Source of the DNA: Ornithobacterium rhinotracheale DSM 15997
Lineage (GTDB): Bacteria > Bacteroidota > Bacteroidia > Flavobacteriales > Weeksellaceae
Direction: 5' to 3'
Assembly: GCF_000265465.1 (NCBI RefSeq)
Contig: NC_018016.1
Coordinates: 1,183,501 to 1,247,500, forward strand
Length of the DNA stretch: 64,000 nucleotides
Of the stretch, positions 1 to 64,000 are shown piece by piece; the first letter of the stretch is position 1; every line of letters begins with the position of its first letter. A program made the position numbers and the translations under genes. Below the pieces are notes generated by a model. It did no database searches. It saw only the letters and a program-made list of their open reading frames with translations, and was not told where the DNA came from.

Positions 1-1136
1 TTAGCCCAGTTTACAGCATTGCCTAAATTGCCTGTTTTGCTATAACTCACAGCAATATAGTAAGCAATATCTCCTTTTTTGCTACCTGAAGCATCGTTAA
101 GTGCATCTTGGAACTTGCTAATTGCAGTTTTGTAATCTTTTCTAGAGAATGCTCTTGCCCCTTCAGCATAAGCTGAACCTGGCCCTGCACCCGCTTTAGC
201 TTGAGGAGAAGCTGTCTCTGTGGCTTGTGGATTTTTAAGTTTCCACAAGTATGCATATTGCTTGTCTAGGGCATCCATGATTGGAGTATCGTAACATTCT
301 TTTGAAGCCAACTCTTGGTATGAGCTGATGATCCAATCCATATCTTCTTTTTTAGCTTCAAATTCTTTCACATACATTGGTGCAATGTTATCACAAGTGG
401 TGTATTGAGATAAGATCCCCTCCATAGAGTCTTGGATTTCAAGGAAACTATCTTTTGCTGCTTGTGCATTTGCCATTGTTTGCTCCTCTGCTTTAGTCAG
501 CTTTTTATTTGGATCTACTGTTTGTAAACTGTCTAATTTCTCTGCTAATTTACCATACTCAGCTGAGCGTAGCTCGATGTTTTTCTCGGTTACTTCTTTT
601 GTTTTGAAGTAAACTTTCAAAGCTTCGTCAAATTGAAGTTCTCCTTCGTTTAACAACTCAAGTGCTGTGGTAAAGTAGTTCAACACAGTAGAGGTTGATA
701 ATTTTTCAGCGTTTTCAGAGGCGTTAAATAAGTTTTTATACTCTTCGTAAATCTCTTTTTTTGGCTTTAAATTATTTGCCAATTCGTAGTTGATGATTTC
801 TCCTCTCCAATAAGCTGGCTTATCATTTGGGAAAGCAGCAATTCTTTTCTGCAATAAATTAACTATCTCTTGTGCGTATTTTTGTCTTTCGGCGTCACTA
901 GCGGCGTTTTGTGCCAATTCATCTAAAATAGTTTCACCAAAAATATAATAATTCACTTTTTTTCCAGGGCATTTCTCCAAAGCCTCTTGCAAAACAGGAT
1001 ATGCTTCAGTGTAGCCTTTCTTCTGCACTAATTGGTTTAGTTTAATTTCATAAGCATCACAGTTCTGAGCCTGCACTCCCTGCAAACCAAAGAAAAGCAC
1101 TGCGGCACTTATTGATAATAATTTTTTCATTTTCAT
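1..1136 (-). CDS. TPR-like secreted protein, C-terminus cut by window edge
   Basis: Leftward reading frame open from 1136 to the first base, so the C-terminus lies outside the window. It begins MKMKKLLSIS with a Sec signal peptide ending ...QGVQAQ (cleavage expected after AQA/Q). The body is helical and rich in Ala, Lys and Glu. The part near the window edge (..YAEGARAFSRKDYKTAIAKF..) has the typical spacing of a tetratricopeptide repeat, so this is probably a periplasmic or outer-membrane-associated TPR protein. A second in-frame ATG lies 6 nt downstream. It sits 21 bp after the outer-membrane protein gene on the same strand, so both are probably one operon. Specific function unknown. Confidence 0.75.
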   Translation of the reverse strand, partial: MKMKKLLSISAAVLFFGLQGVQAQNCDAYEIKLNQLVQKKGYTEAYPVLQEALEKCPGKKVNYYIFGETILDELAQNAASDAERQKYAQEIVNLLQKRIAAFPNDKPAYWRGEIINYELANNLKPKKEIYEEYKNLFNASENAEKLSTSTVLNYFTTALELLNEGELQFDEALKVYFKTKEVTEKNIELRSAEYGKLAEKLDSLQTVDPNKKLTKAEEQTMANAQAAKDSFLEIQDSMEGILSQYTTCDNIAPMYVKEFEAKKEDMDWIISSYQELASKECYDTPIMDALDKQYAYLWKLKNPQATETASPQAKAGAGPGSAYAEGARAFSRKDYKTAISKFQDALNDASGSKKGDIAYYIAVSYSKTGNLGNAVNWA

Positions 1137-1157
1137 ATCTTTTTTTGGTTAATATTA

Positions 1158-2417
1158 CTAGTTGTATTTTCTTCTTTGGAACCAATTGTCGTTAAGCGTA
1201 AAGCTTAATTTCACATTGGCAAAATTTTCTTTTATTAAATTATTTTTAGTTGTTCCTTGTTGTCCAAGTTGCACGCCAATGTTGATTTCAGACGGATCCG
1301 ACGCCTTCCCGACTGGTAAGCCTATCCCAAAAGCCATACCATATTTTTCGATATCGGTGCCGTTTATGCTGATTGGAGTCTTTTCATAAAAGGCTCCTGC
1401 ACGGTAAGTTGTGCGTGCAAAATAGTTTTTATAGCTATTGATGTTAGGGATAACATAACCTCCCAAAACGGCTTTAAATCTATTGTTTAGCTTTAAATTA
1501 TCAAAGCGAAGCTCGTATTTAGACATTTGAGTCCAATCCACTTGCGCTGCAATGTTCCAGCGGAAATCTTCTCCCAAACTCACGCCAAAACCTATGTTTT
1601 GAGGAACCTTTACTTTCGCATCACTTTTTTGTTCAAATACGATTTGCTTATCGTATTGGCTTCCCGTTGGCGAAATTCCATAATTTTGAATGCTATATTC
1701 CTGCTCTGAGTTCAATTCGTTGCCGATGGTGTAGTTTAAACCTATGCTAAATCGCTTGGTTTCACGAAATCTTTTTGTATAAAAAGCACCTCCCGTAAAG
1801 GAAAAACCTGTAATTCTATTTCGATTTTCGACCTCTGTTAAAAGCAAATTCCCTTGGTTTCCGTGGATTTCTGTTTTATTCAAATTTCCAAACAGATATC
1901 CTGCTTTTACACCTACTGCAAAGTTTTGATTTATGTTATAGGAAGTAAAAAACTGCAAACTATTGATGTCGCCATCTCCGTTGAATGCGTTGTAACTGTT
2001 TTTTCCTACAACCTTATTGTCATACCCCAACGAGTAAAGCGGCTGAAAAGCAACTCCTCCTCGGAATTTAGCCCCCATTGGGAATGCCAAACTCAATTGA
2101 GACATGTAAGCCGTACTGCGTTGAGCCTTGTCTGCACCATCATTAAATTCCGAAGCATTAAGGGTACCTTCGAAATTAAAACTAGTGTAGTTTAGATTAA
2201 TGTTCGCCGCAGGGTTCATAAAATTTGCCTGCGAGCCATAAGTGGAAAGATACGAAGAGTACACCCCGCCCATTCCAAAAGTTGCCGCATTATTGCTCTG
2301 TCTATTCTCTCCCATTCCAAATGAAGAGTATGGCGAAACAGCTGTTTTCTGTGCCATCGTAGGCACTACACCTGCTGCCAATAATACAGCATATAATATA
2401 CTTTTTGTTTTAATCAT
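1158..2417 (-). CDS. Outer-membrane beta-barrel protein
   Basis: A 419-aa protein with an N-terminal signal peptide (..VVPTMAQ) followed by a Gly/Asn/Tyr-rich sequence of alternating hydrophobic residues ending in an aromatic-rich segment, as in FadL/PorV-type outer-membrane barrels of Bacteroidota. Motifs such as PYSSFGMG and MNPAANINL at the mature N-terminus are typical of the flavobacterial FadL-like family. It is transcribed leftward together with the TPR protein downstream. The transported substrate cannot be inferred; a purely structural role in envelope biogenesis is equally possible. Confidence 0.7.
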   Translation of the reverse strand: MIKTKSILYAVLLAAGVVPTMAQKTAVSPYSSFGMGENRQSNNAATFGMGGVYSSYLSTYGSQANFMNPAANINLNYTSFNFEGTLNASEFNDGADKAQRSTAYMSQLSLAFPMGAKFRGGVAFQPLYSLGYDNKVVGKNSYNAFNGDGDINSLQFFTSYNINQNFAVGVKAGYLFGNLNKTEIHGNQGNLLLTEVENRNRITGFSFTGGAFYTKRFRETKRFSIGLNYTIGNELNSEQEYSIQNYGISPTGSQYDKQIVFEQKSDAKVKVPQNIGFGVSLGEDFRWNIAAQVDWTQMSKYELRFDNLKLNNRFKAVLGGYVIPNINSYKNYFARTTYRAGAFYEKTPISINGTDIEKYGMAFGIGLPVGKASDPSEINIGVQLGQQGTTKNNLIKENFANVKLSFTLNDNWFQRRKYN

Positions 2418-2448
2418 TCAGCGCTTGAATATGAATTAATAATCTCTG

Positions 2449-2456
2449 CAAAGATG
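2449..2456 (-). promoter_or_regulatory. Probable -7 box of the outer-membrane protein gene
   Basis: On the minus strand this reads CATCTTTG, one mismatch from the Bacteroidota -7 consensus TAnnTTTG. It lies about 32 bp before the ATG at 2417. Confidence 0.4.
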
Positions 2457-2629
2457 ATAATTAATCGCTTAAATTAAAAATAGAATATGCCCTAAGTCTG
2501 TTAAATTCTCTAAAAAAACTCCGCAAAGTGAGCGTTTTACGGGAAAAACAAATCGTTTTTACTTAGTTTTAATCCCGAAAAAACTTTTTTATCAAGGCAA
2601 AAGATTTCGAATTTCAGATTGATATTTAA

Positions 2630-2637
2630 TACTTTTG
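2630..2637 (+). promoter_or_regulatory. -7 promoter box of xth
   Basis: TACTTTTG matches TAnnTTTG exactly and ends 17 bp before the xth ATG, giving a leader of roughly 10-12 nt. Confidence 0.55.
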
Positions 2638-2654
2638 CATTCTAAAATTCAGAT

Positions 2655-3416
2655 ATGAAAATAATATCTTATAATGTAAATGGAATCCGTGCTGCCATCA
2701 AAAAAGGCTTTATTGAATGGCTTTCTCAAACGAATCCCGATGTGATTTGCCTTCAAGAAGTTAAGGCACTCGAGGAGCAAGTGGATTTAGAGGAAATCAA
2801 GCAAATGGGCTATCAAGTATTTTGGAACGCGGCTGACAAAAAAGGCTATAGTGGCGTGGCGATTTTTTCTAAAATTCCGCCCAAAAGTGTTGAATGCGAC
2901 ACTGGAGTGGCTCATCTTGATGGCGAGGGACGCGTAATCCGTGCGGATTTCGAAGACTTTTCTGTAATTTCGCTGTATTTGCCAAGTGGCACTAATATCG
3001 ACAGGTTGGATTTCAAACTTCAGTTTTGTGATGAGTTTTCTAATTACATTCACGATTTAGAAAAAAAATATAACAAATTGATTATTTGTGGCGATTACAA
3101 CATCTGTCATGAGGCGATTGATATTCACGATCCCGTTCGCTTGAAAAATGTTTCTGGATTCTTGCCCGTTGAACGCGAATGGATGACGCATTACATGAAT
3201 TACTGCAACCTAGTAGATGCTTTTCGTGAATTTAACAACCAGCCGGGGCAATATACTTGGTGGAGCTACCGCGCCAATGCTAAACAAAACAACAAGGGCT
3301 GGAGAATTGATTACCACATGGTAACAGAAAATTTAAAATCTAAACTTAAACGCAGCGTAATTTTACCAGAAGTAAATTTTTCAGACCACTGCCCCATTTT
3401 ACTAGAAGTAGAATAA
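2655..3416 (+). CDS. xth: Exodeoxyribonuclease III
   Basis: A 253-aa exonuclease III / AP endonuclease of the exonuclease-endonuclease-phosphatase fold; it incises DNA 5' of abasic sites in base excision repair. Visible motifs: N-terminal ..ISYNVNGIRAA.. (metal-binding Asn), ICLQEVK (catalytic Glu), CGDYNICH (Asp/Asn), WRIDYHMV and the C-terminal ..SDHCPILLE.. Asp-His pair. Full length for the family. It has its own TAnnTTTG promoter and ends at a strong terminator hairpin, so it is monocistronic. Confidence 0.95.
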   Translation: MKIISYNVNGIRAAIKKGFIEWLSQTNPDVICLQEVKALEEQVDLEEIKQMGYQVFWNAADKKGYSGVAIFSKIPPKSVECDTGVAHLDGEGRVIRADFEDFSVISLYLPSGTNIDRLDFKLQFCDEFSNYIHDLEKKYNKLIICGDYNICHEAIDIHDPVRLKNVSGFLPVEREWMTHYMNYCNLVDAFREFNNQPGQYTWWSYRANAKQNNKGWRIDYHMVTENLKSKLKRSVILPEVNFSDHCPILLEVE

Positions 3417-3430
3417 AAAGCACAAAAAAA

Positions 3431-3459
3431 GGGAATTTTCAGAAAATTCCCTTTTTTTT
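3431..3459. terminator. Rho-independent terminator (bidirectional)
   Basis: GGGAATTTT/AAAATTCCC stem with a 3-4 nt loop, flanked by A7 on the left and T8 on the right. It lies between the convergent xth and DUF4270 genes and can serve both. Confidence 0.85.
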
Positions 3460-3481
3460 ATATTTCAGCAATATCGATTTC

Positions 3482-5122
3482 TTATGGATTTGTATACGAA
3501 ACTTCAATTTTCAAGTTTGCATTATTCAAAATCACTCGATACGGATTGTAAATATTGTTGCTGGCATTATAAGCCGAAGGCATAAAAAATACTTGCCCCG
3601 CTGGTGCTGGATAATCACCAAGCATTAAACGTAAATCATCTTTAGGCTCTCCTTTTTCTACAATATTTTTCAAGAATTGAGTAATTCTTAATTTATACTC
3701 ATTTTTGCCTTTGTCATACGCATGACTAATTGTTCTAAATGGGAAAACTGCATAATCTGCCAAAACTCTTTTTTGCGTATCATTGTACAGATATAAGTAC
3801 TGTGGCAATGGAAGATTTCCTTGCGCCACCAAGTTAGGAGAGAATGTAATAACAGCGTCTGTAATCGCGATATGCTCTTCGTTAAATTTCTTACGAAGCG
3901 CCTCAATTTGTTGCCCATCTAGAGACAATCTCACACTATTCCCTCCCATACCTGAAAGGAACAATTTCTCTGGAGATAATGTAGCCCCTGCATTAGACAC
4001 CTGAATCTGATTTACAGCATAATACCCCATATCATTAATGTTTTGAGAGCCCATTATGAATTCATAAGAAGCACTCAAACGCTTAGGATTTGAATGCACT
4101 GTGCACCCTTCCTCATCATCATCTATATTGTTATTATTTTGATCTTTAAACCTAGGATTGTCATAACTAAAGAACATCAAAACTTTCGCCTTGGTAGGAT
4201 CAAAATTAAATATAAATCCATTATCGCTATCTGTACTAATTTTTATACCATTCATTACATTATTTAAGAAGGTAATTTGATCCGAACCATTATTCGGTTG
4301 TTTTACAAATAATGTTTCCAAAGTGTTTTCTAGCCCATCTAGCCTCACTCTATAAGACGGGATACTTTCTGAGGAAACCTCTTTTGCTAATTTATATTTA
4401 CTATTTTCTCGTGGCGAAACAATGGTTTTTCTTATCCAAGCCGTATTATCAATGGTTTTCTCCCCTAAAAGAGCTCCCGTTGCAAATCCTTTATCAGACA
4501 TTAAAGATTGCTTAATCGTTCCCATATTCTCGGTCACCAGATGCACTTGCAAGTTTATTTTCTCATTTGTATTCCCGTAGAGAGAATCCACCTTAAACTT
4601 AACTGAACGATGATAGGTATAAGCCGTATCTTTCACCGAGCAAACTCCATCTACCTTGTTTAAAGTATAAGTTGTATGTACCAATTTCTCGCGCACAGCA
4701 AGCGTATCTTTTTTAGCAAAAGCCGCTACGGGCAACACGAGAACAACTGAATCCACTTTAGCGTTCTGACCAAAAGTAGGGTTTAACGCACTTAAACGCA
4801 ATTGGCTGTAAAAAGAAGCCTGTGTTTTCCCAAAAATGGGCTCGCTATACACCCCCACACTTGCTCCGCTCACACCTCCATGAACAGTTCCTCTATCTCT
4901 TGGGATTTGAAAAATCACTTGAGAGATGGCTTTTCCAGAAGCTACTGGCTCTGGCGATAGATTGGTAGCAGAAAGTGAAACTTCTGTGCTTTGAGTTTGG
5001 ATTGCGCTGCTAGACAAGATATTTGCCCCCACAGGATTGTCTCCCTGCTCACAGCTCCCAAATATAAAGAACCCAGCCAACAAAAAAGCGAATTCTTTAA
5101 GTTTTAAAAATTTATTTTTCAT
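3482..5122 (-). CDS. DUF4270 family lipoprotein
   Basis: Predicted outer-membrane-anchored lipoprotein of about 546 aa. The start chosen (5122) gives MKNKFLKLKEFAFLLAGF with a lipobox ..FIFGSC; the reading frame is open further upstream but that extension has no signal character and runs into the preceding gene. The rest is beta-rich (..VDSVVLVLPV.., ..YNPYRVILNN..) and matches the Bacteroidota DUF4270 family, which has no assigned biochemical role. It starts 4 bp after the stop of the GT5 protein; this pair next to panC is a common flavobacterial arrangement and suggests a shared operon. Confidence 0.8.
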   Translation of the reverse strand: MKNKFLKLKEFAFLLAGFFIFGSCEQGDNPVGANILSSSAIQTQSTEVSLSATNLSPEPVASGKAISQVIFQIPRDRGTVHGGVSGASVGVYSEPIFGKTQASFYSQLRLSALNPTFGQNAKVDSVVLVLPVAAFAKKDTLAVREKLVHTTYTLNKVDGVCSVKDTAYTYHRSVKFKVDSLYGNTNEKINLQVHLVTENMGTIKQSLMSDKGFATGALLGEKTIDNTAWIRKTIVSPRENSKYKLAKEVSSESIPSYRVRLDGLENTLETLFVKQPNNGSDQITFLNNVMNGIKISTDSDNGFIFNFDPTKAKVLMFFSYDNPRFKDQNNNNIDDDEEGCTVHSNPKRLSASYEFIMGSQNINDMGYYAVNQIQVSNAGATLSPEKLFLSGMGGNSVRLSLDGQQIEALRKKFNEEHIAITDAVITFSPNLVAQGNLPLPQYLYLYNDTQKRVLADYAVFPFRTISHAYDKGKNEYKLRITQFLKNIVEKGEPKDDLRLMLGDYPAPAGQVFFMPSAYNASNNIYNPYRVILNNANLKIEVSYTNP

Positions 5123-5126
5123 GTAT

Positions 5127-5933
5127 TTATTCTTCGTCTTCTTTACCCTCAATAATTTCGGCATACAGCTCTCTAAGCGGCAGTTCTCTATCAAAGGCTT
5201 TAAAGAGTTTTTTGGTAGATTGGATATATTCTTTCACCTCCTCTGGGATCACCTCATCGCCCTGAATCACAAGGTCTGAGTGATCGATTCCAAGTTTTAA
5301 AAGATTATTAAAGTTTGGTTTTTCTAAATGCTTATATGCTTTTTTAGCAATTTTATCGAAAGCAACTTTATCCACAACATCGCTACTCAATTCCCCGCTG
5401 AATGGATTGTCAAAAACTGAATATACCATCTTCACATCTTTAAAGAAAGCATCATCGGAATAATATTTCTTTAAATAAAGTGGCAAGAAAGAAGACATCC
5501 AGCCTTGTGCATGAATGATGTCTGGTTTCCAATTCAGTTTTTTTACCGTTTCTAGAATCCCTTTAGTAAAGAAAATGGCTCTCTCGTCGTTGTTTTCAAA
5601 GAAATCACCTGTTTCTTCGTCTGCATAAATCCCTTTGTGTTTAAAATAGTCATCGTTATCGATGAAGTACACTTGCATTTTCTCATTTGGGAGCGATGCC
5701 ACTTTGATGATTAACGGCTGGTCTAAATCATTGATAATAATGTTCATCCCAGAAAGGCGAATCACCTCGTGCAATTGGTGTCTTCGCTCATTGATCACTC
5801 CAAATTTTGGCATAAAAATCCTAACATCATTTCCCTCTTCGTTTGCCATCTTTGGCAATTCCAAGGCTGCGTTGGACAAAGTGTTTTCTGGAGTATACGG
5901 GTTTAGCTCTGTAGAAACGTATAAAATGCGCAT
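5127..5933 (-). CDS. Glycogen/starch-synthase-like GT5 N-terminal domain protein
   Basis: A 268-aa cytosolic protein that corresponds only to the N-terminal Rossmann half of glycogen synthase (GT5 family): MRILYVSTELNPYTPENTLS.. aligns with the sugar-nucleotide-binding start of GlgA, and ..PDIIHAQGWMSSFLP.. with the DxxHxHDW-like region. The C-terminal GT-B half is missing, as is usual for the short flavobacterial paralogue next to panC. Whether it still transfers glucose is doubtful; a regulatory or binding role is possible. The sequence ends in an acidic tail (..EGKEDEE). Confidence 0.8.
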   Translation of the reverse strand: MRILYVSTELNPYTPENTLSNAALELPKMANEEGNDVRIFMPKFGVINERRHQLHEVIRLSGMNIIINDLDQPLIIKVASLPNEKMQVYFIDNDDYFKHKGIYADEETGDFFENNDERAIFFTKGILETVKKLNWKPDIIHAQGWMSSFLPLYLKKYYSDDAFFKDVKMVYSVFDNPFSGELSSDVVDKVAFDKIAKKAYKHLEKPNFNNLLKLGIDHSDLVIQGDEVIPEEVKEYIQSTKKLFKAFDRELPLRELYAEIIEGKEDEE

Positions 5934-5984
5934 AATTTTGTGTTTTTTATTTCCTTAAAAAAATATTTTACAGGAGAATATATG

Positions 5985-5992
5985 CAAAAATA
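5985..5992 (-). promoter_or_regulatory. -7 promoter box of the GT5-DUF4270 operon
   Basis: On the minus strand TATTTTTG, an exact TAnnTTTG match, about 52 bp before the ATG at 5933. Confidence 0.5.
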
Positions 5993-6024
5993 CAAATTTT
6001 CATTGAAATTTAAGTTTATAAATG

Positions 6025-6032
6025 TAGCTTTG
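6025..6032 (+). promoter_or_regulatory. -7 promoter box of panC
   Basis: TAGCTTTG, exact TAnnTTTG match, 31 bp upstream of the panC ATG. Divergent with the GT5 promoter 33 bp away. Confidence 0.55.
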
Positions 6033-6063
6033 CCCGATTTTAATAAAGTTTTAAACTTTTAAC

Positions 6064-6906
6064 ATGAGAAAAATCTACACCACTCAGGAGATGAAAAACT
6101 GGGTAGAAAGCCAGCGAAAACAAAATAAAAGCATCGGCTTTGTTCCCACAATGGGTGCGCTACACGCAGGGCACCTTTCCCTCATCAAGCAAGGTAAAGC
6201 AGACAACGATGTTTGTGTAGCTTCGGTTTTTGTAAACCCTACGCAGTTCAATAATCCAGAAGATTTAGAAAAATACCCAAGGCACCCAGAAAAAGACGCC
6301 GAACTACTCGAAAGCGTGAATTGCGATGCGGTGTTTTTTCCTACGGTAGAAGACATTTATCCCGAAGGCGAAAAATCAGAATCTTTTGATTTCAATGGAC
6401 TTGAAAATCAAATGGAGGGCAAGTTCCGTCCGGGGCATTTTGATGGCGTAGGCACCATCGTGAATAAATTTTTTGAAATCATTCAGCCCAATTGTGCTTA
6501 TTTTGGCGAAAAAGATTTTCAGCAATTACGCATCATTCAAACGATGGTCGAGAAGAAAGGGCACCACATCAAAATCGTGCCAATGCCTATATTTAGGGAA
6601 TACGACGGGCTGGCAATGAGCTCTCGCAATCAGCGATTAACCCCTGAATTTAGAGATGCTTCTCCTATAATTTTCAAAATATTAAAAGAAGTAAATTCGC
6701 TCAAAAACGAGTTTTCGCCCCAAGAGGTAAAACAAAGGGTAGAAGAACTCTTTGCTCAAACGGATTTGGAATTGGAATATTTTGTAATCTGTAATGAGGA
6801 AACGCTCCACGAAATCAGCACTTGGAACGATAGTAAAAACATTCGCGCCTTTGTAGCAGCATACGCAGGAGATATCCGTTTAATCGATAATTTAAAAATC
6901 GATTAA
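6064..6906 (+). CDS. panC: Pantothenate synthetase
   Basis: A 280-aa enzyme that ligates pantoate to beta-alanine with ATP (pantothenate/CoA pathway). Class I tRNA-synthetase-like motifs are intact: VPTMGALHAGHLSLI (HxGH), VNPTQFN, ..FRPGHFDGVGTIVNKFF.., ..YFGEKDFQQLRII.. and ..MSSRNQRL (KMSK-like). Normal length. Followed 188 bp later by panD on the same strand, but separated from it by a terminator and a second promoter. Confidence 0.97.
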   Translation: MRKIYTTQEMKNWVESQRKQNKSIGFVPTMGALHAGHLSLIKQGKADNDVCVASVFVNPTQFNNPEDLEKYPRHPEKDAELLESVNCDAVFFPTVEDIYPEGEKSESFDFNGLENQMEGKFRPGHFDGVGTIVNKFFEIIQPNCAYFGEKDFQQLRIIQTMVEKKGHHIKIVPMPIFREYDGLAMSSRNQRLTPEFRDASPIIFKILKEVNSLKNEFSPQEVKQRVEELFAQTDLELEYFVICNEETLHEISTWNDSKNIRAFVAAYAGDIRLIDNLKID

Positions 6907-6930
6907 ATTCAATTTTTAAAAATTAAAAAG

Positions 6931-6964
6931 CGTGTTTCTTTTAATTTAGAAGCACGTTTTTTTT
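6931..6964 (+). terminator. Terminator of panC
   Basis: CGTGTTTCT pairs with AGAAGCACG (one G-T pair) around an 8-nt loop and is followed by a run of eight T. Confidence 0.8.
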
Positions 6965-7081
6965 ATATTTTAAAATGGAGAAAAACATTCAAAATATCGA
7001 TTTTCAATTATTTATAAATCTAAAACCACCCCTCACTGCAAATGCTTTTAAATTAAATAAGTGCATAATAATTATTTGATT

Positions 7082-7089
7082 TATCTTTG
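7082..7089 (+). promoter_or_regulatory. -7 promoter box of panD
   Basis: TATCTTTG, exact TAnnTTTG match. It ends only 5 bp before the ATG at 7095, so transcription from it would begin at or next to that codon. Confidence 0.55.
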
Positions 7090-7094
7090 CGCCC

Positions 7095-7445
7095 ATGTTA
7101 CTTAATATGTTTAAATCTAAAATCCACCGCGTTACTGTAACGGGGGCGGAGCTCAACTACATCGGGAGCATCACAATAGATCAAGATTTGGTAGATGCAG
7201 CTAACATGTTGGAGGGCGAAAAAGTACAAATTGTAAACATAAACAACGGCGAACGCCTTGAGACTTATATCATTTGTGGCGAGCGTGGCTCCGGCGAAAT
7301 CGTACTGAATGGTCCTGCAGCAAGAAAGGTGCAAAAAGGCGATCAAGTCATCATTATCGCTTATGCGCAAATGACTGAAGAGGAGGCTAGAAACTTTCAA
7401 CCCACGGTGATTTTCCCTAACGAAAAAACGAATTTACTGAAATAG
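7095..7445 (+). CDS. panD: Aspartate 1-decarboxylase precursor
   Basis: A 116-aa proenzyme that makes beta-alanine for PanC. It self-cleaves at a Gly-Ser bond to generate a pyruvoyl group: here ..[10 protein letters not shown].., with Gly24-Ser25 when counted from 7095, matching the E. coli numbering. [12 protein letters not shown], the Tyr in ..[11 protein letters not shown].. and ..[19 protein letters not shown].. are conserved. An internal ATG at 7107 (MFKSKIH..) is the alternative start and fits better if the promoter at 7082-7089 is used with a leader. Eight bp precede the next gene, so they are co-transcribed. Confidence 0.95.
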
Positions 7446-7452
7446 TTTTTTC

Positions 7453-8442
7453 ATGAGCAAACGACTAAAAACTACGCTCACGCTTTTGGTATCTATTCTT
7501 TTGGCGATTGCTCTAATTGCTTATTCGCTCTCGGGAATAGATTTTGACCAAACGATGGATTCGCTACGCCAGGCAAATTATTTCTGGATTGGGGTTTCGG
7601 TTGTATTGGGCATTATGGCGTATTGGTTCCGCAGCCAGCGTTGGCAATTGCTTCTGGAGCCAATGGGCTATCAAGTCACTGCCAAGCGTTCTTTTATTGC
7701 AGTTTGTATGAATTATTTTTGGAATCTATTGATTCCACGCTCAGGCGAAATTGCACGATGCACCTCTCTATACGCTCTAGACAAAACACCTGTAGACAAA
7801 TCCTTTGGTACCGTAATCAGTGAGCGTGTGATTGATATGCTTTGCTTAATGTTTATCGCTTTGATGGCGGTCGTTACCAATATCGATTTAATTAAAAGAC
7901 TCATGAGCGAAGTGCTCATCACTCGCGACAAAGCAGGCGACACTGGAAGCTCTCTCAAATTATATATTTTCGGAGGCACCCTTACGCTCATTATCATATT
8001 GCTATACGCTTTTAGAAATAGAATTAAAAAATTAAGCTTTTACCCTAAAATCCGAGAATTCATCTATGGAATTCAACAGGGATTAAAAACGATTTTTCAA
8101 TTAAAGAGAAAAAAAGAATTCATCGTCTACACGCTTTTGATTTGGATCTTTTATTTCTTCATGACTTATGTGGTCGTTTTTGCGTTACCCGAAACCGAGC
8201 ATTTGGGCATTGCCGATGGATTCTACCTCCTGCTTGTGGGGGGCATCGGCATGGTAATTCCTGCTAGTGGTGGCATTGGAGCATACCATTCTGCAATGCG
8301 ACTAGGATTTATCGTACTAGGCTTTTCTAAAGAAGTGGGGGTAACATTCGCTTTTTTGGTGCACACTCCACATACTTTAATCGCACTAGGATTAGGTTTA
8401 ATTTCTTTTGTATTAGCTTATTTTGATAAGAAAGTATCGTAA
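7453..8442 (+). CDS. Flippase-like integral membrane protein (UPF0104 / LPG synthase TM family)
   Basis: A 329-aa polytopic inner-membrane protein with about eight hydrophobic helices, beginning TTLTLLVSILLAIALIAY. Family motifs ..NYFWNLLIPRSGEIARC.. and ..GGIGMVIPASGGIGAYH.. identify the lysylphosphatidylglycerol-synthase-TM / UPF0104 group, proposed to move lipids or be glycan-lipid flippase-like. No soluble synthetase domain is present, so aminoacylation of lipids is unlikely. In an operon with panD (8-bp gap). The IS30 transposase ends 14 bp downstream on the other strand. Confidence 0.8.
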   Translation: MSKRLKTTLTLLVSILLAIALIAYSLSGIDFDQTMDSLRQANYFWIGVSVVLGIMAYWFRSQRWQLLLEPMGYQVTAKRSFIAVCMNYFWNLLIPRSGEIARCTSLYALDKTPVDKSFGTVISERVIDMLCLMFIALMAVVTNIDLIKRLMSEVLITRDKAGDTGSSLKLYIFGGTLTLIIILLYAFRNRIKKLSFYPKIREFIYGIQQGLKTIFQLKRKKEFIVYTLLIWIFYFFMTYVVVFALPETEHLGIADGFYLLLVGGIGMVIPASGGIGAYHSAMRLGFIVLGFSKEVGVTFAFLVHTPHTLIALGLGLISFVLAYFDKKVS

Positions 8443-8456
8443 CTTAAAAGCTAGAT

Positions 8457-9431
8457 TCAAGCACTAAATGCAACATTTTCCACAAATGTATAAAAAACAT
8501 CACGAGGCTTGCAAAACTTTAACACTTTAAACGGTCTATCGTTTATCTCTTTTTGCACCGATTTCAGATTATTAGCGGTACTTTTTGTGACTGCTGAACC
8601 TTTTTTTACATATTGTCTTATTAATTTATTCATATGCTCAATTTGTCCCTTTTGCCAACTAGAATATGGATTTGTAAAATAAATCTTTGCTTGCAGTTTC
8701 TTTGCCACTATCTCATGACTTGCAAACTCTAGCCCATTATCCACGGTTATTGATTTTACAACTTTCTTGTATGGAAGTAACACATCAATAATAGCACTAG
8801 CGACCACATCAGCCGTTTTATTTGGTATATACCTCACAAATAAAAACCTTGATACTCTTTCCGTAAGTGTCAGCAAATAACCCTTATGATTTTTGCCCTC
8901 TATCAAATCACCCTCCCAGTGTCCGAACTCTTTTCTATCATTCACAACTTGAGGTCTCTCATCTATACTTGTACGGTTTTTTATCTTCCCAACAGATTTT
9001 GACACTTGCGCCTTTCTCTTTTTCAAAGCGTGACGGCAATACTTATACAAATAACCTCCCTTTCGCTTATCCTCTCTTATATATTGGTAAATCCTCTCAA
9101 CTGATACCATTTCCAGTCCCAGGCTTTTACAATAACCGACTATTTGGAGCGGTGAATATCTTTTATACAAAAATTGTCTTACTCTTTTCTCAATTTCTTT
9201 TGTGAACCTTCTATAACGCAAAAAACGCTCTTTCTTTTCAGAATAGAGCGTCTGTGCTGTCTTTGCTTTATATTTTCCTTTTTTCGTTCGGTTCCTCTTT
9301 ACCTCCCTGCTTATAGTAGATTTATCCCTTTTCAGTTCACGAGCTATTTTCGAGATAGACCAGCCAGCTTTTAAATAAGCCTCTATCATCGCCCTATCGT
9401 GCAAGTCCAAATGCTTAAATCTCCGTGCCAT
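8457..9431 (-). CDS. IS30-family transposase
   Basis: A 324-aa DDE transposase, full length. The N-terminal HTH region reads ..RAMIEAYLKAGWSISKIA.. and ..RDKSTISREVKRN... The catalytic core has GHWEGDLIEG (first Asp), ITVDNGLEFASHE (second Asp) and WQKGQIEHMNKLIRQY (Glu), so it looks active. The ATG overlaps the stop of the upstream 112-aa gene as TAATG, which implies translational coupling. It lies tail to tail with the flippase-like gene. Confidence 0.95.
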   Translation of the reverse strand: MARRFKHLDLHDRAMIEAYLKAGWSISKIARELKRDKSTISREVKRNRTKKGKYKAKTAQTLYSEKKERFLRYRRFTKEIEKRVRQFLYKRYSPLQIVGYCKSLGLEMVSVERIYQYIREDKRKGGYLYKYCRHALKKRKAQVSKSVGKIKNRTSIDERPQVVNDRKEFGHWEGDLIEGKNHKGYLLTLTERVSRFLFVRYIPNKTADVVASAIIDVLLPYKKVVKSITVDNGLEFASHEIVAKKLQAKIYFTNPYSSWQKGQIEHMNKLIRQYVKKGSAVTKSTANNLKSVQKEINDRPFKVLKFCKPRDVFYTFVENVAFSA

Positions 9432-9769
9432 TAGTCTATATTTTGAGGGTCCAACAAACTAAATAAATAATGTGCATAACCTTTATATGCTAATGTTTCT
9501 TCAGAATATGGCATCAAAAAATACTCAAAATAAGCTCTTTTTTGCTTTTCTCCTTTTGGAAACTCATATTTATAATAAAAATCATCAAAAAGCTGAAACC
9601 TGTTACCAGTATAATCATCATTTCCTAAAAGATTTTTCAACTCTTTTTCAATGTACTTAATCTGTTTTTCAGTATAATATTTTCTAATTTCTTTTTTTGC
9701 CTCCTTGCTTTGTGCATATCCAGCGGTTACGGCTAAACATAGTCCAAATGATAGTAATATTTTTTTCAT
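9431..9769 (-). CDS. Small secreted protein coupled to the IS30 transposase
   Basis: A 112-aa protein with a clear Sec signal peptide (MKKILLSFGLCLAVTAGYAQ) and a Lys/Tyr-rich mature part (..KYYTEKQIKYIEKELKNLL..). No family recognised. Its stop codon overlaps the transposase start. It may be a passenger gene of the element or a host gene abutted by the insertion. Upstream, at 9800-9838, two CTTTGCAA arms form an inverted repeat that could be an operator or part of the element's end. Confidence 0.65.
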   Translation of the reverse strand: MKKILLSFGLCLAVTAGYAQSKEAKKEIRKYYTEKQIKYIEKELKNLLGNDDYTGNRFQLFDDFYYKYEFPKGEKQKRAYFEYFLMPYSEETLAYKGYAHYLFSLLDPQNID

Positions 9770-9848
9770 GACTTGATTTTTTTAGTGATTTAACAACACT
9801 TTGCAAATATCAAAAGAAATGCCAAATATTGCAAAGCAAAAAGATAAA

Positions 9849-9878
9849 AAAAAAGAAACCACACCAACAAAGGTGCAG
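9849..9878 (-). terminator. Terminator-like hairpin ending the provirus operon
   Basis: On the minus strand a short CACC/GGTG stem is followed by TTTC and a run of nine T. The stem is weak but the position, 30 bp after the last gene, fits. Confidence 0.5.
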
Positions 9879-9907
9879 TCTCTCTCATTATTATCAAAAC
9901 AAACAAA

Positions 9908-10117
9908 TTAATCTAAAAACCTTGGTATATAGTTTTCGTGATAAAATCTCCTTAGATATTCTCCAGTTCTTCTATCATACACATTAAAGTATCTCCAATC
10001 TGAAAATTTGGAGTTATCAAGCCATTTAGAGAATTTATAAAGGTCATGCACATATTGCATTTTGAACACTCCAAAGGCTCCGAAAACTATACAGCTATAA
10101 TCGTTCTTATGGCTCAT
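9908..10117 (-). CDS. Hypothetical provirus protein, 69 aa
   Basis: A basic, aromatic-rich protein (..YDRRTGEYLRRFYHENYIP..), last gene of the provirus operon. Its ATG overlaps the stop of the preceding gene. No family recognised. Confidence 0.6.
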   Translation of the reverse strand: MSHKNDYSCIVFGAFGVFKMQYVHDLYKFSKWLDNSKFSDWRYFNVYDRRTGEYLRRFYHENYIPRFLD

Positions 10118-10602
10118 TATTCAATGCCCCTTATTTCTTCATCTCCATTATATAAAACAAATGGTCCTGATCCTTTATAATCAAATTCCTGTCCAGATTC
10201 TAATTGGCATACTTCATTACTGTACGGATCTGGTACATCTAAATAAACTCCAACAAATTTACTAGTACTATTTCTAAAGTGATATCCGTTTTTATTCTTC
10301 GTTACAACAAAACCATCATAAAAAGTTCCAACATTATAACTTAACAAAATCGCTGAATTTGAATCATATCCATCTATAAAATTTGGTAAATCTTTCACAG
10401 GTTCTCCGTCCAATGGTATCAACCTTTTATAAATAACATAATGAGACTTGTCAATCAAATAACGCTTAAATGCATTAGCGGTATAAAAATATGGACCTAC
10501 TTGATAATAACAATTATCCGATAAATCAATTGTAGAAACCTCTCGACACAAAAGCTCACTCCTAAACTTTCTATTATCAATAACTATCACACAATCACTC
10601 AT
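10117..10602 (-). CDS. Hypothetical provirus protein, 161 aa (possible surface protein)
   Basis: Beta-rich and without a membrane segment (..VGPYFYTANAFKRYLI.., ..GYHFRNSTSKFVGVYLDV..). Its ATG overlaps the 57-aa gene before it. Position after the membrane-anchored virion-like proteins suggests a spike or accessory virion protein; this is inference. Confidence 0.6.
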   Translation of the reverse strand: MSDCVIVIDNRKFRSELLCREVSTIDLSDNCYYQVGPYFYTANAFKRYLIDKSHYVIYKRLIPLDGEPVKDLPNFIDGYDSNSAILLSYNVGTFYDGFVVTKNKNGYHFRNSTSKFVGVYLDVPDPYSNEVCQLESGQEFDYKGSGPFVLYNGDEEIRGIE

Positions 10603-10768
10603 CTTTTTTATCTTTTAAATCTTTAATTTTCTTTTTTGCAAAGCTATACGCAAAATCAAGCACAATAGCCAATAAACTTGCTAGAAGCGGTTTTAGCTCA
10701 TCAAACGAAACCGCCCCCGTAAATCCTAATATACTATAAATCTTTGTCCTATCTACAAAATTTGTCAT
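10595..10768 (-). CDS. Small provirus membrane protein, 57 aa
   Basis: Translates to a 57-aa protein starting MTNFVDRTKIYSILGFTG, with a hydrophobic segment ..LLASLLAIVLDFAYSF.. and a Lys-rich tail. Overlaps the next gene by 8 bp. One TM plus a charged tail could suit a holin or a minor virion membrane protein. Confidence 0.6.
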   Translation of the reverse strand: MTNFVDRTKIYSILGFTGAVSFDELKPLLASLLAIVLDFAYSFAKKKIKDLKDKKDE

Positions 10769-10785
10769 ATCTCTTTATTTTTTGT

Positions 10786-11523
10786 TTAACTCAATTGTTC
10801 AAAACCCCCATTACTATCAAGCTGAATATTTGAAACCTGCGCCTTTACATATCCCAACAAATCTATATAATGCCCATGCTCAACAAGATATTCTTTTTCC
10901 CCATCATTATAACTCTGAATTACACGTGTAGTTTCACCATATAAATTTAATACCCTGCAATGCCCAGTTGATGGCATTCTAAATAGAGCAAGTCCACCCA
11001 TGCCAGTTATTTTAACTTTCTCGGGCTCCTCACAATCATAATGAAATTTTACAGGAACTTCACTTATTTGGTTGCAATTATTTTTCTTCTCAAGCAACTT
11101 CTTTCTAATTTCTTCTTGTTCTTTACGCTTTCTTTCTTCCTGCTCCCTTCTCTTTTCTTCCTCACATTCAGAACAAAAATCATTTGCCTGCTCCTCCTGC
11201 AGTTTTTTAACCACATCACTTTTTACTGGTATTTTTCCCTTCTGTTTTTCTGATTGCATCATATCATCAACTTTTTGACTAAATGCTTTTTCATTTCTCA
11301 CTGCAGAACCGCCTTTTGCAAAAACCTTATCAAACTTTGGTTTTTCTACTTTGGGCAAACTCACAGGTTCCTTGAATTTATTTGTATCCAGTGGCAACAA
11401 GGAATTATCTCCTGTGCTTACTTTCTCCTTTATACTCGTCTTTTTGGTCAATCTAAATAATAGATAGATTATTAAAAAGATGAATAACCAAAACTTAATT
11501 TTTCTTTTTTCTCGCTGTGTCAT
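10786..11523 (-). CDS. Membrane-anchored coiled-coil protein of the provirus, 245 aa
   Basis: N-terminal TM helix (KFWLFIFLIIYLLFRL, residues about 11-26), a Pro/Lys-rich linker, a highly charged helical region (..EEEKRREQEERKRKEQEE..) with an embedded FCSEC pair, and a beta-rich C-terminal domain of about 90 aa. This layout (inner anchor, stalk, distal domain) fits a spike or penton-associated protein. The gene begins 3 bp after the muralytic enzyme. Confidence 0.6.
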   Translation of the reverse strand: MTQREKRKIKFWLFIFLIIYLLFRLTKKTSIKEKVSTGDNSLLPLDTNKFKEPVSLPKVEKPKFDKVFAKGGSAVRNEKAFSQKVDDMMQSEKQKGKIPVKSDVVKKLQEEQANDFCSECEEEKRREQEERKRKEQEEIRKKLLEKKNNCNQISEVPVKFHYDCEEPEKVKITGMGGLALFRMPSTGHCRVLNLYGETTRVIQSYNDGEKEYLVEHGHYIDLLGYVKAQVSNIQLDSNGGFEQLS

Positions 11524-11526
11524 AAC

Positions 11527-12429
11527 CTATTTTTTTAAATAAGAATTAAAAACATTTTCAAACTTTTGAGCATAAGAGGCTATATCTTTTGCTCTATCTG
11601 TAGAATTAACAACCCTTCTTGCATTGTAATAATCTGTTTTATTTTCATTACAATAAAGCTTTAAAGAAACACCCGTTAAATTATTAGGTTTATCAGCCAT
11701 CATCATTTTTATGGTCATTAAAGCATTTAAACGCTTATCATTTACTATTAAATCTGGATTTGACAAAACATCTACACCAGAAAACTCTTTAAACTTAGTA
11801 TATAAATGCCTACCAGTCCACTGGCAATATCCACGACCAAAAAAACGAGCTCCATCACCTTTATATTTATTACTTAAATTCTTTCTTCTACTAGCTGGAT
11901 TATAACACCAAGATTGTACGCCATACTTCCACTCCATGTACACAGCCTTTTCAGCACTAACACCAAATGTATCTGCAATCTTCAAAAACTCGTTAAACTC
12001 CCTTAATTTATCCCCTTTAAGCGTTTTCTTCAAAACAGAAATTTTATCATTATAACGCTCACGCAATAAACTAAATTGACCCATTTCATGATATGCTGTA
12101 GCCATTATATAAGATGCTTGATTTATCAACAAATCACCACTTTTAATTTGATTTATTAATATATCAAACAAAGTATAACCCCAATCAGCATATGAATTAT
12201 ATCCTTTGGCAAATCTCAATCCATTAGGTACTAAAAGCATAGATAAAACACTTTTAGTCTCACTCTCTGTATTTGGAATATCAACGCCCACTAGTTCCAA
12301 TTCTCCAAACTCAACTTTAGACTTTGGTTTTGATATTTTATAAGCCCACCAACTTCCAGCTAGCAGGGCAATTGCTTTTAAATATGTCATTTTTTTATCT
12401 CTTCTTTTATTTCTTCTCTTATTGCCCAT
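11527..12429 (-). CDS. GH19-like muralytic enzyme of the provirus
   Basis: A 300-aa protein with an N-terminal basic region and TM helix (..LKAIALLAGSWWAYKI..) followed by a lysozyme-like domain. The glycoside-hydrolase-19 signature region is visible: ..MATAYHEMGQFSLL.. (catalytic Glu) and ..GDGARFFGRGYCQWTGRHLY... It probably degrades peptidoglycan during entry or release; the membrane anchor suggests it is a virion membrane component. The start overlaps the preceding gene by 11 bp. Confidence 0.75.
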   Translation of the reverse strand: MGNKRRNKRRDKKMTYLKAIALLAGSWWAYKISKPKSKVEFGELELVGVDIPNTESETKSVLSMLLVPNGLRFAKGYNSYADWGYTLFDILINQIKSGDLLINQASYIMATAYHEMGQFSLLRERYNDKISVLKKTLKGDKLREFNEFLKIADTFGVSAEKAVYMEWKYGVQSWCYNPASRRKNLSNKYKGDGARFFGRGYCQWTGRHLYTKFKEFSGVDVLSNPDLIVNDKRLNALMTIKMMMADKPNNLTGVSLKLYCNENKTDYYNARRVVNSTDRAKDIASYAQKFENVFNSYLKK

Positions 12430-12892
12430 ATAACGATTTATTAAATTTATCCAAAACCTTTTGCCACTCTGGGTGAAGCTTTGGTTTTGGTGCGGGTATC
12501 TTAGGTTGATTATTTAACTTTGGACTTGGTGCGGAGCTCTTAGGTTGATTGTTTAACTTTGGTTTTGTCTTAATTGGAACAATACTTTTCCCCAACTCTA
12601 TCCCATATTCCAATGGAGTTTTAAACGTTCTTACACCATGTGTAACATAATAAGGGTCAAAGGATCCAACCGAAAAAAACATTTTAAACATTTCAGACCA
12701 AAATCTAAAATTTGTCTTCACAAACTGTTCTGTAGTTTTTTCCTTTAAAACCAAAGGCTTTGCATCCTCCATTTTTTGTTTAACAACAGTTACAACTCTA
12801 TTAAATCTACGAACTAACAAAAATATTATAAAAGCTATCAGCGATAACGCCAATAGCTTACTATTCTTCATCAAATCACTTAAAAACTTCAT
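12419..12892 (-). CDS. Single-TM provirus protein with proline-rich repeats
   Basis: 157 aa: N-terminal TM helix (..LLALSLIAFIIFLLVRRF..), then a region ending in two near-identical Pro-rich repeats (PKLNNQPKSSAP, PKLNNQPKIPAP). Probably a virion membrane protein. Its ATG overlaps the stop of the 35-aa gene (ATGA). Confidence 0.6.
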   Translation of the reverse strand: MKFLSDLMKNSKLLALSLIAFIIFLLVRRFNRVVTVVKQKMEDAKPLVLKEKTTEQFVKTNFRFWSEMFKMFFSVGSFDPYYVTHGVRTFKTPLEYGIELGKSIVPIKTKPKLNNQPKSSAPSPKLNNQPKIPAPKPKLHPEWQKVLDKFNKSLYGQ

Positions 12893-12996
12893 CCTTTAAA
12901 ACTATCTTTAATGTGGTCCTTCAACACATCTGATAACATAATCATTCCAATGTAAACCACTGCAATTAAAACACTTGTAATTAATTTACTTGTCAT
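12889..12996 (-). CDS. 35-aa single-TM peptide of the provirus
   Basis: Translates as a 35-aa peptide starting MTSKLITSVLIAVVYIGMIM, nearly all one hydrophobic helix, with a charged tail. ATGA overlap with the following gene supports its reality. Small TM peptides of this kind are common in membrane-containing phages. Confidence 0.6.
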   Translation of the reverse strand: MTSKLITSVLIAVVYIGMIMLSDVLKDHIKDSFKG

Positions 12997-13007
12997 CTCT
13001 CAATATT

Positions 13008-13211
13008 TTACCACATATGTTCCTTATCCGTAGGAACACCCGCAAGTTCTTCTTCATTCAAGTACTCTGGCTCGTTACCCTCCACATCATCAAAGAGTGT
13101 ATCTATCTCTTTTTTTGCCTCGTGCGCATGATGCAAACATATTTTTGCACATTGTACATACTTCAATAACAACGGCAATGATTTAAATAATCCTTTCAAT
13201 TGTTTAAACAT
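13008..13211 (-). CDS. Hypothetical provirus protein, 67 aa
   Basis: Basic N-terminal half (MFKQLKGLFKSLPLLLKYVQ) and acidic C-terminal half (..FDDVEGNEPEYLNEEELAG..). No family recognised. Located between two operon genes with 3-11 bp spacing. Confidence 0.6.
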   Translation of the reverse strand: MFKQLKGLFKSLPLLLKYVQCAKICLHHAHEAKKEIDTLFDDVEGNEPEYLNEEELAGVPTDKEHMW

Positions 13212-13214
13212 AAC

Positions 13215-13634
13215 TTATCTAGTTTTAATTTGTCCGAAATATCCACCATTAGGTGCTTTAGTTGAAATTACCATTCCCAGCTTTTGCAAATACACTTTTC
13301 CAGTATTCACATTGAAACTTGCTATTTCTAAAACCTTTGCGCCAGTCTTTTTATAGAAAGCCTCAAACATCATAGTTATAAATCTATTTCCAGTGTTTGG
13401 AGACTCTGAACGCACACTCTTAGAGTTTTCAAATGCTTTAACAGTTATCATACCTCTTTGCTTTGAATAATTCCAAGCCGTAACATAAAACCTTCCATTC
13501 TTGGATTGTCCAGCTTTAGCCCCAGAATGTTTTTTAGGTTGTCTCTGATTATTATAACCTCGGTCATAACCTCGGTTAAAATTAGGGTTGGGATTTCCAC
13601 CCCAACCATTACTATATCCATTATTATACGCCAT
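13215..13634 (-). CDS. Hypothetical provirus protein, 139 aa, Gly/Asn/Tyr-rich N-terminus
   Basis: The first 40 residues are low complexity (NGYSNGWGGNPNPNFNRGYD); the remainder is a beta-rich domain (..GRFYVTAWNYSKQRGMITV.., ..KVYLQKLGMVISTK..). Basic overall. The domain could bind nucleic acid (ssDNA-binding type) but no defining motif is visible. Confidence 0.6.
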   Translation of the reverse strand: MAYNNGYSNGWGGNPNPNFNRGYDRGYNNQRQPKKHSGAKAGQSKNGRFYVTAWNYSKQRGMITVKAFENSKSVRSESPNTGNRFITMMFEAFYKKTGAKVLEIASFNVNTGKVYLQKLGMVISTKAPNGGYFGQIKTR

Positions 13635-13657
13635 TTCTATACTTTTTTAGTTAATAA

Positions 13658-13822
13658 TTACCAGCCTCTTCTTTTTCCTTTGATTTTAATCCAGCCCATG
13701 TACACGGATAAAATCACTGCTCCCAATCCTAAAACCAAAAAGGTCGCAATACTTGTCCCTGCACCATTACCACTTAATGGCTTTAGTAAAAAACTATCAA
13801 CTTTTGTTATTAATTCTTTCAT
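13658..13822 (-). CDS. 54-aa single-TM protein of the provirus
   Basis: Starts MKELITKVDSFLLKPLSG; one TM helix (..TFLVLGLGAVILSVYMGW..) and a basic tail (KIKGKRRGW). Probably virion membrane associated. Confidence 0.6.
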   Translation of the reverse strand: MKELITKVDSFLLKPLSGNGAGTSIATFLVLGLGAVILSVYMGWIKIKGKRRGW

Positions 13823-13842
13823 CTTTATTTTGTTTTTAAATG

Positions 13843-14610
13843 TTATTTTTTCTTTGTTAATAAATAAATCAATGCCCCTCCTAGTAATAAATACAAAATG
13901 TTATTGTCATTTCGCCCAACATGTCCAGTAGCTTTTCCATATACCTCCCCGTCTGTTACCGCAGGATACGCACCTTCTGTAGGCATTCCTGTTTTAAGTG
14001 TTTGATCCTTACTAGGTCTGTAATCCGATGAACCTGCTTGGCTATCTGCTTGTCTTTCAGCATCTGTTTTTTCTCTAAAGAATGGCACGCGCAAAACTTC
14101 CTTACTCACGGCATCCCCTCTTGAAGTGTCACGGAATGGGAAATTTAAGTTTACATCAGTTCCTTTTGGATATTCCTTATCACCAACATAAGTAAATCTT
14201 GTCTGATACTCTTTCAGCATTCTACCATATGCCTCTGTTATCATTGCAGCTAGTGCCTCGGTACCTTTACGCGTACAATCTTTTCCCCATGGAAAACCAC
14301 TTGCACAAACTTTTAAATAAAGTAACGCCTTATTAAAATTGTCAGCACTGGCTACCTTAGTAAACCCAGATTGTTCAATAATCCATTCAACGATTGTGGT
14401 TCCTTCTTTCATCGCTCTACTAGGCGACCAGCTCGAGCCCCAACAATGCAAATCAAAGCCGTTTGCCAAAACGCTATCTAACCCCCCAGTTATCTTACTT
14501 AATACACCGCCTACTATCTTTCCTCCAAATTGACCAAGAGAGGAGCCGGAGGCGTTACCGCCCCCCACACTTCCAATTAAACTACTTACCGCTGTTACTG
14601 CTCCAATCAT
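13843..14610 (-). CDS. Provirus structural-type protein with C-terminal TM, 255 aa
   Basis: Gly/Ser-rich N-terminus (..SSLIGSVGGGNASGSSLGQF..), a soluble middle domain with four Cys, and a C-terminal TM helix (..ILYLLLGGALIYLLTKKK). It directly follows the candidate capsid gene (7-bp gap). Tail anchoring to a membrane fits a vertex or membrane-associated virion protein. No homologue recognised. Confidence 0.6.
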   Translation of the reverse strand: MIGAVTAVSSLIGSVGGGNASGSSLGQFGGKIVGGVLSKITGGLDSVLANGFDLHCWGSSWSPSRAMKEGTTIVEWIIEQSGFTKVASADNFNKALLYLKVCASGFPWGKDCTRKGTEALAAMITEAYGRMLKEYQTRFTYVGDKEYPKGTDVNLNFPFRDTSRGDAVSKEVLRVPFFREKTDAERQADSQAGSSDYRPSKDQTLKTGMPTEGAYPAVTDGEVYGKATGHVGRNDNNILYLLLGGALIYLLTKKK

Positions 14611-14617
14611 TTCAATA

Positions 14618-15268
14618 TTATTTTGCGTCTAACAAATAGAATGTAAATTCTTCTCCTACATTTTTATACACTGCTAAGGTGTATAAGCCTGTTAAATCCA
14701 ATGCAGGTAATTTCGATAACTCATCAATCCTTGCATTTTTTGCATAATCAAGTTGTAGTTGCGAAATCCTTGTTTTGCCCTGTGCATTGATAACTTGCAA
14801 TTCATTTGGTGTCTTTTCAGCTACCAAATAATCAAATGCTAATACATCAACATCCTTTACAGATATATTTTGGTCAAGCTTCACTTGTTGCACATAAATA
14901 GGCTCTGCACTTCCAATAGCCTCAAATGTTTCTGCAGTTACATTCTGTGCTTGTCCACCCGATACATGGAACTCAATGTAAGTTTTGTCACCTAATGGCA
15001 AACTTCCAGATTTAGAAAAAGGAATTACCGCTACTTTGTCGCTACCAATTGTTGTTTGCAATTTAACAAAATGAACGCCCAACAATTCTGTAAATAGCTT
15101 AACGCTCATCTTTGGCACCAAAACCTTTTTAGTAAAGGTTTCATCTACTAGGTAAGACTCAATTTGCACCTGTCCGAAATCGGTACTTGAATTACCTTTT
15201 AAAATCAAACCCGCTGCACTTTCCTTAACTTCCAGCACCTCGGTTGCTTTTGCTAATGTTACTCTCAT
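14618..15268 (-). CDS. Candidate major capsid protein of the provirus
   Basis: 216 aa, soluble, almost entirely predicted beta strand, with no TM or enzymatic motif (..SAAGLILKGNSSTDFGQVQIESYL.., ..LGDKTYIEFHVSGGQ..). It is the first gene after the strongest promoter-like sequence of the provirus, as expected for the most abundant virion protein. A jelly-roll capsid fold is an inference; only a structure prediction would settle it. Confidence 0.5.
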   Translation of the reverse strand: MRVTLAKATEVLEVKESAAGLILKGNSSTDFGQVQIESYLVDETFTKKVLVPKMSVKLFTELLGVHFVKLQTTIGSDKVAVIPFSKSGSLPLGDKTYIEFHVSGGQAQNVTAETFEAIGSAEPIYVQQVKLDQNISVKDVDVLAFDYLVAEKTPNELQVINAQGKTRISQLQLDYAKNARIDELSKLPALDLTGLYTLAVYKNVGEEFTFYLLDAK

Positions 15269-15296
15269 TTTTATATCTTATTTTAAATTTCTGAAA

Positions 15297-15304
15297 CAAA
15301 GATA
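15297..15304 (-). promoter_or_regulatory. -7 promoter box for the provirus structural operon
   Basis: Minus strand TATCTTTG, an exact TAnnTTTG match, 28 bp before the ATG at 15268. Confidence 0.55.
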
Positions 15305-15334
15305 TTAAGCATGCAAAAGCACTTTTTAAAATCT

Positions 15335-15374
15335 AGCGATTTTTACCACTTTTAAGCGATTTATACCAATTTTT
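15335..15374. repeat. Two tandem 20-bp repeats in the provirus control region
   Basis: AGCGATTTTTACCACTTTTA is followed directly by AGCGATTTATACCAATTTTT (16 of 20 identical). One unit is about two helical turns. They lie just upstream of the structural promoter and next to the HTH gene, so they are candidate operators or Rep-binding iterons. Confidence 0.6.
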
Positions 15375-15378
15375 GACA

Positions 15379-15543
15379 CTAATCATCAAAATATTTTTTT
15401 ACGAGCTTTAGCGTTAGATATTTCTTTTTATAGTGGCTTAAAATATCTTTTTTTATCATGCGTGCAGTGGAATAGCTTACGCCTAAATAATTAGCTAGCT
15501 CCTTAGCACTAATTATTTGCAAGTTCTGTGTATTGTTTTTCAT
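15379..15543 (-). CDS. 54-aa HTH DNA-binding protein of the provirus
   Basis: Starts MKNNTQNLQIISAKELANYL; the segment ..AKELANYLGVSYSTARMIKK.. has the spacing of a MerR/excisionase-type helix-turn-helix. Its first 35 bp overlap the end of rep. Probably regulates the provirus or binds the adjacent 20-bp repeats. Confidence 0.65.
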   Translation of the reverse strand: MKNNTQNLQIISAKELANYLGVSYSTARMIKKDILSHYKKKYLTLKLVKKYFDD

Positions 15544-16672
15544 AAATTAATTGGATTAACTGGTCTAAATTTATACTCAAATCGGTATCTAATAACTGTC
15601 TTATGGCTTTATTATAAATTTTTAAATGCTCGTTTAATTTTTTATATCCCTTGCGGATCATCTGATATACTTTACCTTTATACAACTCTACAAATTGAAT
15701 AGCAGTAGGCACATACTCCAATTTTCCCCGCAAGTGGTTTAACTCCTCTAAATAACTGCTAACTTCAAAATTTAAATAATTGAGTTTTTTTACCTTATTT
15801 GATGCGCCCCACACCGCACCAATTACTGGGCGTTTATTTTCTTCTTGCTTTAATAGATATTTCACCACATACGCAACTATATTTCGTTTACTCTTTGGCG
15901 TTTCAATTTTAGTACTTGGGGGATTGCTCCAACCCATTTTTTTATTACGCTGGTAAGCTAGTATGCAGTCTTTTTCTGATTTATAATTTTTTGAATACTT
16001 AGCCATATATTCTTTAGCCGTTAAGCGGTTCATCTTTTCAGAATATCTATCAACATAACCATATTTATTTATATACTGGTTCCATATGCGCTGAATATCC
16101 TCACGAGGGATTTGCGTATCAATCAAAACATGAAAATGAATATTTCCATTCTTCTGCGTCTCCGCTTTCCAGAGATAATTTTTTAAACCATAGACCTTTT
16201 TTAAATGGTCAAGATACTTAGCAAGTATTTTACGCAACACTCTATCATGGTGCTTTTGGGCACTGGGCAAGGTCAAGGTTACAAAAGATAAATATTTGTC
16301 CTTGTTTGATTTCGTTGCGTCAGCAAATAAAATAGCATACTTCTTTATATTCCTTACTTGAGTATCCGAGAGCGTTCCTAAATCCTTTAAAACATGCCCT
16401 TTCTCATTATACACTTCTTGTTGTTTCTCCTTATACAACTCAACACACTTTTCAGCATATTTAACAATTGAACCAAACTCTGAAATATCATCTAGTGCGT
16501 TTAACTCATCTAATTCTGTTTTTTCCTTGTTTAGATTTTGGCGTAAAGTAGGAGTATGGCCTACTTCATAATTTCGTAAATCCATCACATAACTATAATG
16601 CAATAGGCTAGTAGGTCTAAGCTGAACCTTTTCACACAAATAATAATTATTAACCTCTTGATATTGTCGCAT
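15509..16672 (-). CDS. rep: Rolling-circle replication initiation protein (HUH endonuclease)
   Basis: A 387-aa initiator. Motif I FVTLTLPS (about residues 130-137), the metal-binding HUH motif NGNIHFHVLID (His179-Phe-His181) and a downstream Tyr/Lys motif AYVVKYLLK (about 267-275) occur in canonical order. Such proteins nick one strand, attach through Tyr and drive rolling-circle replication of ssDNA phages and small plasmids. It is the largest gene of the provirus and overlaps the HTH gene. Confidence 0.85.
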   Translation of the reverse strand: MRQYQEVNNYYLCEKVQLRPTSLLHYSYVMDLRNYEVGHTPTLRQNLNKEKTELDELNALDDISEFGSIVKYAEKCVELYKEKQQEVYNEKGHVLKDLGTLSDTQVRNIKKYAILFADATKSNKDKYLSFVTLTLPSAQKHHDRVLRKILAKYLDHLKKVYGLKNYLWKAETQKNGNIHFHVLIDTQIPREDIQRIWNQYINKYGYVDRYSEKMNRLTAKEYMAKYSKNYKSEKDCILAYQRNKKMGWSNPPSTKIETPKSKRNIVAYVVKYLLKQEENKRPVIGAVWGASNKVKKLNYLNFEVSSYLEELNHLRGKLEYVPTAIQFVELYKGKVYQMIRKGYKKLNEHLKIYNKAIRQLLDTDLSINLDQLIQLIYEKQYTELANN

Positions 16673-16700
16673 TTACAGGGATTTTTGCCGTTAGATTTTA

Positions 16701-16737
16701 CCGATACTTGAGACGAGCCCACTCAAAAGCCTATCGG
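16701..16737. other. Hairpin between the 81-aa gene and rep, possible replication origin
   Basis: CCGATA pairs with TATCGG, with an inner CTTGAG/CTCAAAAG pairing around a 9-nt loop. HUH initiators often nick at a hairpin next to rep, so this is a candidate origin; a transcription-related role cannot be excluded. Confidence 0.35.
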
Positions 16738-16976
16738 CTTTCTATAAAAAAATCGGTTTCTTCTTTTTTCACAGCCACACGATGATATAAAATATCCTTA
16801 GGTTTAAAAGTTATCCACGAACGACCAGAAAATAATACCTCAATATTATTTTCTTGTTTCAACACCTGTACTACAATACCATATTCATATATGTACTGCT
16901 TAGGTTCTAAATGATTTACGGGAATGGGTACAAACTTCTGTACTACCAAAAAAGGTCTGATTTCTTCTCTTTGCAT
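16731..16976 (-). CDS. Hypothetical provirus protein, 81 aa
   Basis: Beta-rich small protein (..YIYEYGIVVQVLKQENNIEVLF..), first gene of the leftward provirus operon, upstream of rep. No family recognised. Confidence 0.6.
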   Translation of the reverse strand: MQREEIRPFLVVQKFVPIPVNHLEPKQYIYEYGIVVQVLKQENNIEVLFSGRSWITFKPKDILYHRVAVKKEETDFFIESR

Positions 16977-17076
16977 ACGCTTTTAGTTTTAAATTATTTA
17001 AGCGTTGCATTTGTGTTTTGAATGTGCCATGTGTAAAATCATATCCAAAAGTTTAAATAAATCGTGGATTAATAAT

Positions 17077-17084
17077 TATATTTG
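17077..17084 (+). promoter_or_regulatory. -7 promoter box of the aldolase gene
   Basis: TATATTTG, exact TAnnTTTG match, 26 bp before the ATG at 17111. Confidence 0.55.
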
Positions 17085-17110
17085 TAGAATAATCATTAAC
17101 ACATAAAATT

Positions 17111-18181
17111 ATGAGTAGAAAATTTCCTGCCGGTGTAGCCACTGGAGACCTAGTACAAGAAATCTTTGCCGATGCCAAAAAGAACGGATACGCTTTACCA
17201 GCGGTAAATGTTATTGGCTCTGATACTATAAATGCTGTGATGGAAACAGCAGCAGATCTTAACTCACCTGTGATTATCCAATTCTCTAACGGAGGGGCAA
17301 TTTTTAACGCAGGTAAAGGATTGTCAAACGAAAATCAACGCGCAGCAATCTTAGGTGCAGTAGCAGGTGCAAAACATGTTCACCAATTGGCAGAAGCTTA
17401 TGGTGCAACTGTGATTTTGCATACAGACCACTGTGCTAAAAAATTACTTCCTTGGGTAGATGGGCTTATCGAAGAAAGTGAAAAGCACTTTAAAGAAACA
17501 GGAAAGCCATTATTTAGCTCTCACATGCTAGATTTCTCTGAGGAGCCACTAGAAGAAAACTTAGACCTTTCTGTAGAAAGATTTAAGCGTATGGCTAAAA
17601 TGGGAATGACTTTAGAAATTGAGTTAGGAATCACCGGGGGAGAAGAAGATGGCGTAGACAATACAGATGTAGATGATTCTAAATTATACACTCAGCCAGA
17701 AGAAGTGTTGTATGCTTACGATCGTTTAAAAGAAGTTTCAGATCGTTTTACTATCGCGGCAGCGTTTGGTAATGTTCACGGAGTGTACAAGCCAGGTAAT
17801 GTAAAATTAACTCCCAAAATCCTAGAAAAGTCTCAAAAATTCATCGAAAAAGAAAGACACACTGGTGAAAAACCAGTAGATTTCGTATTCCACGGAGGTT
17901 CAGGATCAGACTTGAAAGACATTAGAGAAGCAATCGGATATGGTGTAGTGAAAATGAACATCGATACCGATCAGCAATATGCTTTCATGACTGGAATCAG
18001 AGATTACTTCAAAAAGAACGAAGCATATCTTCAATCTCAAATCGGTAACCCAGAAGGTCCAGATTCACCAAACAAGAAAAAATACGATCCACGCGTTTGG
18101 TTGAGAGAAGGAGAAAAAACTTTCATAGCAAGATTGAAACAAGCTTTCGAAGACTTAAACAACGTGAACACTTTAGGGTAA
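17111..18181 (+). CDS. fbaA: Class II fructose-bisphosphate aldolase
   Basis: A 356-aa zinc aldolase of glycolysis/gluconeogenesis, splitting fructose-1,6-bisphosphate into DHAP and glyceraldehyde-3-phosphate. Motifs: ..PVIIQFSNGGAIF.., ILHTDHCAKK (His/Asp of the active site), ..LEIELGITGGEEDGVDN.., ..GNVHGVY.. (zinc His), FHGGSGS and VKMNIDTDQQYAF. Length equals the E. coli FbaA (type A) class. Own promoter and terminator. Confidence 0.97.
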   Translation: MSRKFPAGVATGDLVQEIFADAKKNGYALPAVNVIGSDTINAVMETAADLNSPVIIQFSNGGAIFNAGKGLSNENQRAAILGAVAGAKHVHQLAEAYGATVILHTDHCAKKLLPWVDGLIEESEKHFKETGKPLFSSHMLDFSEEPLEENLDLSVERFKRMAKMGMTLEIELGITGGEEDGVDNTDVDDSKLYTQPEEVLYAYDRLKEVSDRFTIAAAFGNVHGVYKPGNVKLTPKILEKSQKFIEKERHTGEKPVDFVFHGGSGSDLKDIREAIGYGVVKMNIDTDQQYAFMTGIRDYFKKNEAYLQSQIGNPEGPDSPNKKKYDPRVWLREGEKTFIARLKQAFEDLNNVNTLG

Positions 18182-18210
18182 CCCTTTAAATAAGTAGTTT
18201 TAAAAATAAA

Positions 18211-18246
18211 AACCCCGAATTTCTCAGAAATTCGGGGTTTTTTTAT
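18211..18246 (+). terminator. Terminator of the aldolase gene
   Basis: AACCCCGAATTTCT pairs with AGAAATTCGGGGTT around a short loop, followed by a run of seven T and preceded by A5. The remaining 170 bp up to 18418 hold no gene that I can see. Confidence 0.9.
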
Positions 18247-18418
18247 TTTTCATACGCTATTTTGTTAAAGATAGCTAATAACTAGGTTTTTGTAGTTAAT
18301 TTTTTTAAGTGTGATGTTTTAAATTCGTAATATTATGTCACTTAATTGATTGTATAGTCGGGGAATTTGAAAAGCGACTTTAAAAAAATAGAGTAGAAAT
18401 AAATAAAATTATTGAATT

Positions 18419-18958
18419 ATGGCGATAAATTATTTAAAAAAGTTGTTTTTAATGGCTACTGTGCTTTTGGTAGCCGTTGGGTGCTTTTCTGGTTCTGAGC
18501 AGAAAGAGCCAGATTTTGACTTAGAGGGAGCCTTTAAGGGGTTTGCTGAAAATATAACTCTTCAAAAAGATTTTAGTATATCAATTCGCACAGAAAAAGC
18601 AAGCGAGGATATTCAGAAATATTTGCTTGAGGCAGATACTGAGCTTAGTGAATCCATGAAAGATGATGATTATGTTGATGCGGTTTCATATAAGGTGGTT
18701 TATGATGGGAAAAACCTTAATTTCGTTGATTTTAAGACAGGAGAAAAAACAATTTCGTCTCGCGCTGCAAAAGGTGGCACTACGTCTGAGTCCAGTTGGG
18801 GCTGTGCCGATGGACAAAAACTTGTAACTACTTGTATGAGTCAAGGATGTGTGGAAAAAGAGCTTAAAGAGCTAGCAAAAAAAATTAATGTGGGAGATGA
18901 AATTGAGATTCATCGTTCAAAGTCTAGAGTGGAAATTTGCACCACTATAAAGGATTAA
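18419..18958 (+). CDS. Hypothetical lipoprotein, 179 aa
   Basis: N-terminal signal with lipobox ..LVAVGC (Cys at about residue 22). The mature part is acidic, then contains ..SSWGCADGQKLVTTCMSQGC.. with three Cys that could form disulfides. No family recognised. Flanked by terminators on both sides, so monocistronic. Confidence 0.7.
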   Translation: MAINYLKKLFLMATVLLVAVGCFSGSEQKEPDFDLEGAFKGFAENITLQKDFSISIRTEKASEDIQKYLLEADTELSESMKDDDYVDAVSYKVVYDGKNLNFVDFKTGEKTISSRAAKGGTTSESSWGCADGQKLVTTCMSQGCVEKELKELAKKINVGDEIEIHRSKSRVEICTTIKD

Positions 18959-18973
18959 TGAAAATTAAATATT

Positions 18974-19005
18974 AGCCTTCTCTTGAAATGAGGGGGCTTT
19001 TTTTA
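18974..19005 (+). terminator. Terminator of the lipoprotein gene
   Basis: AGCCTTCTC pairs with GAGGGGGCT (two G-T pairs), followed by seven T. Confidence 0.75.
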
Positions 19006-19058
19006 TATTTGATAAAAAATTTGTAGCTTTACCCAATCATTTGTAAAGATTATAAATT

Positions 19059-19904
19059 ATGGCTTGGTTCAGACGAACAAAGAAAAATATACAAACCACT
19101 ACCGAGGAGAAAAAAGACACACCAAAAGGCTTGTGGTACAAAACACCCACAGGGAAAGTAATCGAAACCGAGGAATTGGAGCGTAACGATTATGTGAGCC
19201 CCGAGGACGACTTCCATGTGCGTATAGGTTCGCAACAATATTTTGAGATCTTATTCGATGATAAAAAATTCAAAGAATTAGATAAAAATCTCTCAAGCAA
19301 AGACCCGCTTGGGTGGGAAGATACCCAAAAATACACCGATAGAGTAAAATCTACTCGCAAGAAAACAGGGCTCACCGATTCGCTTCGTACGGCTTATGGC
19401 GACATCAATGGGCGAAAAGTGGTAGTGAGTGCCATGGATTTTGTGTTCATTGGCGGTTCGCTTGGTTCAGTAATGGGTGAGAAAATCGTGCGTGCTATTG
19501 ATTACGCTATTAAAAATAACACCGCTTTCGTATTGATTTGTAAATCGGGCGGGGCGCGTATGATGGAGGCAGCGCACTCGTTGATGCAGATGGCAAAAGT
19601 GGAGGCGAAGCTTGTGCAACTTTCAGAAGCCAAATTACCTTATATTACGATTTTAACGGATCCTACCTTTGGTGGAATCACGGCTTCGTTTGGTATGATG
19701 GGAGATGTAACTATCGCAGAGCCAGGTGCGTTGATTGGTTTTGCAGGTCCGCGTGTAATCAAAGAAACGATTGGTAAAGATTTGCCAGAAGGATTTCAGA
19801 CTTCGGAATTTTTACTCGAAAAAGGCTTTGTGGATTTAATCGTTCATAGACAAAGTTTGAAAACACGACTTACCCAACTCTTAGATTTAATGATGGAAAA
19901 ATAA
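19059..19904 (+). CDS. accD: Acetyl-CoA carboxylase carboxyltransferase subunit beta
   Basis: A 281-aa beta subunit; with AccA it transfers carboxyl from biotin to acetyl-CoA in fatty-acid synthesis. The crotonase-like core is intact: ..[22 protein letters not shown].., ..[17 protein letters not shown].., ..[17 protein letters not shown].., ..[14 protein letters not shown]... In the N-terminal region corresponding to the zinc ribbon ([20 protein letters not shown]) all four zinc-binding Cys are replaced, as is usual in flavobacterial AccD. Confidence 0.96.
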
Positions 19905-19928
19905 AATAGCTTAAAAATCATATTTTTT

Positions 19929-19962
19929 AAATCCGCAGCATGCACTTGTTGCGGATTTTTTG
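19929..19962 (+). terminator. Terminator of accD
   Basis: AAATCCGCA pairs with TGCGGATTT across a 12-nt loop, ending in TTTTT. The rest of the gap to 20158 is very AT-rich and holds the tetR promoter. Confidence 0.75.
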
Positions 19963-20135
19963 TGTCATGTTTTTTTATAAAAGAAATAAACATTCATTGT
20001 TTTTAAGGTTTATTCTGTTTGGTTGAATGTGTTTTTAATTTGTAAATGACTGAAAATTAGAAGTGATAAATATTTTTTATTTTTTAATGATAAAAACTTT
20101 GGAAACTTTTTTTGTTTGTAAAGTTTTTTTGGTTT

Positions 20136-20143
20136 TAAATTTG
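20136..20143 (+). promoter_or_regulatory. -7 promoter box of the tetR-efflux operon
   Basis: TAAATTTG, exact TAnnTTTG match, with TTTG boxes about 17 and 21 bp upstream. An inverted repeat AAAACTTT...AAAGTTTT spans the upstream region and may be the TetR operator. Confidence 0.55.
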
Positions 20144-20158
20144 CGGTGAAATTAAAAA

Positions 20159-20770
20159 ATGGAAATGAAAGAGAAAGTGCTGAATAAAGCCAAGGAATTG
20201 TTCTGTCAGTTTGGTTATAAGACCATTACGATGGACGAGGTGGCAAATCAGCTGAGCGTTTCGAAAAAAATACTTTACGAAATCTACGATTCCAAAAGTA
20301 AATTGGTAGAGGAAGTGGTGGGGAGTTTGCAAAAGGACATTGATAGGGAAATCGAAAACAGTTTTGATAAACGATACAATGCCATTGAGCAGATTTATGC
20401 GACCATCAGTCAAGTCGAGAAAGTTTTTGGCGTGTTGAATTCAAGAAAGTTGAATTGGGAATTGCAAAAATATTATCCCAAAATTCGTCAGTCGCTAGAC
20501 ATAAATGTAATGGAGCGAATGAAAAAGTACTTGTATCGAAACATTCAGCAGGGAATTGCCGAGGGGCTCTATCGCCCAGAGATTGATATGCAATTTATGT
20601 TCTATTTCTTTTGGGGGATTACTCAAAACAAATGGGGCGAGGAGATTTACCCAGAACATAAATTTGATTTTAAAGAAGTAGAGAAAAAACACATGGAGTA
20701 TGTACTCAGAATCATGGCGACTCCAAAGGGTGTTGCAGTGCTCGAAAAAATAATTAATCCAGAAAAATAA
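20159..20770 (+). CDS. TetR/AcrR-family transcriptional regulator
   Basis: A 203-aa one-component regulator. N-terminal TetR HTH: ..KAKELFCQFGYKTITMDEVA.., then ..QLSVSKKILYEIYDSKSKLV.. (recognition helix). The C-terminal half is a helical ligand-binding/dimerisation domain. It begins the efflux operon tetR-tolC-MFP-RND (3-bp gap to tolC) and so probably represses it, as in other flavobacterial efflux operons. Start at 20159 (MEMKEK) or 20165. Confidence 0.9.
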   Translation: MEMKEKVLNKAKELFCQFGYKTITMDEVANQLSVSKKILYEIYDSKSKLVEEVVGSLQKDIDREIENSFDKRYNAIEQIYATISQVEKVFGVLNSRKLNWELQKYYPKIRQSLDINVMERMKKYLYRNIQQGIAEGLYRPEIDMQFMFYFFWGITQNKWGEEIYPEHKFDFKEVEKKHMEYVLRIMATPKGVAVLEKIINPEK

Positions 20771-20773
20771 GAT

Positions 20774-21012
20774 ATGAAAAAGTTATTAATATTAATGTGT
20801 GCTACGGCAAGTGTGTGGCTGGGTGCACAGCAGCAAAAGACGCTCACCTTGAAAGAGGCGATAAATTATGCGCTGGAAAACAAGAGCGAGGCGGAAAAAG
20901 CTGCCTTGGAAATCGAAAAAAGTGAGTATAAAATCAAGGAAGTGCGCGCCAATGCGTTGCCTAATGTTTCCGTTTCGGGTGGGCTTACTTACAATCCTCT
21001 GTTGCAGGAAGT
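20774..21012 (+). pseudogene. tolC: 5' part of tolC-like outer-membrane efflux gene, cut by the prophage
   Basis: First 239 bp of an outer-membrane efflux factor gene: signal peptide (MKKLLILMCATASVWLGAQ), then ..KTLTLKEAINYALENKSEAE.. and ..GGLTYNPLLQE, the usual TolC N-terminus. After GAAGT (21008-21012) the prophage begins and the frame stops at TAA within its first bases. Joining base 21012 to 58215 restores an uninterrupted 443-aa TolC-family protein. Confidence 0.95.
21008..21012. repeat. Left copy of 5-bp target-site duplication
   Basis: GAAGT, repeated at 58210-58214. Removal of one copy and everything between restores the tolC reading frame exactly. Confidence 0.93.
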
Positions 21013-21021
21013 ATAATCCGC

Positions 21022-21058
21022 AAAACGAAATGTACACAAATTTAAAACGAAATGTACA
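21022..21058 (+). promoter_or_regulatory. Left-end transposase binding sites (two direct copies)
   Basis: AAAACGAAATGTACA occurs at 21022-21036 and 21044-21058, i.e. 22 bp apart, starting 9 bp inside the left end. The same motif is present twice in inverse orientation at the right end. These are the expected MuA-like end-binding sites. Confidence 0.85.
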
Positions 21059-21093
21059 TTTTTTAGTCGGATGCAGACACAGCAAAGATAGAC

Positions 21094-21121
21094 AAAAGCC
21101 CTCACAATTGAGGGCTTTTTT
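21094..21121. terminator. Bidirectional terminator at the prophage left end
   Basis: AAAAGCCCTC and GAGGGCTTTT form a perfect stem with a 6-nt loop. It lies just after the last leftward gene (stop at 21123). Confidence 0.8.
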
Positions 21122-21122
21122 A

Positions 21123-21758
21123 TTACACATTTAGCTCAAATTTCACTTTATCACCTTTTAGTAGACTCTTGGTTTTCTCCAAATTGTTCTCGTAAATATG
21201 GACATTGCCAATATTGAGTGTGATAGACTTCAACGGTAAATCAATTTGACGGCTAATCAAATACAAGTGATAAATATCGGCGGGTAAACCTAAATTCGCA
21301 TCACTTGAACGCTGGTAAGCCGAGACCACTAACTTGCCTTTATCTATCTGGAATTGCACCAACGAAAGGCAAGGTTGCTGATTGCTCTCTGCGCCTGTTT
21401 CGCCAAGAAATAGCACATAATTCTTGCTGCTCCGCTTTTCTCTATTAATTTGCTCAATTAAGCGCGGCAAACGCTCAAAATAAGTTGGATAAGAGTTTAC
21501 CAGTATCGGTCTGCAATAATCCCACCAGTTAATGCCTTTTTCTCGGTATTTTTCCGTTAGCCTTTCGCCTTTTTGGAAAAGTTCTAATTCATTTTTGAGC
21601 TTCATTCTGGCGATGCCGTGCCCCTCAAAAATTTCAAGCAAATCAGCTGGCTTGAGTTTCAATTGTTCATCTAACAAATAACGAATTTCGCCTTTTTTAT
21701 TTCGTTGCGTTTTTCCTTTTCTGAGGATTTTTTCTAGTGTTTTATGATATTTATTCAT
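21123..21758 (-). CDS. Divergent thymidylate-synthase / dCMP-hydroxymethylase-like protein
   Basis: 211 aa, related to thymidylate synthase: ..ELELFQKGERLTEKYREKGI.. aligns with the TS ELLWFLxG segment, QQPCLSLVQF carries the catalytic Cys (about Cys130), and AYQRSSDANLGLPADIYH matches the nucleotide-binding loop. Two differences matter: PCH has become PCL, and the position that is Asn in LGLPFN (dUMP-specific) is Asp here (LGLPAD), as in dCMP hydroxymethylases. The phosphate-binding Arg pair is not evident. It is the last late gene, 3 bp after a DNA adenine methylase, in the place where Mu has its mom modification genes, so a role in modified nucleotides is likely. Confidence 0.7.
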   Translation of the reverse strand: MNKYHKTLEKILRKGKTQRNKKGEIRYLLDEQLKLKPADLLEIFEGHGIARMKLKNELELFQKGERLTEKYREKGINWWDYCRPILVNSYPTYFERLPRLIEQINREKRSSKNYVLFLGETGAESNQQPCLSLVQFQIDKGKLVVSAYQRSSDANLGLPADIYHLYLISRQIDLPLKSITLNIGNVHIYENNLEKTKSLLKGDKVKFELNV

Positions 21759-21761
21759 CCT

Positions 21762-22601
21762 TTATTTTTTATAGTGATACATTATGTCTTGATACGAAGT
21801 TTTATGCGTAGGGCAATTGGTCATCGCCGTACAAGTCGCGTCTTTAAAAGGATTTAAACTCTCGTTCGTACGAGTTCCAAGCCACTGGCAAAGCTCCACC
21901 ACTTGACTTTTATTGCTGGTAAAATAAAAGAAGTTAGAACCTTGCAAGGTTTCCAATACTTCCAGATAATCTGTGAGTTTCCAATACTTATCGTTGGCAT
22001 AAGTGGCGGTATCGGTACTTAAATAAGGCGGATCAGCCAAGAATACCACATTGTCCAAATCTTTATACTTCTGGAACAAATGGCGGTAATCCTCGCTTAC
22101 CACTTCAATGCCTGCGAGGTAATCGCTTGCCTCGTCAAAATTGGTTTTTCGGATAGTGTTATATAGAGTGTCATTAGTAAAATCTTCAAGTTTGAGCCCA
22201 TAATTCATTGAAAATTTTAAACTTCCAGAAAGCGTAATCCAATCCACAAAACCGCGCTTATCGGCTCTTTTCAGCACTTCTAGCACTTTCTCTTTTTCTT
22301 CTCCTTGAATTATCTTACCTCTTGGTGTTTTAAGGTTTAAAGCCCTCAATTCCTCTAAAATTTTATTCGTTTCTGGAATGGCTTTTAAACGTTTTTGAAA
22401 GTTATCAAAATCGTTATAAACTACCTTAGCCTCTGGGTGTACACACTTCACGGTGTGGCTAAGCAAGCCAGAACCACCGAACAAATCCACATAAATGGCA
22501 TTACTCGGAAAGCCTTTTAAAGCCTCTTTAAAATGTTTTACAAAATTTCTCTTTTGCCCTTGAAATGGTAAGGGCGCACTTTTAAATTGTTTTCGTTTCA
22601 T
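21762..22601 (-). CDS. DNA N6-adenine methyltransferase (Dam/D12 class)
   Basis: A 279-aa methylase: AdoMet-binding motif YVDLFGGSGLLSH (about residues 37-49) and catalytic motif LADPPYLSTDTATY (DPPY about 190-193) define a D12-class adenine methylase. Probably protects phage DNA from restriction or regulates phage promoters, as Dam does for the Mu mom gene. Preceded by a large structured intergenic region (22635-22726) and followed by the TS-like gene. Confidence 0.88.
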   Translation of the reverse strand: MKRKQFKSAPLPFQGQKRNFVKHFKEALKGFPSNAIYVDLFGGSGLLSHTVKCVHPEAKVVYNDFDNFQKRLKAIPETNKILEELRALNLKTPRGKIIQGEEKEKVLEVLKRADKRGFVDWITLSGSLKFSMNYGLKLEDFTNDTLYNTIRKTNFDEASDYLAGIEVVSEDYRHLFQKYKDLDNVVFLADPPYLSTDTATYANDKYWKLTDYLEVLETLQGSNFFYFTSNKSQVVELCQWLGTRTNESLNPFKDATCTAMTNCPTHKTSYQDIMYHYKK

Positions 22602-22624
22602 ATTGTTTATTTTTTAATTGTTAT

Positions 22625-22632
22625 TATCTTTG
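22625..22632 (+). promoter_or_regulatory. Rightward promoter (-7 box) for a small RNA
   Basis: TATCTTTG, exact TAnnTTTG match, with TTG 19 bp upstream. No protein gene follows on this strand; the hairpin RNA does. Confidence 0.5.
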
Positions 22633-22634
22633 CC

Positions 22635-22731
22635 ATCCGACTCAACAAAGCACAAAAAAAGCCACTGGCTACAGAAGACATTTTGTCCTCCGTAGCCAGT
22701 GGCTTGTGTTTTAAATTGAGTCGGATCTTTT
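22635..22731 (+). ncRNA. Candidate hairpin small RNA, antisense to the methylase leader
   Basis: ATCCGACTCAA (22635-22645) pairs with TTGAGTCGGAT (22716-22726), and inside it GCCACTGGCTAC (22661-22672) pairs with GTAGCCAGTGGC (22692-22703). The 3' arm runs into CTTTTT, so the RNA has a promoter, a two-arm fold and an intrinsic stop in under 110 nt. Read leftward, the inner stem followed by T7 is also a good terminator for the late operon before the methylase gene. GGAGGAC in the inner loop (leftward sense) could pair with GTCCTCC at 22740-22765, giving alternative structures. Confidence 0.5.
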
Positions 22732-22779
22732 TAAAAGCGGAGGACATTTTTTATACTTCCGTCCTCTACAAAAGAAGTT

Positions 22780-23016
22780 TTAATCCGTCAAATACACGGT
22801 AATTTCAACATTATTATTTAATGTTATAACATGCTCACCTGTGGCGCCTTTTTTACGCAATTCGTAGAGTTTTTTATCAAATAACACCTTACCTCCTTTG
22901 TCTATCAATTTGGCAGCTTCTTCATCATAAAGAGGTGGTGTTTGAAAATATGAAAACATTGTTTCAATGATATTTTGCCACAACAAACTTATATTTTCAA
23001 TTATTTTTAAACCCAT
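22780..23016 (-). CDS. Hypothetical prophage protein, 78 aa
   Basis: Amphipathic N-terminus (MGLKIIENISLLWQNIIETM), then a short domain ending in beta strands (..HVITLNNNVEITVYLTD). Overlaps the end of the spanin-like gene by 10 bp, so part of the lysis/late operon. Unknown function. Confidence 0.6.
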   Translation of the reverse strand: MGLKIIENISLLWQNIIETMFSYFQTPPLYDEEAAKLIDKGGKVLFDKKLYELRKKGATGEHVITLNNNVEITVYLTD

Positions 23017-23546
23017 TTTAAAAAGCGTTTAAATTTCCAGAATAGCCAAGCTAAAAAAGCAATCACGGCAATAATGGCAGCGTATTTTAAGCCTTTAACG
23101 AGTTTTGTATTATCCCTTTCTAAATAGGTTATTTTCTCTTTTTGCGCACGGTTCTCCTGCTTTAAAATGGCATTTTCTGCCTTTTCATCTAAGAGCTCAC
23201 GGCGCAAATTTGTAAACGCCCACGCTTGAGAACTGTCTTTTTGCTCGTTTTTTTTACTTAGCTTTCCGTTTTGCACAACCACTTTGTAAATGGTGTCGGT
23301 GCCTTTTATTTCGCTATAAATTGCAGGTTTTTCGCCTAGTGCTTCCAGTTGTAGGTTTTGGCTAGATAGCTGAAATCTTGACGAGCTTTTTAACTCGCTC
23401 AGCTCATGGGTTAGCTTCCTCCGTGCTATGCTTTGCGTTTGCACTTCGGCACTTTCTGCGCTCATCTCTGCCACTTTGTGGCTTTCTTTCCGAGTTCCGC
23501 AACTCATAAGCAAAATCAACAATAAAATAAATATTACACTTCTCAT
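23007..23546 (-). CDS. Candidate unimolecular spanin (lipoprotein with C-terminal TM)
   Basis: About 179 aa from the start at 23546 (ATGA overlap with the gene before it; an earlier in-frame start at 23600 lacks signal features). The N-terminus is a lipoprotein signal with lipobox ..LILLMSC; the middle is a charged coiled coil (..LLDEKAENAILKQENRAQKEK..); the C-terminus is a TM helix (..KYAAIIAVIAFLAWLFWKFK..). A lipoprotein attached to the outer membrane and spanning to the inner membrane is the hallmark of u-spanins, which fuse the two membranes at lysis. Its place beside the amidase supports this. Confidence 0.65.
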   Translation of the reverse strand: MRSVIFILLLILLMSCGTRKESHKVAEMSAESAEVQTQSIARRKLTHELSELKSSSRFQLSSQNLQLEALGEKPAIYSEIKGTDTIYKVVVQNGKLSKKNEQKDSSQAWAFTNLRRELLDEKAENAILKQENRAQKEKITYLERDNTKLVKGLKYAAIIAVIAFLAWLFWKFKRFLKWV

Positions 23547-23704
23547 TTTTGGACTAATATTGGTATTTCTTCTAATTCTAACACTGCCAAATCCCACCAT
23601 AAATTAAACGCAATTAGCTTATCATACAGCCAATTTCTTCCAACTAATTCGCCTGTTTCTTCATTGTAATAGGCAGGGATTCTTCTATAAAAGGCTTTTT
23701 TCAT
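23543..23704 (-). CDS. Hypothetical prophage protein, 53 aa
   Basis: Starts MKKAFYRRIPAYYNEETGEL; Trp- and Glu-rich C-terminal half. ATGA overlap with the spanin-like gene and 20-bp overlap with the amidase gene support it. Unknown function. Confidence 0.6.
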   Translation of the reverse strand: MKKAFYRRIPAYYNEETGELVGRNWLYDKLIAFNLWWDLAVLELEEIPILVQK

Positions 23705-24251
23705 TCCTATCGTATTTAATTAATAACTCGGTTAAAAAGTCGGCGATTTTGCCCACATTGGCTTTGTATTTAGCCATATCGCTTTTGTTTGTGATAAAAG
23801 CAAATTCAATCAGTACGGCGGTGCCTCGGAGGTTTAAAATGCCAATTCGGCTGTGCTGACCTTGGTTGTCGGTTTTTACGCCTCTGTTGGCTATCCCCAT
23901 GATTTTAGCCAAGCCGTCCACAGCTTCTTTGGCTAATTTTTTACTATCTGTACCCGCGTTTTGGCTTATGTAAACTTCCACGCCTGTGGCTTCGGGGCGT
24001 CCAGCGTTTAGATGCAAGTCCATCACCACATCACCCGTGCGCAGTTCCTTGCGGATACGCCCTTGATACACGCGGTTACTCTCTGAATTATCATCGGTAT
24101 TATAAGCGTGCCCTTTAGCTTTAAGCCTTGCTACGATCATATTGCGGAGCTTGTCCATTTCATCGCGCTCAATGTAGCCATTGGCGACGGCTCCGCTGTC
24201 TTTATCCCAGTGCCCTGCACTGGGGTAAACTTTGGTATTAATCTCTATCAT
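23685..24251 (-). CDS. N-acetylmuramoyl-L-alanine amidase (phage endolysin)
   Basis: 188 aa, Amidase_3 family zinc enzyme that cleaves the amide between MurNAc and L-Ala. Visible: ..VYPSAGHWDKDSGAVANGY.. (first zinc His), a conserved Glu, ..GDVVMDLHLNAGRPEATGVEV.. (second His) and ..LIEFAFITNKSDM.. (catalytic Glu). No signal peptide, so it depends on the adjacent holin. Lysis cassette member together with the TM proteins and spanin. Confidence 0.88.
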   Translation of the reverse strand: MIEINTKVYPSAGHWDKDSGAVANGYIERDEMDKLRNMIVARLKAKGHAYNTDDNSESNRVYQGRIRKELRTGDVVMDLHLNAGRPEATGVEVYISQNAGTDSKKLAKEAVDGLAKIMGIANRGVKTDNQGQHSRIGILNLRGTAVLIEFAFITNKSDMAKYKANVGKIADFLTELLIKYDRNEKSLL

Positions 24252-24499
24252 AACTTTAGTTGAATTAAATATTTTACAAACACAATGGGGTTAAGCGTTG
24301 CTGTAATATCCCGCCAATCAAACAAGCCATAAGCTAAATAGTCTCTTAACTCATTCAAAAAGGCGAAAGCAACAGTTACAAAATAACCAATGAGCAAGGC
24401 TTTCCACCAATTGAAATCAAAAGCGAGTAAGGCGTAGGCGACAACAAATGTTATCGCCAAGCCTACCGCTGAATGCAATGCTTTGTCTACTGGTATCAT
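24248..24499 (-). CDS. Small membrane protein, possible holin-type lysis protein
   Basis: 83 aa with two hydrophobic helices (..SAVGLAITFVVAYALLAFDF.., ..ALLIGYFVTVAFAFLNELRD..). ATGA-type overlaps on both sides (with the fibre gene and the amidase). Could be a second holin or antiholin; resembles small VanZ-like membrane proteins in length and pattern. Confidence 0.6.
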   Translation of the reverse strand: MIPVDKALHSAVGLAITFVVAYALLAFDFNWWKALLIGYFVTVAFAFLNELRDYLAYGLFDWRDITATLNPIVFVKYLIQLKL

Positions 24500-25260
24500 A
24501 ACCCTAGTTTCTGTTTTAATGTTTTTTGTTCTTCTGGAGTAGGACTAAATTCATCTGATAATAAATATTCTAAAAAATTATCTTTTATCTTTAAATTATC
24601 TTTTATCCTTTTGATTTCTTCTTCTGTAATCTTTGGAGTAGAAAATTCAGAAGCTAAGACTTTATAAATATTTAATTCATGAGTATCTTCAACCCAACCA
24701 TTTTTCCCTAAACTGTAACCATTACCATCAGAATGGTCATACCCATTTCCTATTTGAACTTCACCATTTTCTAAATTTGTTGTTTTTTGAAGTAATCTTC
24801 TATAAATAAGGATATTTGAACTACTACCTGAATTTAAATATAAGGTTTGCATATACGCTTCTAAACGAACACCTACTTCCTTCATAAATGAATCCATTAT
24901 TTTTTCAACTTTTAATAAACCTTCACAAGAGCTTATTGAAGTTAATTCTGGTTCATTTTTTACATTACTACCTGAATTTATATAAATTGCATAAGAGCCT
25001 TCTGTCAAATAAGAATTAAAGTCTAGTACTTTACCCCCCTCTTCTACTTCTTTTTGAAATTTATATAAATCTAAATTACCTTTTTTAGAACTATCTAATT
25101 CTACAACTTTACCATTTCCATCGGCATAAAGCATTTTGACTTGATTACCAGATTGCTCCAATTGGCAAACAATTAGGCAGTCTTCTTTGTGAAATTGACT
25201 ACCTACTTGTGGAACTTCTTCCCCATAAACGATTGTGTGAAATTTTGCTTGTCTTTCCAT
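24496..25260 (-). CDS. Distal tail-fibre / receptor-binding protein
   Basis: 254 aa. The middle region ..LTEGSYAIYINSGSNVKNEP.., ..EAYMQTLYLNSGSSSNILIY.. has the spacing of a pyocin-knob domain, common at the tips of phage fibres. The C-terminal 60 aa are helical and charged. Noticeably more AT-rich than neighbouring genes, which suggests exchange of the host-range module. Confidence 0.6.
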   Translation of the reverse strand: MERQAKFHTIVYGEEVPQVGSQFHKEDCLIVCQLEQSGNQVKMLYADGNGKVVELDSSKKGNLDLYKFQKEVEEGGKVLDFNSYLTEGSYAIYINSGSNVKNEPELTSISSCEGLLKVEKIMDSFMKEVGVRLEAYMQTLYLNSGSSSNILIYRRLLQKTTNLENGEVQIGNGYDHSDGNGYSLGKNGWVEDTHELNIYKVLASEFSTPKITEEEIKRIKDNLKIKDNFLEYLLSDEFSPTPEEQKTLKQKLGL

Positions 25261-25271
25261 ATATTTTTAAT

Positions 25272-25940
25272 TTAAAAGTTATTTCCTGTTGCTGTATCTA
25301 TAATTCCAAGTGCAGCTTTCCACTCACTTATCCGAATGTTATCTGCGTTTGTATTAGCTTTCTTTTCTAATTCTTCTGTATTCTCCTGTTTGAAGTCTTG
25401 AAAGTCTGTCGTGCGTAATTTCCCTTCTAAAGCGGTATCAAGCCCTGCGATATTTGAGACACTAAGGCTTTCTAAATGACTTCGGTTTTGTTTTATATAA
25501 TTCACTATTTCTTTGAGCTCATCTAAGGTGTCATCGTTCACTTGGAGGAGCTGGTTAATTATATCCACTCTGCTCTGAATAGACGCCACGCTTGAGTTGG
25601 TACTTTGCAAGGCGGTTTCATCAGCTTTTAAAGCGATGGCCTCTTGCAAATCTTCTTTTGCCTTTGTTAAATCACTTGCCTCGGCTTTACTTTCAATATC
25701 CGCAGCCGTAAGATATTCAAGCTTCTTTTTCCACTTGGTAGTTTCAGAGATATTAGAGGCATCGGCATTGGCTTTGTTCTTTATCTCATCTCCAAACATA
25801 GCCGCCTTAATTTCTTCTTTCTCTTCGGCAGTGGTATGATTCATCGTATTGATGAACTTTTGAATGCTGAAAACATCCCCCTTTTCAATATTTACGGTGA
25901 TTTTCCTTTCGGTTTTATTTACTTCAACTTTCATGGACAA
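25272..25940 (-). CDS. Tail-fibre shaft protein
   Basis: 222 aa, helical, with repeated ..KANADASNISETTKWKKKL.. and ..KANTNADNIRISEWKAAL.. units and ..LKADETALQSTNSSVASIQS.., typical of trimeric coiled-coil fibre shafts in phages of Bacteroidota. Lies between the baseplate-type protein and the distal tip. Confidence 0.65.
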   Translation of the reverse strand: MSMKVEVNKTERKITVNIEKGDVFSIQKFINTMNHTTAEEKEEIKAAMFGDEIKNKANADASNISETTKWKKKLEYLTAADIESKAEASDLTKAKEDLQEAIALKADETALQSTNSSVASIQSRVDIINQLLQVNDDTLDELKEIVNYIKQNRSHLESLSVSNIAGLDTALEGKLRTTDFQDFKQENTEELEKKANTNADNIRISEWKAALGIIDTATGNNF

Positions 25941-26274
25941 TAAGTTTTTTAATCGTTAGTTTTCCCTCCAAAAATGTGATTACATCGCCATCGTCTCTTT
26001 TCATTTTTAGCGCATAGGAATAGATGCCATCGGGCAAATTTTCTCTTTGCTTTTTTTCTATTACTAGGTTGTTGTGCTCAATGGAAAGCCCCCGCCCAAT
26101 GGTTCTAAGTTCTTGGCGGTTGCCGTTCAAATCTTGGATTTCCATATAAAATTGAAAGCCACTTATATCTACGGCTTTTCCATCGCCGTCTAGGAGGTTT
26201 ATCGTCCACGCGGGCGAGGTGTCGCCCTCTCTAAACACTAAATCCAAGCGCGCTATATCTTTATTGCAATTCAT
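25924..26274 (-). CDS. Baseplate upper protein (BppU N-terminal-like)
   Basis: 116 aa. The sequence ..DLVFREGDTSPAWTINLLDG.. and ..GIYSYALKMKRDDGDVITFL.. matches the immunoglobulin-like N-terminal domain that anchors receptor-binding fibres to siphovirus baseplates. Overlaps genes on both sides. Confidence 0.65.
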   Translation of the reverse strand: MNCNKDIARLDLVFREGDTSPAWTINLLDGDGKAVDISGFQFYMEIQDLNGNRQELRTIGRGLSIEHNNLVIEKKQRENLPDGIYSYALKMKRDDGDVITFLEGKLTIKKLIVHES

Positions 26275-26767
26275 TTTCGTTCGTTTTTTGGTCGTCTTGT
26301 TTTTGTTTCTCCTCTCGGAGAATTTCTAAAACGTTTCCCATTAAGTCCTCGCGGTTTTTAAATATTCGTATTAACTCCTCCACGCTTCGATCCGTCTTTC
26401 TGCGGAGCTTGTCCTCGGCTTTTTCATAAACTGATTTCACTTCGGTAAGTACCAATGCCACGGCGCCAAGTATGCTAAATAAGGGTATCAATGGGAGTGG
26501 GTGAGGAAGTATCACCGGTGTAATCACATCGAGAAAGTCAAACATCAGCGCAAAGCTCATCATCGAATAATAAAAAACGAATTTGTTGATGGTTCTGCGG
26601 TAGCCCTCACTGGTGCGCGCTTCGCCTAGCGCCTTCGCTTTGCGCACCCCATAAATGAGGTCTACTATCATGGCTACAAGTACCACAACCCATACGCTCA
26701 CCACTAACCATAGTTGCATGATGAGGTTTTCGTAATTCTTGTTTAAAATATCTATTATCATATGCAA
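26261..26767 (-). CDS. Phage holin family protein
   Basis: 168 aa with TM helices ..LWLVVSVWVVVLVAMIVDLI.., ..FVFYYSMMSFALMFDFLDVI.. and ..LIPLFSILGAVALVLTEV.. and a charged C-terminal tail of about 65 aa. This is the Bacteroidota phage_holin_4-like arrangement; it would release the amidase across the inner membrane. The start may be 26767 or the next Met at 26761. Confidence 0.7.
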   Translation of the reverse strand: MHMIIDILNKNYENLIMQLWLVVSVWVVVLVAMIVDLIYGVRKAKALGEARTSEGYRRTINKFVFYYSMMSFALMFDFLDVITPVILPHPLPLIPLFSILGAVALVLTEVKSVYEKAEDKLRRKTDRSVEELIRIFKNREDLMGNVLEILREEKQKQDDQKTNENELQ

Positions 26768-26772
26768 AATTT

Positions 26773-29700
26773 TTATCTTCTTTCACTGATTAAGTAATAA
26801 TTACCACCTGCATATCGTATCTTTGCATTATCGCCACGCCCCAAGTCAAAAAAACCATTGTAACCACCTAATGGATTACCATCATAGTTTAATAATTGAG
26901 CCGATGGACTTCCTTCAATACGCACAGTTCCTTGTGTTGGTTTAATTACCAAAATTTTAAGCTCAAAAGTTACATTCTCACCATAACCGAGCCCCAACGC
27001 CTGCTTAATCTCATTAGCACTAGGCAAATAAACAAATTCTCGACGCCCTGCCTGATTAAAGATAAATTCATGCGTTTTGGTAATATTGTGCTTAATAGCA
27101 TTGTCGTAGGCACGACCTATATACCCAGTGCTAAAAAGTGCTTTTTGCCCTTTATGATATATATTATCATTTATTCTTGTTAAACCAGCTGTAATGTCTA
27201 AAGCTATATTCTCGCCTTGATAACTTGAAGATAACGAAGTAGCATCTAATCGCATAGCAACCAATCTTCGCCCACTTTCAAGACGCATAGTTCTAGACAC
27301 AATCCCCACATCTTCTGACGGCAAGTCTTTTTTATTTATCTGTACCGCGCGCCAGCCTGCCGCCGCCTTAGCATTCATTATTTGGGTACCTCGGTTCTCT
27401 ATATATGAAAATTCATTGCCCGTACCGTAAGAACCTAAGCTACTTTCATCTATTCTAAATCCTCCCACTTCTCCAGCCGTAGAAAATAAACTGCCATTTT
27501 CCAACACTCGGAAAGGGGCTTTATCCTTGTTAGCCTCGGTACTACCCGCCCAGAACCTCACATCATTTCCACTGCCTTTTATTGTCGTTCCGCTGATACC
27601 TGCGTTGGCTTTGCTTTCGTTGCGTTCATTTAATCCTCCTACTTGCAACACGCCAGTACTAATTACATCGCCATCAATGCTAGTGCTTAAAAAGCCCGTT
27701 ACTTTTTGTAACCGCTCAGAACGATTATAGGCAATTTCCGCGCGCTCCCTCGCATTCCAATTAAGCGTTTCTACGGCATCTGCCAAATTGCTTATTTTCT
27801 CCCTATAACTATTAAACTTATCCCTTATTTCTTGGCGCGCTTGTTCTGTTATCTTCCCCGATGAAATGACTTTAATTATATTATCATATAGAAGCTTAAA
27901 ACTAAGTTTAAATTCTTCATAAACAGGCTTTAAATCCCTTACAATACTATCATCTTGCGTCTTAGCGGTAACATCAGATTTAAACGCCGTGTGCAACGCA
28001 TTTAACCTGCTGATTTTATTGTTAAAGTCGTTAATTTCTTCAGCACTAATCTGCAAGTCGTTTAAATAGCTGTTCAAAGTGTTTTTAATGCCCGTTATTT
28101 CATTGGTATATGTCATAAAATCGCGCGTAATGCGCCCCTCCTCACTTTGTGGATAAACCTTTACTTTGATATTTCTCAACGCATCAAGCATTACAATGTA
28201 TTCTTCAAGTGCGCGGATTGCCTCATTTTTAGCCTCGGCAGTTATTTTCCTGTCGTTTTTTGCTTTAGAAAAATGCCCATCAAAAATGCCAAACAAGTCT
28301 ACCATTATATCAAAAGCACTGTAATAGTTTCCGGCAGAATTACCGCCGACAACTCGTCGCACTTGGGATAATCTCTCCTCGTAATTCGCTTTTAAATTCT
28401 CTAGGCTCATAAATAAACTTTGCACCTCGGCATTTGGGATTACGCTATTGATCATCTTATTCTCAATATCTCTAACATTTGAAGAAACATCTCTAACTTG
28501 ACGGCTTAATGATTCAGATAGCGTTTTAGCGGCTTGGACATTTCTTGCAACCTCCGAAATTCTAACTCCATTTACTTTCTCCATTGCGATAAATAGGGCT
28601 TTAGCTTTTAGCCTGTATTCTTCAAATTTAGACTTAATGCTTTGCTTCTCGCCGTCGGTTATTTTCTTATCTGAGATAGCCGATAGTATATAGCTGTTTA
28701 ATGAATTAAAACTGCTGTCGTATGCTGCCTTAGCATTGACTAACTCGGCATCTCGGAGTTGCTCTAAAATTTTAGTAGCACGATTGGAATTTTGAGTATA
28801 TTCAGTCTTTAAATTTTCCAAAGACACCTCAATAGCCTTGGCTTCTGCCTCCGTTACCACACCGTCTAAAATGGATTTATCTATATTTCCTTTGGCAATG
28901 CTTATATTCGTTAGGGCTTGGTCTACATAGTTTTTAACCTGCCCAAAGGCTGGGCTATCGCCTGCGAATTGCACCTTGGCATTAATCTCTATTTTATCCT
29001 GCTTAATATCTATCCAGTTATTGCCGTCTTGCGAGGTAATTCGCCCTGTGGTTATTTCTCCTCCATTGATTGCGGTAAATCCGGAAATCAATTTAATTTT
29101 CCTAACCTCTTTATCTTTCAGCGTGGAAATATAGCCTAGCTCAAAGTGGTAATAATTCCCGTCACTAAGCGCGGCTATTTTCTTGCTTGTGCATAGAATA
29201 GTCCCGCGGTTGCCATTGCGCTCACATTTGGCATAAATATAGCTAGCCTCGTTGGCTTTGAGCGTGTGGCTTCCTTGCGCAATATTCCAAGTTTTGGGCT
29301 TGTCGGCAATGGTGTAATGCACCAAGGTTCCAGCCGTATTTTTCACCTCATTGGCGGAGGATTGAAAAATAATCACATCGAACAAATCAAACTGCTGCAA
29401 GGGCGCACCTACGGATAGCATTTTAGTTTCAATGCTTAACGGCTTAATTTTCTCTGGTTTGAAATAGCCGTCAGCATCAAATGTATTCGCTTGAATTTCC
29501 TGCATAGTTTCGTAGGCTTCTGAAATTCTTTGCTCATTTTTTCGCTGTTCTGCAATGATGATATTGTCTCGTCTTTCTTTTTCTATGTAATTGCGCACTA
29601 ACTGCGTAATGGTTGCTTGCTCGGCAATTTCAAAAGTGGTCAAATACGGATTATTAATATCTCGCGTGATACTCACTACACGAATGTCGGCGTCAAGTCC

Positions 29701-30963
29701 AAAATCCGCATCCTTGAAACGAATGGTATTCCCTAGCTTTAGGTTAAAGTTGATTTTCTTTAAATACAGCGGATCTGGCACAATGCCATAAACAAATCGC
29801 TGCTTGCTATTCTTGTCCAAATACTTTTGTGCCGCCGCTTGCAATTCTCTTTCAGCCTCTAATACATAAGCCTCCGGCATCATAACATCTACTAAAATGT
29901 ATCTATCGCCCACGCGTGGCTTAAATTGCGCACTTGGAATTTCAAAGGCTTTTTCCTCTTTATTTTTCAGTAAGGTAAAGGCTTTGGTTTGGCTATTAAA
30001 TCCGCCTTTTTGCACCTCTAAAACATAGCCCGCTAAGTCTCCAGTTTGAAATATTACCTTAGCCGAGGTGCCAGCTATTAAATATTTCGAGCCGTATTGG
30101 TTGTATTCGTTCAAGTCAAAATCAAGCGTTTCGTCGGCAAACATGCGGGGTTCATTGTCAAAAACTTTGGTTACTTTACCCACACGCTTAGGGTAAATCT
30201 CATCAAAGTTCTGCACATGCTCCACCACGCCATAGAATGCGGTATTTTTCTCCAAATAAGGCACGGGCATTCTAAGTCTTTTTTGCCCACTTCGGTAATT
30301 AGCCGGCAAATTTTTAGCCCCACCTTGTGCATACAAGCGTGTTACCAAACTTGCCTCGGTGTAAGGGTTGCGGCTAATGCTTTTAATGCCTTTGGACTTG
30401 CCGTATTCCAGCCTGTATCCAGAAGACTGCGTGCGGTTCTCTAAATGAATGCTTTTATCTGCGTCAATCCAAAGTTCAATATCAAATTCTTCGGCAATGC
30501 GGGTAAGAGCTGCAAGGCAATTCGTGTCATTGAAATCAACAGTTTTGGTCTCCGTGGTGGATACCTTACCAATGCGCCAGCCTAATTGCCCCGCTCTGTT
30601 AGTGTTTGCCACGACAAGCTCTAGCATTTTGGTTGCCGTGCCTGTAATAGAAAACTCCGGAATGCTCAGTTTATTCTCGTGGTCGTAAAAGAAATATTTA
30701 ACCTCACTTAATCTATATTTAACCCCGTTAAATGTAAGATTATAACGGTACTGCCGAGTGCTTATTTTCTCCACGCTTGGTTCTTCCACGATATAGTAAT
30801 TCTTACCATAAACGCTCACGCGGTCGCCAATCTTAAAGAGAATAAAATGATTTAGCGTGAAGTCCATCGTTAGTGTTTCCTCGCCAAAGATTTTCTCCGT
30901 AAGACTGCCGTTAGCTCTCACGGTAGCAACAACATCATTATTTCTGTATATTTTATATTTCAT
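26773..30963 (-). CDS. Tail tip / tail-associated protein (Tal-like)
   Basis: 1396 aa. The N-terminal ~350 residues (MKYKIYRNNDVVATVRANGS.., ..LTRIAEEFDIELWIDADKSIH..) match the gp27-like hub region of siphovirus Tal proteins. The centre is a long helical stretch with Ala/Glu/Lys repeats (..LDGVVTEAEAKAIEVSLENL.. recurring several times). The C-terminus is a beta-rich fibre domain. It closes the tail tube and contacts the cell surface. No protease motif is obvious. Confidence 0.8.
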   Translation of the reverse strand: MKYKIYRNNDVVATVRANGSLTEKIFGEETLTMDFTLNHFILFKIGDRVSVYGKNYYIVEEPSVEKISTRQYRYNLTFNGVKYRLSEVKYFFYDHENKLSIPEFSITGTATKMLELVVANTNRAGQLGWRIGKVSTTETKTVDFNDTNCLAALTRIAEEFDIELWIDADKSIHLENRTQSSGYRLEYGKSKGIKSISRNPYTEASLVTRLYAQGGAKNLPANYRSGQKRLRMPVPYLEKNTAFYGVVEHVQNFDEIYPKRVGKVTKVFDNEPRMFADETLDFDLNEYNQYGSKYLIAGTSAKVIFQTGDLAGYVLEVQKGGFNSQTKAFTLLKNKEEKAFEIPSAQFKPRVGDRYILVDVMMPEAYVLEAERELQAAAQKYLDKNSKQRFVYGIVPDPLYLKKINFNLKLGNTIRFKDADFGLDADIRVVSITRDINNPYLTTFEIAEQATITQLVRNYIEKERRDNIIIAEQRKNEQRISEAYETMQEIQANTFDADGYFKPEKIKPLSIETKMLSVGAPLQQFDLFDVIIFQSSANEVKNTAGTLVHYTIADKPKTWNIAQGSHTLKANEASYIYAKCERNGNRGTILCTSKKIAALSDGNYYHFELGYISTLKDKEVRKIKLISGFTAINGGEITTGRITSQDGNNWIDIKQDKIEINAKVQFAGDSPAFGQVKNYVDQALTNISIAKGNIDKSILDGVVTEAEAKAIEVSLENLKTEYTQNSNRATKILEQLRDAELVNAKAAYDSSFNSLNSYILSAISDKKITDGEKQSIKSKFEEYRLKAKALFIAMEKVNGVRISEVARNVQAAKTLSESLSRQVRDVSSNVRDIENKMINSVIPNAEVQSLFMSLENLKANYEERLSQVRRVVGGNSAGNYYSAFDIMVDLFGIFDGHFSKAKNDRKITAEAKNEAIRALEEYIVMLDALRNIKVKVYPQSEEGRITRDFMTYTNEITGIKNTLNSYLNDLQISAEEINDFNNKISRLNALHTAFKSDVTAKTQDDSIVRDLKPVYEEFKLSFKLLYDNIIKVISSGKITEQARQEIRDKFNSYREKISNLADAVETLNWNARERAEIAYNRSERLQKVTGFLSTSIDGDVISTGVLQVGGLNERNESKANAGISGTTIKGSGNDVRFWAGSTEANKDKAPFRVLENGSLFSTAGEVGGFRIDESSLGSYGTGNEFSYIENRGTQIMNAKAAAGWRAVQINKKDLPSEDVGIVSRTMRLESGRRLVAMRLDATSLSSSYQGENIALDITAGLTRINDNIYHKGQKALFSTGYIGRAYDNAIKHNITKTHEFIFNQAGRREFVYLPSANEIKQALGLGYGENVTFELKILVIKPTQGTVRIEGSPSAQLLNYDGNPLGGYNGFFDLGRGDNAKIRYAGGNYYLISERR

Positions 30964-31375
30964 TTTGTAATACTTTAAAGGTTAAATCAAATTTCACAAA
31001 GACTTTTTCTACATTTTTAAGCCGTTTTAAACTGATTTTAAATCCTGATGATTTCTTATAAAAAACTTTATAAGTTTTGTCGTGGTCAAAAATGTAAAGC
31101 GATAATTCTCCAGCTTTTTTAAGCTCATTAAAAAGTGCCGCCCTGTACTGCCAAAACTGCGCGTGATTATTGGCTAGAATGCACATCTTGAGCGTTACAT
31201 CTTTGTCCTTAAACTTAGGTTCTGCCAAATCATACTCGCCGCCATTTTGTTCTGCCCAATCGTTTTCGTAGACCTCTTTTCGTTCTGGAAACTCCAGCAA
31301 GGCTTCGGCACCTGTTTGAATTGCTGCACCCATTTGTGTAAGCAAAATGCCGTTTATTTTATCTTTAAAATCCAT
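30953..31375 (-). CDS. Distal tail protein (Dit-like)
   Basis: 140 aa, overlapping the tape measure and Tal genes by about 10 bp each. Position between tape measure and Tal, small size and beta-rich content (..KVFYKKSSGFKISLKRL.., ..VKFDLTFKVLQ) fit a Dit-type ring protein of a siphovirus tail. No strict motif. Confidence 0.6.
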   Translation of the reverse strand: MDFKDKINGILLTQMGAAIQTGAEALLEFPERKEVYENDWAEQNGGEYDLAEPKFKDKDVTLKMCILANNHAQFWQYRAALFNELKKAGELSLYIFDHDKTYKVFYKKSSGFKISLKRLKNVEKVFVKFDLTFKVLQNEI

Positions 31376-34300
31376 TGGCTTTCAAATCATTTCGGTTCGA
31401 CTTAATGGCTTTCTCCACCTTGAAAATTCCCTCATCTATGCTGTGTAATTTCTCTGTATTTTCTGCTGTTTTACGCGTATTGCGCTCTATATTCATTTGA
31501 ATTTTTATAAGCTCCGATAAGCGTTCTAGACTATTCCCGCCGTTGGCTTTGATGATTTTTAAAATATCCATCACATGGAGTCGCAACCCCGCCATATGCC
31601 CAGAAAGTATATTGATACTCTCCTGTGAGGCGCCTTTAATGGCACCTTGTAAAGAATTGGCGTTTTCTTGCTCTTTTATCACATTGAGCCCCGCTTGATT
31701 GATGAGCTCCAGTTTCTTCTTCTGCTCCTCAACAATCGCCATATACATCTGGTTAAAGCTATCGCGCTCGTCGGTAGTAATTACACCGTCGCCGATCATT
31801 TTCTCAAGCTCCTCGTGCAAGGCTTGTACTTTTTCGGTGAAGAATTTATCATCTAAACCTGCCAACACGGCATTGCGCAAAAATCCCTCAATATCATCAG
31901 CAAAATCAGCGAATGATTTTTTACCCGAGGCGATGCCTTGCTTAATGCTATCGGCTAAGGCTTGCGCTGTGGTACCAGTAGCGGCTTCTCGGAGTTGCTT
32001 CAAATACTCACGATTGGCAGCCTCCAAAGAACCGTACTCATCTTTGAGCTTCTTCAAATGCTGATAAGCTTCTTTGGCATCACCTGTCAATGGTTTGGAT
32101 GCGTCTATTTGCTCCAGCTTTTTCAATAGCTCGTCGGTAATCTCAATGTTTTTTTGAGGAATAAATGAAGTTTGAAAAATTTTGATTTTTCCAAGTTTAA
32201 ATATCAATTTCTTCTCAAAGCTTCCGATGCCTAAAAGTTCTGCGATATTCTTTTCTACATCTCTGACTTTGGTTTTCTTCCACATTCCTAGGAAACCACC
32301 TGTTTTGTAACTCTCTTTATCCACGATGGTTTTTGAGTTCAATAATCGTTTAGCTACGGCATCAATGTTTTGTTTAACCATCTCGGCTGACTTGCGATTG
32401 GCGGCAATTTCCTCTTTTATGTTCTCGACGCGGCTTTTGTACAAATCATTGATTTTAACTTCGTCCTGTAAGCGCTTTCTAAGCTCTGCATTATAGGCTA
32501 ATTGGTGGTAAAATATCTCATCATTCCACTTTTTGAGTTCTTCTCGTGCCTTGCGCTCGCTCTCTCGAACCTTAGCCCCCATATTTAAAAAGCCTGTAAT
32601 GGCTTTGATGGACTTGGTAATTCCGCCTACAATATCGCCACTGGCAAAGGAGGCTGCGGCACCAGCCACATCGCCAGCAATGTTAAGCAAATCGCCCATT
32701 GTTTCCACCGTATCGCCCAGCCCTTCGTCGTATTCTTTGAGTGCTCCGCCAAGCTCGGTAAAAGCACCTCCAAGTTCTCCGGCAACATCGGAAACTTTGG
32801 CGAATTTTTTCGCCATGATATCTTTGAGTTGGGCATTTACTTTATCCAATTCTTCCGCTTCCGCGGAAACATTGGTAATGCCTTTTTTTTGCATTTGAGC
32901 AATACGCTCAACGAGTTCTGCCTTTTGTTGTAATAAGGCTTTTTCCTCCACGCCTAAATCGGTAGAGGCTTGTATGGCTTTGGCTTTCTCCAGCTCATTT
33001 TTAATAAACTTTTTTTGCTCCTCATCTAGCCCATCGCCTGCCTTGTCCAAATACTCCTCCAAGGATTGAATGCGATTGGCCAGCTCTCTTTTGGTAATCC
33101 CCACAAGGTTCTGCGACATGCGCTGCATAATAGTCTCTCGCTCGTAGGCTTCGGCATTAATGGCATCGATGGCAGCCTTGCGCTGAAATTCTAATTCTGC
33201 CAGCTTTTCAGCCTTTATTTTTTCATTGCTTATTTGCTCTAACTGCTCCTTATCTCGGCGGTATTTTTCTTCTATGGCTTGACGCTTTTCATTAAATGAA
33301 ATAAGCGCATTATAAGCATCACTAAACTTGCTTTCTTCGGCTTTGTTCTTGTCTTTGTCAAAGCTCTTTTTTTCCGTTTGCAGCTTATTTAATTTCTCCA
33401 ATTGTTCTGGAGTAATGGTATCGCCTAGCTCTTTTATTTTGTTAATTTCAGCATCTAGCAAAGCCCCGTAATTCTGGTGCGCTTCTACAAGCAAGGCATA
33501 GCGTTTGTCGGCTTCTTCTTGCCCCACTTTGGTTTTAAATGCCTCATAAGCGGCGTACATTTCCTTTCTGTCCTGTAAGTCTTTAAAAAAGCTATCATTC
33601 TCCTGCTTATCTTTTGCCGCCTTTGTTTCGTTAGCTCGTAACCTTTCAATGCGCATTAATTCGGACACTCCAAGTTTAGCATTTTGCGCCTCCTGCTTTA
33701 ATTGATTGTATTTATCTTCAATGTCTGCAATTTCTCGCTCCGAAGATTGCATTCGGGATTTTTGATATTCTCGTTCTGCTTGCTCTATACTTTTCAATGC
33801 CGCTTGGCGTTTCTGCGCTAATTGCTGTGCTAACTGCTCCGCCTTTCTTGCATTAGCTTCTGCACGGCGACGGCGTTCTTCTGCTGCCTTTTTAACCTCA
33901 TCGTCTCTTTTCTTCAAAATACCTGCCTCAAATACTGCTTTTTCCTGCTCTATCTCTTTGTATTTCTCCGAATCGTCTTCGTAGCGTTTGAGCATTTTAT
34001 TATATAAAGCTCTTTGAAGTTCGTCCGTTTTTCGACCTCTGGCTTTTAATATTTCAATGCGTTTTTTCTCGTTTTCTATCTCTATATCTAAACGCGCATT
34101 CATTCTATCTTTGGCGTTAGCCGCTTCGCTTTCATTGTAAGCCTTTTCAAAGCTATTTTTGGCATTTTTAACCAAGTTAGTAGCTTCATTTACTGCGCCC
34201 GCAAAATCCAATTGAAATAACTTAACCAAGGTTTTAAACACGGTTTCATAAAGGGATAAATAAGCGCGCAAAAAGCCCATTACATAAGATTTCACTTTAT

Positions 34301-35732
34301 CTATCTTATCGCCAAAGCCCTCTACTGCGGGGAATGATTTTTTAATGCCTGCCGTAACTTTATCCCAGTTCGCAATTAGCGAACCTAACAAAACCACCAC
34401 CAAGCCTATCCCCGTGGAGGCAAGAGCAATTCTAAAGGCTTTTAATGCCCCTGTACTAGTGCCAACAACGGCTGTATAAACTTTCTGCGATAATGTTTGC
34501 GCCTGTGTTAAAATGCTATCATTACGCTTGAGTTCTGCCTGTATTTGTTGCAAGCCTTGCAGTACCGACATTGCCGCCGTTACTTTCATAATGCTTTGCT
34601 CCACTTCTTTATTTTCTGCACCAAACAATGCCGCAGCACCTTGCGCCATGGAATAGCCCGCAGCAATGGCAGAAGTTGCACGAACTAGCGTATCTAAATG
34701 GGTAGTGGTGGATGCCGAGGCGTTGATTTCTTGGTTGGTTCGCTGAATGGCATTTCTTACTTCAACGGCTCTATCTCTTAATATTTGATATTCTTTGGAA
34801 TTCTGCTTGCCCGCTATTCTAAGCCTTGCCATTGACTGCACAAGTTGCTCCAGCTCCGTTTGCAAATTGACAGATTTCTGCTTGTTTTCTTGCAATTGAT
34901 TGCCAAACTCATCAAAGCCACTTTTCCCCGTGTTTTTTAGTTTTTTGATAGTGTTTTCTAGCGTTTCAATGTTTTGGTTTAGCACCTTGATTTTCTCTAC
35001 ATCGGTTTCCTGTGCTAATTCTTCTTTGAACGCTCGAAGTGCATCGCTCATCTGATCAATGCTATTGCCCGCAGTATCATATATTGCCGGCGTTCTGCCC
35101 AGCATTCTATTGGCCGCCTCAATATCTCTTTTTAAATCTTGAAACTCCTTAGAACCGCTATCCATAGAGCTCATCTTGGCATTAACAAAATCAATCACAA
35201 CGCCCAGTTGCTCCATTTCATCATGTGCCTTGTTGATTTCTTGGCTTAAAATTTCCAGTTCTTCTGGAGAGGCAAATTGCGGAGTAAAATGCTTATCCGA
35301 AATTTGGTCTAATAATCGTCCGGCTTCCTCTAACTTTTGATTTGCCTGCGTTGTAGCTTCCACATCGATGGGAGCTATTTTGGTATTGGCGGCTTCAATA
35401 ATTTTCTGAATAGCCTCCTGCGTCTTCTTCAATTGGAACGCGTAGACCCCCTGTTGCGTCGGGTCAAAAGTATTGTCGATTTGAGTCTTTAAGTGAGCAA
35501 GCGTCGAGGCATGCTGTTTTAGCGCGGCACTTTGCGCCTCGGTAAGTGTGGCATTTTTTGAGAGTATTCCAGAGCTGGCAAGTTGAGTATTTATGTATTC
35601 TTTAAACTTCTTTTGCGCATCGTCCATACTCTTAGTTTGCTCCATAGCCGCCTTAACCATTTTAGAAAATTCATCTAAAACAGTTTTATTATTCACGGTG
35701 AAATCAATCTTAATTGGCTCGAAATCGCTCAT
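31365..35732 (-). CDS. Tape measure protein
   Basis: 1455 aa, almost wholly alpha-helical and coiled-coil with very high Ala/Glu/Lys/Gln content. One hydrophobic patch (..ALASTGIGLVVVLLGSLIAN.., about residue 430) and another Ala/Gly-rich region (..MGDLLNIAGDVAGAAASFAS..) are typical of tape-measure proteins that sit inside the tail tube and form the DNA channel. At about 1.5 A per residue it would set a tail near 200 nm. It starts directly after the GT chaperone frame. Confidence 0.9.
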   Translation of the reverse strand: MSDFEPIKIDFTVNNKTVLDEFSKMVKAAMEQTKSMDDAQKKFKEYINTQLASSGILSKNATLTEAQSAALKQHASTLAHLKTQIDNTFDPTQQGVYAFQLKKTQEAIQKIIEAANTKIAPIDVEATTQANQKLEEAGRLLDQISDKHFTPQFASPEELEILSQEINKAHDEMEQLGVVIDFVNAKMSSMDSGSKEFQDLKRDIEAANRMLGRTPAIYDTAGNSIDQMSDALRAFKEELAQETDVEKIKVLNQNIETLENTIKKLKNTGKSGFDEFGNQLQENKQKSVNLQTELEQLVQSMARLRIAGKQNSKEYQILRDRAVEVRNAIQRTNQEINASASTTTHLDTLVRATSAIAAGYSMAQGAAALFGAENKEVEQSIMKVTAAMSVLQGLQQIQAELKRNDSILTQAQTLSQKVYTAVVGTSTGALKAFRIALASTGIGLVVVLLGSLIANWDKVTAGIKKSFPAVEGFGDKIDKVKSYVMGFLRAYLSLYETVFKTLVKLFQLDFAGAVNEATNLVKNAKNSFEKAYNESEAANAKDRMNARLDIEIENEKKRIEILKARGRKTDELQRALYNKMLKRYEDDSEKYKEIEQEKAVFEAGILKKRDDEVKKAAEERRRRAEANARKAEQLAQQLAQKRQAALKSIEQAEREYQKSRMQSSEREIADIEDKYNQLKQEAQNAKLGVSELMRIERLRANETKAAKDKQENDSFFKDLQDRKEMYAAYEAFKTKVGQEEADKRYALLVEAHQNYGALLDAEINKIKELGDTITPEQLEKLNKLQTEKKSFDKDKNKAEESKFSDAYNALISFNEKRQAIEEKYRRDKEQLEQISNEKIKAEKLAELEFQRKAAIDAINAEAYERETIMQRMSQNLVGITKRELANRIQSLEEYLDKAGDGLDEEQKKFIKNELEKAKAIQASTDLGVEEKALLQQKAELVERIAQMQKKGITNVSAEAEELDKVNAQLKDIMAKKFAKVSDVAGELGGAFTELGGALKEYDEGLGDTVETMGDLLNIAGDVAGAAASFASGDIVGGITKSIKAITGFLNMGAKVRESERKAREELKKWNDEIFYHQLAYNAELRKRLQDEVKINDLYKSRVENIKEEIAANRKSAEMVKQNIDAVAKRLLNSKTIVDKESYKTGGFLGMWKKTKVRDVEKNIAELLGIGSFEKKLIFKLGKIKIFQTSFIPQKNIEITDELLKKLEQIDASKPLTGDAKEAYQHLKKLKDEYGSLEAANREYLKQLREAATGTTAQALADSIKQGIASGKKSFADFADDIEGFLRNAVLAGLDDKFFTEKVQALHEELEKMIGDGVITTDERDSFNQMYMAIVEEQKKKLELINQAGLNVIKEQENANSLQGAIKGASQESINILSGHMAGLRLHVMDILKIIKANGGNSLERLSELIKIQMNIERNTRKTAENTEKLHSIDEGIFKVEKAIKSNRNDLKANGF

Positions 35733-35733
35733 T

Positions 35734-36048
35734 TTATTCTCTTTCTATTTCTTCTGCACCTAGCCATTCGGCTAGTTCATCTATATTATTTAATCTCTTA
35801 GGTTCTTTCTTTTTATAGCCTACTTTGGGCATATCGGCAAGCATCATATTTAGCTCGGCAAATGTGCTTTGCATTACTTCTTTTTTGCTCAAATGCAGTT
35901 TGTGGCAGCAATAGCCCACAAAGCCAAAAACGCTATGAAAGCTCTCGCTTATTAACTCGTTTTCTCCGTCGGACTCAGATTCATCGGCTTCGTTATCCTC
36001 GTCTGCTGAATTAATCTGATAGTATTCGTAAAATCCTGCACCCCAGAA
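35734..36048 (-). CDS. T domain of tail assembly chaperone, read by -1 frameshift
   Basis: Open frame of 104 codons that has no start of its own near its beginning but reads as coding throughout: ..FWGAGFYEYYQINSADEDNE.., ..SFHSVFGFVGYCCHKLHLSK... It overlaps the end of the G gene in the -1 frame. Slipping at GCT TTT TCT (36053-36045), where a run of five T lies, would fuse it to the first 127 residues of G and give a 231-aa GT protein. This G/GT arrangement just before the tape measure is conserved in siphoviruses. Confidence 0.7.
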   Translation of the reverse strand, partial: FWGAGFYEYYQINSADEDNEADESESDGENELISESFHSVFGFVGYCCHKLHLSKKEVMQSTFAELNMMLADMPKVGYKKKEPKRLNNIDELAEWLGAEEIERE

Positions 36049-36428
36049 AAAGCGACCAGCAAACTAAACAAGTAGGACATTTCTTCTGTATTGGTGTGCT
36101 TTCTTAAACGCTTGGCAAGTCGTTTAACGCGCCAAGTGATACGCGTTTCATTGCGTATTGCCATGGCGATAATTTGCGAAATTTTACGCCCTTTGGTAGC
36201 TAAAAGCTCTAAGGCATTTTGCAGGCTGATTTCATCTTCTTTTAGGTGAATACCGGTTTCCAAAAATGCCTCACAGATTGCAATTTGGCACGCAATGCAC
36301 GGAACTTTCAAGGTTTCAACGCTAGTTTTTCGTCCAAATATTCTCAAATAAAAAGGAGCGGGGAGTGTCATTTCCACGCCCCTTTTGAGTAGAATTTTAG
36401 CCGCTTTGATTTCCGACAAACGCTCCAT
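35952..36428 (-). CDS. Tail assembly chaperone (G protein)
   Basis: 158 aa, helical, between the tail tube and tape-measure genes. Content (..AKILLKRGVEMTLPAPFYLR.., ..RNETRITWRVKRLAKRLRKH..) is not diagnostic, but the position, size and the overlapping -1 frame identify the G chaperone that, with GT, loads the tape measure for tail assembly. Confidence 0.65.
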   Translation of the reverse strand: MERLSEIKAAKILLKRGVEMTLPAPFYLRIFGRKTSVETLKVPCIACQIAICEAFLETGIHLKEDEISLQNALELLATKGRKISQIIAMAIRNETRITWRVKRLAKRLRKHTNTEEMSYLFSLLVAFSGVQDFTNTIRLIQQTRITKPMNLSPTEKTS

Positions 36429-36430
36429 TA

Positions 36431-36898
36431 TTATACTGGCTCTTTAATGCTGATTTTAGACAGCGGTTTAAAGACAATTTCCAAGAGTGCAAGCTCTTTT
36501 TTCTTGAGCTTTAAGTTCAATCTTGCAAATACCTGTGTTTTCGGAATTTTAATCACATGCCCCGTGTCTGTGGTAATCTCCAAGGCTTTAAAAATTAGCT
36601 CGCCGTCGCCCTCTTTCCATTCGTTAGATAACGAGGTTCCTCCTTTTATTTTCTTAAGAAAATCCGCCGAATAGTCGTAAGTACTAACCTTAATATCACG
36701 CTTGCCTTTCTCGTGAAAACTCACGATTGGCACATCGTTTTGGTCGCAATACTCATCTGTAAACGAGCCTTCTTCCTCTGTCATTTCAAAGGTATCGCGG
36801 TAGGTTTTGAACTCCGTCAATGAAGCCGGCATATCCGTTTCATTTTTGACATCTCCAATCTTGATGGTTTTTAATCCATATAGTGCTTTTTCTGCCAT
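36431..36898 (-). CDS. Major tail (tube) protein
   Basis: 155 aa, beta-rich (..KTIKIGDVKNETDMPASLTE.., ..FARLNLKLKKKELALLEIVF..). Located between the capsid genes and the G/GT chaperones, as for siphovirus tail tube proteins. The stop is 3 bp before the G gene. Confidence 0.7.
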   Translation of the reverse strand: MAEKALYGLKTIKIGDVKNETDMPASLTEFKTYRDTFEMTEEEGSFTDEYCDQNDVPIVSFHEKGKRDIKVSTYDYSADFLKKIKGGTSLSNEWKEGDGELIFKALEITTDTGHVIKIPKTQVFARLNLKLKKKELALLEIVFKPLSKISIKEPV

Positions 36899-36932
36899 TT
36901 TAAATGTGTTTTAAATGTGTTTTAAATATTGT

Positions 36933-37340
36933 TTAATCTTCTCTCAAGGCTTCTTTTAATTTCTCTAAGCCAATGTTGTGAGGCGCTTTTTTTCCAAATT
37001 TCTCCGCATACATTGCAAGGAGTGAAGCCCTTTCAGCCTCCGCCTCTGACACTTCTGCATTTTCATCTTCATTGGTTTGTTCGCCTTGCTCCGGAGGTGT
37101 TGTGTCCGCCTCATTTGCAGGCGTTTTCGGAGCCTCATTGTTGGTCAAAACTTCCTCTCTTTTGAAAAATGAAACTTCTTTATTTTCCAAATAAGCTGCA
37201 TGATTTTCGGCTTTTTCTTTTTCATAAAAGCCCTGCCCGTCAGCGGTCAGATATACTTCTTTTAAATCCGGATAATTATTAAATAATTTCTCCGCTTCTG
37301 CGATTAAAACGATTGCTGTGATTGCTTTTAGTTTACTCAT
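36933..37340 (-). CDS. Mu gp35-like head protein
   Basis: 135 aa: N-terminal domain with ..FNNYPDLKEVYLTADGQGFY.. and ..EKAENHAAYLENKEV.., then an acidic linker and a C-terminal helix. This pattern occurs next to capsid genes in Mu-like phages and in HI1506-type proteins. Role probably minor capsid or head-tail joining. Confidence 0.55.
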   Translation of the reverse strand: MSKLKAITAIVLIAEAEKLFNNYPDLKEVYLTADGQGFYEKEKAENHAAYLENKEVSFFKREEVLTNNEAPKTPANEADTTPPEQGEQTNEDENAEVSEAEAERASLLAMYAEKFGKKAPHNIGLEKLKEALRED

Positions 37341-37391
37341 AATTTGATAGTTTAAAGCAGTGGGCTTTTGCGCCCACTACTGGGTTAATGT

Positions 37392-38333
37392 TTAGGCATT
37401 TGCTTGCTTTAATACTCCTACGCCCTCGAAGTCTTTGCGTTTTGCCCTTCCGCCAATTCTGACAAGGAATGAGTAAATATCGCCGTACCACTGAGGATCT
37501 TTCACACGCTCAAAGGTTTCAAGGTCGCCGATGGCTTTTTCGACCGTGTTCTTATTCCAAAAAATAGCCGCCTCGCTGTCGGTAGCTTCTACCACGGCAC
37601 CAAAGGCTTTGAAGTCTTTATTTTGCGCCATGACAAACACGCTAGAACGCACCAAAATATTAAAGCCCTGCACCTTGTAAATAACGCCCTCTCTGCGCTC
37701 TTGCTCGGTTACCGACTGCATATAAGTAGCCGTTAGCTGGCTATCCGCAGGGAATAAGTCTAAAAGCGCATTTGATGGAAGCAAGGCGTACATATTGCCC
37801 TCGCTCCATGCTTTCTGTGAGCGCAATAAATTCTGCATTCTCTGCAAGTCGCTAAGCGTCCATTTCTTGCGATTTCCAGTGGCATTTTCTAATAATGGTT
37901 TTGCATTTGCCCCTGTGGTCTCCAAAATGTTTTTAACAGGTAGCGACTTGTTGTCACCGATTGGCGACACTACCATATTGGTAAGCATGCCCTCTGCTAC
38001 TTCCTCTGATAAATTCGCAATATCTTGGTCTAAGACAGAACGGCGTTTATCATAGCTAAGCTCCACGGTTTCTGCATGCGGAATATGCACGGGGTCGGTA
38101 GTGTACTCGTCGATTTGATACAATACCTCTGTATCCTTTCTCTGCTTCACATCAGCGGGCAAAGTCTTACGGTTTTTTACCACCTTAGACGGCGCGCCAG
38201 CCTGTGGTATATGCACGATTTTCCCCGCTAAAATGTTTTCTGAAGACACATCGGAAATGTGATTTAAAAAGGTGTTATCCTGTTTTAATTTTTCCTCAAT
38301 GGTTTTTTTCCAAATTTCTCTTTCTAATCCCAT
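37392..38333 (-). CDS. Major capsid protein
   Basis: 313 aa, HK97-fold type by position and content: long N-terminal helix (MGLEREIWKKTIEEKLKQDN), an E-loop-like beta region (..AGKIVHIPQAGAPSKVVKNR..), and a P-domain/A-domain region ..GNMYALLPSNALLDLFPADS... It follows the protease-scaffold gene by 11 bp, so the head assembles by proteolytic maturation. Confidence 0.8.
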   Translation of the reverse strand: MGLEREIWKKTIEEKLKQDNTFLNHISDVSSENILAGKIVHIPQAGAPSKVVKNRKTLPADVKQRKDTEVLYQIDEYTTDPVHIPHAETVELSYDKRRSVLDQDIANLSEEVAEGMLTNMVVSPIGDNKSLPVKNILETTGANAKPLLENATGNRKKWTLSDLQRMQNLLRSQKAWSEGNMYALLPSNALLDLFPADSQLTATYMQSVTEQERREGVIYKVQGFNILVRSSVFVMAQNKDFKAFGAVVEATDSEAAIFWNKNTVEKAIGDLETFERVKDPQWYGDIYSFLVRIGGRAKRKDFEGVGVLKQANA

Positions 38334-38344
38334 AGTTTCTTTTT

Positions 38345-39277
38345 TTAGTTAGTTCCAAATTGTTGTTTTTTGCGCTCGGCAAAGTATTCCGGATGCTCGG
38401 CTTTGAGCGTAGCCAAGTGATTACCCTTGTCTAGTTCGTCCCAAGTCATCTTGTCAAATTTTGCCAATTTGCTCTCGTTATCTTTTAATTGTTCGGTTAC
38501 GCTTTTGCGCGCTGGCAAGGCGGCAAGTAATGCCATTGCTCCCTCATAAGGCATTGCCAAAATCGGTGCTTTCCCCGCCTCGTCTAATTTCCCAGCCTTA
38601 ACGGCTTTGTCTACTTCGGCGGTGAGTACTGCGGTTTGTCTTTCGGTTTCAGCTTTTTTCAACTGATCAATTTCTGCCTTTAAGGCTACTTTCTCCGTTT
38701 CCGAGGCAGTAAGCTTTGCCTCAATGCTTTTAACGGCATTCAAAATTGCCGATTCGTTTGCATTTTCTTCTAGCTGTAAATGTGCTGTAAGTTCTTTCAT
38801 TTCATTTTTTGTTTTGATATATTCATTTTCTGCTTGTAAACAAATGGCTTTAATTTCTTGCTCGCTCAAAGTATCTCCATTTTGATTGTATAACACAACG
38901 GAGGCGGCATTAGAGGGGATAGCACAAATGGAGGCTTCGGTTAATTCACACTTAGTAAGTGTAAGCACGCCATTTTCCATCACCATATCTTTTGGATTAA
39001 AAGTAAAGCCCATGCTGCAACCTTTGAGAACGCCTCGCTCCACCTTGCGCACAACTTCTTTTCCGTCCACATCCTCTGTATCAAATTTGGGCGTAGCTGT
39101 AAGCAAATGCTCCTCAACCGATACATCCTCCCAACTGCCTAATACATCTTTTGTGTTATTTCTGTGGTTATTTAAGCACACAGGATTAGACAAAAAACGC
39201 TTTAAGTTTATTCCAGCGGTTTTAACCCTAAACCCGTAGGAATTAGTCACTCGCTCATCGTTTAATATGAATTTCAT
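38345..39277 (-). CDS. Prohead protease fused to scaffold
   Basis: 310 aa. The N-terminal half is an S78-type prohead protease (..RFLSNPVCLNNHRNNTKDVL.. with the catalytic His; ..LKGCSMGFTFN.. with the catalytic Ser). The C-terminal half is a coiled-coil scaffold (..AKLTASETEKVALKAEIDQL..) as in Mu gpI. First gene of the leftward late operon. Confidence 0.85.
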   Translation of the reverse strand: MKFILNDERVTNSYGFRVKTAGINLKRFLSNPVCLNNHRNNTKDVLGSWEDVSVEEHLLTATPKFDTEDVDGKEVVRKVERGVLKGCSMGFTFNPKDMVMENGVLTLTKCELTEASICAIPSNAASVVLYNQNGDTLSEQEIKAICLQAENEYIKTKNEMKELTAHLQLEENANESAILNAVKSIEAKLTASETEKVALKAEIDQLKKAETERQTAVLTAEVDKAVKAGKLDEAGKAPILAMPYEGAMALLAALPARKSVTEQLKDNESKLAKFDKMTWDELDKGNHLATLKAEHPEYFAERKKQQFGTN

Positions 39278-39301
39278 GGCTTGGTATTTTTTCGTTTACA
39301 G

Positions 39302-39438
39302 GGCAAAATTCAACCAAACGAAACGGCTAAAAAAATCATGATTTTATCATAGTGCTAAAATCAATGCATCATACTCTTAAAATAGCACTATCATAAAAAT
39401 GCAATTTCTCAAACATTGATAGATAGTGGAATTTTGCC
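39302..39438. promoter_or_regulatory. Symmetric divergent late promoter region
   Basis: Outer inverted repeat GGCAAAATTC (39302-39311) / GAATTTTGCC (39429-39438) and inner inverted repeat ATAGTGCTA (39349-39357) / TAGCACTAT (39383-39391) share one centre at 39370. In each outward direction the outer arm reads GAATTTTG, one mismatch from the -7 box TAnnTTTG. The inner arms are therefore well placed as activator sites for both late operons. Confidence 0.7.
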
Positions 39439-39454
39439 TTAAAAGTTTGACAGT

Positions 39455-39919
39455 ATGGCAAAGAAAGGACGATTGACAAATAAGGAAAGAGAGCAAAAAA
39501 AAGAGTACGCTAAAATGCTCTTTTTGCAAGAAAAAAACATCAGCATTAAAGAGCTAGCCGAGCGCGTGGGCGTAGCGGTAAACACTGCCTCCGAGTGGAT
39601 TAAATCCGAGAAGTGGGAGGGCTTAAAGCGCAACATTTTACTCACACGCCAAGAGCAACTCGTGCAAATGCAAGATGAGCTTGCGGAAATCAACGCTTAT
39701 ATTCAAAGCCAAGAGGAGGGCTACCGATTTGCCGATTACAAAACCGCCCAAATCAGAAATCAGCTGATTAAAAATATCAAGGATTTAGAAACTAAAGCAC
39801 TACTCCCTGAGATGATTAATGCGCTCACGCAGTTCTTGGATTTTGTGCGGGTTGAAAATCTAGACGATGCCCAACTATTGGCAGACTACACCGACGCATT
39901 TATTAAATCAAAACTTTAA
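39455..39919 (+). CDS. Terminase small subunit (Mu gp27-like)
   Basis: 154 aa with a clear HTH: ..NISIKELAERVGVAVNTASE.. followed by WIKSEKW, then a helical oligomerisation region. First gene of the rightward late operon and followed by the large terminase (4-bp gap), so it is the DNA-recognition subunit for headful packaging of host-flanked Mu-type DNA. Confidence 0.8.
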   Translation: MAKKGRLTNKEREQKKEYAKMLFLQEKNISIKELAERVGVAVNTASEWIKSEKWEGLKRNILLTRQEQLVQMQDELAEINAYIQSQEEGYRFADYKTAQIRNQLIKNIKDLETKALLPEMINALTQFLDFVRVENLDDAQLLADYTDAFIKSKL

Positions 39920-39923
39920 GGCT

Positions 39924-41438
39924 ATGCTTATAACCAAGAGATTAACACCCGAAGACCGCAAGGCGTTAGAGTTTTGGGAGCGATATTATACCAACCTACG
40001 CCAAAAAGCCAGCGTGGATTTATCCGAAACCGCCACGGAAATTGAACGCAGAAAAAAGCGTTTAGAGGCAAACCCCGAGGAGTGGTTTAAATACTATTTC
40101 CACAAGTATTATAAATGTGAACCGGCGGCATTTCATAAAGCCAGTACCAAGAGAATTACCGAAAATATGGAATGGTACGAGGTGCGCGCATGGTCGCGTG
40201 AGCTTGCCAAATCAGCGCGTGCCATGATGGAATTTACTTACTTAGCCCTCACCGGTAAAAAGAAGTTTATCATCATTGCCTCGGCGACCAATGAATCTGC
40301 TAAACGCCTTTTAACGCCGTTTAAAAGTGCTTTTGAAAGTAACACGCGCATCATTCACGACTATGGCATTCAGCAAAACCACGGCAACTGGAGAGATGAT
40401 CAATTCACAATAAGAAAAGGTGCCATGTTTATTGCTGTGGGGGCAGGAAATTCGCCCCGTGGATCAAGAAATGAAGAAGTGAGACCCGACGCCATTCTAG
40501 TGGACGACTTCGATACGGATGAAGACTGCAGAAACCCAGACACCGTGGATAAAAAGTGGGCGTGGTTTGAAAAAGCGTTATACGCTACTCGTTCCGTTTC
40601 AGAGCCTATTACAGTACTGTTTAACGGAAACATCATTGCCGACTATTGCTGTATCAAAAAAGCCATAGAAATGGCAGACCACACGGATATTATAAACATA
40701 CGGGACAAAAACAACAAATCCACTTGGCCACAAAAAAACACCGAGGAGCATATCGACCGAACATTGTCCAAAATATCGGCGCAAGCGGTGCAGGGCGAAT
40801 ATTTTAATAACCCTATCAGCTTGGGGAAAGTTTTTAAGGAGATAAGCTATGGTAAAGTATTACCACTCAAAAAATACAAATTCCTTGTTTCCTACACCGA
40901 CCCCTCTTACAAGAAAAACGGAGACTTTAAGGCGACAGCTTTGGTGGGCAAGTACAAAGACGAGTACCATGTAATTGATATGTTTTGTCAAAAAAACACT
41001 ACCGCCAAAATGCTGGAGCACCTTTACGAAACCTATAAGAAAACCTCCAGCGCGGGCGTATCTGTGTACTATTACATTGAATACCCTTGGATTGACGACC
41101 CCCTAAAACGAGAGATTAAAAAGGCGAACAAACGCTATAACATAACACTCCCGCTGAAAGCCGATGAGCGTAAAAAAACCGAGAAGTTCTACCGAATTGA
41201 GAGCAATTTAGAGCCGCTTAACCGCAATGGCAAATTAATATTTAACGAGGAACTAAAAGGGCGAGAAGATATGAAAGAAACGGAGTTCCAATTTTTAGCC
41301 TTGTCGCCAAAATCTAGAGCGCACGACGACGCTCCAGACGCCGTGGAGGGTGCCGTGTGGATTGTAAACCACAAAAATTTACAAGGCGACCACACGCCCA
41401 AGGTGTACCAAAAAGCTAAGAACAAAAAAAGATATTAA
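39924..41438 (+). CDS. Terminase large subunit (Mu gp28-like)
   Basis: About 504 aa from 39924 (MLITKRLTPEDRKALEFWER); the frame is open upstream but that part overlaps the small-subunit gene. ATPase-type region ..AMMEFTYLALTGKKKFIIIA.., Walker-B-like ..PDAILVDDFDTDEDC.. and a nuclease region ..FLVSYTDPSYKKNGDFKATA.. with ..HDDAPDAVEGAVW.. (acidic metal ligands). Packages DNA into proheads. Confidence 0.88.
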   Translation: MLITKRLTPEDRKALEFWERYYTNLRQKASVDLSETATEIERRKKRLEANPEEWFKYYFHKYYKCEPAAFHKASTKRITENMEWYEVRAWSRELAKSARAMMEFTYLALTGKKKFIIIASATNESAKRLLTPFKSAFESNTRIIHDYGIQQNHGNWRDDQFTIRKGAMFIAVGAGNSPRGSRNEEVRPDAILVDDFDTDEDCRNPDTVDKKWAWFEKALYATRSVSEPITVLFNGNIIADYCCIKKAIEMADHTDIINIRDKNNKSTWPQKNTEEHIDRTLSKISAQAVQGEYFNNPISLGKVFKEISYGKVLPLKKYKFLVSYTDPSYKKNGDFKATALVGKYKDEYHVIDMFCQKNTTAKMLEHLYETYKKTSSAGVSVYYYIEYPWIDDPLKREIKKANKRYNITLPLKADERKKTEKFYRIESNLEPLNRNGKLIFNEELKGREDMKETEFQFLALSPKSRAHDDAPDAVEGAVWIVNHKNLQGDHTPKVYQKAKNKKRY

Positions 41439-41441
41439 ACC

Positions 41442-41852
41442 ATGTTTATAGAAATTGAAGAATTAAAGACTCATTGCCGAGAGGCAAAGCTTAAAAGAAT
41501 TATCGAAAACGACGAGACCATCGCGCTCGCTGCACTGGATATGGCCATTGATTTTGCTTCTTCCAAACTGATGAAAACCTACGACACGGGGGCTATTTTC
41601 TCTGCCACGGATTGCGACAGAAGCCCGCTACTGGTTAAGTTTATAAAAGACATTGCGATTTGGGAAATCATCACACTGGCAACACCTGGCATTGATTACG
41701 AAGACAAGAAATTCCGTTATCAAGAGGCTGTGAATTGGCTTACCGCCGTTTACAAAGGAATGCCAGCAAATCTTCCCAGACTAATGGAAGAAGAAAAAGG
41801 CGTTAAATCATTTTCCTATCATTCTAACCCACCGCGTAAAAACTACTACTAA
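41442..41852 (+). CDS. Mu gp36-like head-tail protein (DUF1320 type)
   Basis: 136 aa, helical; begins MFIEIEELKTHCREAKLKRI. Size and ..AALDMAIDFASSKLMKTYD.. fit gp36-like connector proteins. Between terminase and portal, each 2-3 bp apart. Confidence 0.65.
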   Translation: MFIEIEELKTHCREAKLKRIIENDETIALAALDMAIDFASSKLMKTYDTGAIFSATDCDRSPLLVKFIKDIAIWEIITLATPGIDYEDKKFRYQEAVNWLTAVYKGMPANLPRLMEEEKGVKSFSYHSNPPRKNYY

Positions 41853-41854
41853 TT

Positions 41855-43153
41855 ATGAGCAAAATTGGATTTAAACAAAAGAATAGCCAAAAAAAGACTT
41901 TAAACATTAGCCAAGTGCTAGTGGTAAAACCCGAAAGGCACAGCTCCTTAGATATTGAAAACTGGATAACCGCTATCTCGCAGGCTTATCGAGGCAGGCG
42001 TCAAAAGCTCGTGGAGCTTTACAATAACTTACTAATGGACGGCGTACTATACGAAGCCATGGACAAGCGTGTGCGCGCCATAACGAATGCCAATCTCACC
42101 TTTCAAAAAGACGGCAAAGAGATAGAGGAGCTTTGGGACTTGATAGACACGCCCGAATTTGAAAAATTACTCCGTGAAATTTTACTTTCTAAATTTTACG
42201 GCAAATCCATCGTGGAGCTTGATTTTTCAAATGGTTTTAAGGTGCAAAGTATCGACCGCCGACACATTGACACGCTGCATAAGTTAATTTTAAAAGACAC
42301 CTCCAGCGATGAGGGCATTCCTTACGAGGATAACGATTTTATTTTAAACATTGGCGATGATAAAGACTTAGGGATATTTGCGCGCACGGCACCTTACGCC
42401 ATATTTAAACGAAATGGAGGTGCAGATTATGCGCAATTCTGCGAGCTGTTTGGCATTCCGCAGCTCATCGGAAAATACGACCCCGACGATGAAAATGGAC
42501 AGAAAGAAATGGAGGAATCGTTTAGGAAACGAGGGGCGGCGGCTGATATGGTTTTAAGCAATAAAAGCTCGGTAGAAACCTTGCAAACCAGTCAATCCAA
42601 CGGCGCAGTGCATCGTGAGTTTTTGGAGCATTGGGACAAACAAATATTAATCAGCGCACAGGGGCAAACGATGACCACCACCGATGGAACTTCACTCGCT
42701 CAGGCAAAAGTGCATGGCAACACAGAAAACGACCTAAACAAAGCAGATAAAATCTTTGTTCGTCGCTTTTTAAACCAAGAGCTTAAACCGCGACTTGAAA
42801 AAAGAGGCTATCCAGTAGCGGGCGGCTTCTTTAATTTCATCGACGAAAAAGAAGATTTAAAAGCCATAGACAAATTAAGTGTTGCCGAGCGTGTAAATCA
42901 GCTTACCGCCGATGGTGTAGATGATGATTACTTCTATGAGGAATTTGGATTGCCTCGAGGGGCTAAGAGCAAAGAACGAGAGCAAGAAGAACCTGCAGAC
43001 GAACCAGAAGAAGAGGAAATCCAAACGGATGACCCCCCTAAGGAAAAACATAAAAACAAACCAAAAAACACGCCCAAAGTCAAAAAAGTACAAGCCAAAG
43101 ATTTATCCTTATTTGACAAGCTAAAGGATTTTTTCGCCCACGCTCCTCGGTAG
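41855..43153 (+). CDS. Portal protein (Mu gp29-like)
   Basis: 432 aa, DUF935 family: ..DNLLMDGVLYEAM-type region (..LLMDGVLYEAMDKRVRAITN..), ..EKLLREILLSKFYGKSIVEL.., ..YAQFCELFGIPQLIGKYD.., ..RRFLNQELKPRLEKRGYP... Forms the DNA gate of the head. The C-terminal 80 residues are highly charged linker (Glu/Lys/Pro). Near its end a -1 frameshift signal leads into the MuF frame, so part of the protein may be made as a portal-MuF fusion. Confidence 0.88.
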   Translation: MSKIGFKQKNSQKKTLNISQVLVVKPERHSSLDIENWITAISQAYRGRRQKLVELYNNLLMDGVLYEAMDKRVRAITNANLTFQKDGKEIEELWDLIDTPEFEKLLREILLSKFYGKSIVELDFSNGFKVQSIDRRHIDTLHKLILKDTSSDEGIPYEDNDFILNIGDDKDLGIFARTAPYAIFKRNGGADYAQFCELFGIPQLIGKYDPDDENGQKEMEESFRKRGAAADMVLSNKSSVETLQTSQSNGAVHREFLEHWDKQILISAQGQTMTTTDGTSLAQAKVHGNTENDLNKADKIFVRRFLNQELKPRLEKRGYPVAGGFFNFIDEKEDLKAIDKLSVAERVNQLTADGVDDDYFYEEFGLPRGAKSKEREQEEPADEPEEEEIQTDDPPKEKHKNKPKNTPKVKKVQAKDLSLFDKLKDFFAHAPR

Positions 43154-43174
43154 AACTTAGCCTATACGAGGAGC
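43129..43174 (+). promoter_or_regulatory. Programmed -1 frameshift signal, portal to MuF
   Basis: Slippery heptamer T TTT TTC in the portal frame (43129-43135), a 6-nt spacer (GCCCAC), then a perfect 8-bp stem GCTCCTCG (43142-43149) / CGAGGAGC (43167-43174) with a 17-nt loop. The portal stop TAG (43151-43153) is inside the loop. Confidence 0.75.
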
Positions 43175-44529
43175 TGGATTGGCAGGCTCTGGAAAAAGAG
43201 TATAAAGGTTGCTGTGGGCAAGTTGAACAAGCCCATCTTTCCGCTGGATTTGATACCGAATTTAGGCAGGAATTTACAAAGCTCATGAAAGAAATGTATT
43301 TGCAAAAAAACAAGCATTCTTTGCGGCATAAAGGTGTCGTTCGAGCCACTTTCAACAAATTATGGCAAGGGGTAGAGGGGGAAATAAAACCTATCATAAA
43401 TGAGGATTTAAAAATTGAAAATGCTCCATTTATCCAAAAAATGAAAGACAATGTTTGGGAGTTTTCTATGGCTAAAAATACCGCTGACAATATTGCACTA
43501 AATAACGCACTTATTTCTCCAAATGGAAAAGTGAGAAGCTGGAATGAGTTTAGAAAGGAAGCTCTAAAAATCATTGACCGCTCAGCTCGTTATTTAAAAA
43601 CAGAGTATAACACGGCTGTAGCCAGTGCTCGCATGGCGGCAAAATGGGAAAGATTTCAAAGAGAAAAACACATATACCCTTATGCTAAATTCTTTGTCGT
43701 TCAAGATAACCATACCTCCGATATTTGCGCGCCTCTGCATGGTGTAGTAGTGCCATGGGATCATCCATTACTTAAAACGCATTTTCCTCCCAATCACTTC
43801 AATTGCCGTACAGATGTGGAAGCCGTAAGATATGAGGAACCTACACCGAACGAACAAATAAAAGCACCCGATATTCCTCAAAATTTCAGAAATAACATAG
43901 GGATTACCGGAAAGATATTTGCAGAAAATAGCCTGTATTTTGAAAAGCTAAATGAATACTTTACAGAAGACGAACAAAAGGTTATTCTAGGAGAATTAAT
44001 GTCGGAAGAACAAAGTTTTGTTTCTAGATATGTAAGCGAAAAAACAGAGGGTGTATTGAGAGTAAACATTAATCCCGATCTAAAAGATTTACCTACAAAT
44101 TTATACTTGGGTAAACTTATAGTGGACGACCACAAAGCCAAAGTAGATATTTTAGCACATCTCGAGGGTAGAAAAAATCCCGAATTTAGGATTGATGGAA
44201 TTATTGGAGATGCTACCAATAGAAATAAAGACACTAAACCTCAAAATTTCATCACTAATTCTGTTAGAAAGCTTTATGATAGTGAACAATTGGGAGGATT
44301 TGACAAGGCTTGTTTAGTGATGAATTTTGGAGAAATAAATAATGTTTCTGTAAAAAACAAAAAACGAGCGGCTTCTGAATTACAAGAAAGTTTTAAGAAA
44401 TTTGACAAATTAGAATTTGTGATTTTATTTGCTAATGGAAAAGTTTGGAGAATTGACAGAGTTACTGCTTTAATGACTCCATCAAATGACTTTAAAATAA
44501 AATTTGCACAATTTATTGATAAAAAATAA
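43135..44529 (+). CDS. MuF-type head morphogenesis protein with C-terminal CdiA-like toxin domain
   Basis: Coding frame of 464 codons that runs on from the portal in the -1 frame; there is no ATG, GTG or TTG before 43285, although residues before it (..VELSLYEELDWQALEKEYKG..) are clearly coding. MuF region: ..YKGCCGQVEQAHLSAGFDTE.., ..ILRSARYL-type helices and ..DNHTSDICAPLHGVVVPWDH.., ..FPPNHFNCRTDVEAV.. (the conserved MuF Cys/His cluster). After about 43860 a different, AT-richer domain follows: ..GRKNPEFRIDGIIGDATNRN.., ..QNFITNSVRKLYDSEQ.., ..FVILFANGKVWRIDRV, resembling CdiA C-terminal nucleases. No immunity gene is evident next to it. Confidence 0.75.
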   Translation, partial: RPRSSVELSLYEELDWQALEKEYKGCCGQVEQAHLSAGFDTEFRQEFTKLMKEMYLQKNKHSLRHKGVVRATFNKLWQGVEGEIKPIINEDLKIENAPFIQKMKDNVWEFSMAKNTADNIALNNALISPNGKVRSWNEFRKEALKIIDRSARYLKTEYNTAVASARMAAKWERFQREKHIYPYAKFFVVQDNHTSDICAPLHGVVVPWDHPLLKTHFPPNHFNCRTDVEAVRYEEPTPNEQIKAPDIPQNFRNNIGITGKIFAENSLYFEKLNEYFTEDEQKVILGELMSEEQSFVSRYVSEKTEGVLRVNINPDLKDLPTNLYLGKLIVDDHKAKVDILAHLEGRKNPEFRIDGIIGDATNRNKDTKPQNFITNSVRKLYDSEQLGGFDKACLVMNFGEINNVSVKNKKRAASELQESFKKFDKLEFVILFANGKVWRIDRVTALMTPSNDFKIKFAQFIDKK

Positions 44530-44533
44530 ACTT

Positions 44534-44558
44534 GGGCAAGTAGATTGCCTACTTGCCC
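44534..44558 (+). other. Perfect 10-bp hairpin after the MuF-toxin gene
   Basis: GGGCAAGTAG / CTACTTGCCC with loop ATTGC, 5 bp after the stop codon. There is no T-run, so it is not a standard terminator; a second small stem CCGCA/TGCGG follows. It may stabilise mRNA or mark the edge of an exchanged toxin module. Confidence 0.55.
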
Positions 44559-44635
44559 GCATTCATCTGCGGATTGGTTTGCACCGCTCCGACTTGTCTT
44601 GCAAATATACAAAAACTAAACCAAATAATAAACAA

Positions 44636-45160
44636 ATGAATAGAAATTTAGAACAGGTGATGCGTGCCATAGAACAAAGAACGCATCAATTTTTAGATGA
44701 TTTGCCAATTATAATAGCAAACGAGGCTTTACTTTTCGCCAAAGAAAATTTTGACCAGCAAAGTTGGCAAGGAAGTAGCGTAGAGCCTTGGGCTCCGAGA
44801 AAAGACAAAGAAAATGAAAGGAGTTTGCTTGTCAATACCGGTAATTTACGACGAAGTATTGATAAGGAAAACGCCAAAATAGAGCCCAAAGCCAATGGGG
44901 TAACGATAACTATCGGTAGTGATGTCCCCTATGCCCGCGCACATAATTTTGGGTTTTCTGGCGTTGTAGAACAAAATGTGGGAGAGCATCGCCGAAAGTC
45001 TAAAAAAGGAAAAGAATACTTTGTAAAAGCCCATAGAAGAAATATGAAAATGAATATCCCTAAGCGACAATTTATCGGAGACTTTAACGATAGCCCTATT
45101 TTTGCCGATAAAATTAAGGAAATCATAAAATTAGAAGCTAAGAAAATAACGAATATTTAA
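44636..45160 (+). CDS. Virion morphogenesis protein (Mu gpG / gp31-like)
   Basis: 174 aa from 44636 (MNRNLEQVMRAIEQRTHQFL); the upstream in-frame extension would run through the hairpins and MuF end and is unlikely. Features of phage_tail_S / gpG: ..SVEPWAPRKDKENERSLLVN.., ..GNLRRSIDKENAKIEPKAN.., ..SDVPYARAHNFG.., ..IPKRQFIGDF.... Completes heads or joins tails. Confidence 0.8.
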   Translation: MNRNLEQVMRAIEQRTHQFLDDLPIIIANEALLFAKENFDQQSWQGSSVEPWAPRKDKENERSLLVNTGNLRRSIDKENAKIEPKANGVTITIGSDVPYARAHNFGFSGVVEQNVGEHRRKSKKGKEYFVKAHRRNMKMNIPKRQFIGDFNDSPIFADKIKEIIKLEAKKITNI

Positions 45161-45163
45161 ACC

Positions 45164-45595
45164 ATGAAAAAACTCTATTTAAAACTCTTTGAAATGCTAA
45201 AAGAAATCCCAGAAATAAATTATATTGATTTAAACTATGGGCAGCTATTCGAGAGCAAACCACCGCTTGATTATCCCGCTGTATTGATTGGAATTAACAT
45301 TATAAGTTCCGACGACTTTCATAATGTATTCCAGCAAATAAACGCAGATTTCACGCTTACCATTGTAGATAAGCACTGGGATACGGACTCGCTAACAGAG
45401 GACGAGCGCAGAGAGCAGGCGTTATCTTATTTAGATTTGTCGGAAAAAATATACAGAAAATTGCAAGGCTACGAGGATGCGCATTTCGAAACCTTTTCAC
45501 GCATAAGCGTTACGGAGCAACCTTTGAGAAAAGGTTTAAGGATAATTGCCGAGCGTTATTCTTGTGGCTGGAAGGAGGATTGTGCCACACCATAA
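45164..45595 (+). CDS. Head-tail joining / tail completion protein
   Basis: 143 aa, beginning MKKLYLKLFEMLKEIPEINY, with ..FTLTIVDKHWDTDSLTEDER... Position after gpG and size fit a Mu gp37-like or tail-terminator protein. Its 3' end overlaps the convergent HTH gene by 86 bp. Confidence 0.6.
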   Translation: MKKLYLKLFEMLKEIPEINYIDLNYGQLFESKPPLDYPAVLIGINIISSDDFHNVFQQINADFTLTIVDKHWDTDSLTEDERREQALSYLDLSEKIYRKLQGYEDAHFETFSRISVTEQPLRKGLRIIAERYSCGWKEDCATP

Positions 45596-45842
45596 ACGGG
45601 TATATTTTGCGCAATGCCGGCACATCTACACCTTGGCGCTCCAGCCTATATAGATTACTAGAATTCTTGTTAATAATGGCATTTATGCGATTTTGAGTAA
45701 GGTCAAATTCAAGGCTTAAAGCCTCCATACAACGCGAATATTTATACTCCAAAATGTGGGAGTAATAATAATAGCGCGCTACGAGTTTTTCGTTGCGATA
45801 ACGGAGCAGCCCTGTATTTCTGCCTTTTGAATTGATTGCCAT
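45510..45842 (-). CDS. Small HTH protein, candidate late-gene activator
   Basis: 110 aa, basic and Tyr-rich, with HTH-like spacing ..MEALSLEFDLTQNRINAIIN... It lies after the early-operon terminator and before the late operons, exactly where Mu has Mor and C. It could bind the paired ATAGTGCTA sites at 39349-39391. This role is inferred from place and motif only. Confidence 0.5.
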   Translation of the reverse strand: MAINSKGRNTGLLRYRNEKLVARYYYYSHILEYKYSRCMEALSLEFDLTQNRINAIINKNSSNLYRLERQGVDVPALRKIYPFMVWHNPPSSHKNNARQLSLNLFSKVAP

Positions 45843-45853
45843 ACCACAAAAAT

Positions 45854-45889
45854 AAAAAACCCTAAGTTATTACGCAACTTAGGGTTTTA
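45854..45889. terminator. Terminator at the end of the early operon
   Basis: AAAACCCTAAGTT and AACTTAGGGTTTT form a perfect 13-bp stem with a 7-nt loop; A- and T-runs on both sides make it usable in either direction. Confidence 0.88.
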
Positions 45890-45900
45890 TTATCATTTTA

Positions 45901-46326
45901 TCAACTCTCCCACACACGATTGTTGATGTAGGTTTCTGGGTAAGCCAGCGCGGTTCCGTCGCGGGACTTGGCGCTTTTGTAAATGCTTATATAGTTTAAG
46001 CACTGGGTGCGTTCGGTATCATTCAGAGCCTCCCATAATTGCTCACAGCGTTTTTTCTTGCCTGCAAAGTTGCCGCAAGTCTTCCAGAACCGCTCAAAAC
46101 TTAAATCGGCGGGCATTTCTTCTATCTTGCCGTACTTGATGGCTTTTTTCATTTCTAGCATTTGACCAATGCGTATCGGCGTTGCCTTTTGTAATAGTTC
46201 TCCATGCGTCTGCGCATCCATTTGCGCTTCAATTTTCAGTATTTTTAAATAGCCGTTTTCTGCGTAGTGGTAGGTGACGGAGCCTTGAAATTTAGGACTT
46301 GTCATTACAAAAATTCTTTCTTTCAT
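45901..46326 (-). CDS. Hypothetical early prophage protein, 141 aa
   Basis: Soluble protein (..YHYAENGYLKILKIEAQMDA.., ..CEQLWEALNDTERTQCLNYI..). Last gene before the early terminator; ATG overlap with the gene before it. Unknown function; such proteins recur in Mu-like phages of Bacteroidota. Confidence 0.6.
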   Translation of the reverse strand: MKERIFVMTSPKFQGSVTYHYAENGYLKILKIEAQMDAQTHGELLQKATPIRIGQMLEMKKAIKYGKIEEMPADLSFERFWKTCGNFAGKKKRCEQLWEALNDTERTQCLNYISIYKSAKSRDGTALAYPETYINNRVWES

Positions 46327-46655
46327 GGTTGTAATTGTTCAAAAATTTGAGAATTAATCATTAAAACGGAATGTTTTTCATAAAAAGAATCATGAGGTAA
46401 TAGCTCTCTAACCCTCATTAATACCTCTGAAAGCGCGTAAGCTTCGTAATATTTCAGAATAAGCTTAAATTCTTTCTTTTGTGGTTCATTTCTCTTTTCC
46501 ACTTGCTTTTTCAAAAGCTTAGTAAGTAGTTCATCAAATATGCTTTGCACCGCCATTTGCGCTGGAGCTTTCCCAGTTATTGTTGGCACTTTTTCTAGTG
46601 CAATAAGCATAGCATTTAAATGCGCAGGATTTAGTTTAATTGTTACTTTTTTCAT
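46323..46655 (-). CDS. Hypothetical early prophage protein, 110 aa
   Basis: Helical, Leu/Lys-rich (..LLTKLLKKQVEKRNEPQKKE..). No family recognised. Four-base overlap with the next gene. Confidence 0.55.
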   Translation of the reverse strand: MKKVTIKLNPAHLNAMLIALEKVPTITGKAPAQMAVQSIFDELLTKLLKKQVEKRNEPQKKEFKLILKYYEAYALSEVLMRVRELLPHDSFYEKHSVLMINSQIFEQLQP

Positions 46656-46660
46656 AGTCT

Positions 46661-47125
46661 TTAATTTTCGCTAGGTTTTCCCCCTAATTTTCTAAACCAA
46701 GGCTTAGAACCTGCTACTTTGCGATAAGTATCTTCTTTCCTTTCCATAGATTTAAACTGCTTTACTAGTTCCTTTAATTCTCTTAAATCATAGTCTTTTA
46801 AAGGCTTATGCAGAATGCTACTTTTAAGCATAAAGTTATTAAATGGCGCCCAACTTTCGGAGCTGTGAACGCCAATTTTAGTAGCTATTTTAAGCACAAT
46901 AGAACGCAGGCGTTTCTTCTCATCTTCAATCTCTAAATGTGTTACATAATCATTTAAATTAGCCTTGGGTGCATAGCATTTAAGCAAAAGGGTTAGCTCT
47001 TTTTCGTTAAGCTCCTCCAGCAAGGTGGTTCTGCCATCGCTCATCGCCGATACATTAAGTGCCAAATCAACCGCCGAAACACCTTTATTTGCCACTATTT
47101 GTTGTATTTTTTCTATTGTTTTCAT
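46661..47125 (-). CDS. Hypothetical early prophage protein, 154 aa
   Basis: Helical (..VSAVDLALNVSAMSDGRTTL.., ..LRELKELVKQFKSMERKED..). In the place where Mu-like phages have gp16/GemA-type regulators, but I see no motif that proves the relation. Overlaps the gene before it by four bases. Confidence 0.55.
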   Translation of the reverse strand: MKTIEKIQQIVANKGVSAVDLALNVSAMSDGRTTLLEELNEKELTLLLKCYAPKANLNDYVTHLEIEDEKKRLRSIVLKIATKIGVHSSESWAPFNNFMLKSSILHKPLKDYDLRELKELVKQFKSMERKEDTYRKVAGSKPWFRKLGGKPSEN

Positions 47126-47280
47126 TCTCTAATAATAAAAATAGTGTCTATAAATTCGATTTTCTCGGCATTTGGAAAGCGTTTGGCTACCATTTCTAGG
47201 CTCTCTGCTGCCACATACTTTTCGTAGCTAGTTCTATCTACAAAGTCGGGTTCTGAAAGGTAAATTTTATATAGTTTCAT
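47122..47280 (-). CDS. Hypothetical early prophage protein, 52 aa
   Basis: Starts MKLYKIYLSEPDFVDRTSYE and ends ..EKIEFIDTIFIIRE, with ATGA overlap to the next gene. Small soluble protein of unknown role. Confidence 0.6.
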   Translation of the reverse strand: MKLYKIYLSEPDFVDRTSYEKYVAAESLEMVAKRFPNAEKIEFIDTIFIIRE

Positions 47281-47290
47281 TTTTTAATCT

Positions 47291-47482
47291 TTATTTCAAT
47301 TTATAAGTTTTACTATCTATTCGTTCATATTTAAATCCGAGTTGAAATTTCTCTTGCTCTAATTTTTTTGCTTTAGCCAAGGCTTTCAAGGCTTTGTCTC
47401 GCTCCAGCTTTCTGACGGCTTCTGGAGTAAGCTTAACTCCTTCAAATTTTAGTGCTTTTTCTCGTTCTCTTTTGCGTGGCAT
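47291..47482 (-). CDS. Hypothetical early prophage protein, 63 aa, very basic
   Basis: Lys/Arg-rich helix (..LERDKALKALAKAKKLEQEK..), suggesting nucleic-acid binding. Its ATG is 22 nt after a tRNA-like minihelix element. Confidence 0.6.
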   Translation of the reverse strand: MPRKREREKALKFEGVKLTPEAVRKLERDKALKALAKAKKLEQEKFQLGFKYERIDSKTYKLK

Positions 47483-47504
47483 ATTTTGTTGTTTTTTAAT
47501 TTGT

Positions 47505-47544
47505 CCCCGCCGAGGGCTCGAACCTCGGAGCTTGCCAATCGGGG
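47505..47544 (-). ncRNA. tRNA-like minihelix element 1
   Basis: Leftward RNA: outer stem CCCCG/CGGGG, 11-nt bulge ATTGGCAAGCT, inner stem CCGAGG/CCTCGG, 7-nt loop TTCGAGC identical to a tRNA T-loop, then ACA. It ends 22 nt before the 63-aa gene. See the finding on this family. Confidence 0.7.
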
Positions 47545-47644
47545 TACCTTACCAGATTTCTGACTGCATTTTCTTGGTAGATTTAGGACAGCCATCGAGT
47601 AGCAGAAACAATCGTGAGTCATCACTTTATCCTGTGTTACTTGC

Positions 47645-47684
47645 CCCAGCCGATGACTTGCACATCGGTGTCTGCTTGTCTGGG
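47645..47684 (-). ncRNA. tRNA-like minihelix element 2 (variant loop)
   Basis: Same 40-nt plan: CCCAG/CTGGG outer stem, bulge ACAAGCAGACA, inner stem CCGATG/CATCGG, loop TGCAAGT, then GCA. Both stems differ from element 1 by compensatory changes. GTTAC/GTAAC flank it as an extra stem. Confidence 0.6.
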
Positions 47685-47705
47685 TAACTATGAAGAATTT
47701 TAAAC

Positions 47706-47816
47706 TTATATTTTGTTTAAAAAGTCGTTATCATCATCGTCAAAGTCCGATAAAAAAATGCCGAGTATAAATCCCGCTACCACGAAAAATGTGGCGATAA
47801 AACCAATCCAAGCCAT
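47706..47816 (-). CDS. 36-aa membrane peptide
   Basis: MAWIGFIATFFVVAGFILGI is one TM helix; the tail is acidic (..SDFDDDDNDF..). TAATG overlap with the stop of the preceding gene supports it. Confidence 0.6.
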   Translation of the reverse strand: MAWIGFIATFFVVAGFILGIFLSDFDDDDNDFLNKI

Positions 47817-48496
47817 TACGCCTCGTATTTTTCGTTTACTGGAAATAAATCATCTACATTCGTCCCCTCTGGAAAATCAACCGCTGAAATTGAAAGCGGA
47901 ATATTCACTTTTTTGCCCTGTGCGTCGGTATAGCTAGCGTCTACGAAAAAGGCAGAACGCTGTGGCTTATAAGCTTGGCGGATAATGTTTACAGCGTCAA
48001 GAAATTCCTCGTTGTTTATTTCCTCTGCTAATTTTGTGAGTTCAATTACTCGGCTAGCCTTCAAATTGCCTTTGCTGTCTTGCTTGAGTAGCCTTTGGAT
48101 TACTTTCACCAAATTAGCAGAGTTATCATCCTTTGCCAGGCTTTGCAAAAAATCCCTCACTTTCTGAATACCGGCAGTTACGCTATCATCCCAATTGTCA
48201 ATTATCCGAAAACCATAAGTTATGCTGTTGCCTTTTTCATCACTAAAGGTGTGCGACTGCTGCGTATCTTTTACGCCAAAAACTTCATTTTTAGTCTCTA
48301 ACAATATTTTTAAGTTCTCAAAGGCAAACAATTTGACTTGGCTAATGTTTTGGCTTAAAGTCTTCAACATTCCCGCAATTCGCGGTAATTCTTCGTTTAC
48401 TAAATCTTTGTAGGCTTTTCTTTCGCCTGCTTTCTCTTGCTCTCGGCGTTTAAGCTCCGCCGCCAATTCTTCTGTGGTTAAATTTTCTAAGCTCAT
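47816..48496 (-). CDS. DUF3164-like early phage protein
   Basis: 226 aa. ..ENLKILLETKNEVFGVKD.., ..YGFRIIDNWDDSVTAGIQKV.., ..LKASRVIELTKLAEEINNEE.. and ..LSISAVDFPEGTNVDDLFPV resemble the DUF3164 family found in the early operon of Mu-like phages. Probably DNA-metabolism related; no catalytic motif visible. Confidence 0.6.
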   Translation of the reverse strand: MSLENLTTEELAAELKRREQEKAGERKAYKDLVNEELPRIAGMLKTLSQNISQVKLFAFENLKILLETKNEVFGVKDTQQSHTFSDEKGNSITYGFRIIDNWDDSVTAGIQKVRDFLQSLAKDDNSANLVKVIQRLLKQDSKGNLKASRVIELTKLAEEINNEEFLDAVNIIRQAYKPQRSAFFVDASYTDAQGKKVNIPLSISAVDFPEGTNVDDLFPVNEKYEA

Positions 48497-48729
48497 TTTA
48501 TTGATTGTTTTTTAAAAGTTTCTTTATTAATTCTAAGGGTTACACCTTTCCCTGAACGCTTGATGATTGAATTACCGACGATATCCATATTTTCGCGCGT
48601 AGCGTATAATTTGGTTAGTGATTCGTTATTAAATTCATTCTGATGAACTTTTACAAATCTTTCATCTTCTGTAATAGATGCTTCTGGAAAAATCTCCTTT
48701 AGTCTATTTTTTAAATCTTTTTCGCTCAT
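48493..48729 (-). CDS. Small early protein, paralogue of the 64-aa protein
   Basis: 78 aa: ..LKEIFPEASITEDERFVKVH.. and ..IKRSGKGVTLRI.. match ..VQEFFPKASVKEEKDTFKIH.. and ..LKRSGTGITLTI.. of the protein at 48982-49176. Unknown function. A possible 14-aa leader frame (MVERIISEAQKQEL) precedes it with ATGA overlap. Confidence 0.6.
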   Translation of the reverse strand: MSEKDLKNRLKEIFPEASITEDERFVKVHQNEFNNESLTKLYATRENMDIVGNSIIKRSGKGVTLRINKETFKKQSIK

Positions 48730-48778
48730 AATTCTTGTTTTTGTGCCTCTGAAATAATTCTTTCTACCATCTCAATTG

Positions 48779-48976
48779 CTAATTCTTTGCTCTTAATTTT
48801 TCAAACATTTTCTTTGCTGTTTCTTCCGTTTTTACGCCTATATTAAAAGAAATCCTCGCTCCGTCATCTTCAAATTGAACTTTAATTTCGGGTTGATTTT
48901 CATCTAGGTCAAAATCTTTTGTAATTAGTATTTGCCCAAGCTCTGCGCTATCGTGAATAATTGCAAATTTTTCCAT
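48779..48976 (-). CDS. Hypothetical early prophage protein, 65 aa
   Basis: Acidic, mixed alpha/beta (..PEIKVQFEDDGARISFNIGV..). Lies between the two paralogous small genes, with a 5-bp gap to the one before. Confidence 0.6.
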   Translation of the reverse strand: MEKFAIIHDSAELGQILITKDFDLDENQPEIKVQFEDDGARISFNIGVKTEETAKKMFEKLRAKN

Positions 48977-48981
48977 TGTGT

Positions 48982-49176
48982 TTATTTTTTAATCGTTAAT
49001 GTTATGCCTGTTCCGCTGCGTTTCAAGGTTCCAAACTTGCTGTAGGTGTAGTGAAATTCTGCTAAATCTTCCAGTTTCAATTCCTCTGCGTGAATTTTGA
49101 AAGTGTCTTTTTCCTCTTTGACTGATGCTTTCGGAAAAAACTCTTGAACCATCTTTTTTGTTATTGTTTCGTTCAT
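48982..49176 (-). CDS. Small early protein, 64 aa, paralogue of the 78-aa protein
   Basis: See 48493-48729 for the shared motifs. Duplicated small early genes are usual where phages carry anti-host functions, but no function can be assigned. Confidence 0.6.
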   Translation of the reverse strand: MNETITKKMVQEFFPKASVKEEKDTFKIHAEELKLEDLAEFHYTYSKFGTLKRSGTGITLTIKK

Positions 49177-49181
49177 TTTTT

Positions 49182-49340
49182 TTATTTTAATTCTTCGAAA
49201 TAAAGTTTTATGAATGTTCCTTTTTCATCTTCGCCCTCTGATATTTTTTCTTTATCTCCGTGCAAATAAATGTGGAAGTTTTTATCTAGTCTCAAGACTA
49301 TTAATTTTCTTCCCTCTAGTAGTTTTTTAAGTTTTCCCAT
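49182..49340 (-). CDS. Hypothetical early prophage protein, 52 aa
   Basis: Starts MGKLKKLLEGRKLIVLRLDK and ends ..GTFIKLYFEELK. Gap of 2 bp to the gene before. Unknown. Confidence 0.55.
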   Translation of the reverse strand: MGKLKKLLEGRKLIVLRLDKNFHIYLHGDKEKISEGEDEKGTFIKLYFEELK

Positions 49341-49342
49341 AT

Positions 49343-49501
49343 TTAAAATTGTTTTAAAAAGTTTTTAAATGCTGTTTTTTCTTCTTCTGTTGGCGTGTCG
49401 AAAGGCGTTACCCATTCGCCCTGTTCGTTCTGAATAAATGCTTTGCCATTTACTACATAATGCTGGCTATGCACGCGCTGAATTTTAATTTTATTGCTCA
49501 T
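49343..49501 (-). CDS. Hypothetical early prophage protein, 52 aa
   Basis: Start at 49501 (MSNKIKIQRVHSQHYVVNGK), chosen because it overlaps the stop of the preceding gene as ATGA; the frame is open 8 codons further up. Contains ..FIQNEQGEWVTPFDTPTEEE... Unknown. Confidence 0.6.
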   Translation of the reverse strand: MSNKIKIQRVHSQHYVVNGKAFIQNEQGEWVTPFDTPTEEEKTAFKNFLKQF

Positions 49502-49761
49502 AGATTTATAATTATTTCGTGCCATTGTTCGTTTATAGGTTCAACCTCTAATTTATTTTTTAAGCTGTGTGCTTCTAGTAAAATATTGTAAACTTTTTGG
49601 TCTAAATCTTCGCTTAAAGTGGGAATTTCTTCATTCAAAAAAACATGAATAGCCCCGTGCAGTTTCAATCTCTCGCCGTAGCTCAAGCACTTTTCGCGCT
49701 CGCTGTCATATCGTAGCACAAGGCGCAAATCCATATAATTAAACCAGTTTTTTCTTCTCAT
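49498..49761 (-). CDS. Hypothetical early prophage protein, 87 aa
   Basis: Soluble, acidic (..GAIHVFLNEEIPTLSEDLDQ..). Overlaps the genes on both sides. Unknown. Confidence 0.55.
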   Translation of the reverse strand: MRRKNWFNYMDLRLVLRYDSEREKCLSYGERLKLHGAIHVFLNEEIPTLSEDLDQKVYNILLEAHSLKNKLEVEPINEQWHEIIINL

Positions 49762-50095
49762 ATTTCTTTTGTTTTTTGATTTCGTTTAAAATGGCTGAGG
49801 GGTACATTTTCACGCCCTTTTCATCGTAAATGGCGTCTATGTAAGTCTCTAAAACATTCAAAAAATGATCGGGCTCATCCAGTCGTACAATTAAATCTTT
49901 ATTGTCGTGCAAAAACTGCTTTTCTACATGCGCAAGCCACATATCTTGAAAGTAATTCAGCATTAAATCATTGCCATAAAGCTCTCGTGCCGTGAAAGCC
50001 GTAACTTGGCTAAGCTGTTGGCAATACTCGTAAAAACACGCATCACGAAAGCCATCGTATTGCGGGTAACTGAAGTGTAAAATTTCGTGTATCAT
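49739..50095 (-). CDS. Hypothetical early prophage protein, 118 aa
   Basis: Aromatic-rich (MIHEILHFSYPQYDGFRDAC..), C-terminal Lys cluster (KKQKKYEKKKLV). Follows the RecA-like ATPase by 11 bp. Unknown. Confidence 0.55.
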   Translation of the reverse strand: MIHEILHFSYPQYDGFRDACFYEYCQQLSQVTAFTARELYGNDLMLNYFQDMWLAHVEKQFLHDNKDLIVRLDEPDHFLNVLETYIDAIYDEKGVKMYPSAILNEIKKQKKYEKKKLV

Positions 50096-50106
50096 AGTGG
50101 TTTTAT

Positions 50107-50766
50107 TTATCCTTTTTGTAACAATTTAAGTTCTCGTTCTTGTGCTTTATTTTTGTTGATGGTGTAAGGGGTAAGCTCATCGCCTCCAATCCTTGATTTT
50201 TCTATATAAGCCTTAAAGTCTATTACTCTTATTACACTTTGGGCATCCCACTTAATAGCATCGGCAATAGCACCTTTAGGCTCCCCTTTCTGCATCTGAG
50301 AAATGAAAATGAACAATGTCTCTGGGAATTTTTCTATAAGTTCAAAATAGTCTGTATCCTTTTTACCTCTGAACACATACTGCACACTATCAACAAAAAC
50401 TATTTTAGGCTGTCTTTTTCTGTCTAGTCGTTTTACCATATCATCGTATTTCTCTTTTTGCATTACATACTTTCCAGCGACTTCTTTTAGATTATTCAGA
50501 TTGACAGAGCGTTTAAAACTGGCTCTCAAGCCCTCTTCCGCTGAATTGTAAAACACTCTTTCAAAGCTGCACAAATACTTCATTAGCTGGAGCGCATAGG
50601 TTGTTTTGCCATGCCCAGAACCACCATAAATTAAAAGACTACCTGTACGCTCTGGCTTACCTAAATGCCTCCCCCACTCTCCAGTAAATTCAAATTCATT
50701 AAATCTTGCTTTTTCAATATCTTCGTGGGTGTAGTAGCGGGGTATTTCTAATTCACTTTTAGCCAT
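50107..50766 (-). CDS. RecA/RadA-like phage ATPase
   Basis: 219 aa. Walker A YGGSGHGKTTYALQL (about residues 47-61), Walker B PKIVFVDSVQYVF, and ..TLFIFISQMQKGEPKG.. as a RecA-type motif with a conserved Gln. Resembles the short Sak4/RadA-like single-strand annealing ATPases. It overlaps the MuB-like gene by 8 bp, so it probably acts with transposition/replication or recombination. Confidence 0.75.
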   Translation of the reverse strand: MAKSELEIPRYYTHEDIEKARFNEFEFTGEWGRHLGKPERTGSLLIYGGSGHGKTTYALQLMKYLCSFERVFYNSAEEGLRASFKRSVNLNNLKEVAGKYVMQKEKYDDMVKRLDRKRQPKIVFVDSVQYVFRGKKDTDYFELIEKFPETLFIFISQMQKGEPKGAIADAIKWDAQSVIRVIDFKAYIEKSRIGGDELTPYTINKNKAQERELKLLQKG

Positions 50767-51640
50767 TATTTAATAATCTTTGTTTTTCAATTTCAATTCT
50801 AACCTTTCTTAAACTGCCTTTCGTTTTGGCAAACATTTGCTTTGGTGTTAGCGTCGAATGGTTAGCTTTTGACACCTGTGCTATTTGTTTTAAATAGAAC
50901 TCCTCCAAAGCTTCTTTTACATCGGGGCTCACTTTTTTAAAATCGTTGCCGTAGCGGTCAAATATTTCGGTGTAGCCCACTTTGTTTAGGTTCTTTTGCC
51001 GGTTGATTTTTTCTCTCAGACCATCAGCACCCATCATATACCAGCCACATGCGTACTCGGTAGCATTCCATAAAGCTTTTAGCTCTAAAAACGCAGGATA
51101 GTCCAAATCTCCAGCCTCATCTAATATCACAAGTGGCATTTCTAATTGCTTGACATAAAAAACAAGATCCTCATAAACATCTGCGTATCGTCCAGTATAA
51201 ATTATCCCGAACTCTTGCGCTATTTTTCTAATGAGTTTCTGTTTACTTTTCACTTGAGAGCAATCAATGTATATAGCATTGCGATTTTCTTTTACATACT
51301 GTTTTGCCGTGTGTGTTTTCCCGATACCTGCCAAATCACAAAGGATAGCCGAGATACTGCGCGTTTGGCAGGCTTCTAATTGACTATACACATACTCGTA
51401 TGTTTCAGTTTTCACGGTAACCCATGGTGTTTCTTCTTTTAACTGAACGCCTAATCTTCTAGCTATGTTTATCCATTTCGCGTCGGCCAAAGAGTAGTCT
51501 ACATCTCCACCCGTGAAAATTTTAGAATACTGGCTAGAATTTACGCCCAATGCCTGTGCGTGCTTTTCAGCATTCTTGTAATTTGGTAAATTATTTTTAA
51601 CGGCTTCAATTATTCGTTTTTTTAGCTCTGTGGTTATCAT
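50759..51640 (-). CDS. MuB-like AAA+ transposition ATPase
   Basis: 293 aa. N-terminal HTH (..EKHAQALGVNSSQYSKIFTG..), Walker A LAGIGKTHTAKQY (about 103-115), Walker B PLVILDEAGDLDY (about 169-181). MuB binds target DNA, stimulates the transposase and prevents insertion into itself. Directly downstream of the transposase, as in Mu. Confidence 0.9.
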   Translation of the reverse strand: MITTELKKRIIEAVKNNLPNYKNAEKHAQALGVNSSQYSKIFTGGDVDYSLADAKWINIARRLGVQLKEETPWVTVKTETYEYVYSQLEACQTRSISAILCDLAGIGKTHTAKQYVKENRNAIYIDCSQVKSKQKLIRKIAQEFGIIYTGRYADVYEDLVFYVKQLEMPLVILDEAGDLDYPAFLELKALWNATEYACGWYMMGADGLREKINRQKNLNKVGYTEIFDRYGNDFKKVSPDVKEALEEFYLKQIAQVSKANHSTLTPKQMFAKTKGSLRKVRIEIEKQRLLNNG

Positions 51641-51651
51641 TTGTTATGTTT

Positions 51652-53676
51652 TTATAAATCGTTAATGGCTCTATTGCGTTGGTTTATTGTTGTGTCGGTA
51701 TATGAGTACTCTAATTCTTGCGCTTCCTCAACTACTTCAAAATCTACCTCTATGGCGGCGGTGGGCTTCATTGTTCCAATTTTTGGCAATTTTTCTTCGC
51801 TTAATCGTCTGGTCATTGCATCAAACTTAGTAATGTAAGCCATCGCTTCTTGGTACTTTCTGGCGTCTTCATCTGTCCACTCTACATTGGCTCGGTTAAA
51901 TACAGGGACAGGCTTGCAAGTACATAAGTATTCGCCGTTTTGGTACAAATACACCTCTTTTTCTTCGTTATCATTTGGCAAGAAATAAGCGTCCACTTGA
52001 TAATTATTCGGGGCGAGCATAGAAAGCACCTGTGGCGTTGGTAGCTGGTATTTCTCATATTGCACATTCACATATTGGTTTCTTCTTATCGTGGTTTTGG
52101 TATGTTTACCGATAAATTGCGCTAAAAGAGCTTTGTTCAATTTTGGTAAATTCGGATTGACATTTTCCAAAAACACCTCAAGGCGTGTTTTGCCTTTATA
52201 TTTTCTTTGGTTCGGGTGTAGCTCGTTGTTATACAAAGTTTGTTCTTCCAGTTCCCAAGCCACAATTTGCTCATAAGTGGCTTTTGCTTCTTTGTAGTTA
52301 TCGTTTGCCTCATCAAATATTTTTTGGCGAGTTACGCGGTTGCTCTCGTTGCGTGAATAGTGGCGACCTACATTCTGGTGTCTATCTTTCTCCACGCCGT
52401 ATTTCTTAACGCGGATAAAGCCCTCAGCTTCTTTCTCCTGCGAATTGGTAGGGTTACACCAGCGGACAAATGGAAACAATACACCTGCTTTCATTAGCCC
52501 CTCCGAAAAGTCGCTTACTAAATGTTGCTCTACTTCCATTTGCATAGGAACGCCTAGCCCGTAACTTGTAGTAAACTGAAACATATTGCGAATGCAATCC
52601 AAAAACAAAGTTTGATTTTTGCTCTTGCTGTGGGCTATTCCTATCATTGCCCCAGAAAGCGAATCAAAGGCATAGTACGCCATTACTTTTGAGCCATCTG
52701 GCAATTTGTGGTGCATTATATCGCGGTCGTCTAGTGTGATTTTACTCATACTAAACAGCGGAGCGTGTCGGTGCACATGTGGGCGTGATTTTTGGCTAAA
52801 ATCATAGGCGCCATTACGGCACTTTTCTATGATGATTTTATTTTCTGGCTTGTTCAAATAGTTATTAATGGTGCTTTCGGAAAGCTCCACCATTTGCCCA
52901 TTTTCATCGTAGAAATCCTCGCGGTTAAAGATTTCGCCTGTTTGCGCATCGTAGGCTTCAAGTGCCCCGCCCATAAACTGCAAATACATATCATGAGTGC
53001 TGCTCATATAGGGCTTATTTGGCATGCAGTACAGCCCAATAATTAGGCGTTCAATATCTTCATTTACCTTGCGAGCATTCACGCCGCCTTCGCCTTTATG
53101 AATAAAAGCCATATATCTGTCTTTTAGATATTGATTATATTTTCTTTGCAAGCTGCGAGCATTGCTCGGCAAATCATAATGCCATTTTTCGGTATTCAGA
53201 CCATTTACCGCTTCGCTAATGTTTTGCCAGATTTGTGTTTTCTTTTTTCCAAAGATTTTATTGCTTGCCACTCTATCTTTAAAGATGGTTTCAATAGCGT
53301 TTAAAATCATGGCAGAAGTCGCCTTTTGGCGTTGTTTTTCAAACTTCAAAGGCTTGCCGTTGGGCTTTCTATGCTGTGCAAAAAAATCAATGGCTTTGGG
53401 ATCCGGTAAAATGTATTTTTCGAGCTGATTTCTTACTAAATTATCCTCTGGTCTGCCCAGTGCACGCACACAATATTCTTTTAGGTTGATACCTTTTACC
53501 ACGGGCAAATCGTGAAAAGACACCCACGCTTGGTTGTCTTGCCCACGCCCCTCTTTGGTACGGACTAGCTTTCCTCTGCGGCATAAAACCTTATAATAAT
53601 CATAGGAAATTATCGCCCAATCCTCATAAAGTAATTTGGCTGGTATAGACACTATGTTGTTTTGATATGCGTACAT
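51652..53676 (-). CDS. MuA-like DDE transposase
   Basis: 674 aa, the transpositional recombinase of the prophage. N-terminal DNA-binding region; integrase-fold core at about 300-430: first acidic residue in ITLDDRDIM (about 316), the RNase-H strand AYYAFDSLSGAMIG (about 333-346), the second catalytic position falls in PMQMEVEQHL where Glu replaces the usual Asp, and the last Glu is in NSQEKEAEGF (about 413-417). The C-terminal Mu-type beta-barrel and MuB-contact tail follow. It should bind the 15-bp motifs at both ends. Confidence 0.92.
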   Translation of the reverse strand: MYAYQNNIVSIPAKLLYEDWAIISYDYYKVLCRRGKLVRTKEGRGQDNQAWVSFHDLPVVKGINLKEYCVRALGRPEDNLVRNQLEKYILPDPKAIDFFAQHRKPNGKPLKFEKQRQKATSAMILNAIETIFKDRVASNKIFGKKKTQIWQNISEAVNGLNTEKWHYDLPSNARSLQRKYNQYLKDRYMAFIHKGEGGVNARKVNEDIERLIIGLYCMPNKPYMSSTHDMYLQFMGGALEAYDAQTGEIFNREDFYDENGQMVELSESTINNYLNKPENKIIIEKCRNGAYDFSQKSRPHVHRHAPLFSMSKITLDDRDIMHHKLPDGSKVMAYYAFDSLSGAMIGIAHSKSKNQTLFLDCIRNMFQFTTSYGLGVPMQMEVEQHLVSDFSEGLMKAGVLFPFVRWCNPTNSQEKEAEGFIRVKKYGVEKDRHQNVGRHYSRNESNRVTRQKIFDEANDNYKEAKATYEQIVAWELEEQTLYNNELHPNQRKYKGKTRLEVFLENVNPNLPKLNKALLAQFIGKHTKTTIRRNQYVNVQYEKYQLPTPQVLSMLAPNNYQVDAYFLPNDNEEKEVYLYQNGEYLCTCKPVPVFNRANVEWTDEDARKYQEAMAYITKFDAMTRRLSEEKLPKIGTMKPTAAIEVDFEVVEEAQELEYSYTDTTINQRNRAINDL

Positions 53677-53685
53677 TTTTCTCGT

Positions 53686-53763
53686 TTAATCTTCGTTTAC
53701 CGCTTTAATGATTTTCTCTACTAAAATCTCCCAATCTTCCTCAAAGGTTCTCAGTACTTTCAT
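53686..53763 (-). CDS. 25-aa peptide before the transposase gene
   Basis: MKVLRTFEEDWEILVEKIIK.. with ATGA overlap to the preceding gene and 9 bp before the transposase. May be a translated leader. Confidence 0.45.
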   Translation of the reverse strand: MKVLRTFEEDWEILVEKIIKAVNED

Positions 53764-54086
53764 AGTAGACTTAGTTCTGCAATTTTGAGTGTGTTTTTTT
53801 CAAGTTTCAAAATCTCTTTTCTATGCTTACAGAATTTTTTAAAGGCTTTTAAAAACTCCTCTTCTGAGATTTCTACAAGCCCTCCGCATTCCTTAAAGAT
53901 TATTTCCAGCCAAGGTGTATCAAGACTGATATAATCCTCCATCCCCTTACCATAATCGCTAAGTGAGAATGAAATGGCTTCAGCTCCAGCCATACCATTA
54001 AAGCTAGAAAACTTATAGTAATCATTGCTTTTACCTTTGTAAAACTTTCCTACTTCTAATTCTTTTAAATTTTTAATTAATTTCAT
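53760..54086 (-). CDS. Hypothetical early prophage protein, 108 aa
   Basis: Starts MKLIKNLKELEVGKFYKGKS; acidic central part. Its ATG is 26 nt after a tRNA-like minihelix. Unknown function. Confidence 0.6.
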   Translation of the reverse strand: MKLIKNLKELEVGKFYKGKSNDYYKFSSFNGMAGAEAISFSLSDYGKGMEDYISLDTPWLEIIFKECGGLVEISEEEFLKAFKKFCKHRKEILKLEKNTLKIAELSLL

Positions 54087-54112
54087 TTCCTTTAATTTTT
54101 AAAATTCTGTGC

Positions 54113-54152
54113 TCCCGCCGAGGGCTCGAACCTCGGTGCCTGCCTGTCGGGA
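54113..54152 (-). ncRNA. tRNA-like minihelix element 3
   Basis: Leftward RNA: TCCCG/CGGGA, bulge ACAGGCAGGCA, CCGAGG/CCTCGG, T-loop TTCGAGC, then GCA. Preceded by a hairpin GTAGCAC/GTGCTAC (54156-54192). Confidence 0.7.
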
Positions 54153-54199
54153 ATAGTAGCACTCTTGCATTTTTATTTGCCTGCCGTGCTACGGCTCAC

Positions 54200-54207
54200 T
54201 AAATTTG
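54200..54207 (+). promoter_or_regulatory. -7 promoter box of moron gene 1
   Basis: TAAATTTG, exact TAnnTTTG match, with TTTG 20 bp upstream. It starts about 35 bp before the ATG at 54235. TCACTA / TAGTGA flank the start region as an inverted repeat. Confidence 0.6.
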
Positions 54208-54234
54208 TGGTGTCTAATCAAAAATTATAGTGAT

Positions 54235-54600
54235 ATGCTTCTACATCCTAAAACTTTCTTTTTCAGTGGTGAAAACAATGTATTTGACGAAATTTCATTA
54301 ATTAATTTTGAAACAATTAACGCTGATTATCTTCAGATGACTTACCAATTTGCTGCGGAAAACCACATTGCCCTTGGCAAGCTTGGTAGTAGCTTATATA
54401 ATCAGTTCTACCCACTACTGCTACCTCTGAATGTCGGTAACAATAACACCTTGAAGAAACTGGTAGATATTTTAACTCGTAAGTATAAGCTTGTACCTGT
54501 TGATTTAAATCCGATTTATGCTTGTGATAATCTTCCAGACCTACAACATAGAGATGATTTGAAAATTTTCTTAGAAGCAATCGCACTAAGCCAACATTAA
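54235..54600 (+). CDS. Moron-type protein 1, 121 aa
   Basis: Rightward gene inside the leftward early operon, with its own promoter. Start at 54235 follows a leader nearly identical to that of the gene at 54871. Sequence is soluble and helical (..NADYLQMTYQFAAENHIALG.., ..NTLKKLVDILTRKYKLVPVD..). The segment LKKLVDILTRKY resembles LKKVIELIFDHY of the 149-aa neighbour, suggesting distant paralogy. Function unknown; expression from the prophage state is expected. Confidence 0.65.
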   Translation: MLLHPKTFFFSGENNVFDEISLINFETINADYLQMTYQFAAENHIALGKLGSSLYNQFYPLLLPLNVGNNNTLKKLVDILTRKYKLVPVDLNPIYACDNLPDLQHRDDLKIFLEAIALSQH

Positions 54601-54721
54601 ACGCTTTAGCTTCTGCCTCGTCTAATCCTATGCAAACCGTGTTAGGATAGCTATTATTTAATAAGCTTTTGCCATTTTGTGTTTGTATATCAAAAGAAAA
54701 TAATATTTTGTAAGGTTTCAT
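54601..54721 (-). pseudogene. Remnant of a leftward gene cut by moron gene 1
   Basis: The first 40 codons (MKPYKILFSFDIQTQNGKSL..) look coding and follow minihelix element 4 by 37 nt. From 54600 on the frame stays open to 54317 but is antisense to the rightward gene and looks random. Either a truncated gene or, less likely, a 134-aa overlapping gene. Confidence 0.4.
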
Positions 54722-54758
54722 AGCTTCTATTTTTTTGTATCTTTTAAAATTCTTTTGC

Positions 54759-54798
54759 TCCCGCCGAGGACTCGAACCTCGGTGCCTGCCGGTCGGGA
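54759..54798 (-). ncRNA. tRNA-like minihelix element 4
   Basis: Leftward RNA: TCCCG/CGGGA, bulge ACCGGCAGGCA, CCGAGG/CCTCGG, T-loop TTCGAGT, then GCA. Preceded by a strong hairpin ACCTGACGG/CCGTTAGGT (54800-54826). Confidence 0.7.
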
Positions 54799-54835
54799 AA
54801 CCTAACGGAGTGGTTCACCGTCAGGTAAAAATCAC

Positions 54836-54843
54836 TATATTTG
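54836..54843 (+). promoter_or_regulatory. -7 promoter box and operator-like palindrome of moron gene 2
   Basis: TATATTTG, exact TAnnTTTG match. A perfect inverted repeat ATCACTATA (54831-54839) / TATAGTGAT (54862-54870) brackets the expected start site and ends at the ATG. Confidence 0.6.
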
Positions 54844-54870
54844 TTATGCCCAATCAAAAATTATAGTGAT

Positions 54871-55320
54871 ATGAAACAGTTTCGTTTAAATGTTGTAATT
54901 GAGTATCTTGATAAAGATTTACCTATCAAAAACAGAGGGATTATACACCCCATTTTAAAGAGCTTAGCCCTTATGCATCATTTGGATTATGTGATTGACA
55001 AGGACTCCCAAACCTTTCTAAAAGAAGCAATGCCAACCTCTTCTCTTTTTGATTTAGTTTACTTTCGTTCAACGGAGAACTCTCGTATAGAAAGGAAGCA
55101 ACTGAAGAAGGTAATCGAACTAATTTTTGATCACTACAATCCGCTTTTAGGTGGCGTGGATGTTTATTGCATGTATCAAAAGTTTTTAAAAACCTTTCCT
55201 TTTCCAAAATCCTTTGTTCGTCCGTTAAATTATCCCTATGCTGAAGTTTATGAGAATGGCTCCCCAACTTTATGTATTTGGAAAGAAGAGTTATTAGATA
55301 TTTTAGATGATGTATCATAA
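54871..55320 (+). CDS. Moron-type protein 2, 149 aa
   Basis: Start at 54871 (MKQFRLNVVIEYLDKDLPIK). Soluble, mixed helix/strand, Tyr/Phe-rich (..KTFPFPKSFVRPLNYPYAEV..). No family recognised. Shares promoter type and the leader sequence with moron gene 1 and probably a short homologous segment. Candidate for a lysogenic-conversion or anti-phage function, by analogy with other prophage morons. Confidence 0.7.
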   Translation: MKQFRLNVVIEYLDKDLPIKNRGIIHPILKSLALMHHLDYVIDKDSQTFLKEAMPTSSLFDLVYFRSTENSRIERKQLKKVIELIFDHYNPLLGGVDVYCMYQKFLKTFPFPKSFVRPLNYPYAEVYENGSPTLCIWKEELLDILDDVS

Positions 55321-55330
55321 TCTTATTTTT

Positions 55331-55912
55331 TTAAAACATTTCTACTTGTAACACTTGGGGCAGGGCTTGCACTTGTTGCAATTTCTCTTTGCCCAGTTTA
55401 ATGGCAAGGAGTGCCTCAGCGTACAGCTTATTAATGTACCAGCCATTGGTGCCTTTGTAAAAGTGCTCTGGATGCTTGCGTATGCGTGCGTTTCTTTGCC
55501 CAGAGCTCACGGAGTAGCCGTTTTGCAACAACCACCAGTCATAAGGCAAAGCCTCCATTCCATATACATTGAGCGATTTTGGCATTTGTACAAATTGTTT
55601 TCTTGCTGTTTTTTCTACTTCTATAAAGTATCGGCGGATTTCTCTACCTTTTTTACTTCTTTGGAGCATGGCGATTTCCTTTGCAGTGTCCAAAGTCAAA
55701 ACATAATCTTTTGTCCATGCTTTATTATGTTCACCCGCTGGGACTAAAAGGGCTAACGTTTCATAATCAACACCTTGCGTGTAACCATAACCGAGCATTC
55801 TTTTAATCCATTTCCCGAATTGCTCGTTACTTCCAAGAAACTGGTGTAGGTCTTTTGCGCTCACGGTATTTTCTCCGTTTTTCTCTGTGATTTTGATTAA
55901 ATTTGTCATCAT
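55331..55912 (-). CDS. AntA/AntB-type antirepressor
   Basis: 193 aa. N-terminal AntA/AntB domain: ..NTVSAKDLHQFLGSNEQFGK.., ..WIKRMLGYGYTQGVDYETLA.., ..KDYVLTLDTAKEIAMLQRSK.., ..GREIRRYFIEVEK... The C-terminal domain (..YDWWLLQNGYSVSSGQRNAR..) is variable. Such proteins antagonise phage repressors; here it lies in the early operon downstream of rha. Confidence 0.85.
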   Translation of the reverse strand: MMTNLIKITEKNGENTVSAKDLHQFLGSNEQFGKWIKRMLGYGYTQGVDYETLALLVPAGEHNKAWTKDYVLTLDTAKEIAMLQRSKKGREIRRYFIEVEKTARKQFVQMPKSLNVYGMEALPYDWWLLQNGYSVSSGQRNARIRKHPEHFYKGTNGWYINKLYAEALLAIKLGKEKLQQVQALPQVLQVEMF

Positions 55913-55927
55913 TTTAAATTTTTATAT

Positions 55928-56137
55928 ATGAAAGAAATTATTTTAACTGAAAGGGTTGTGTTTTCAATTGGTGGAAAGCACCCCTCCGAGAGCTTTACTT
56001 TTCCTGCTATACAGAAGCGTTTAGATGAAGGCTATGTGGTAAAAAGTATTTTTTACTCGCCCACAGGAGGAGCAAACTCTGTAAATGGCATTGCCTTAAC
56101 CGTACATCTTCAAAAGCCGAAGACTGAACCTCAATAG
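55928..56137 (+). CDS. Small rightward protein, 69 aa
   Basis: MKEIILTERVVFSIGGKHPS..; soluble, regular alpha/beta pattern. Divergent from the antirepressor (15-bp gap) with a possible -7 box TAAATTTG at 55898-55905, inside the antirepressor start. Overlaps the leftward 78-codon frame at 56007-56243. Unknown function. Confidence 0.55.
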   Translation: MKEIILTERVVFSIGGKHPSESFTFPAIQKRLDEGYVVKSIFYSPTGGANSVNGIALTVHLQKPKTEPQ

Positions 56138-56243
56138 GGGTAATTTTTTTGGAAAGTGTCCAGCCCCATAGGCTTTTACGCTCTATTATATTGTAAAATC
56201 CTATCTGCGCGCTGGGCACTATTTTTATTTCTATCTTTATCAT
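56007..56243 (-). CDS. Doubtful leftward gene overlapping the 69-aa protein
   Basis: Begins 3 bp after the rha stop: MIKIEIKIVPSAQIGFYNII.. The first 35 codons look like a protein; the rest is antisense to the 69-aa gene. May be a truncated small gene. Confidence 0.3.
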   Translation of the reverse strand: MIKIEIKIVPSAQIGFYNIIERKSLWGWTLSKKITPIEVQSSAFEDVRLRQCHLQSLLLLWASKKYFLPHSLHLNASV

Positions 56244-56246
56244 AGC

Positions 56247-56789
56247 TTATTGATTTAAATTGTCAATCATTTCACTCATTGGAATGCCGAGTAATTTCTT
56301 ACGCTCCATCGCCTTATCATATAAGGCTTTTACAATTTCAGGGTGAAACACACGGTGTCTCATTACATTTTCGCATCGTGTGCGACTAAATCCATTTTCA
56401 CAAGCCACTGCAACCACATCACCACGCAATAGATTAGCACGAATAAGTTCAATAAGTTCCATTCTCTGCTTTCGGTTGTCGTTACCAATTAAAACAGGTT
56501 CTTCCTGTTTTTTTGTTTCCAAAGCCTCCCAGCGAAGAACCAATCTCGCCCTTGCCTCATCATTGAACTTTGTGGCGATGTACAAGCACTCGGTTTTCGT
56601 TAATTCATATTGTGGTCTCGGCTTGCCTTGTTCGTCTAAATATTCAGCCAACGCAAAATTGCGTCCGCTAACTTTTACCCATCCTCTTTCCATATTTCGG
56701 ATAGACCTCAACACTTCTGTGTGTCTTTTTCCAGCTATCTGAGCAATTTCTCTACTGCTCATTGTGTCTTTAATGCTTAAATTGTTCAT
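56247..56789 (-). CDS. Rha-family phage regulatory protein
   Basis: 180 aa. Rha domain: ..MSSREIAQIAGKRHTEVLRS.., ..SGRNFALAEYLDEQGKPRPQ.., ..YELTKTECLYIATKFNDEAR... The C-terminal half has another possible HTH (..GDVVAVACENGFSRTRCENV..). Rha proteins interfere with phage growth in certain hosts and act as early regulators. It follows the 59-aa protein by 3 bp. Confidence 0.85.
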   Translation of the reverse strand: MNNLSIKDTMSSREIAQIAGKRHTEVLRSIRNMERGWVKVSGRNFALAEYLDEQGKPRPQYELTKTECLYIATKFNDEARARLVLRWEALETKKQEEPVLIGNDNRKQRMELIELIRANLLRGDVVAVACENGFSRTRCENVMRHRVFHPEIVKALYDKAMERKKLLGIPMSEMIDNLNQ

Positions 56790-56792
56790 AAC

Positions 56793-56972
56793 CTATTGTA
56801 TATTAATAGTTTTTGCTTCTTCTTGTAGTAATTCTTTTGCTCTTTGTCGGATTTTTTCGGCGGTTTCAGACTGAAACACATATCGTAAACTCATCTGCAC
56901 TGTTTGATAAGTAACCGAAAATTCTTTTGCAATTTGATGCGCAATATCAGGATGCACTCGTATTTTTTTCAT
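56793..56972 (-). CDS. 59-aa HTH protein, first early gene (Ner-like position)
   Basis: MKKIRVHPDIAHQIAKEFSV.. with HTH-like ..AKEFSVTYQTVQMSLRYVF... It is the first leftward gene opposite the repressor, the place of ner in Mu, so it may shut down the repressor promoter. Confidence 0.65.
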   Translation of the reverse strand: MKKIRVHPDIAHQIAKEFSVTYQTVQMSLRYVFQSETAEKIRQRAKELLQEEAKTINIQ

Positions 56973-56998
56973 TACTTTGTTTTTTGAAATTCACAAGG

Positions 56999-57006
56999 CA
57001 AATATA
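56999..57006 (-). promoter_or_regulatory. -7 box of the early promoter
   Basis: Minus strand TATATTTG, exact TAnnTTTG match, with TTTG 21 bp upstream. The upstream TTTG falls in the operator palindrome at 57013-57033, so repressor binding would block the promoter. Confidence 0.6.
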
Positions 57007-57012
57007 TTACAC

Positions 57013-57033
57013 AATTTGGGATATTTCCAAATT
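57013..57033. promoter_or_regulatory. Probable repressor operator
   Basis: Inverted repeat AATTTGG / CCAAATT with a 7-bp spacer, between the divergent repressor and early genes. A second one, TTTTCA / TGAAAA, is at about 57037-57055. Confidence 0.55.
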
Positions 57034-57068
57034 AATTTTCACATTATTTGAAAATAATTTATTTATAA

Positions 57069-57578
57069 ATGGATAAAAAACTGATTTTAAGGGAGATAAA
57101 AAAACATTTAGGATACACAAAAGATGGTGATTTTGCCGATTTTTTAGGCATAAAACAAAATACTTTATCAAATTGGAAATCACGAAATACGATAGATTAT
57201 GACTTAATTATCTCAAAATGTGAAAATATAGATGCCAATTGGCTCCTAACAGGCAAAGGCGAAATGCTTAAATCCCCCGCAAAGCAAGAAAGCCACCCAC
57301 AGCAAGCAGCAGAGCCTATTGCTATTTACCAAAAAGCACCTATCCCCCCAGTGCCATCACACTGGGAGAGGCAAGTTGCATCCCTACAAAAAGAAGTTGC
57401 TTACCTACAAAGAGAAAACCAGCATTTGCAAGAGTGGCTAAAAGATAAAGACAAGGTAATAAAAGCCTTAGAAGAAAAAGAGAGTACCCGCATTCAAGAA
57501 TTAGAGGAGGAGATCGCTCGCCTTACTCAAGAGAACCATGCCATTAAAAGCCAGCCACAAAATAGAAAAACAGGGTAA
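57069..57578 (+). CDS. Prophage repressor (CI/Mu c type)
   Basis: 169 aa. N-terminal HTH of the phage CI-repressor type: ..GDFADFLGIKQNTLSNWKSR.., ..NIDANWLLTGKGEML... A Pro/Gln-rich linker and a long coiled coil (..QKEVAYLQRENQHLQEWLKD..) follow instead of a peptidase domain, so it is not LexA-like or self-cleaving; induction probably needs the antirepressor. Only gene at the right end transcribed toward the end. Confidence 0.85.
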   Translation: MDKKLILREIKKHLGYTKDGDFADFLGIKQNTLSNWKSRNTIDYDLIISKCENIDANWLLTGKGEMLKSPAKQESHPQQAAEPIAIYQKAPIPPVPSHWERQVASLQKEVAYLQRENQHLQEWLKDKDKVIKALEEKESTRIQELEEEIARLTQENHAIKSQPQNRKTG

Positions 57579-57737
57579 CATCTGGTATGTTTGGATAAGA
57601 ATGTAGTTAAAAAGTACAGAGAGTAAAAGCTCAAAAGGCAGTCGTTCCAGCGGGAAAGAGGTATAAAAACTAAGGTTTTTATCGTAATTTATTAATTTTC
57701 AATTAATAGCGTTATTTTTTCAATGTATAAAAAGGGT

Positions 57738-57862
57738 TAAACACCCCAATTATAAACCGAAAAACGGCATTAAGTTGCTTTTAAAATGTATAAACACCCC
57801 AATTATAAACCTAAAAAATAGGGTACTTTTGTCTCCCTAAGTGTCCCCCTAAGTGTCCCCCT
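57738..57862. repeat. Direct repeats in the right-end non-coding region
   Basis: TAAACACCCCAATTATAAAC occurs at 57738 and again at 57791 (spacing 53 bp; identity covers 21 bp). AAGTGTCCCCCT is repeated in tandem at 57839-57850 and 57851-57862. The whole stretch 57579-58091 has no gene that I can support. Confidence 0.7.
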
Positions 57863-58062
57863 AATATAAAAAATACACATTTTCGGCGTGTAGCGTTATG
57901 CCGTGTTTATATAAACAGATCTGTTCACTTCTGGCGTCTAAATTCTAACCATAAAAAAGCCACAAAGAGCGTATTTAAACGCTTTTAGGGCTATTCTCTA
58001 GTTTTTACCAATTAAGTAATATATAAATCATTTTAATCGCTATTAAATAGAGTTTCAAACTT

Positions 58063-58090
58063 CAATTAAATCGCAATTAAACGCAATTAA
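58063..58090. repeat. Phased CAATTAA repeats next to the right-end sites
   Basis: CAATTAA at 58063, 58074 and 58084, i.e. about one helical turn apart, directly before the inner right-end transposase site. May bend DNA or bind an accessory protein. Confidence 0.5.
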
Positions 58091-58091
58091 G

Positions 58092-58199
58092 TGTACATTT
58101 CGTTTTAAAAAAAAAAGCGGGCAAATCGCCCGCAAACCCTTTATTTAAGCCGTTTTTTTTCGGCTTTTTTCTTTCTCTCTCTTTTGTACATTTCATTTT
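58092..58199 (-). promoter_or_regulatory. Right-end transposase binding sites (two copies)
   Basis: TGTACATTTCGTTTT at 58092-58106 is the exact inverse of the left-end motif; TGTACATTTCATTTT at 58185-58199 differs by one base. The outer site lies 10 bp from the end, matching the 9 bp at the left end. Confidence 0.85.
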
Positions 58200-58209
58200 A
58201 TGCCCCTTA

Positions 58210-58214
58210 GAAGT
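58210..58214. repeat. Right copy of 5-bp target-site duplication
   Basis: GAAGT, see 21008-21012. Confidence 0.93.
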
Positions 58215-59307
58215 GATTTTCCCGAGTTTTACGAATCCCAACGAAAATATGAAAATTTCGCTTGGGCAACCGTGGAACTCCAATGTAAATGCGACTTTGA
58301 CACAGGTGCTTTTTAATCAATCGGTGTTTACGGGATTAAAGGCTGCACGCTCTACAAAGGAATTTTATATGCTAAATAAAGAATTAACCGATGAGCAAAT
58401 CATCGAAAAAGTGGCGCATGCATATTTTCAGGTGTACCAAACGCAGCAAAAACTTAACAACTTGGAAAGTAATTTAGCTTTAACCGAAAAAACGGTAAAG
58501 GTAATCCAAGGTCAATCTGAGGCGGGACTGGCAAGAAAAATTGATTTAGATAGAGCCAATGTTACGCTCAATAACTTAAAATCGTCGCAGCAACAATTGG
58601 TGAATGCTGTGCAAATTGCACAAAACGCTTTAAAATTCATGGTGGGATTGTCGATGGATACACAGATTCAATTGCCAGAAGATACTTTTGCGCCATCTAT
58701 TTTAGCCTTGAATGAGCAAGCGGATTTAAGCAAAAGAACCGAAGTGCAAGTCATTGAAAAACAACTTGAATTGCTCGAGTGGCAGAAAAAAGCAAATCAA
58801 GCCGAATATTATCCTTCAGCGGCGTTGGTTGCCAATTATGGTTGGTTAGGTCAAGGGAAAAAAATGCCTTGGTGGCACGGCGAAGAAGATAAAGTATATT
58901 GGTCGGATTTAGCCTCGATAGGATTAAATGTGAAAATTCCGATTTTTAATGGTTTTTCAATTAAATCAAAAGTAAAACAAAGTGAAATCGATATTTTGTC
59001 GGCAAAAGCGGGGTTAAAAGATACCAAACTTGCACTAGAAATGGCATATAAAAACGCAACAGAGCAAATGAAAAATACTGCCATAAGTATCGATGTTCAG
59101 CAAGAAAATGTAAAGCTTGCCGAAAATGTTTTGACCAATACGCAAAACAATTATCAATACGGGCTGGCGACGCTTACCGATTTATTGGATTCGGAGCGTG
59201 CTCTTGCCGACGCCAAAAACAATTTAACCAATGCTAAATTAGATTATAAATTAGCCGAAATCGAATATTTAAAAGCGCAAGGAAACCTAAAATCTTTAAT
59301 TAAATAA
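58213..59307 (+). pseudogene. tolC: 3' part of the interrupted tolC-like gene
   Basis: Continues the TolC-family protein: ..LGQPWNSNVNATLTQVLFNQ.., ..KVAHAYFQVYQTQQKLNNLE.., ..TDLLDSERALADAKNNLTNA.., both helical hairpin repeats of the OEP fold. A GTG at 58213 could start an N-terminally truncated 364-aa product without signal peptide, which could not reach the outer membrane. With the 5' part it makes a 443-aa full-length protein. Confidence 0.95.
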
Positions 59308-59319
59308 AAAAAACAAATC

Positions 59320-60420
59320 ATGAAAAAATTAGTTATTCCTGTTATAATTATCATTGCACTCATCGTTGGTGTGTTTTTTATCCTAAAAGGAAATAAGAAA
59401 AGCAACGAGGAAAAAGTAGCAATTGTAAAAACTGAAAACAGCCGTGTAGCTGTGCAAGTGGCAAAAGTAAAAGAAGATCATTTGTCGGGGCAATTTTCGG
59501 CAAACGGAACATTTGTTCCAGAAAAAGAAACCACTGTGAGCCCAGAAATGGGAGGGCAAGTAGTTGCAATTTATGTAGATGAAGGTAGCTATGTGCGTGC
59601 GGGGCAAACAATTGCTAAATTGAAAGGAGATAAAGTAAATGTAGGTTTAGATGCTTCTCGAGCTCAGTTGGATAATGCTAAAGCAGCTTTGGTGAATGCA
59701 GAGTCGCAATTAGCGAGATTTGAGGCGGCTTATAAAACGGGCGGAGTTACCGATCAGCAAGTGGATCAAATGCGCTTGCAAGTAAAGCAATTGCAATCTC
59801 AAGTGAAAAGTGCTCAAGCGGGCGTGAGAAATGCACAATTGAGTAGTGGCGATACCAATGTTGTTGCCAAAGTGAGCGGAATTGTAAACCGCAAATTAGT
59901 AGAAACAGGTGCCGTTGTAGGAGCGGGAACTCCAATCGTGCAAATCGTAAATATTTCAAGTTTAAAATTAAAAGTAAATGTAGATGAATCTTTGGTAACA
60001 AAATTACATGTAGGAGATGTGGTGAGCGTGAAACCTACCGTATTGAACGAGCCAATTCAAGGGAAAATTACATTTATTGCTCCAATGTCAGACGGGGCTT
60101 TGAAATTCCCAGTGGAAATTACGGTAAATAACAAAGATCAAAGATTAAAAGCGGGAATGTATGCCGTAGCTAATTTTGATCAAAATGGGGAAGGAGATGC
60201 GCCTGTACTTGTGATTCCGAGAGAAGCATTTGTGGGGTCTGTGAGCCAAAATCAAGTGTTTCAAGTGGTGGATAGTACGGCTGAACTTAAAACCATTCAA
60301 AGTGGTAGAAATTTAGGAGATGTGGTAGAGGTGCTTTCTGGGTTAAAGCTTGGCGATGTTGTTGTAACAAGTGGTCAAATCAACCTTGAAAATGGTACTA
60401 AAGTAAAAATCATAAAGTAA
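59320..60420 (+). CDS. RND efflux periplasmic adaptor (MFP)
   Basis: 366 aa, HlyD/AcrA-type. N-terminal membrane anchor (..LVIPVIIIIALIVGVFFILK..), first biotinyl-lipoyl half ..ETTVSPEMGGQVVAIYVDEG.., alpha-hairpin (..AQLDNAKAALVNAESQLARF..), second lipoyl half ..VVAKVSGIVNRKLVETGAVV.. and beta-barrel domain. Links the RND pump to the TolC-like channel. Operon position directly after tolC; transcription from the host promoter is now blocked by the 37-kb prophage. Confidence 0.93.
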   Translation: MKKLVIPVIIIIALIVGVFFILKGNKKSNEEKVAIVKTENSRVAVQVAKVKEDHLSGQFSANGTFVPEKETTVSPEMGGQVVAIYVDEGSYVRAGQTIAKLKGDKVNVGLDASRAQLDNAKAALVNAESQLARFEAAYKTGGVTDQQVDQMRLQVKQLQSQVKSAQAGVRNAQLSSGDTNVVAKVSGIVNRKLVETGAVVGAGTPIVQIVNISSLKLKVNVDESLVTKLHVGDVVSVKPTVLNEPIQGKITFIAPMSDGALKFPVEITVNNKDQRLKAGMYAVANFDQNGEGDAPVLVIPREAFVGSVSQNQVFQVVDSTAELKTIQSGRNLGDVVEVLSGLKLGDVVVTSGQINLENGTKVKIIK

Positions 60421-60427
60421 TCAATCT

Positions 60428-63400
60428 ATGAAATTAGCAGAAATAAGTATAAAACGACCCAGCATCGTAATCGTGATGCTTGCCTTAGCACTCATCGCGG
60501 GGTTTTATAGCTACAAGCAGCTAAGTTATGAGCTTGTGCCAAATATCGAGACCAAAGTAGTTACGGTGGCAACTGTGTATCCAGGGGCTTCTCCTGCGGA
60601 GATAGAAAACACGGTGACCAAAAAGGTGGAAGATGCAGTTTCTACCTTGGAGAATGTGAAGAAAATTCAGGCTAAATCATATGAAAGTTTGTCGGTGGTG
60701 ATTATTCAGTTTGCCAATGAGGCAAATGTGGATAATGCGTTGAACGAAGCACAGCGTAAAATCAATGCCATTCGTTCAGAATTACCAGAAGGGGTAAAAG
60801 AACCATCGCTTTCTAAATTCTCATTGTCGGATTTGCCGATTATGAGTATTGGGATTACTTCTAATTTGTCTAATACAGATTTGTATGATTTGGTAAAAGA
60901 TCAAATTCAGCCACAATTTTCAAGAATCCCAGGGGTGTCTTCAGTAAACATTGTGGGTGGAAACGAGCGCGAAATCCGTGTAAGTCTTGATCCTGCTAAA
61001 TTGGAAGGTTATGGGCTCACTGTGCCGCAAGTGCAACAAATCTTGATGGCGTCTAATATGGATTTCCCTACGGGTAACTTAAAGACAAGAAAAAACAGTA
61101 CATTGATTAGACTTTCTGGTAAGTTTAGCTCTGTTCAGCAAATGAGAAATTTGGTAATCGCTTCTCATAATGGCGTGAATATTAAACTTTCAGATATTGC
61201 AGATGTGCAAGAAACACAGAAAGAAGTAGAGAAACTGGCTAGAATTAATGAAGACAATACGCTTTTGCTTCAAATCCAAAAACAAACAGACGCCAATGCG
61301 GTGGAAGTGAGTAGTTTGGTGAAAGAAAAAATGAAAAGCGTAGAAGAGCAATATAAAGACCAAGGAGTGAAAATTCAGTTGGCAAGCGATACGAGCGAGT
61401 TTACTTTAACTGCGGCAAACAATGTAATTCACGATTTGTATATTGCGGTTGCTTTGGTGGCATTTGTGATGTTGTTCTTCTTGCATAGTTTGCGTAATGC
61501 GTTGATGGTGATGGTTTCCATTCCTGCATCGTTGATTGCTACATTCATCGGTTTGTATGTTTTAGGTTATACTTTAAACTTGATGAGTTTGTTGGCGTTA
61601 TCGTTGGTGGTAGGTATTTTGGTAGACGATGCCATCGTGGTTATCGAAAATATTCACCGCCATATGGAAATGGGAAAAAACAAAGTGCGAGCAGCCTATG
61701 ATGGAGCCTCTGAAATTGGATTTACCGTAACGGCAATCACCACCGTAATTGTGGTAGTGTTCTTGCCAATTGCAATGAGCTCTGGTTTGGTATCCGATAT
61801 TGTGAGACAATTCTGTGTTACGGTAGTTATCGCTACCATGTTGTCATTGCTTATGTCCTTTACCGTTGTGCCGTGGTTGTTCTCTCGTTTTGGTAAGCTA
61901 GAGCACATTAGCAACAAAAATATTTTTGGAAGAATCATCAATACATTTGAAAAAGGACTTAAAGCCTTCACGCATTGGATGACCGATATTTTAAAATGGT
62001 GTTTAGGACATAAATTAATCACAATTGTGGTAACGGGTGTTATGTTCTTCAGCATTGTACCTTTATTTAAATATGGTTTTGTGGGAACAGAATTTTTCCC
62101 TGGCGTAGACAAAGGAGAATTTATTGTTCAAATCGAAATGAACAAAGATGCGTCTTTGCAAGAAACCAATTTTATGACACAAAAGGCAGAAGATTATATT
62201 TTAAAACAACCAGAAGTTAAAACAGCCATCACCACGGTGGGGCAGGTAAGTAGTGGCGGAATGGGGGCATCTCAAGCTACGGCATATAAATCAGAAATTA
62301 GCGTTCAGTTGAGAGACGATGTGAAGCGTGATGAATCAGAAATTTATGCCGCTAAATTAAAACGCCAACTTCAGCAAGTTTTAGTCGGGGCAAAAATCAA
62401 AACCATACCAGTGGGATTGATGGGAGCAAACCAAGCACCGCTTCAATTAGTGGTTACGGCAGATAATTTAGACGATGCGATGGATTTTGCTGTAGAAGCC
62501 ATGGAGATATTAAAGGGTATTGATGGTAGTTCAGAGGTAGAACTTTCAGTAGAAGATGGTACGCCAGAGATTAATGTAGAGGTAGATCGAGATAAAATGG
62601 CGGCTTTAGGATTAAATGTTGCAACTGTGGGGCAAACCATGCGTACAGCTTTTGCGGGAAATACCGATAATAAATTCCGCCAAGGGCAAAACGAATACGA
62701 CATCAATCTCCAATTCCAAGAAGGAAGTAGAGAAAACATTGACGATGTGAAAAATCTAATTTTTGTAAATTCACAAGGGCAACAGATCAAATTAATGCAA
62801 TTTGCAAATGTAAGTTATGCTTCGGGACCAAGTTTGCTCGAGCGAAACGATAAAGCCCCATCGGTTACGATCAACTCACAAGTCGTAGGTCGATCCTCAG
62901 GAGCCATTTCCAAAGAATGGGAATCAAGATTATCCGAAATTCAGGCAAAACCAGGAGTGCATTACAAATGGAGCGGAATGCAGGAAAATCAAAAAGAAGG
63001 ATTTGGAACCTTAGGAATTGCGCTCATGGCAGCCATCATGTTGGTGTACATGGTCATGGTAGTGTTGTATAATGACTTTGCTAAACCATTCATTGTATTG
63101 CTTTCAGTGCCATTGTCATTCATCGGAGCCATTTGGGCATTAGCTTTAACCAATATGAGTTTGAATATCTTTACCATTTTAGGTTTAATTATGTTGATTG
63201 GTCTTGTAGCTAAAAACGCAATTTTGTTAGTAGATTTTGCCAATCACCGAGTAGAAAAAGGGGAAGATACCATAACCGCGTTGATTCAGGCAAACCATGC
63301 GCGTCTCCGTCCAATCTTGATGACGACCATAGCCATGGTGTTTGGTATGATTCCAATTGCATTAGCAACTGGTGGTGCCGCAAAAATGAACAACGGTTTG

Positions 63401-63586
63401 GCGATTGTCATCATTGGAGGTTTGTTGTCATCATTGTTTTTAACATTGGTAATTGTTCCCGTGGTGTATCTTACCTTTGATTTAATCGGTAAGCGAATCA
63501 ATAAAAACAAGCAAAAACCAGATTATGGAGCCTTGATGAAGGCAGATTATGACCACAAAAACATAAAAGAAGAATACGAATTCTAG
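60428..63586 (+). CDS. RND efflux transporter, HAE1 type
   Basis: 1052 aa, proton-driven multidrug exporter of the AcrB/MexB family. RND motifs: ..YPGASPAEIENTVTKKVEDA.., ..GILVDDAIVVIENIHRHMEM.. (proton-relay Asp pair in TM4), ..ATGGAAKMNNGLAIVIIGG.., ..VAKNAILLVDFANHRVEKGE.. (TM10 Lys). Both large periplasmic loops are present, so it is full length. Third component of the tetR-regulated operon. Confidence 0.95.
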   Translation: MKLAEISIKRPSIVIVMLALALIAGFYSYKQLSYELVPNIETKVVTVATVYPGASPAEIENTVTKKVEDAVSTLENVKKIQAKSYESLSVVIIQFANEANVDNALNEAQRKINAIRSELPEGVKEPSLSKFSLSDLPIMSIGITSNLSNTDLYDLVKDQIQPQFSRIPGVSSVNIVGGNEREIRVSLDPAKLEGYGLTVPQVQQILMASNMDFPTGNLKTRKNSTLIRLSGKFSSVQQMRNLVIASHNGVNIKLSDIADVQETQKEVEKLARINEDNTLLLQIQKQTDANAVEVSSLVKEKMKSVEEQYKDQGVKIQLASDTSEFTLTAANNVIHDLYIAVALVAFVMLFFLHSLRNALMVMVSIPASLIATFIGLYVLGYTLNLMSLLALSLVVGILVDDAIVVIENIHRHMEMGKNKVRAAYDGASEIGFTVTAITTVIVVVFLPIAMSSGLVSDIVRQFCVTVVIATMLSLLMSFTVVPWLFSRFGKLEHISNKNIFGRIINTFEKGLKAFTHWMTDILKWCLGHKLITIVVTGVMFFSIVPLFKYGFVGTEFFPGVDKGEFIVQIEMNKDASLQETNFMTQKAEDYILKQPEVKTAITTVGQVSSGGMGASQATAYKSEISVQLRDDVKRDESEIYAAKLKRQLQQVLVGAKIKTIPVGLMGANQAPLQLVVTADNLDDAMDFAVEAMEILKGIDGSSEVELSVEDGTPEINVEVDRDKMAALGLNVATVGQTMRTAFAGNTDNKFRQGQNEYDINLQFQEGSRENIDDVKNLIFVNSQGQQIKLMQFANVSYASGPSLLERNDKAPSVTINSQVVGRSSGAISKEWESRLSEIQAKPGVHYKWSGMQENQKEGFGTLGIALMAAIMLVYMVMVVLYNDFAKPFIVLLSVPLSFIGAIWALALTNMSLNIFTILGLIMLIGLVAKNAILLVDFANHRVEKGEDTITALIQANHARLRPILMTTIAMVFGMIPIALATGGAAKMNNGLAIVIIGGLLSSLFLTLVIVPVVYLTFDLIGKRINKNKQKPDYGALMKADYDHKNIKEEYEF

Positions 63587-63594
63587 TAAATTTT

Positions 63595-63625
63595 AAGGCT
63601 TTGGTGTAATCATCAAAGCCTTATT
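63595..63625 (+). terminator. Terminator of the efflux operon
   Basis: AAGGCTTTG pairs with CAAAGCCTT around a 10-nt loop, followed by ATTTTAAATTTT. Confidence 0.75.
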
Positions 63626-63760
63626 TTAAATTTTAACATTAGAGCTTAAATTGGCTCTAAACCTTATAGATACTAGCATTGTGATATGTTTTATTGAATT
63701 AAAAATGAGCTGGTAAGGAAAACGATAATAAAAAGTTGTGATATAACGATTTATTTTTTT

Positions 63761-63768
63761 TAACTTTG
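63761..63768 (+). promoter_or_regulatory. -7 promoter box of the last gene
   Basis: TAACTTTG, exact TAnnTTTG match, with TTG about 22 bp upstream; 45 bp before the ATG at 63814. Confidence 0.55.
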
Positions 63769-63813
63769 CACCAAGTATTAGTATATAAAAAATAACAAAA
63801 TAATAAATTAGCT

Positions 63814-64000
63814 ATGAAAAAACATCTATTTCTTATTGCTAGTGTTTTTTTCGCTTTTTCAGCAAAAGCTCAGCATACTTTAGCTGTTAAGAAAAACACA
63901 AATGTTAAGGTGTCTCCAAATACATTGTTTTATGTGAAAGGAGATGCTAAGTTAGATAAATATGACGCTGGAACTAATAAATTCTCTAACCAAGGGAATG
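63814..64000 (+). CDS. Secreted protein, 3' end outside the window
   Basis: Only the first 62 codons are present: signal peptide MKKHLFLIASVFFAFSAKAQ, then ..HTLAVKKNTNVKVSPNTLFY... The mature start resembles flavobacterial surface proteins that end in a type IX sorting domain, but that end is not visible. Confidence 0.65.
   Translation, partial: MKKHLFLIASVFFAFSAKAQHTLAVKKNTNVKVSPNTLFYVKGDAKLDKYDAGTNKFSNQGN

What the first reader, a model, noticed from the sequence alone, without database searches (positions are those of the whole stretch)
43129..43174. Textbook -1 frameshift signal fusing portal and MuF
The portal gene ends with T TTT TTC in frame, a 6-nt spacer and a perfect 8-bp stem-loop that encloses the portal stop codon. 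The following MuF frame has no ATG/GTG/TTG for its first 50 codons, although those codons clearly encode protein. Slippage would make an 891-aa portal-MuF fusion beside the 432-aa portal. Frameshifting is well known for tail chaperones, but a portal-MuF frameshift would be unusual, and would set a fixed ratio of MuF (with its toxin) per portal ring.
Basis: partly seen in the sequence, partly recalled or inferred. Interest (0 to 1): 0.8.

Follow-up and report, generated by a model that had tools for sequence, protein, structure and literature searches.

The report
Ribosomal slip tethers MuF to portal
In a large group of Mu-like viruses of Bacteroidota, a conserved RNA signal appears to make ribosomes slip one base at the end of the portal gene, so that some portal subunits carry the minor head protein MuF (often with a toxin domain) as a covalent tail, which would fix how many copies each virus particle gets.

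Summary
At 43129-43135 T_TTT_TTC lies in the portal frame, six bases before an 8-bp stem enclosing the portal stop. MuF follows in the -1 frame, with no ATG/GTG/TTG for 52 codons.

Of 56 distinct homologous junctions with MuF in -1 and no nearby ATG, 55 carry an in-frame slippery heptamer at the portal end, 37 of them T_TTT_TTC. In portal gene bodies T_TTT_TTC occurs in frame 3 times in 44,752 codons, two of them junctions of fused genes. At T_TTT_TTC sites the stem keeps its place while its sequence covaries. A motif-only IMG/VR scan (stopped at 120) fell in a Mu-type portal gene in 108, 107 in slippery phase; a reversed-heptamer control gave 0 of 56.

Unexpectedly, phages with portal and MuF fused in one frame keep heptamer, spacer and stem in 27 of 32 homology-selected loci. 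There slippage would release a short portal, as in dnaX. Making both portal and portal-MuF thus looks like the conserved function. The window's MuF tail has no recognisable toxin domain; relatives carry several. My paper searches found no description of this.

The parts
41855..43153 (+). Portal gene (Portal_Mu, PF06074); default 0-frame product, 432 aa
   Evidence: Pfam PF06074 224.9 bits, cut-off 23.9
43129..43135 (+). Slippery heptamer T_TTT_TTC
   Evidence: sequence; kept in relatives
43136..43141 (+). 6-nt spacer between heptamer and stem
   Evidence: sequence; stem start offset 5 or 6 in 38 of 40 sites, search limited to offsets 4-8
43142..43174 (+). Stem-loop: GCTCCTCG 43142-43149 with CGAGGAGC 43167-43174, loop holds the portal stop codon; inner pairs GTAG 43150-43153 with CTAT 43162-43165
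   Evidence: folds; 100% of cells paired in 8 distinct sequences, 2 of 12 pairs compensated on both sides, 9 of 12 never varying
43151..43153 (+). Portal stop codon TAG, bypassed after a -1 shift
43135..44529 (+). MuF (-1 frame; 464 codons read after the slip, then TAA 44527-44529); no ATG/GTG/TTG before 43285
   Evidence: PF04233 56 bits, cut-off 29.6; TIGR01641 SPP1 gp7 55 bits, cut-off 39.65
43912..44526 (+). Variable C-terminal domain of MuF, function unknown; 54% identical between window and L018 although their portals are 97% identical

Best explanation
The site is a -1 programmed ribosomal frameshift signal. Most ribosomes read to the portal stop and make the 432-aa portal. At T_TTT_TTC, with the stem 6 nt downstream holding the ribosome, both tRNA-Phe re-pair one base back (TTT TTT) and translation continues into MuF, giving an 891-aa portal-MuF fusion. 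Fused and plain subunits would assemble into one mixed portal ring, so MuF and whatever C-terminal cargo it carries would be tethered inside the head in a number set by the slip frequency and not by a separate start site. Shown by sequence comparison: anatomy, conservation, covariation, an open and conserved -1 frame. Inferred: that slippage happens, its frequency, the mixed ring and the delivery role. Relatives in which portal and MuF lie in one frame keep the same signal, with the outcome inverted: no slip gives the fusion, a slip gives a short portal.
For: Homology-selected junctions: 121 loci, 109 after removing identical junctions. MuF was found in 86: -1 frame 64, +1 12, 0 5, fused 5; none found in 23. 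Of the 64, 56 have no ATG from -30 to +12 of the portal stop; in the last 60 nt of portal 55 of 56 have an in-frame X_XXY_YYZ, 54 a strict one (TTTTTTC, AAAAAAG, AAAAAAA, GGGAAAG), 37 TTTTTTC. Strict heptamers in the last 60 nt of the other groups: own-ATG 1 of 8 (hankyphage), +1 0 of 12, frame 0 1 of 5 (L022), no MuF 0 of 23, fused 1 of 5 (there the last 60 nt are the end of MuF, so not informative). Hairpins after 38 TTTTTTC sites: mean -18.5 kcal/mol, z -3.2, against -7.5 in windows elsewhere in the same loci; 36 of 38 beat 90% of control windows. Stem pairs vary at every level. The codon before TTT TTC ends in T at 39 of 40 sites, across eight residues. Motif-only scan: 108 of 120 in a portal ORF, 107 of 108 in slippery phase, MuF downstream in 104 (86 at -1, 18 same frame); reversed-heptamer control 56 hits, none inside a portal (coordinates compared by eye). 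No ATG between heptamer and MuF domain in 19 of 55 sites, no ATG/GTG/TTG in 5. Fused loci: 27 of 32 keep heptamer, spacer and stem (16 of 20 clusters at 90% identity); all 27 FF..AP motifs found in that set are encoded TTT TTC, although Phe codons in those ORFs are 686 TTC to 630 TTT.
Against: No expression or protein evidence. Only 3 of the 17 A/G-type sites fold better than 90% of control windows and they share no stem, so for them the stimulator is unknown and transcriptional slippage is open. Four members of the main clade have MuF with its own start (L031, L034, L072, L074), so the trait can be lost. Hankyphage p00 has both the signal and an ATG for MuF. My 'no nearby ATG' filter does not exclude GTG or TTG: several sites have one near the portal stop (for example L012, L106 and L075), the first of any start codon lying 3 to 104 codons after the heptamer, median 26. 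The codon-position test favours coding (third position 1129 changes against 721 and 621), but most differing codons are non-synonymous (1063 against 310) and the alignment was made on the proteins, so it is modest support. If slip frequency is the same in both polarities, the fusion share would differ between them unless it is near 50%, so a fixed copy number is not shown.
Confidence: 0.92

Rival explanations
1. MuF is translated independently from an internal start (ATG 43285 in the window) by coupling or reinitiation; heptamer and hairpin are incidental.
For: Mu, B3, DMS3, Alteromonadaceae B23, Vibrio 1.159 and Mushuvirus have separate MuF genes with an annotated start at the portal end. Hankyphage MuF is annotated from an ATG overlapping the portal stop. 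Some signal-bearing sites have a GTG or TTG near the stop.
Against: MuF homology reaches back to the slip site in close relatives. Five of 55 sites have no start codon at all before the MuF domain, 19 no ATG. It does not explain the heptamer or its retention in fused genes.
Confidence: 0.04
2. Transcriptional slippage at the T or A run makes a mixed mRNA population; ribosomes do not slip.
For: A-type sites include long A runs (L026, L030, L068).
Against: The window run is only six T closed by C. Phase, 5-6 nt spacer and covarying stem are features of ribosomal slippage. The variant L063 uses A_AAT_TTT with the same spacer and stem, which a homopolymer model would not predict.
Confidence: 0.03
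3. Sequencing error or a broken gene: portal and MuF are really one ORF, or MuF is decaying.
For: Some relatives are truly one ORF (L071, L120, L033, L065, L121), and L007 and L022 look damaged.
Against: The same -1 arrangement recurs in many different assemblies (56 distinct homology-selected junctions; 86 motif-only matches), and in the window's close relatives the stop lies inside the stem-loop.
Confidence: 0.01

Closest known systems
Tail assembly chaperone frameshift (lambda G/GT; SPP1 gp17.5)
   Same: Programmed -1 slip near the end of a phage morphogenesis gene giving a short and an extended protein; SPP1 is stated to have a putative one at UUUUUUC (PMC6316719, passages)
   Different: Genes are the portal and MuF, virion head parts; the extension would be a large domain with cargo
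Head-protein frameshifts: phage A2 major head protein (reference title only) and capsid extensions of picorna-like and Orsay viruses (PMC5009743, passages)
   Same: A share of a capsid subunit gets a C-terminal extension by frameshifting
   Different: Capsid proteins, not the portal; extension is not MuF
SPP1 gp6 portal / gp7 (MuF) pair
   Different: Separate genes and non-covalent binding; here the link would be covalent and set by frameshifting
Portal-MuF gene fusions of Microbacterium phages (clusters EA, EB)
   Same: Portal and MuF in one polypeptide (PMC7302621, passages)
   Different: Described there as plain fusions; in the passages seen, frameshifting is mentioned for tail chaperones only
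dnaX tau/gamma frameshift (recalled; a reference title, with 'programmed efficiency of 50%', seen)
   Same: Inverted polarity: no slip gives the long form, a slip gives the short one, as predicted for fused portal-MuF genes
   Different: Phage head proteins; heptamer T_TTT_TTC (dnaX A_AAA_AAG is recalled)
MuF polymorphic toxins (Jamet 2017; Bxa)
   Same: N-terminal MuF domain, C-terminal domain exchanged among relatives; CdiA_C, PBECR2, Gln_amidase and ART domains occur among 33 MuF examined
   Different: The window's C-terminus matches no known toxin; the word frameshift does not occur in the main text of either paper

Membership tests
-1 programmed ribosomal frameshift site | X_XXY_YYZ heptamer in the 0 frame before the stop | tested here: met
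   43129-43135
-1 programmed ribosomal frameshift site | Stimulatory structure about 5-8 nt downstream | tested here: met
   6-nt spacer, 8-bp stem; 100% of cells paired, two compensated pairs; 5-8 nt rule from PMC4066793 passages
-1 programmed ribosomal frameshift site | Heptamer conserved beyond what the protein requires | tested here: met
   nnT TTT TTC with varied preceding residues; TTT TTC in 27 of 27 FF..AP motifs of the homology-selected fused set
-1 programmed ribosomal frameshift site | -1 frame open and coding through the overlap | tested here: met
   open, homologous back to the slip site, modest codon-position support
-1 programmed ribosomal frameshift site | Measured frameshift product | not testable with these tools
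   needs a reporter or mass spectrometry
Mu-type portal (PF06074) | Profile match above curated cut-off | tested here: met
   224.9 bits, cut-off 23.9
MuF / SPP1 gp7 family (PF04233, TIGR01641) | Profile match above curated cut-off | tested here: met
   56 bits against 29.6; 55 against 39.65
MuF polymorphic toxin | Recognisable C-terminal toxin domain | tested here: not met
   no Pfam match at E 10 for the window and four relatives; poor model without PDB match
MuF polymorphic toxin | Adjacent immunity gene | not tested
   the next ORF was not searched
dnaX-type inverted frameshift (fused relatives, not the window) | Heptamer and stem in frame inside a longer ORF, -1 stop soon after | tested here: met
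   27 of 32 fused loci, -1 stop 16-26 codons later; distance alone is not unusual

The most novel reading that the evidence does not exclude
Mu-like phages of Bacteroidota build mosaic portal rings, in which some subunits carry a covalently attached MuF (with toxin-like cargo in many relatives), and they hold the portal to portal-MuF mix by one RNA element used in two opposite frame polarities. The element has been preserved while the reading frame of MuF flipped more than once (fused L071 and L120 sit in different T-type clades), so the mixture itself is what selection keeps. This would be a translationally programmed break of portal ring symmetry and a way to dose an injected protein.
Probability: 0.6. 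Interest if true: 0.9.

Novelty: new variant of a known kind. Interest (0 to 1): 0.8.

Why it matters
How a phage loads only one or two copies of MuF at a 12-fold portal is, as far as I know (recalled), unexplained; a slip rate built into the portal gene would answer it for a large phage group and is directly testable. It also bears on annotation: what looks like the same arrangement is deposited as separate genes (hankyphage p00), as a MuF starting well after the portal (Elizabethkingia phage TCUEAP3) and as a single long portal (Porphyromonas phage). In many relatives the frameshift would also set the dose of a toxin domain carried in the head.

Tried and rejected
Independent start for MuF: judged unlikely for most sites, not excluded for those with a nearby start. 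Sequencing error or decay: rejected by recurrence; L007 and L022 do look damaged. Toxin identity of the window's C-terminus: Pfam, NCBIfam, PDB sequence search, AlphaFold and Foldseek gave nothing usable. A common stem at the A/G-type sites: none. -1 stops in 18 motif-selected fused genes as evidence by distance alone: weak, because random codons give a median of 9 codons and the observed median is 21, so I rely on heptamer and codon retention instead. Fused L444 and L454 lack the heptamers sought (L444 has only five T); L456-L458 carry A-type heptamers. Of the 120 motif matches, 9 have neither portal nor MuF, 3 have MuF with no portal in the stretch held, and one (L184) lies in a portal ORF out of slippery phase though counted among the 86.

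Dropped or unread rows: 12 identical junctions (the cut rows of 65 were printed in 66), 48 of 54 places were read (30 as loci, 18 through); of 272 phage records matched, 19 were opened, plus two records of Mu by accession. The tree used 105 of 109 junctions (L066, L104, L105 and Mu L108, all partial, left out), a quick method with SH-aLRT only, and some long branches that meet; L007 and L022 were labelled T by hand although damaged, and L063 for its A_AAT_TTT variant. One search clustered 119 of the 130 portal-borne motif matches.

Full report
What is there. The window holds a Mu-like prophage (so called from its portal and MuF families; other genes were not searched beyond the terminase and adaptor). 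The portal gene (41855-43153, PF06074) ends with GAT TTT TTC GCC CAC GCT CCT CGG TAG. T_TTT_TTC is in the slippery phase; six bases later begins an 8-bp perfect stem whose loop holds the stop. MuF (PF04233, TIGR01641) follows in the -1 frame. From the heptamer there are 52 codons without ATG, GTG or TTG. The slip would give an 891-aa, 102.7-kDa protein beside the 49.5-kDa portal. Within the window it is the only site of three passing a frameshift-anatomy filter that also has a strong hairpin.

Relatives by homology. I collected 121 loci holding a Mu-type portal: IMG/VR, GTDB contigs, genomes of relatives, phylum and order and GenBank phages. The named GTDB loci are Bacteroidota; that the window's own phylum is Bacteroidota is inferred from them. 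Portal and MuF were located with profiles built from the set. After removing 12 identical junctions, 109 remain. MuF lies in -1 in 64, +1 in 12, frame 0 in 5, and fused with portal in 5; none was found in 23. Where MuF is in -1 and no ATG lies near the portal stop (56), 55 have an in-frame slippery heptamer within the last 60 nt, 54 of a strict type and 37 T_TTT_TTC. The exception, L039, has an ATG 29 nt after the stop. Strict heptamers occur in 0 of 12 with MuF in +1 and 0 of 23 without MuF, in 1 of 8 with MuF in -1 and an own ATG (hankyphage p00), in 1 of 5 with MuF in frame 0 (L022, a broken MuF), and in 1 of 5 fused, where the stretch tested is the end of MuF. In portal gene bodies T_TTT_TTC occurs in phase 3 times in 44,752 codons, and two of these are the junctions of the fused loci L071 and L120. 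Some of the 56 do have a GTG or TTG near the portal stop, so the argument from missing starts is strong for some sites only: 19 of 55 have no ATG and 5 no start codon of any kind between heptamer and MuF domain.

The stem. Unconstrained folding of the 50 nt after 38 T_TTT_TTC sites gives a mean of -18.5 kcal/mol (z -3.2), against -7.5 in windows elsewhere in the same loci; in 36 of 38 sites at most 10% of control windows fold as well. Of the 17 A/G-type sites only 3 reach that mark. A hairpin finder limited to offsets 4-8 put the stem start at 5 or 6 in 38 of 40 sites, with 6-11 pairs and pair changes at every level. Among the closest relatives (8 distinct rows) all cells pair, two pairs are compensated on both sides and nine of twelve never vary; sliding the partner by 1-3 columns drops pairing to 32-49%. 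The heptamer's first T belongs to the preceding codon, which is nnT at 39 of 40 sites although it encodes D, P, R, S, N, G, Y or C; the fortieth is L063, whose heptamer is the variant A_AAT_TTT. The stop codon lies in the spacer (8), in the stem-loop (28) or beyond it (4), so it is heptamer to stem, not stop to stem, that is held constant.

Motif-only test. The pattern TTTTTTC-N6-GCCCC-N(3-14)-GGGGC was sought in 2.9 million viral contigs with no reference to any gene (stopped at 120 stretches). 108 of 120 matches lie in a Mu-type portal ORF, 107 of these 108 in slippery phase; MuF follows in 104, at -1 in 86 (one of them, L184, is the out-of-phase case) and in the same frame in 18. Three more have MuF but no portal in the stretch held; nine have neither. 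With the heptamer reversed, the same scan gave 56 stretches; two of them contain a Mu-type portal elsewhere, none at the match. The looser GCTCC pattern gave 120 matches, 22 in portals, all 22 in phase, 21 with MuF at -1 and one with MuF not found; two more have MuF only, and the rest lie elsewhere. The portal sequences form 70 clusters at 70% identity among the 119 long enough to use, of 130, so this is not one clone. The hosts of the IMG/VR contigs were not determined.

Inverted polarity. A search with the fused portal-MuF of a Porphyromonas phage gave 35 loci, 32 of them fused. Of these, 27 keep T_TTT_TTC, spacer and GC-rich stem in frame (16 of 20 clusters at 90% identity); three carry A-type heptamers and two have none of the heptamers sought. 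Where the peptide FF..AP occurs it is always TTT TTC with the preceding codon ending in T (27 of 27, one of them L452, which is not among the 32), although Phe codons in the long ORFs of these loci are 686 TTC to 630 TTT. Protein constraint does not require this. A slip there would end 16-26 codons later and release a portal without MuF. In the phages of the window's type a slip adds MuF; in these it removes MuF. What is common is that both forms would be made. Of the five fused loci in the first homology set, L071 and L120 have the T-type signal, L121 an A-type heptamer, and I saw none in L033 and L065.

Evolution. On a portal tree of 105 rows (quick method), 61 rows form one side of a branch with SH-aLRT 100: 41 T-type (including L007, L022 and L063, labelled by hand), 11 A/G-type, 5 fused, 4 with a separate MuF. 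The other 44 have a separate MuF or none found, plus six A-type rows that group apart, suggesting a second origin. Mu, B3, DMS3, a Vibrio phage, an Alteromonadaceae phage and Mushuvirus are annotated with separate genes.

Function. [quoted passage not shown] it is dispensable for assembly, but only about 25% of virions lacking it are infectious (PMC6316719, passages). In a 12-subunit portal ring (recalled) one to two copies would match a slip rate of roughly 8-17%; that is arithmetic on another phage's number, not a measurement here. I scanned 33 MuF proteins, chosen from the 45 complete ones among the 55 sites: all match PF04233, and some carry CdiA_C (8), LPD3 (4), PBECR2 (3), Gln_amidase (2), ART (1) or ADPrib_exo_Tox (1); five further families matched one member each, weakly. 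The window's own C-terminus is unassigned, but it diverges fast (54% between window and L018, whose portals are 97% identical), as cargo would.

Literature. Searches found no paper describing portal-MuF frameshifting; each listing shows at most 20 papers (20 of 95), and passages were seen of 15 papers, no full text. The find tool returned no 'frameshift' in the hankyphage papers, the MuF toxin papers or the flavophage paper, one mention concerning spanins in the Porphyromonas phage paper, and no 'portal' in the recoding review (first 300,000 characters) or the PRFect paper. Subscription papers are mostly not held, and the 2011 disrupted-ORF survey could not be opened, so prior mention cannot be excluded.

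Noticed in passing
G000:C1:2292270-2293232 (outside the window; L002): A second Mu-type portal in the same genome has MuF at -1 with an A_AAA_AAA heptamer 37 nt before the portal stop and no strong hairpin.
   Followed up: partly
L070 (Bacteroides phage p00, hankyphage): Annotated with a separate MuF, yet carries T_TTT_TTC 46 nt before the portal stop, a 6-nt spacer and a GCCCCG/CGGGGC stem leading into the MuF frame.
   Followed up: partly
L069 (Elizabethkingia phage TCUEAP3): The deposited minor head protein starts about 275 nt after the portal stop; the signal predicts that its coding region begins at the portal junction.
   Followed up: partly
L024, L035, L023, L025, L060, L082-L085 and other A/G-type loci: A_AAA_AAG, A_AAA_AAA or G_GGA_AAG at the junction without a common stem; stimulator unknown.
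   Followed up: no
window 36000-39300 (- strand) against 39455-45600 (+ strand): By eye, protease-like and capsid-like ORFs run opposite to the terminase-portal-MuF genes, so the head module looks split into two divergent operons; not searched.
   Followed up: no
PHROG families phrog_35074 and phrog_220: Both profiles match portal and MuF at different positions, so the library probably already holds fused members, filed as unknown function or as minor head protein.
   Followed up: no
L121, L456, L457, L458: In-frame portal-MuF fusions with A-type slippery heptamers at the junction, perhaps the A-type counterpart of the inverted polarity.
   Followed up: partly
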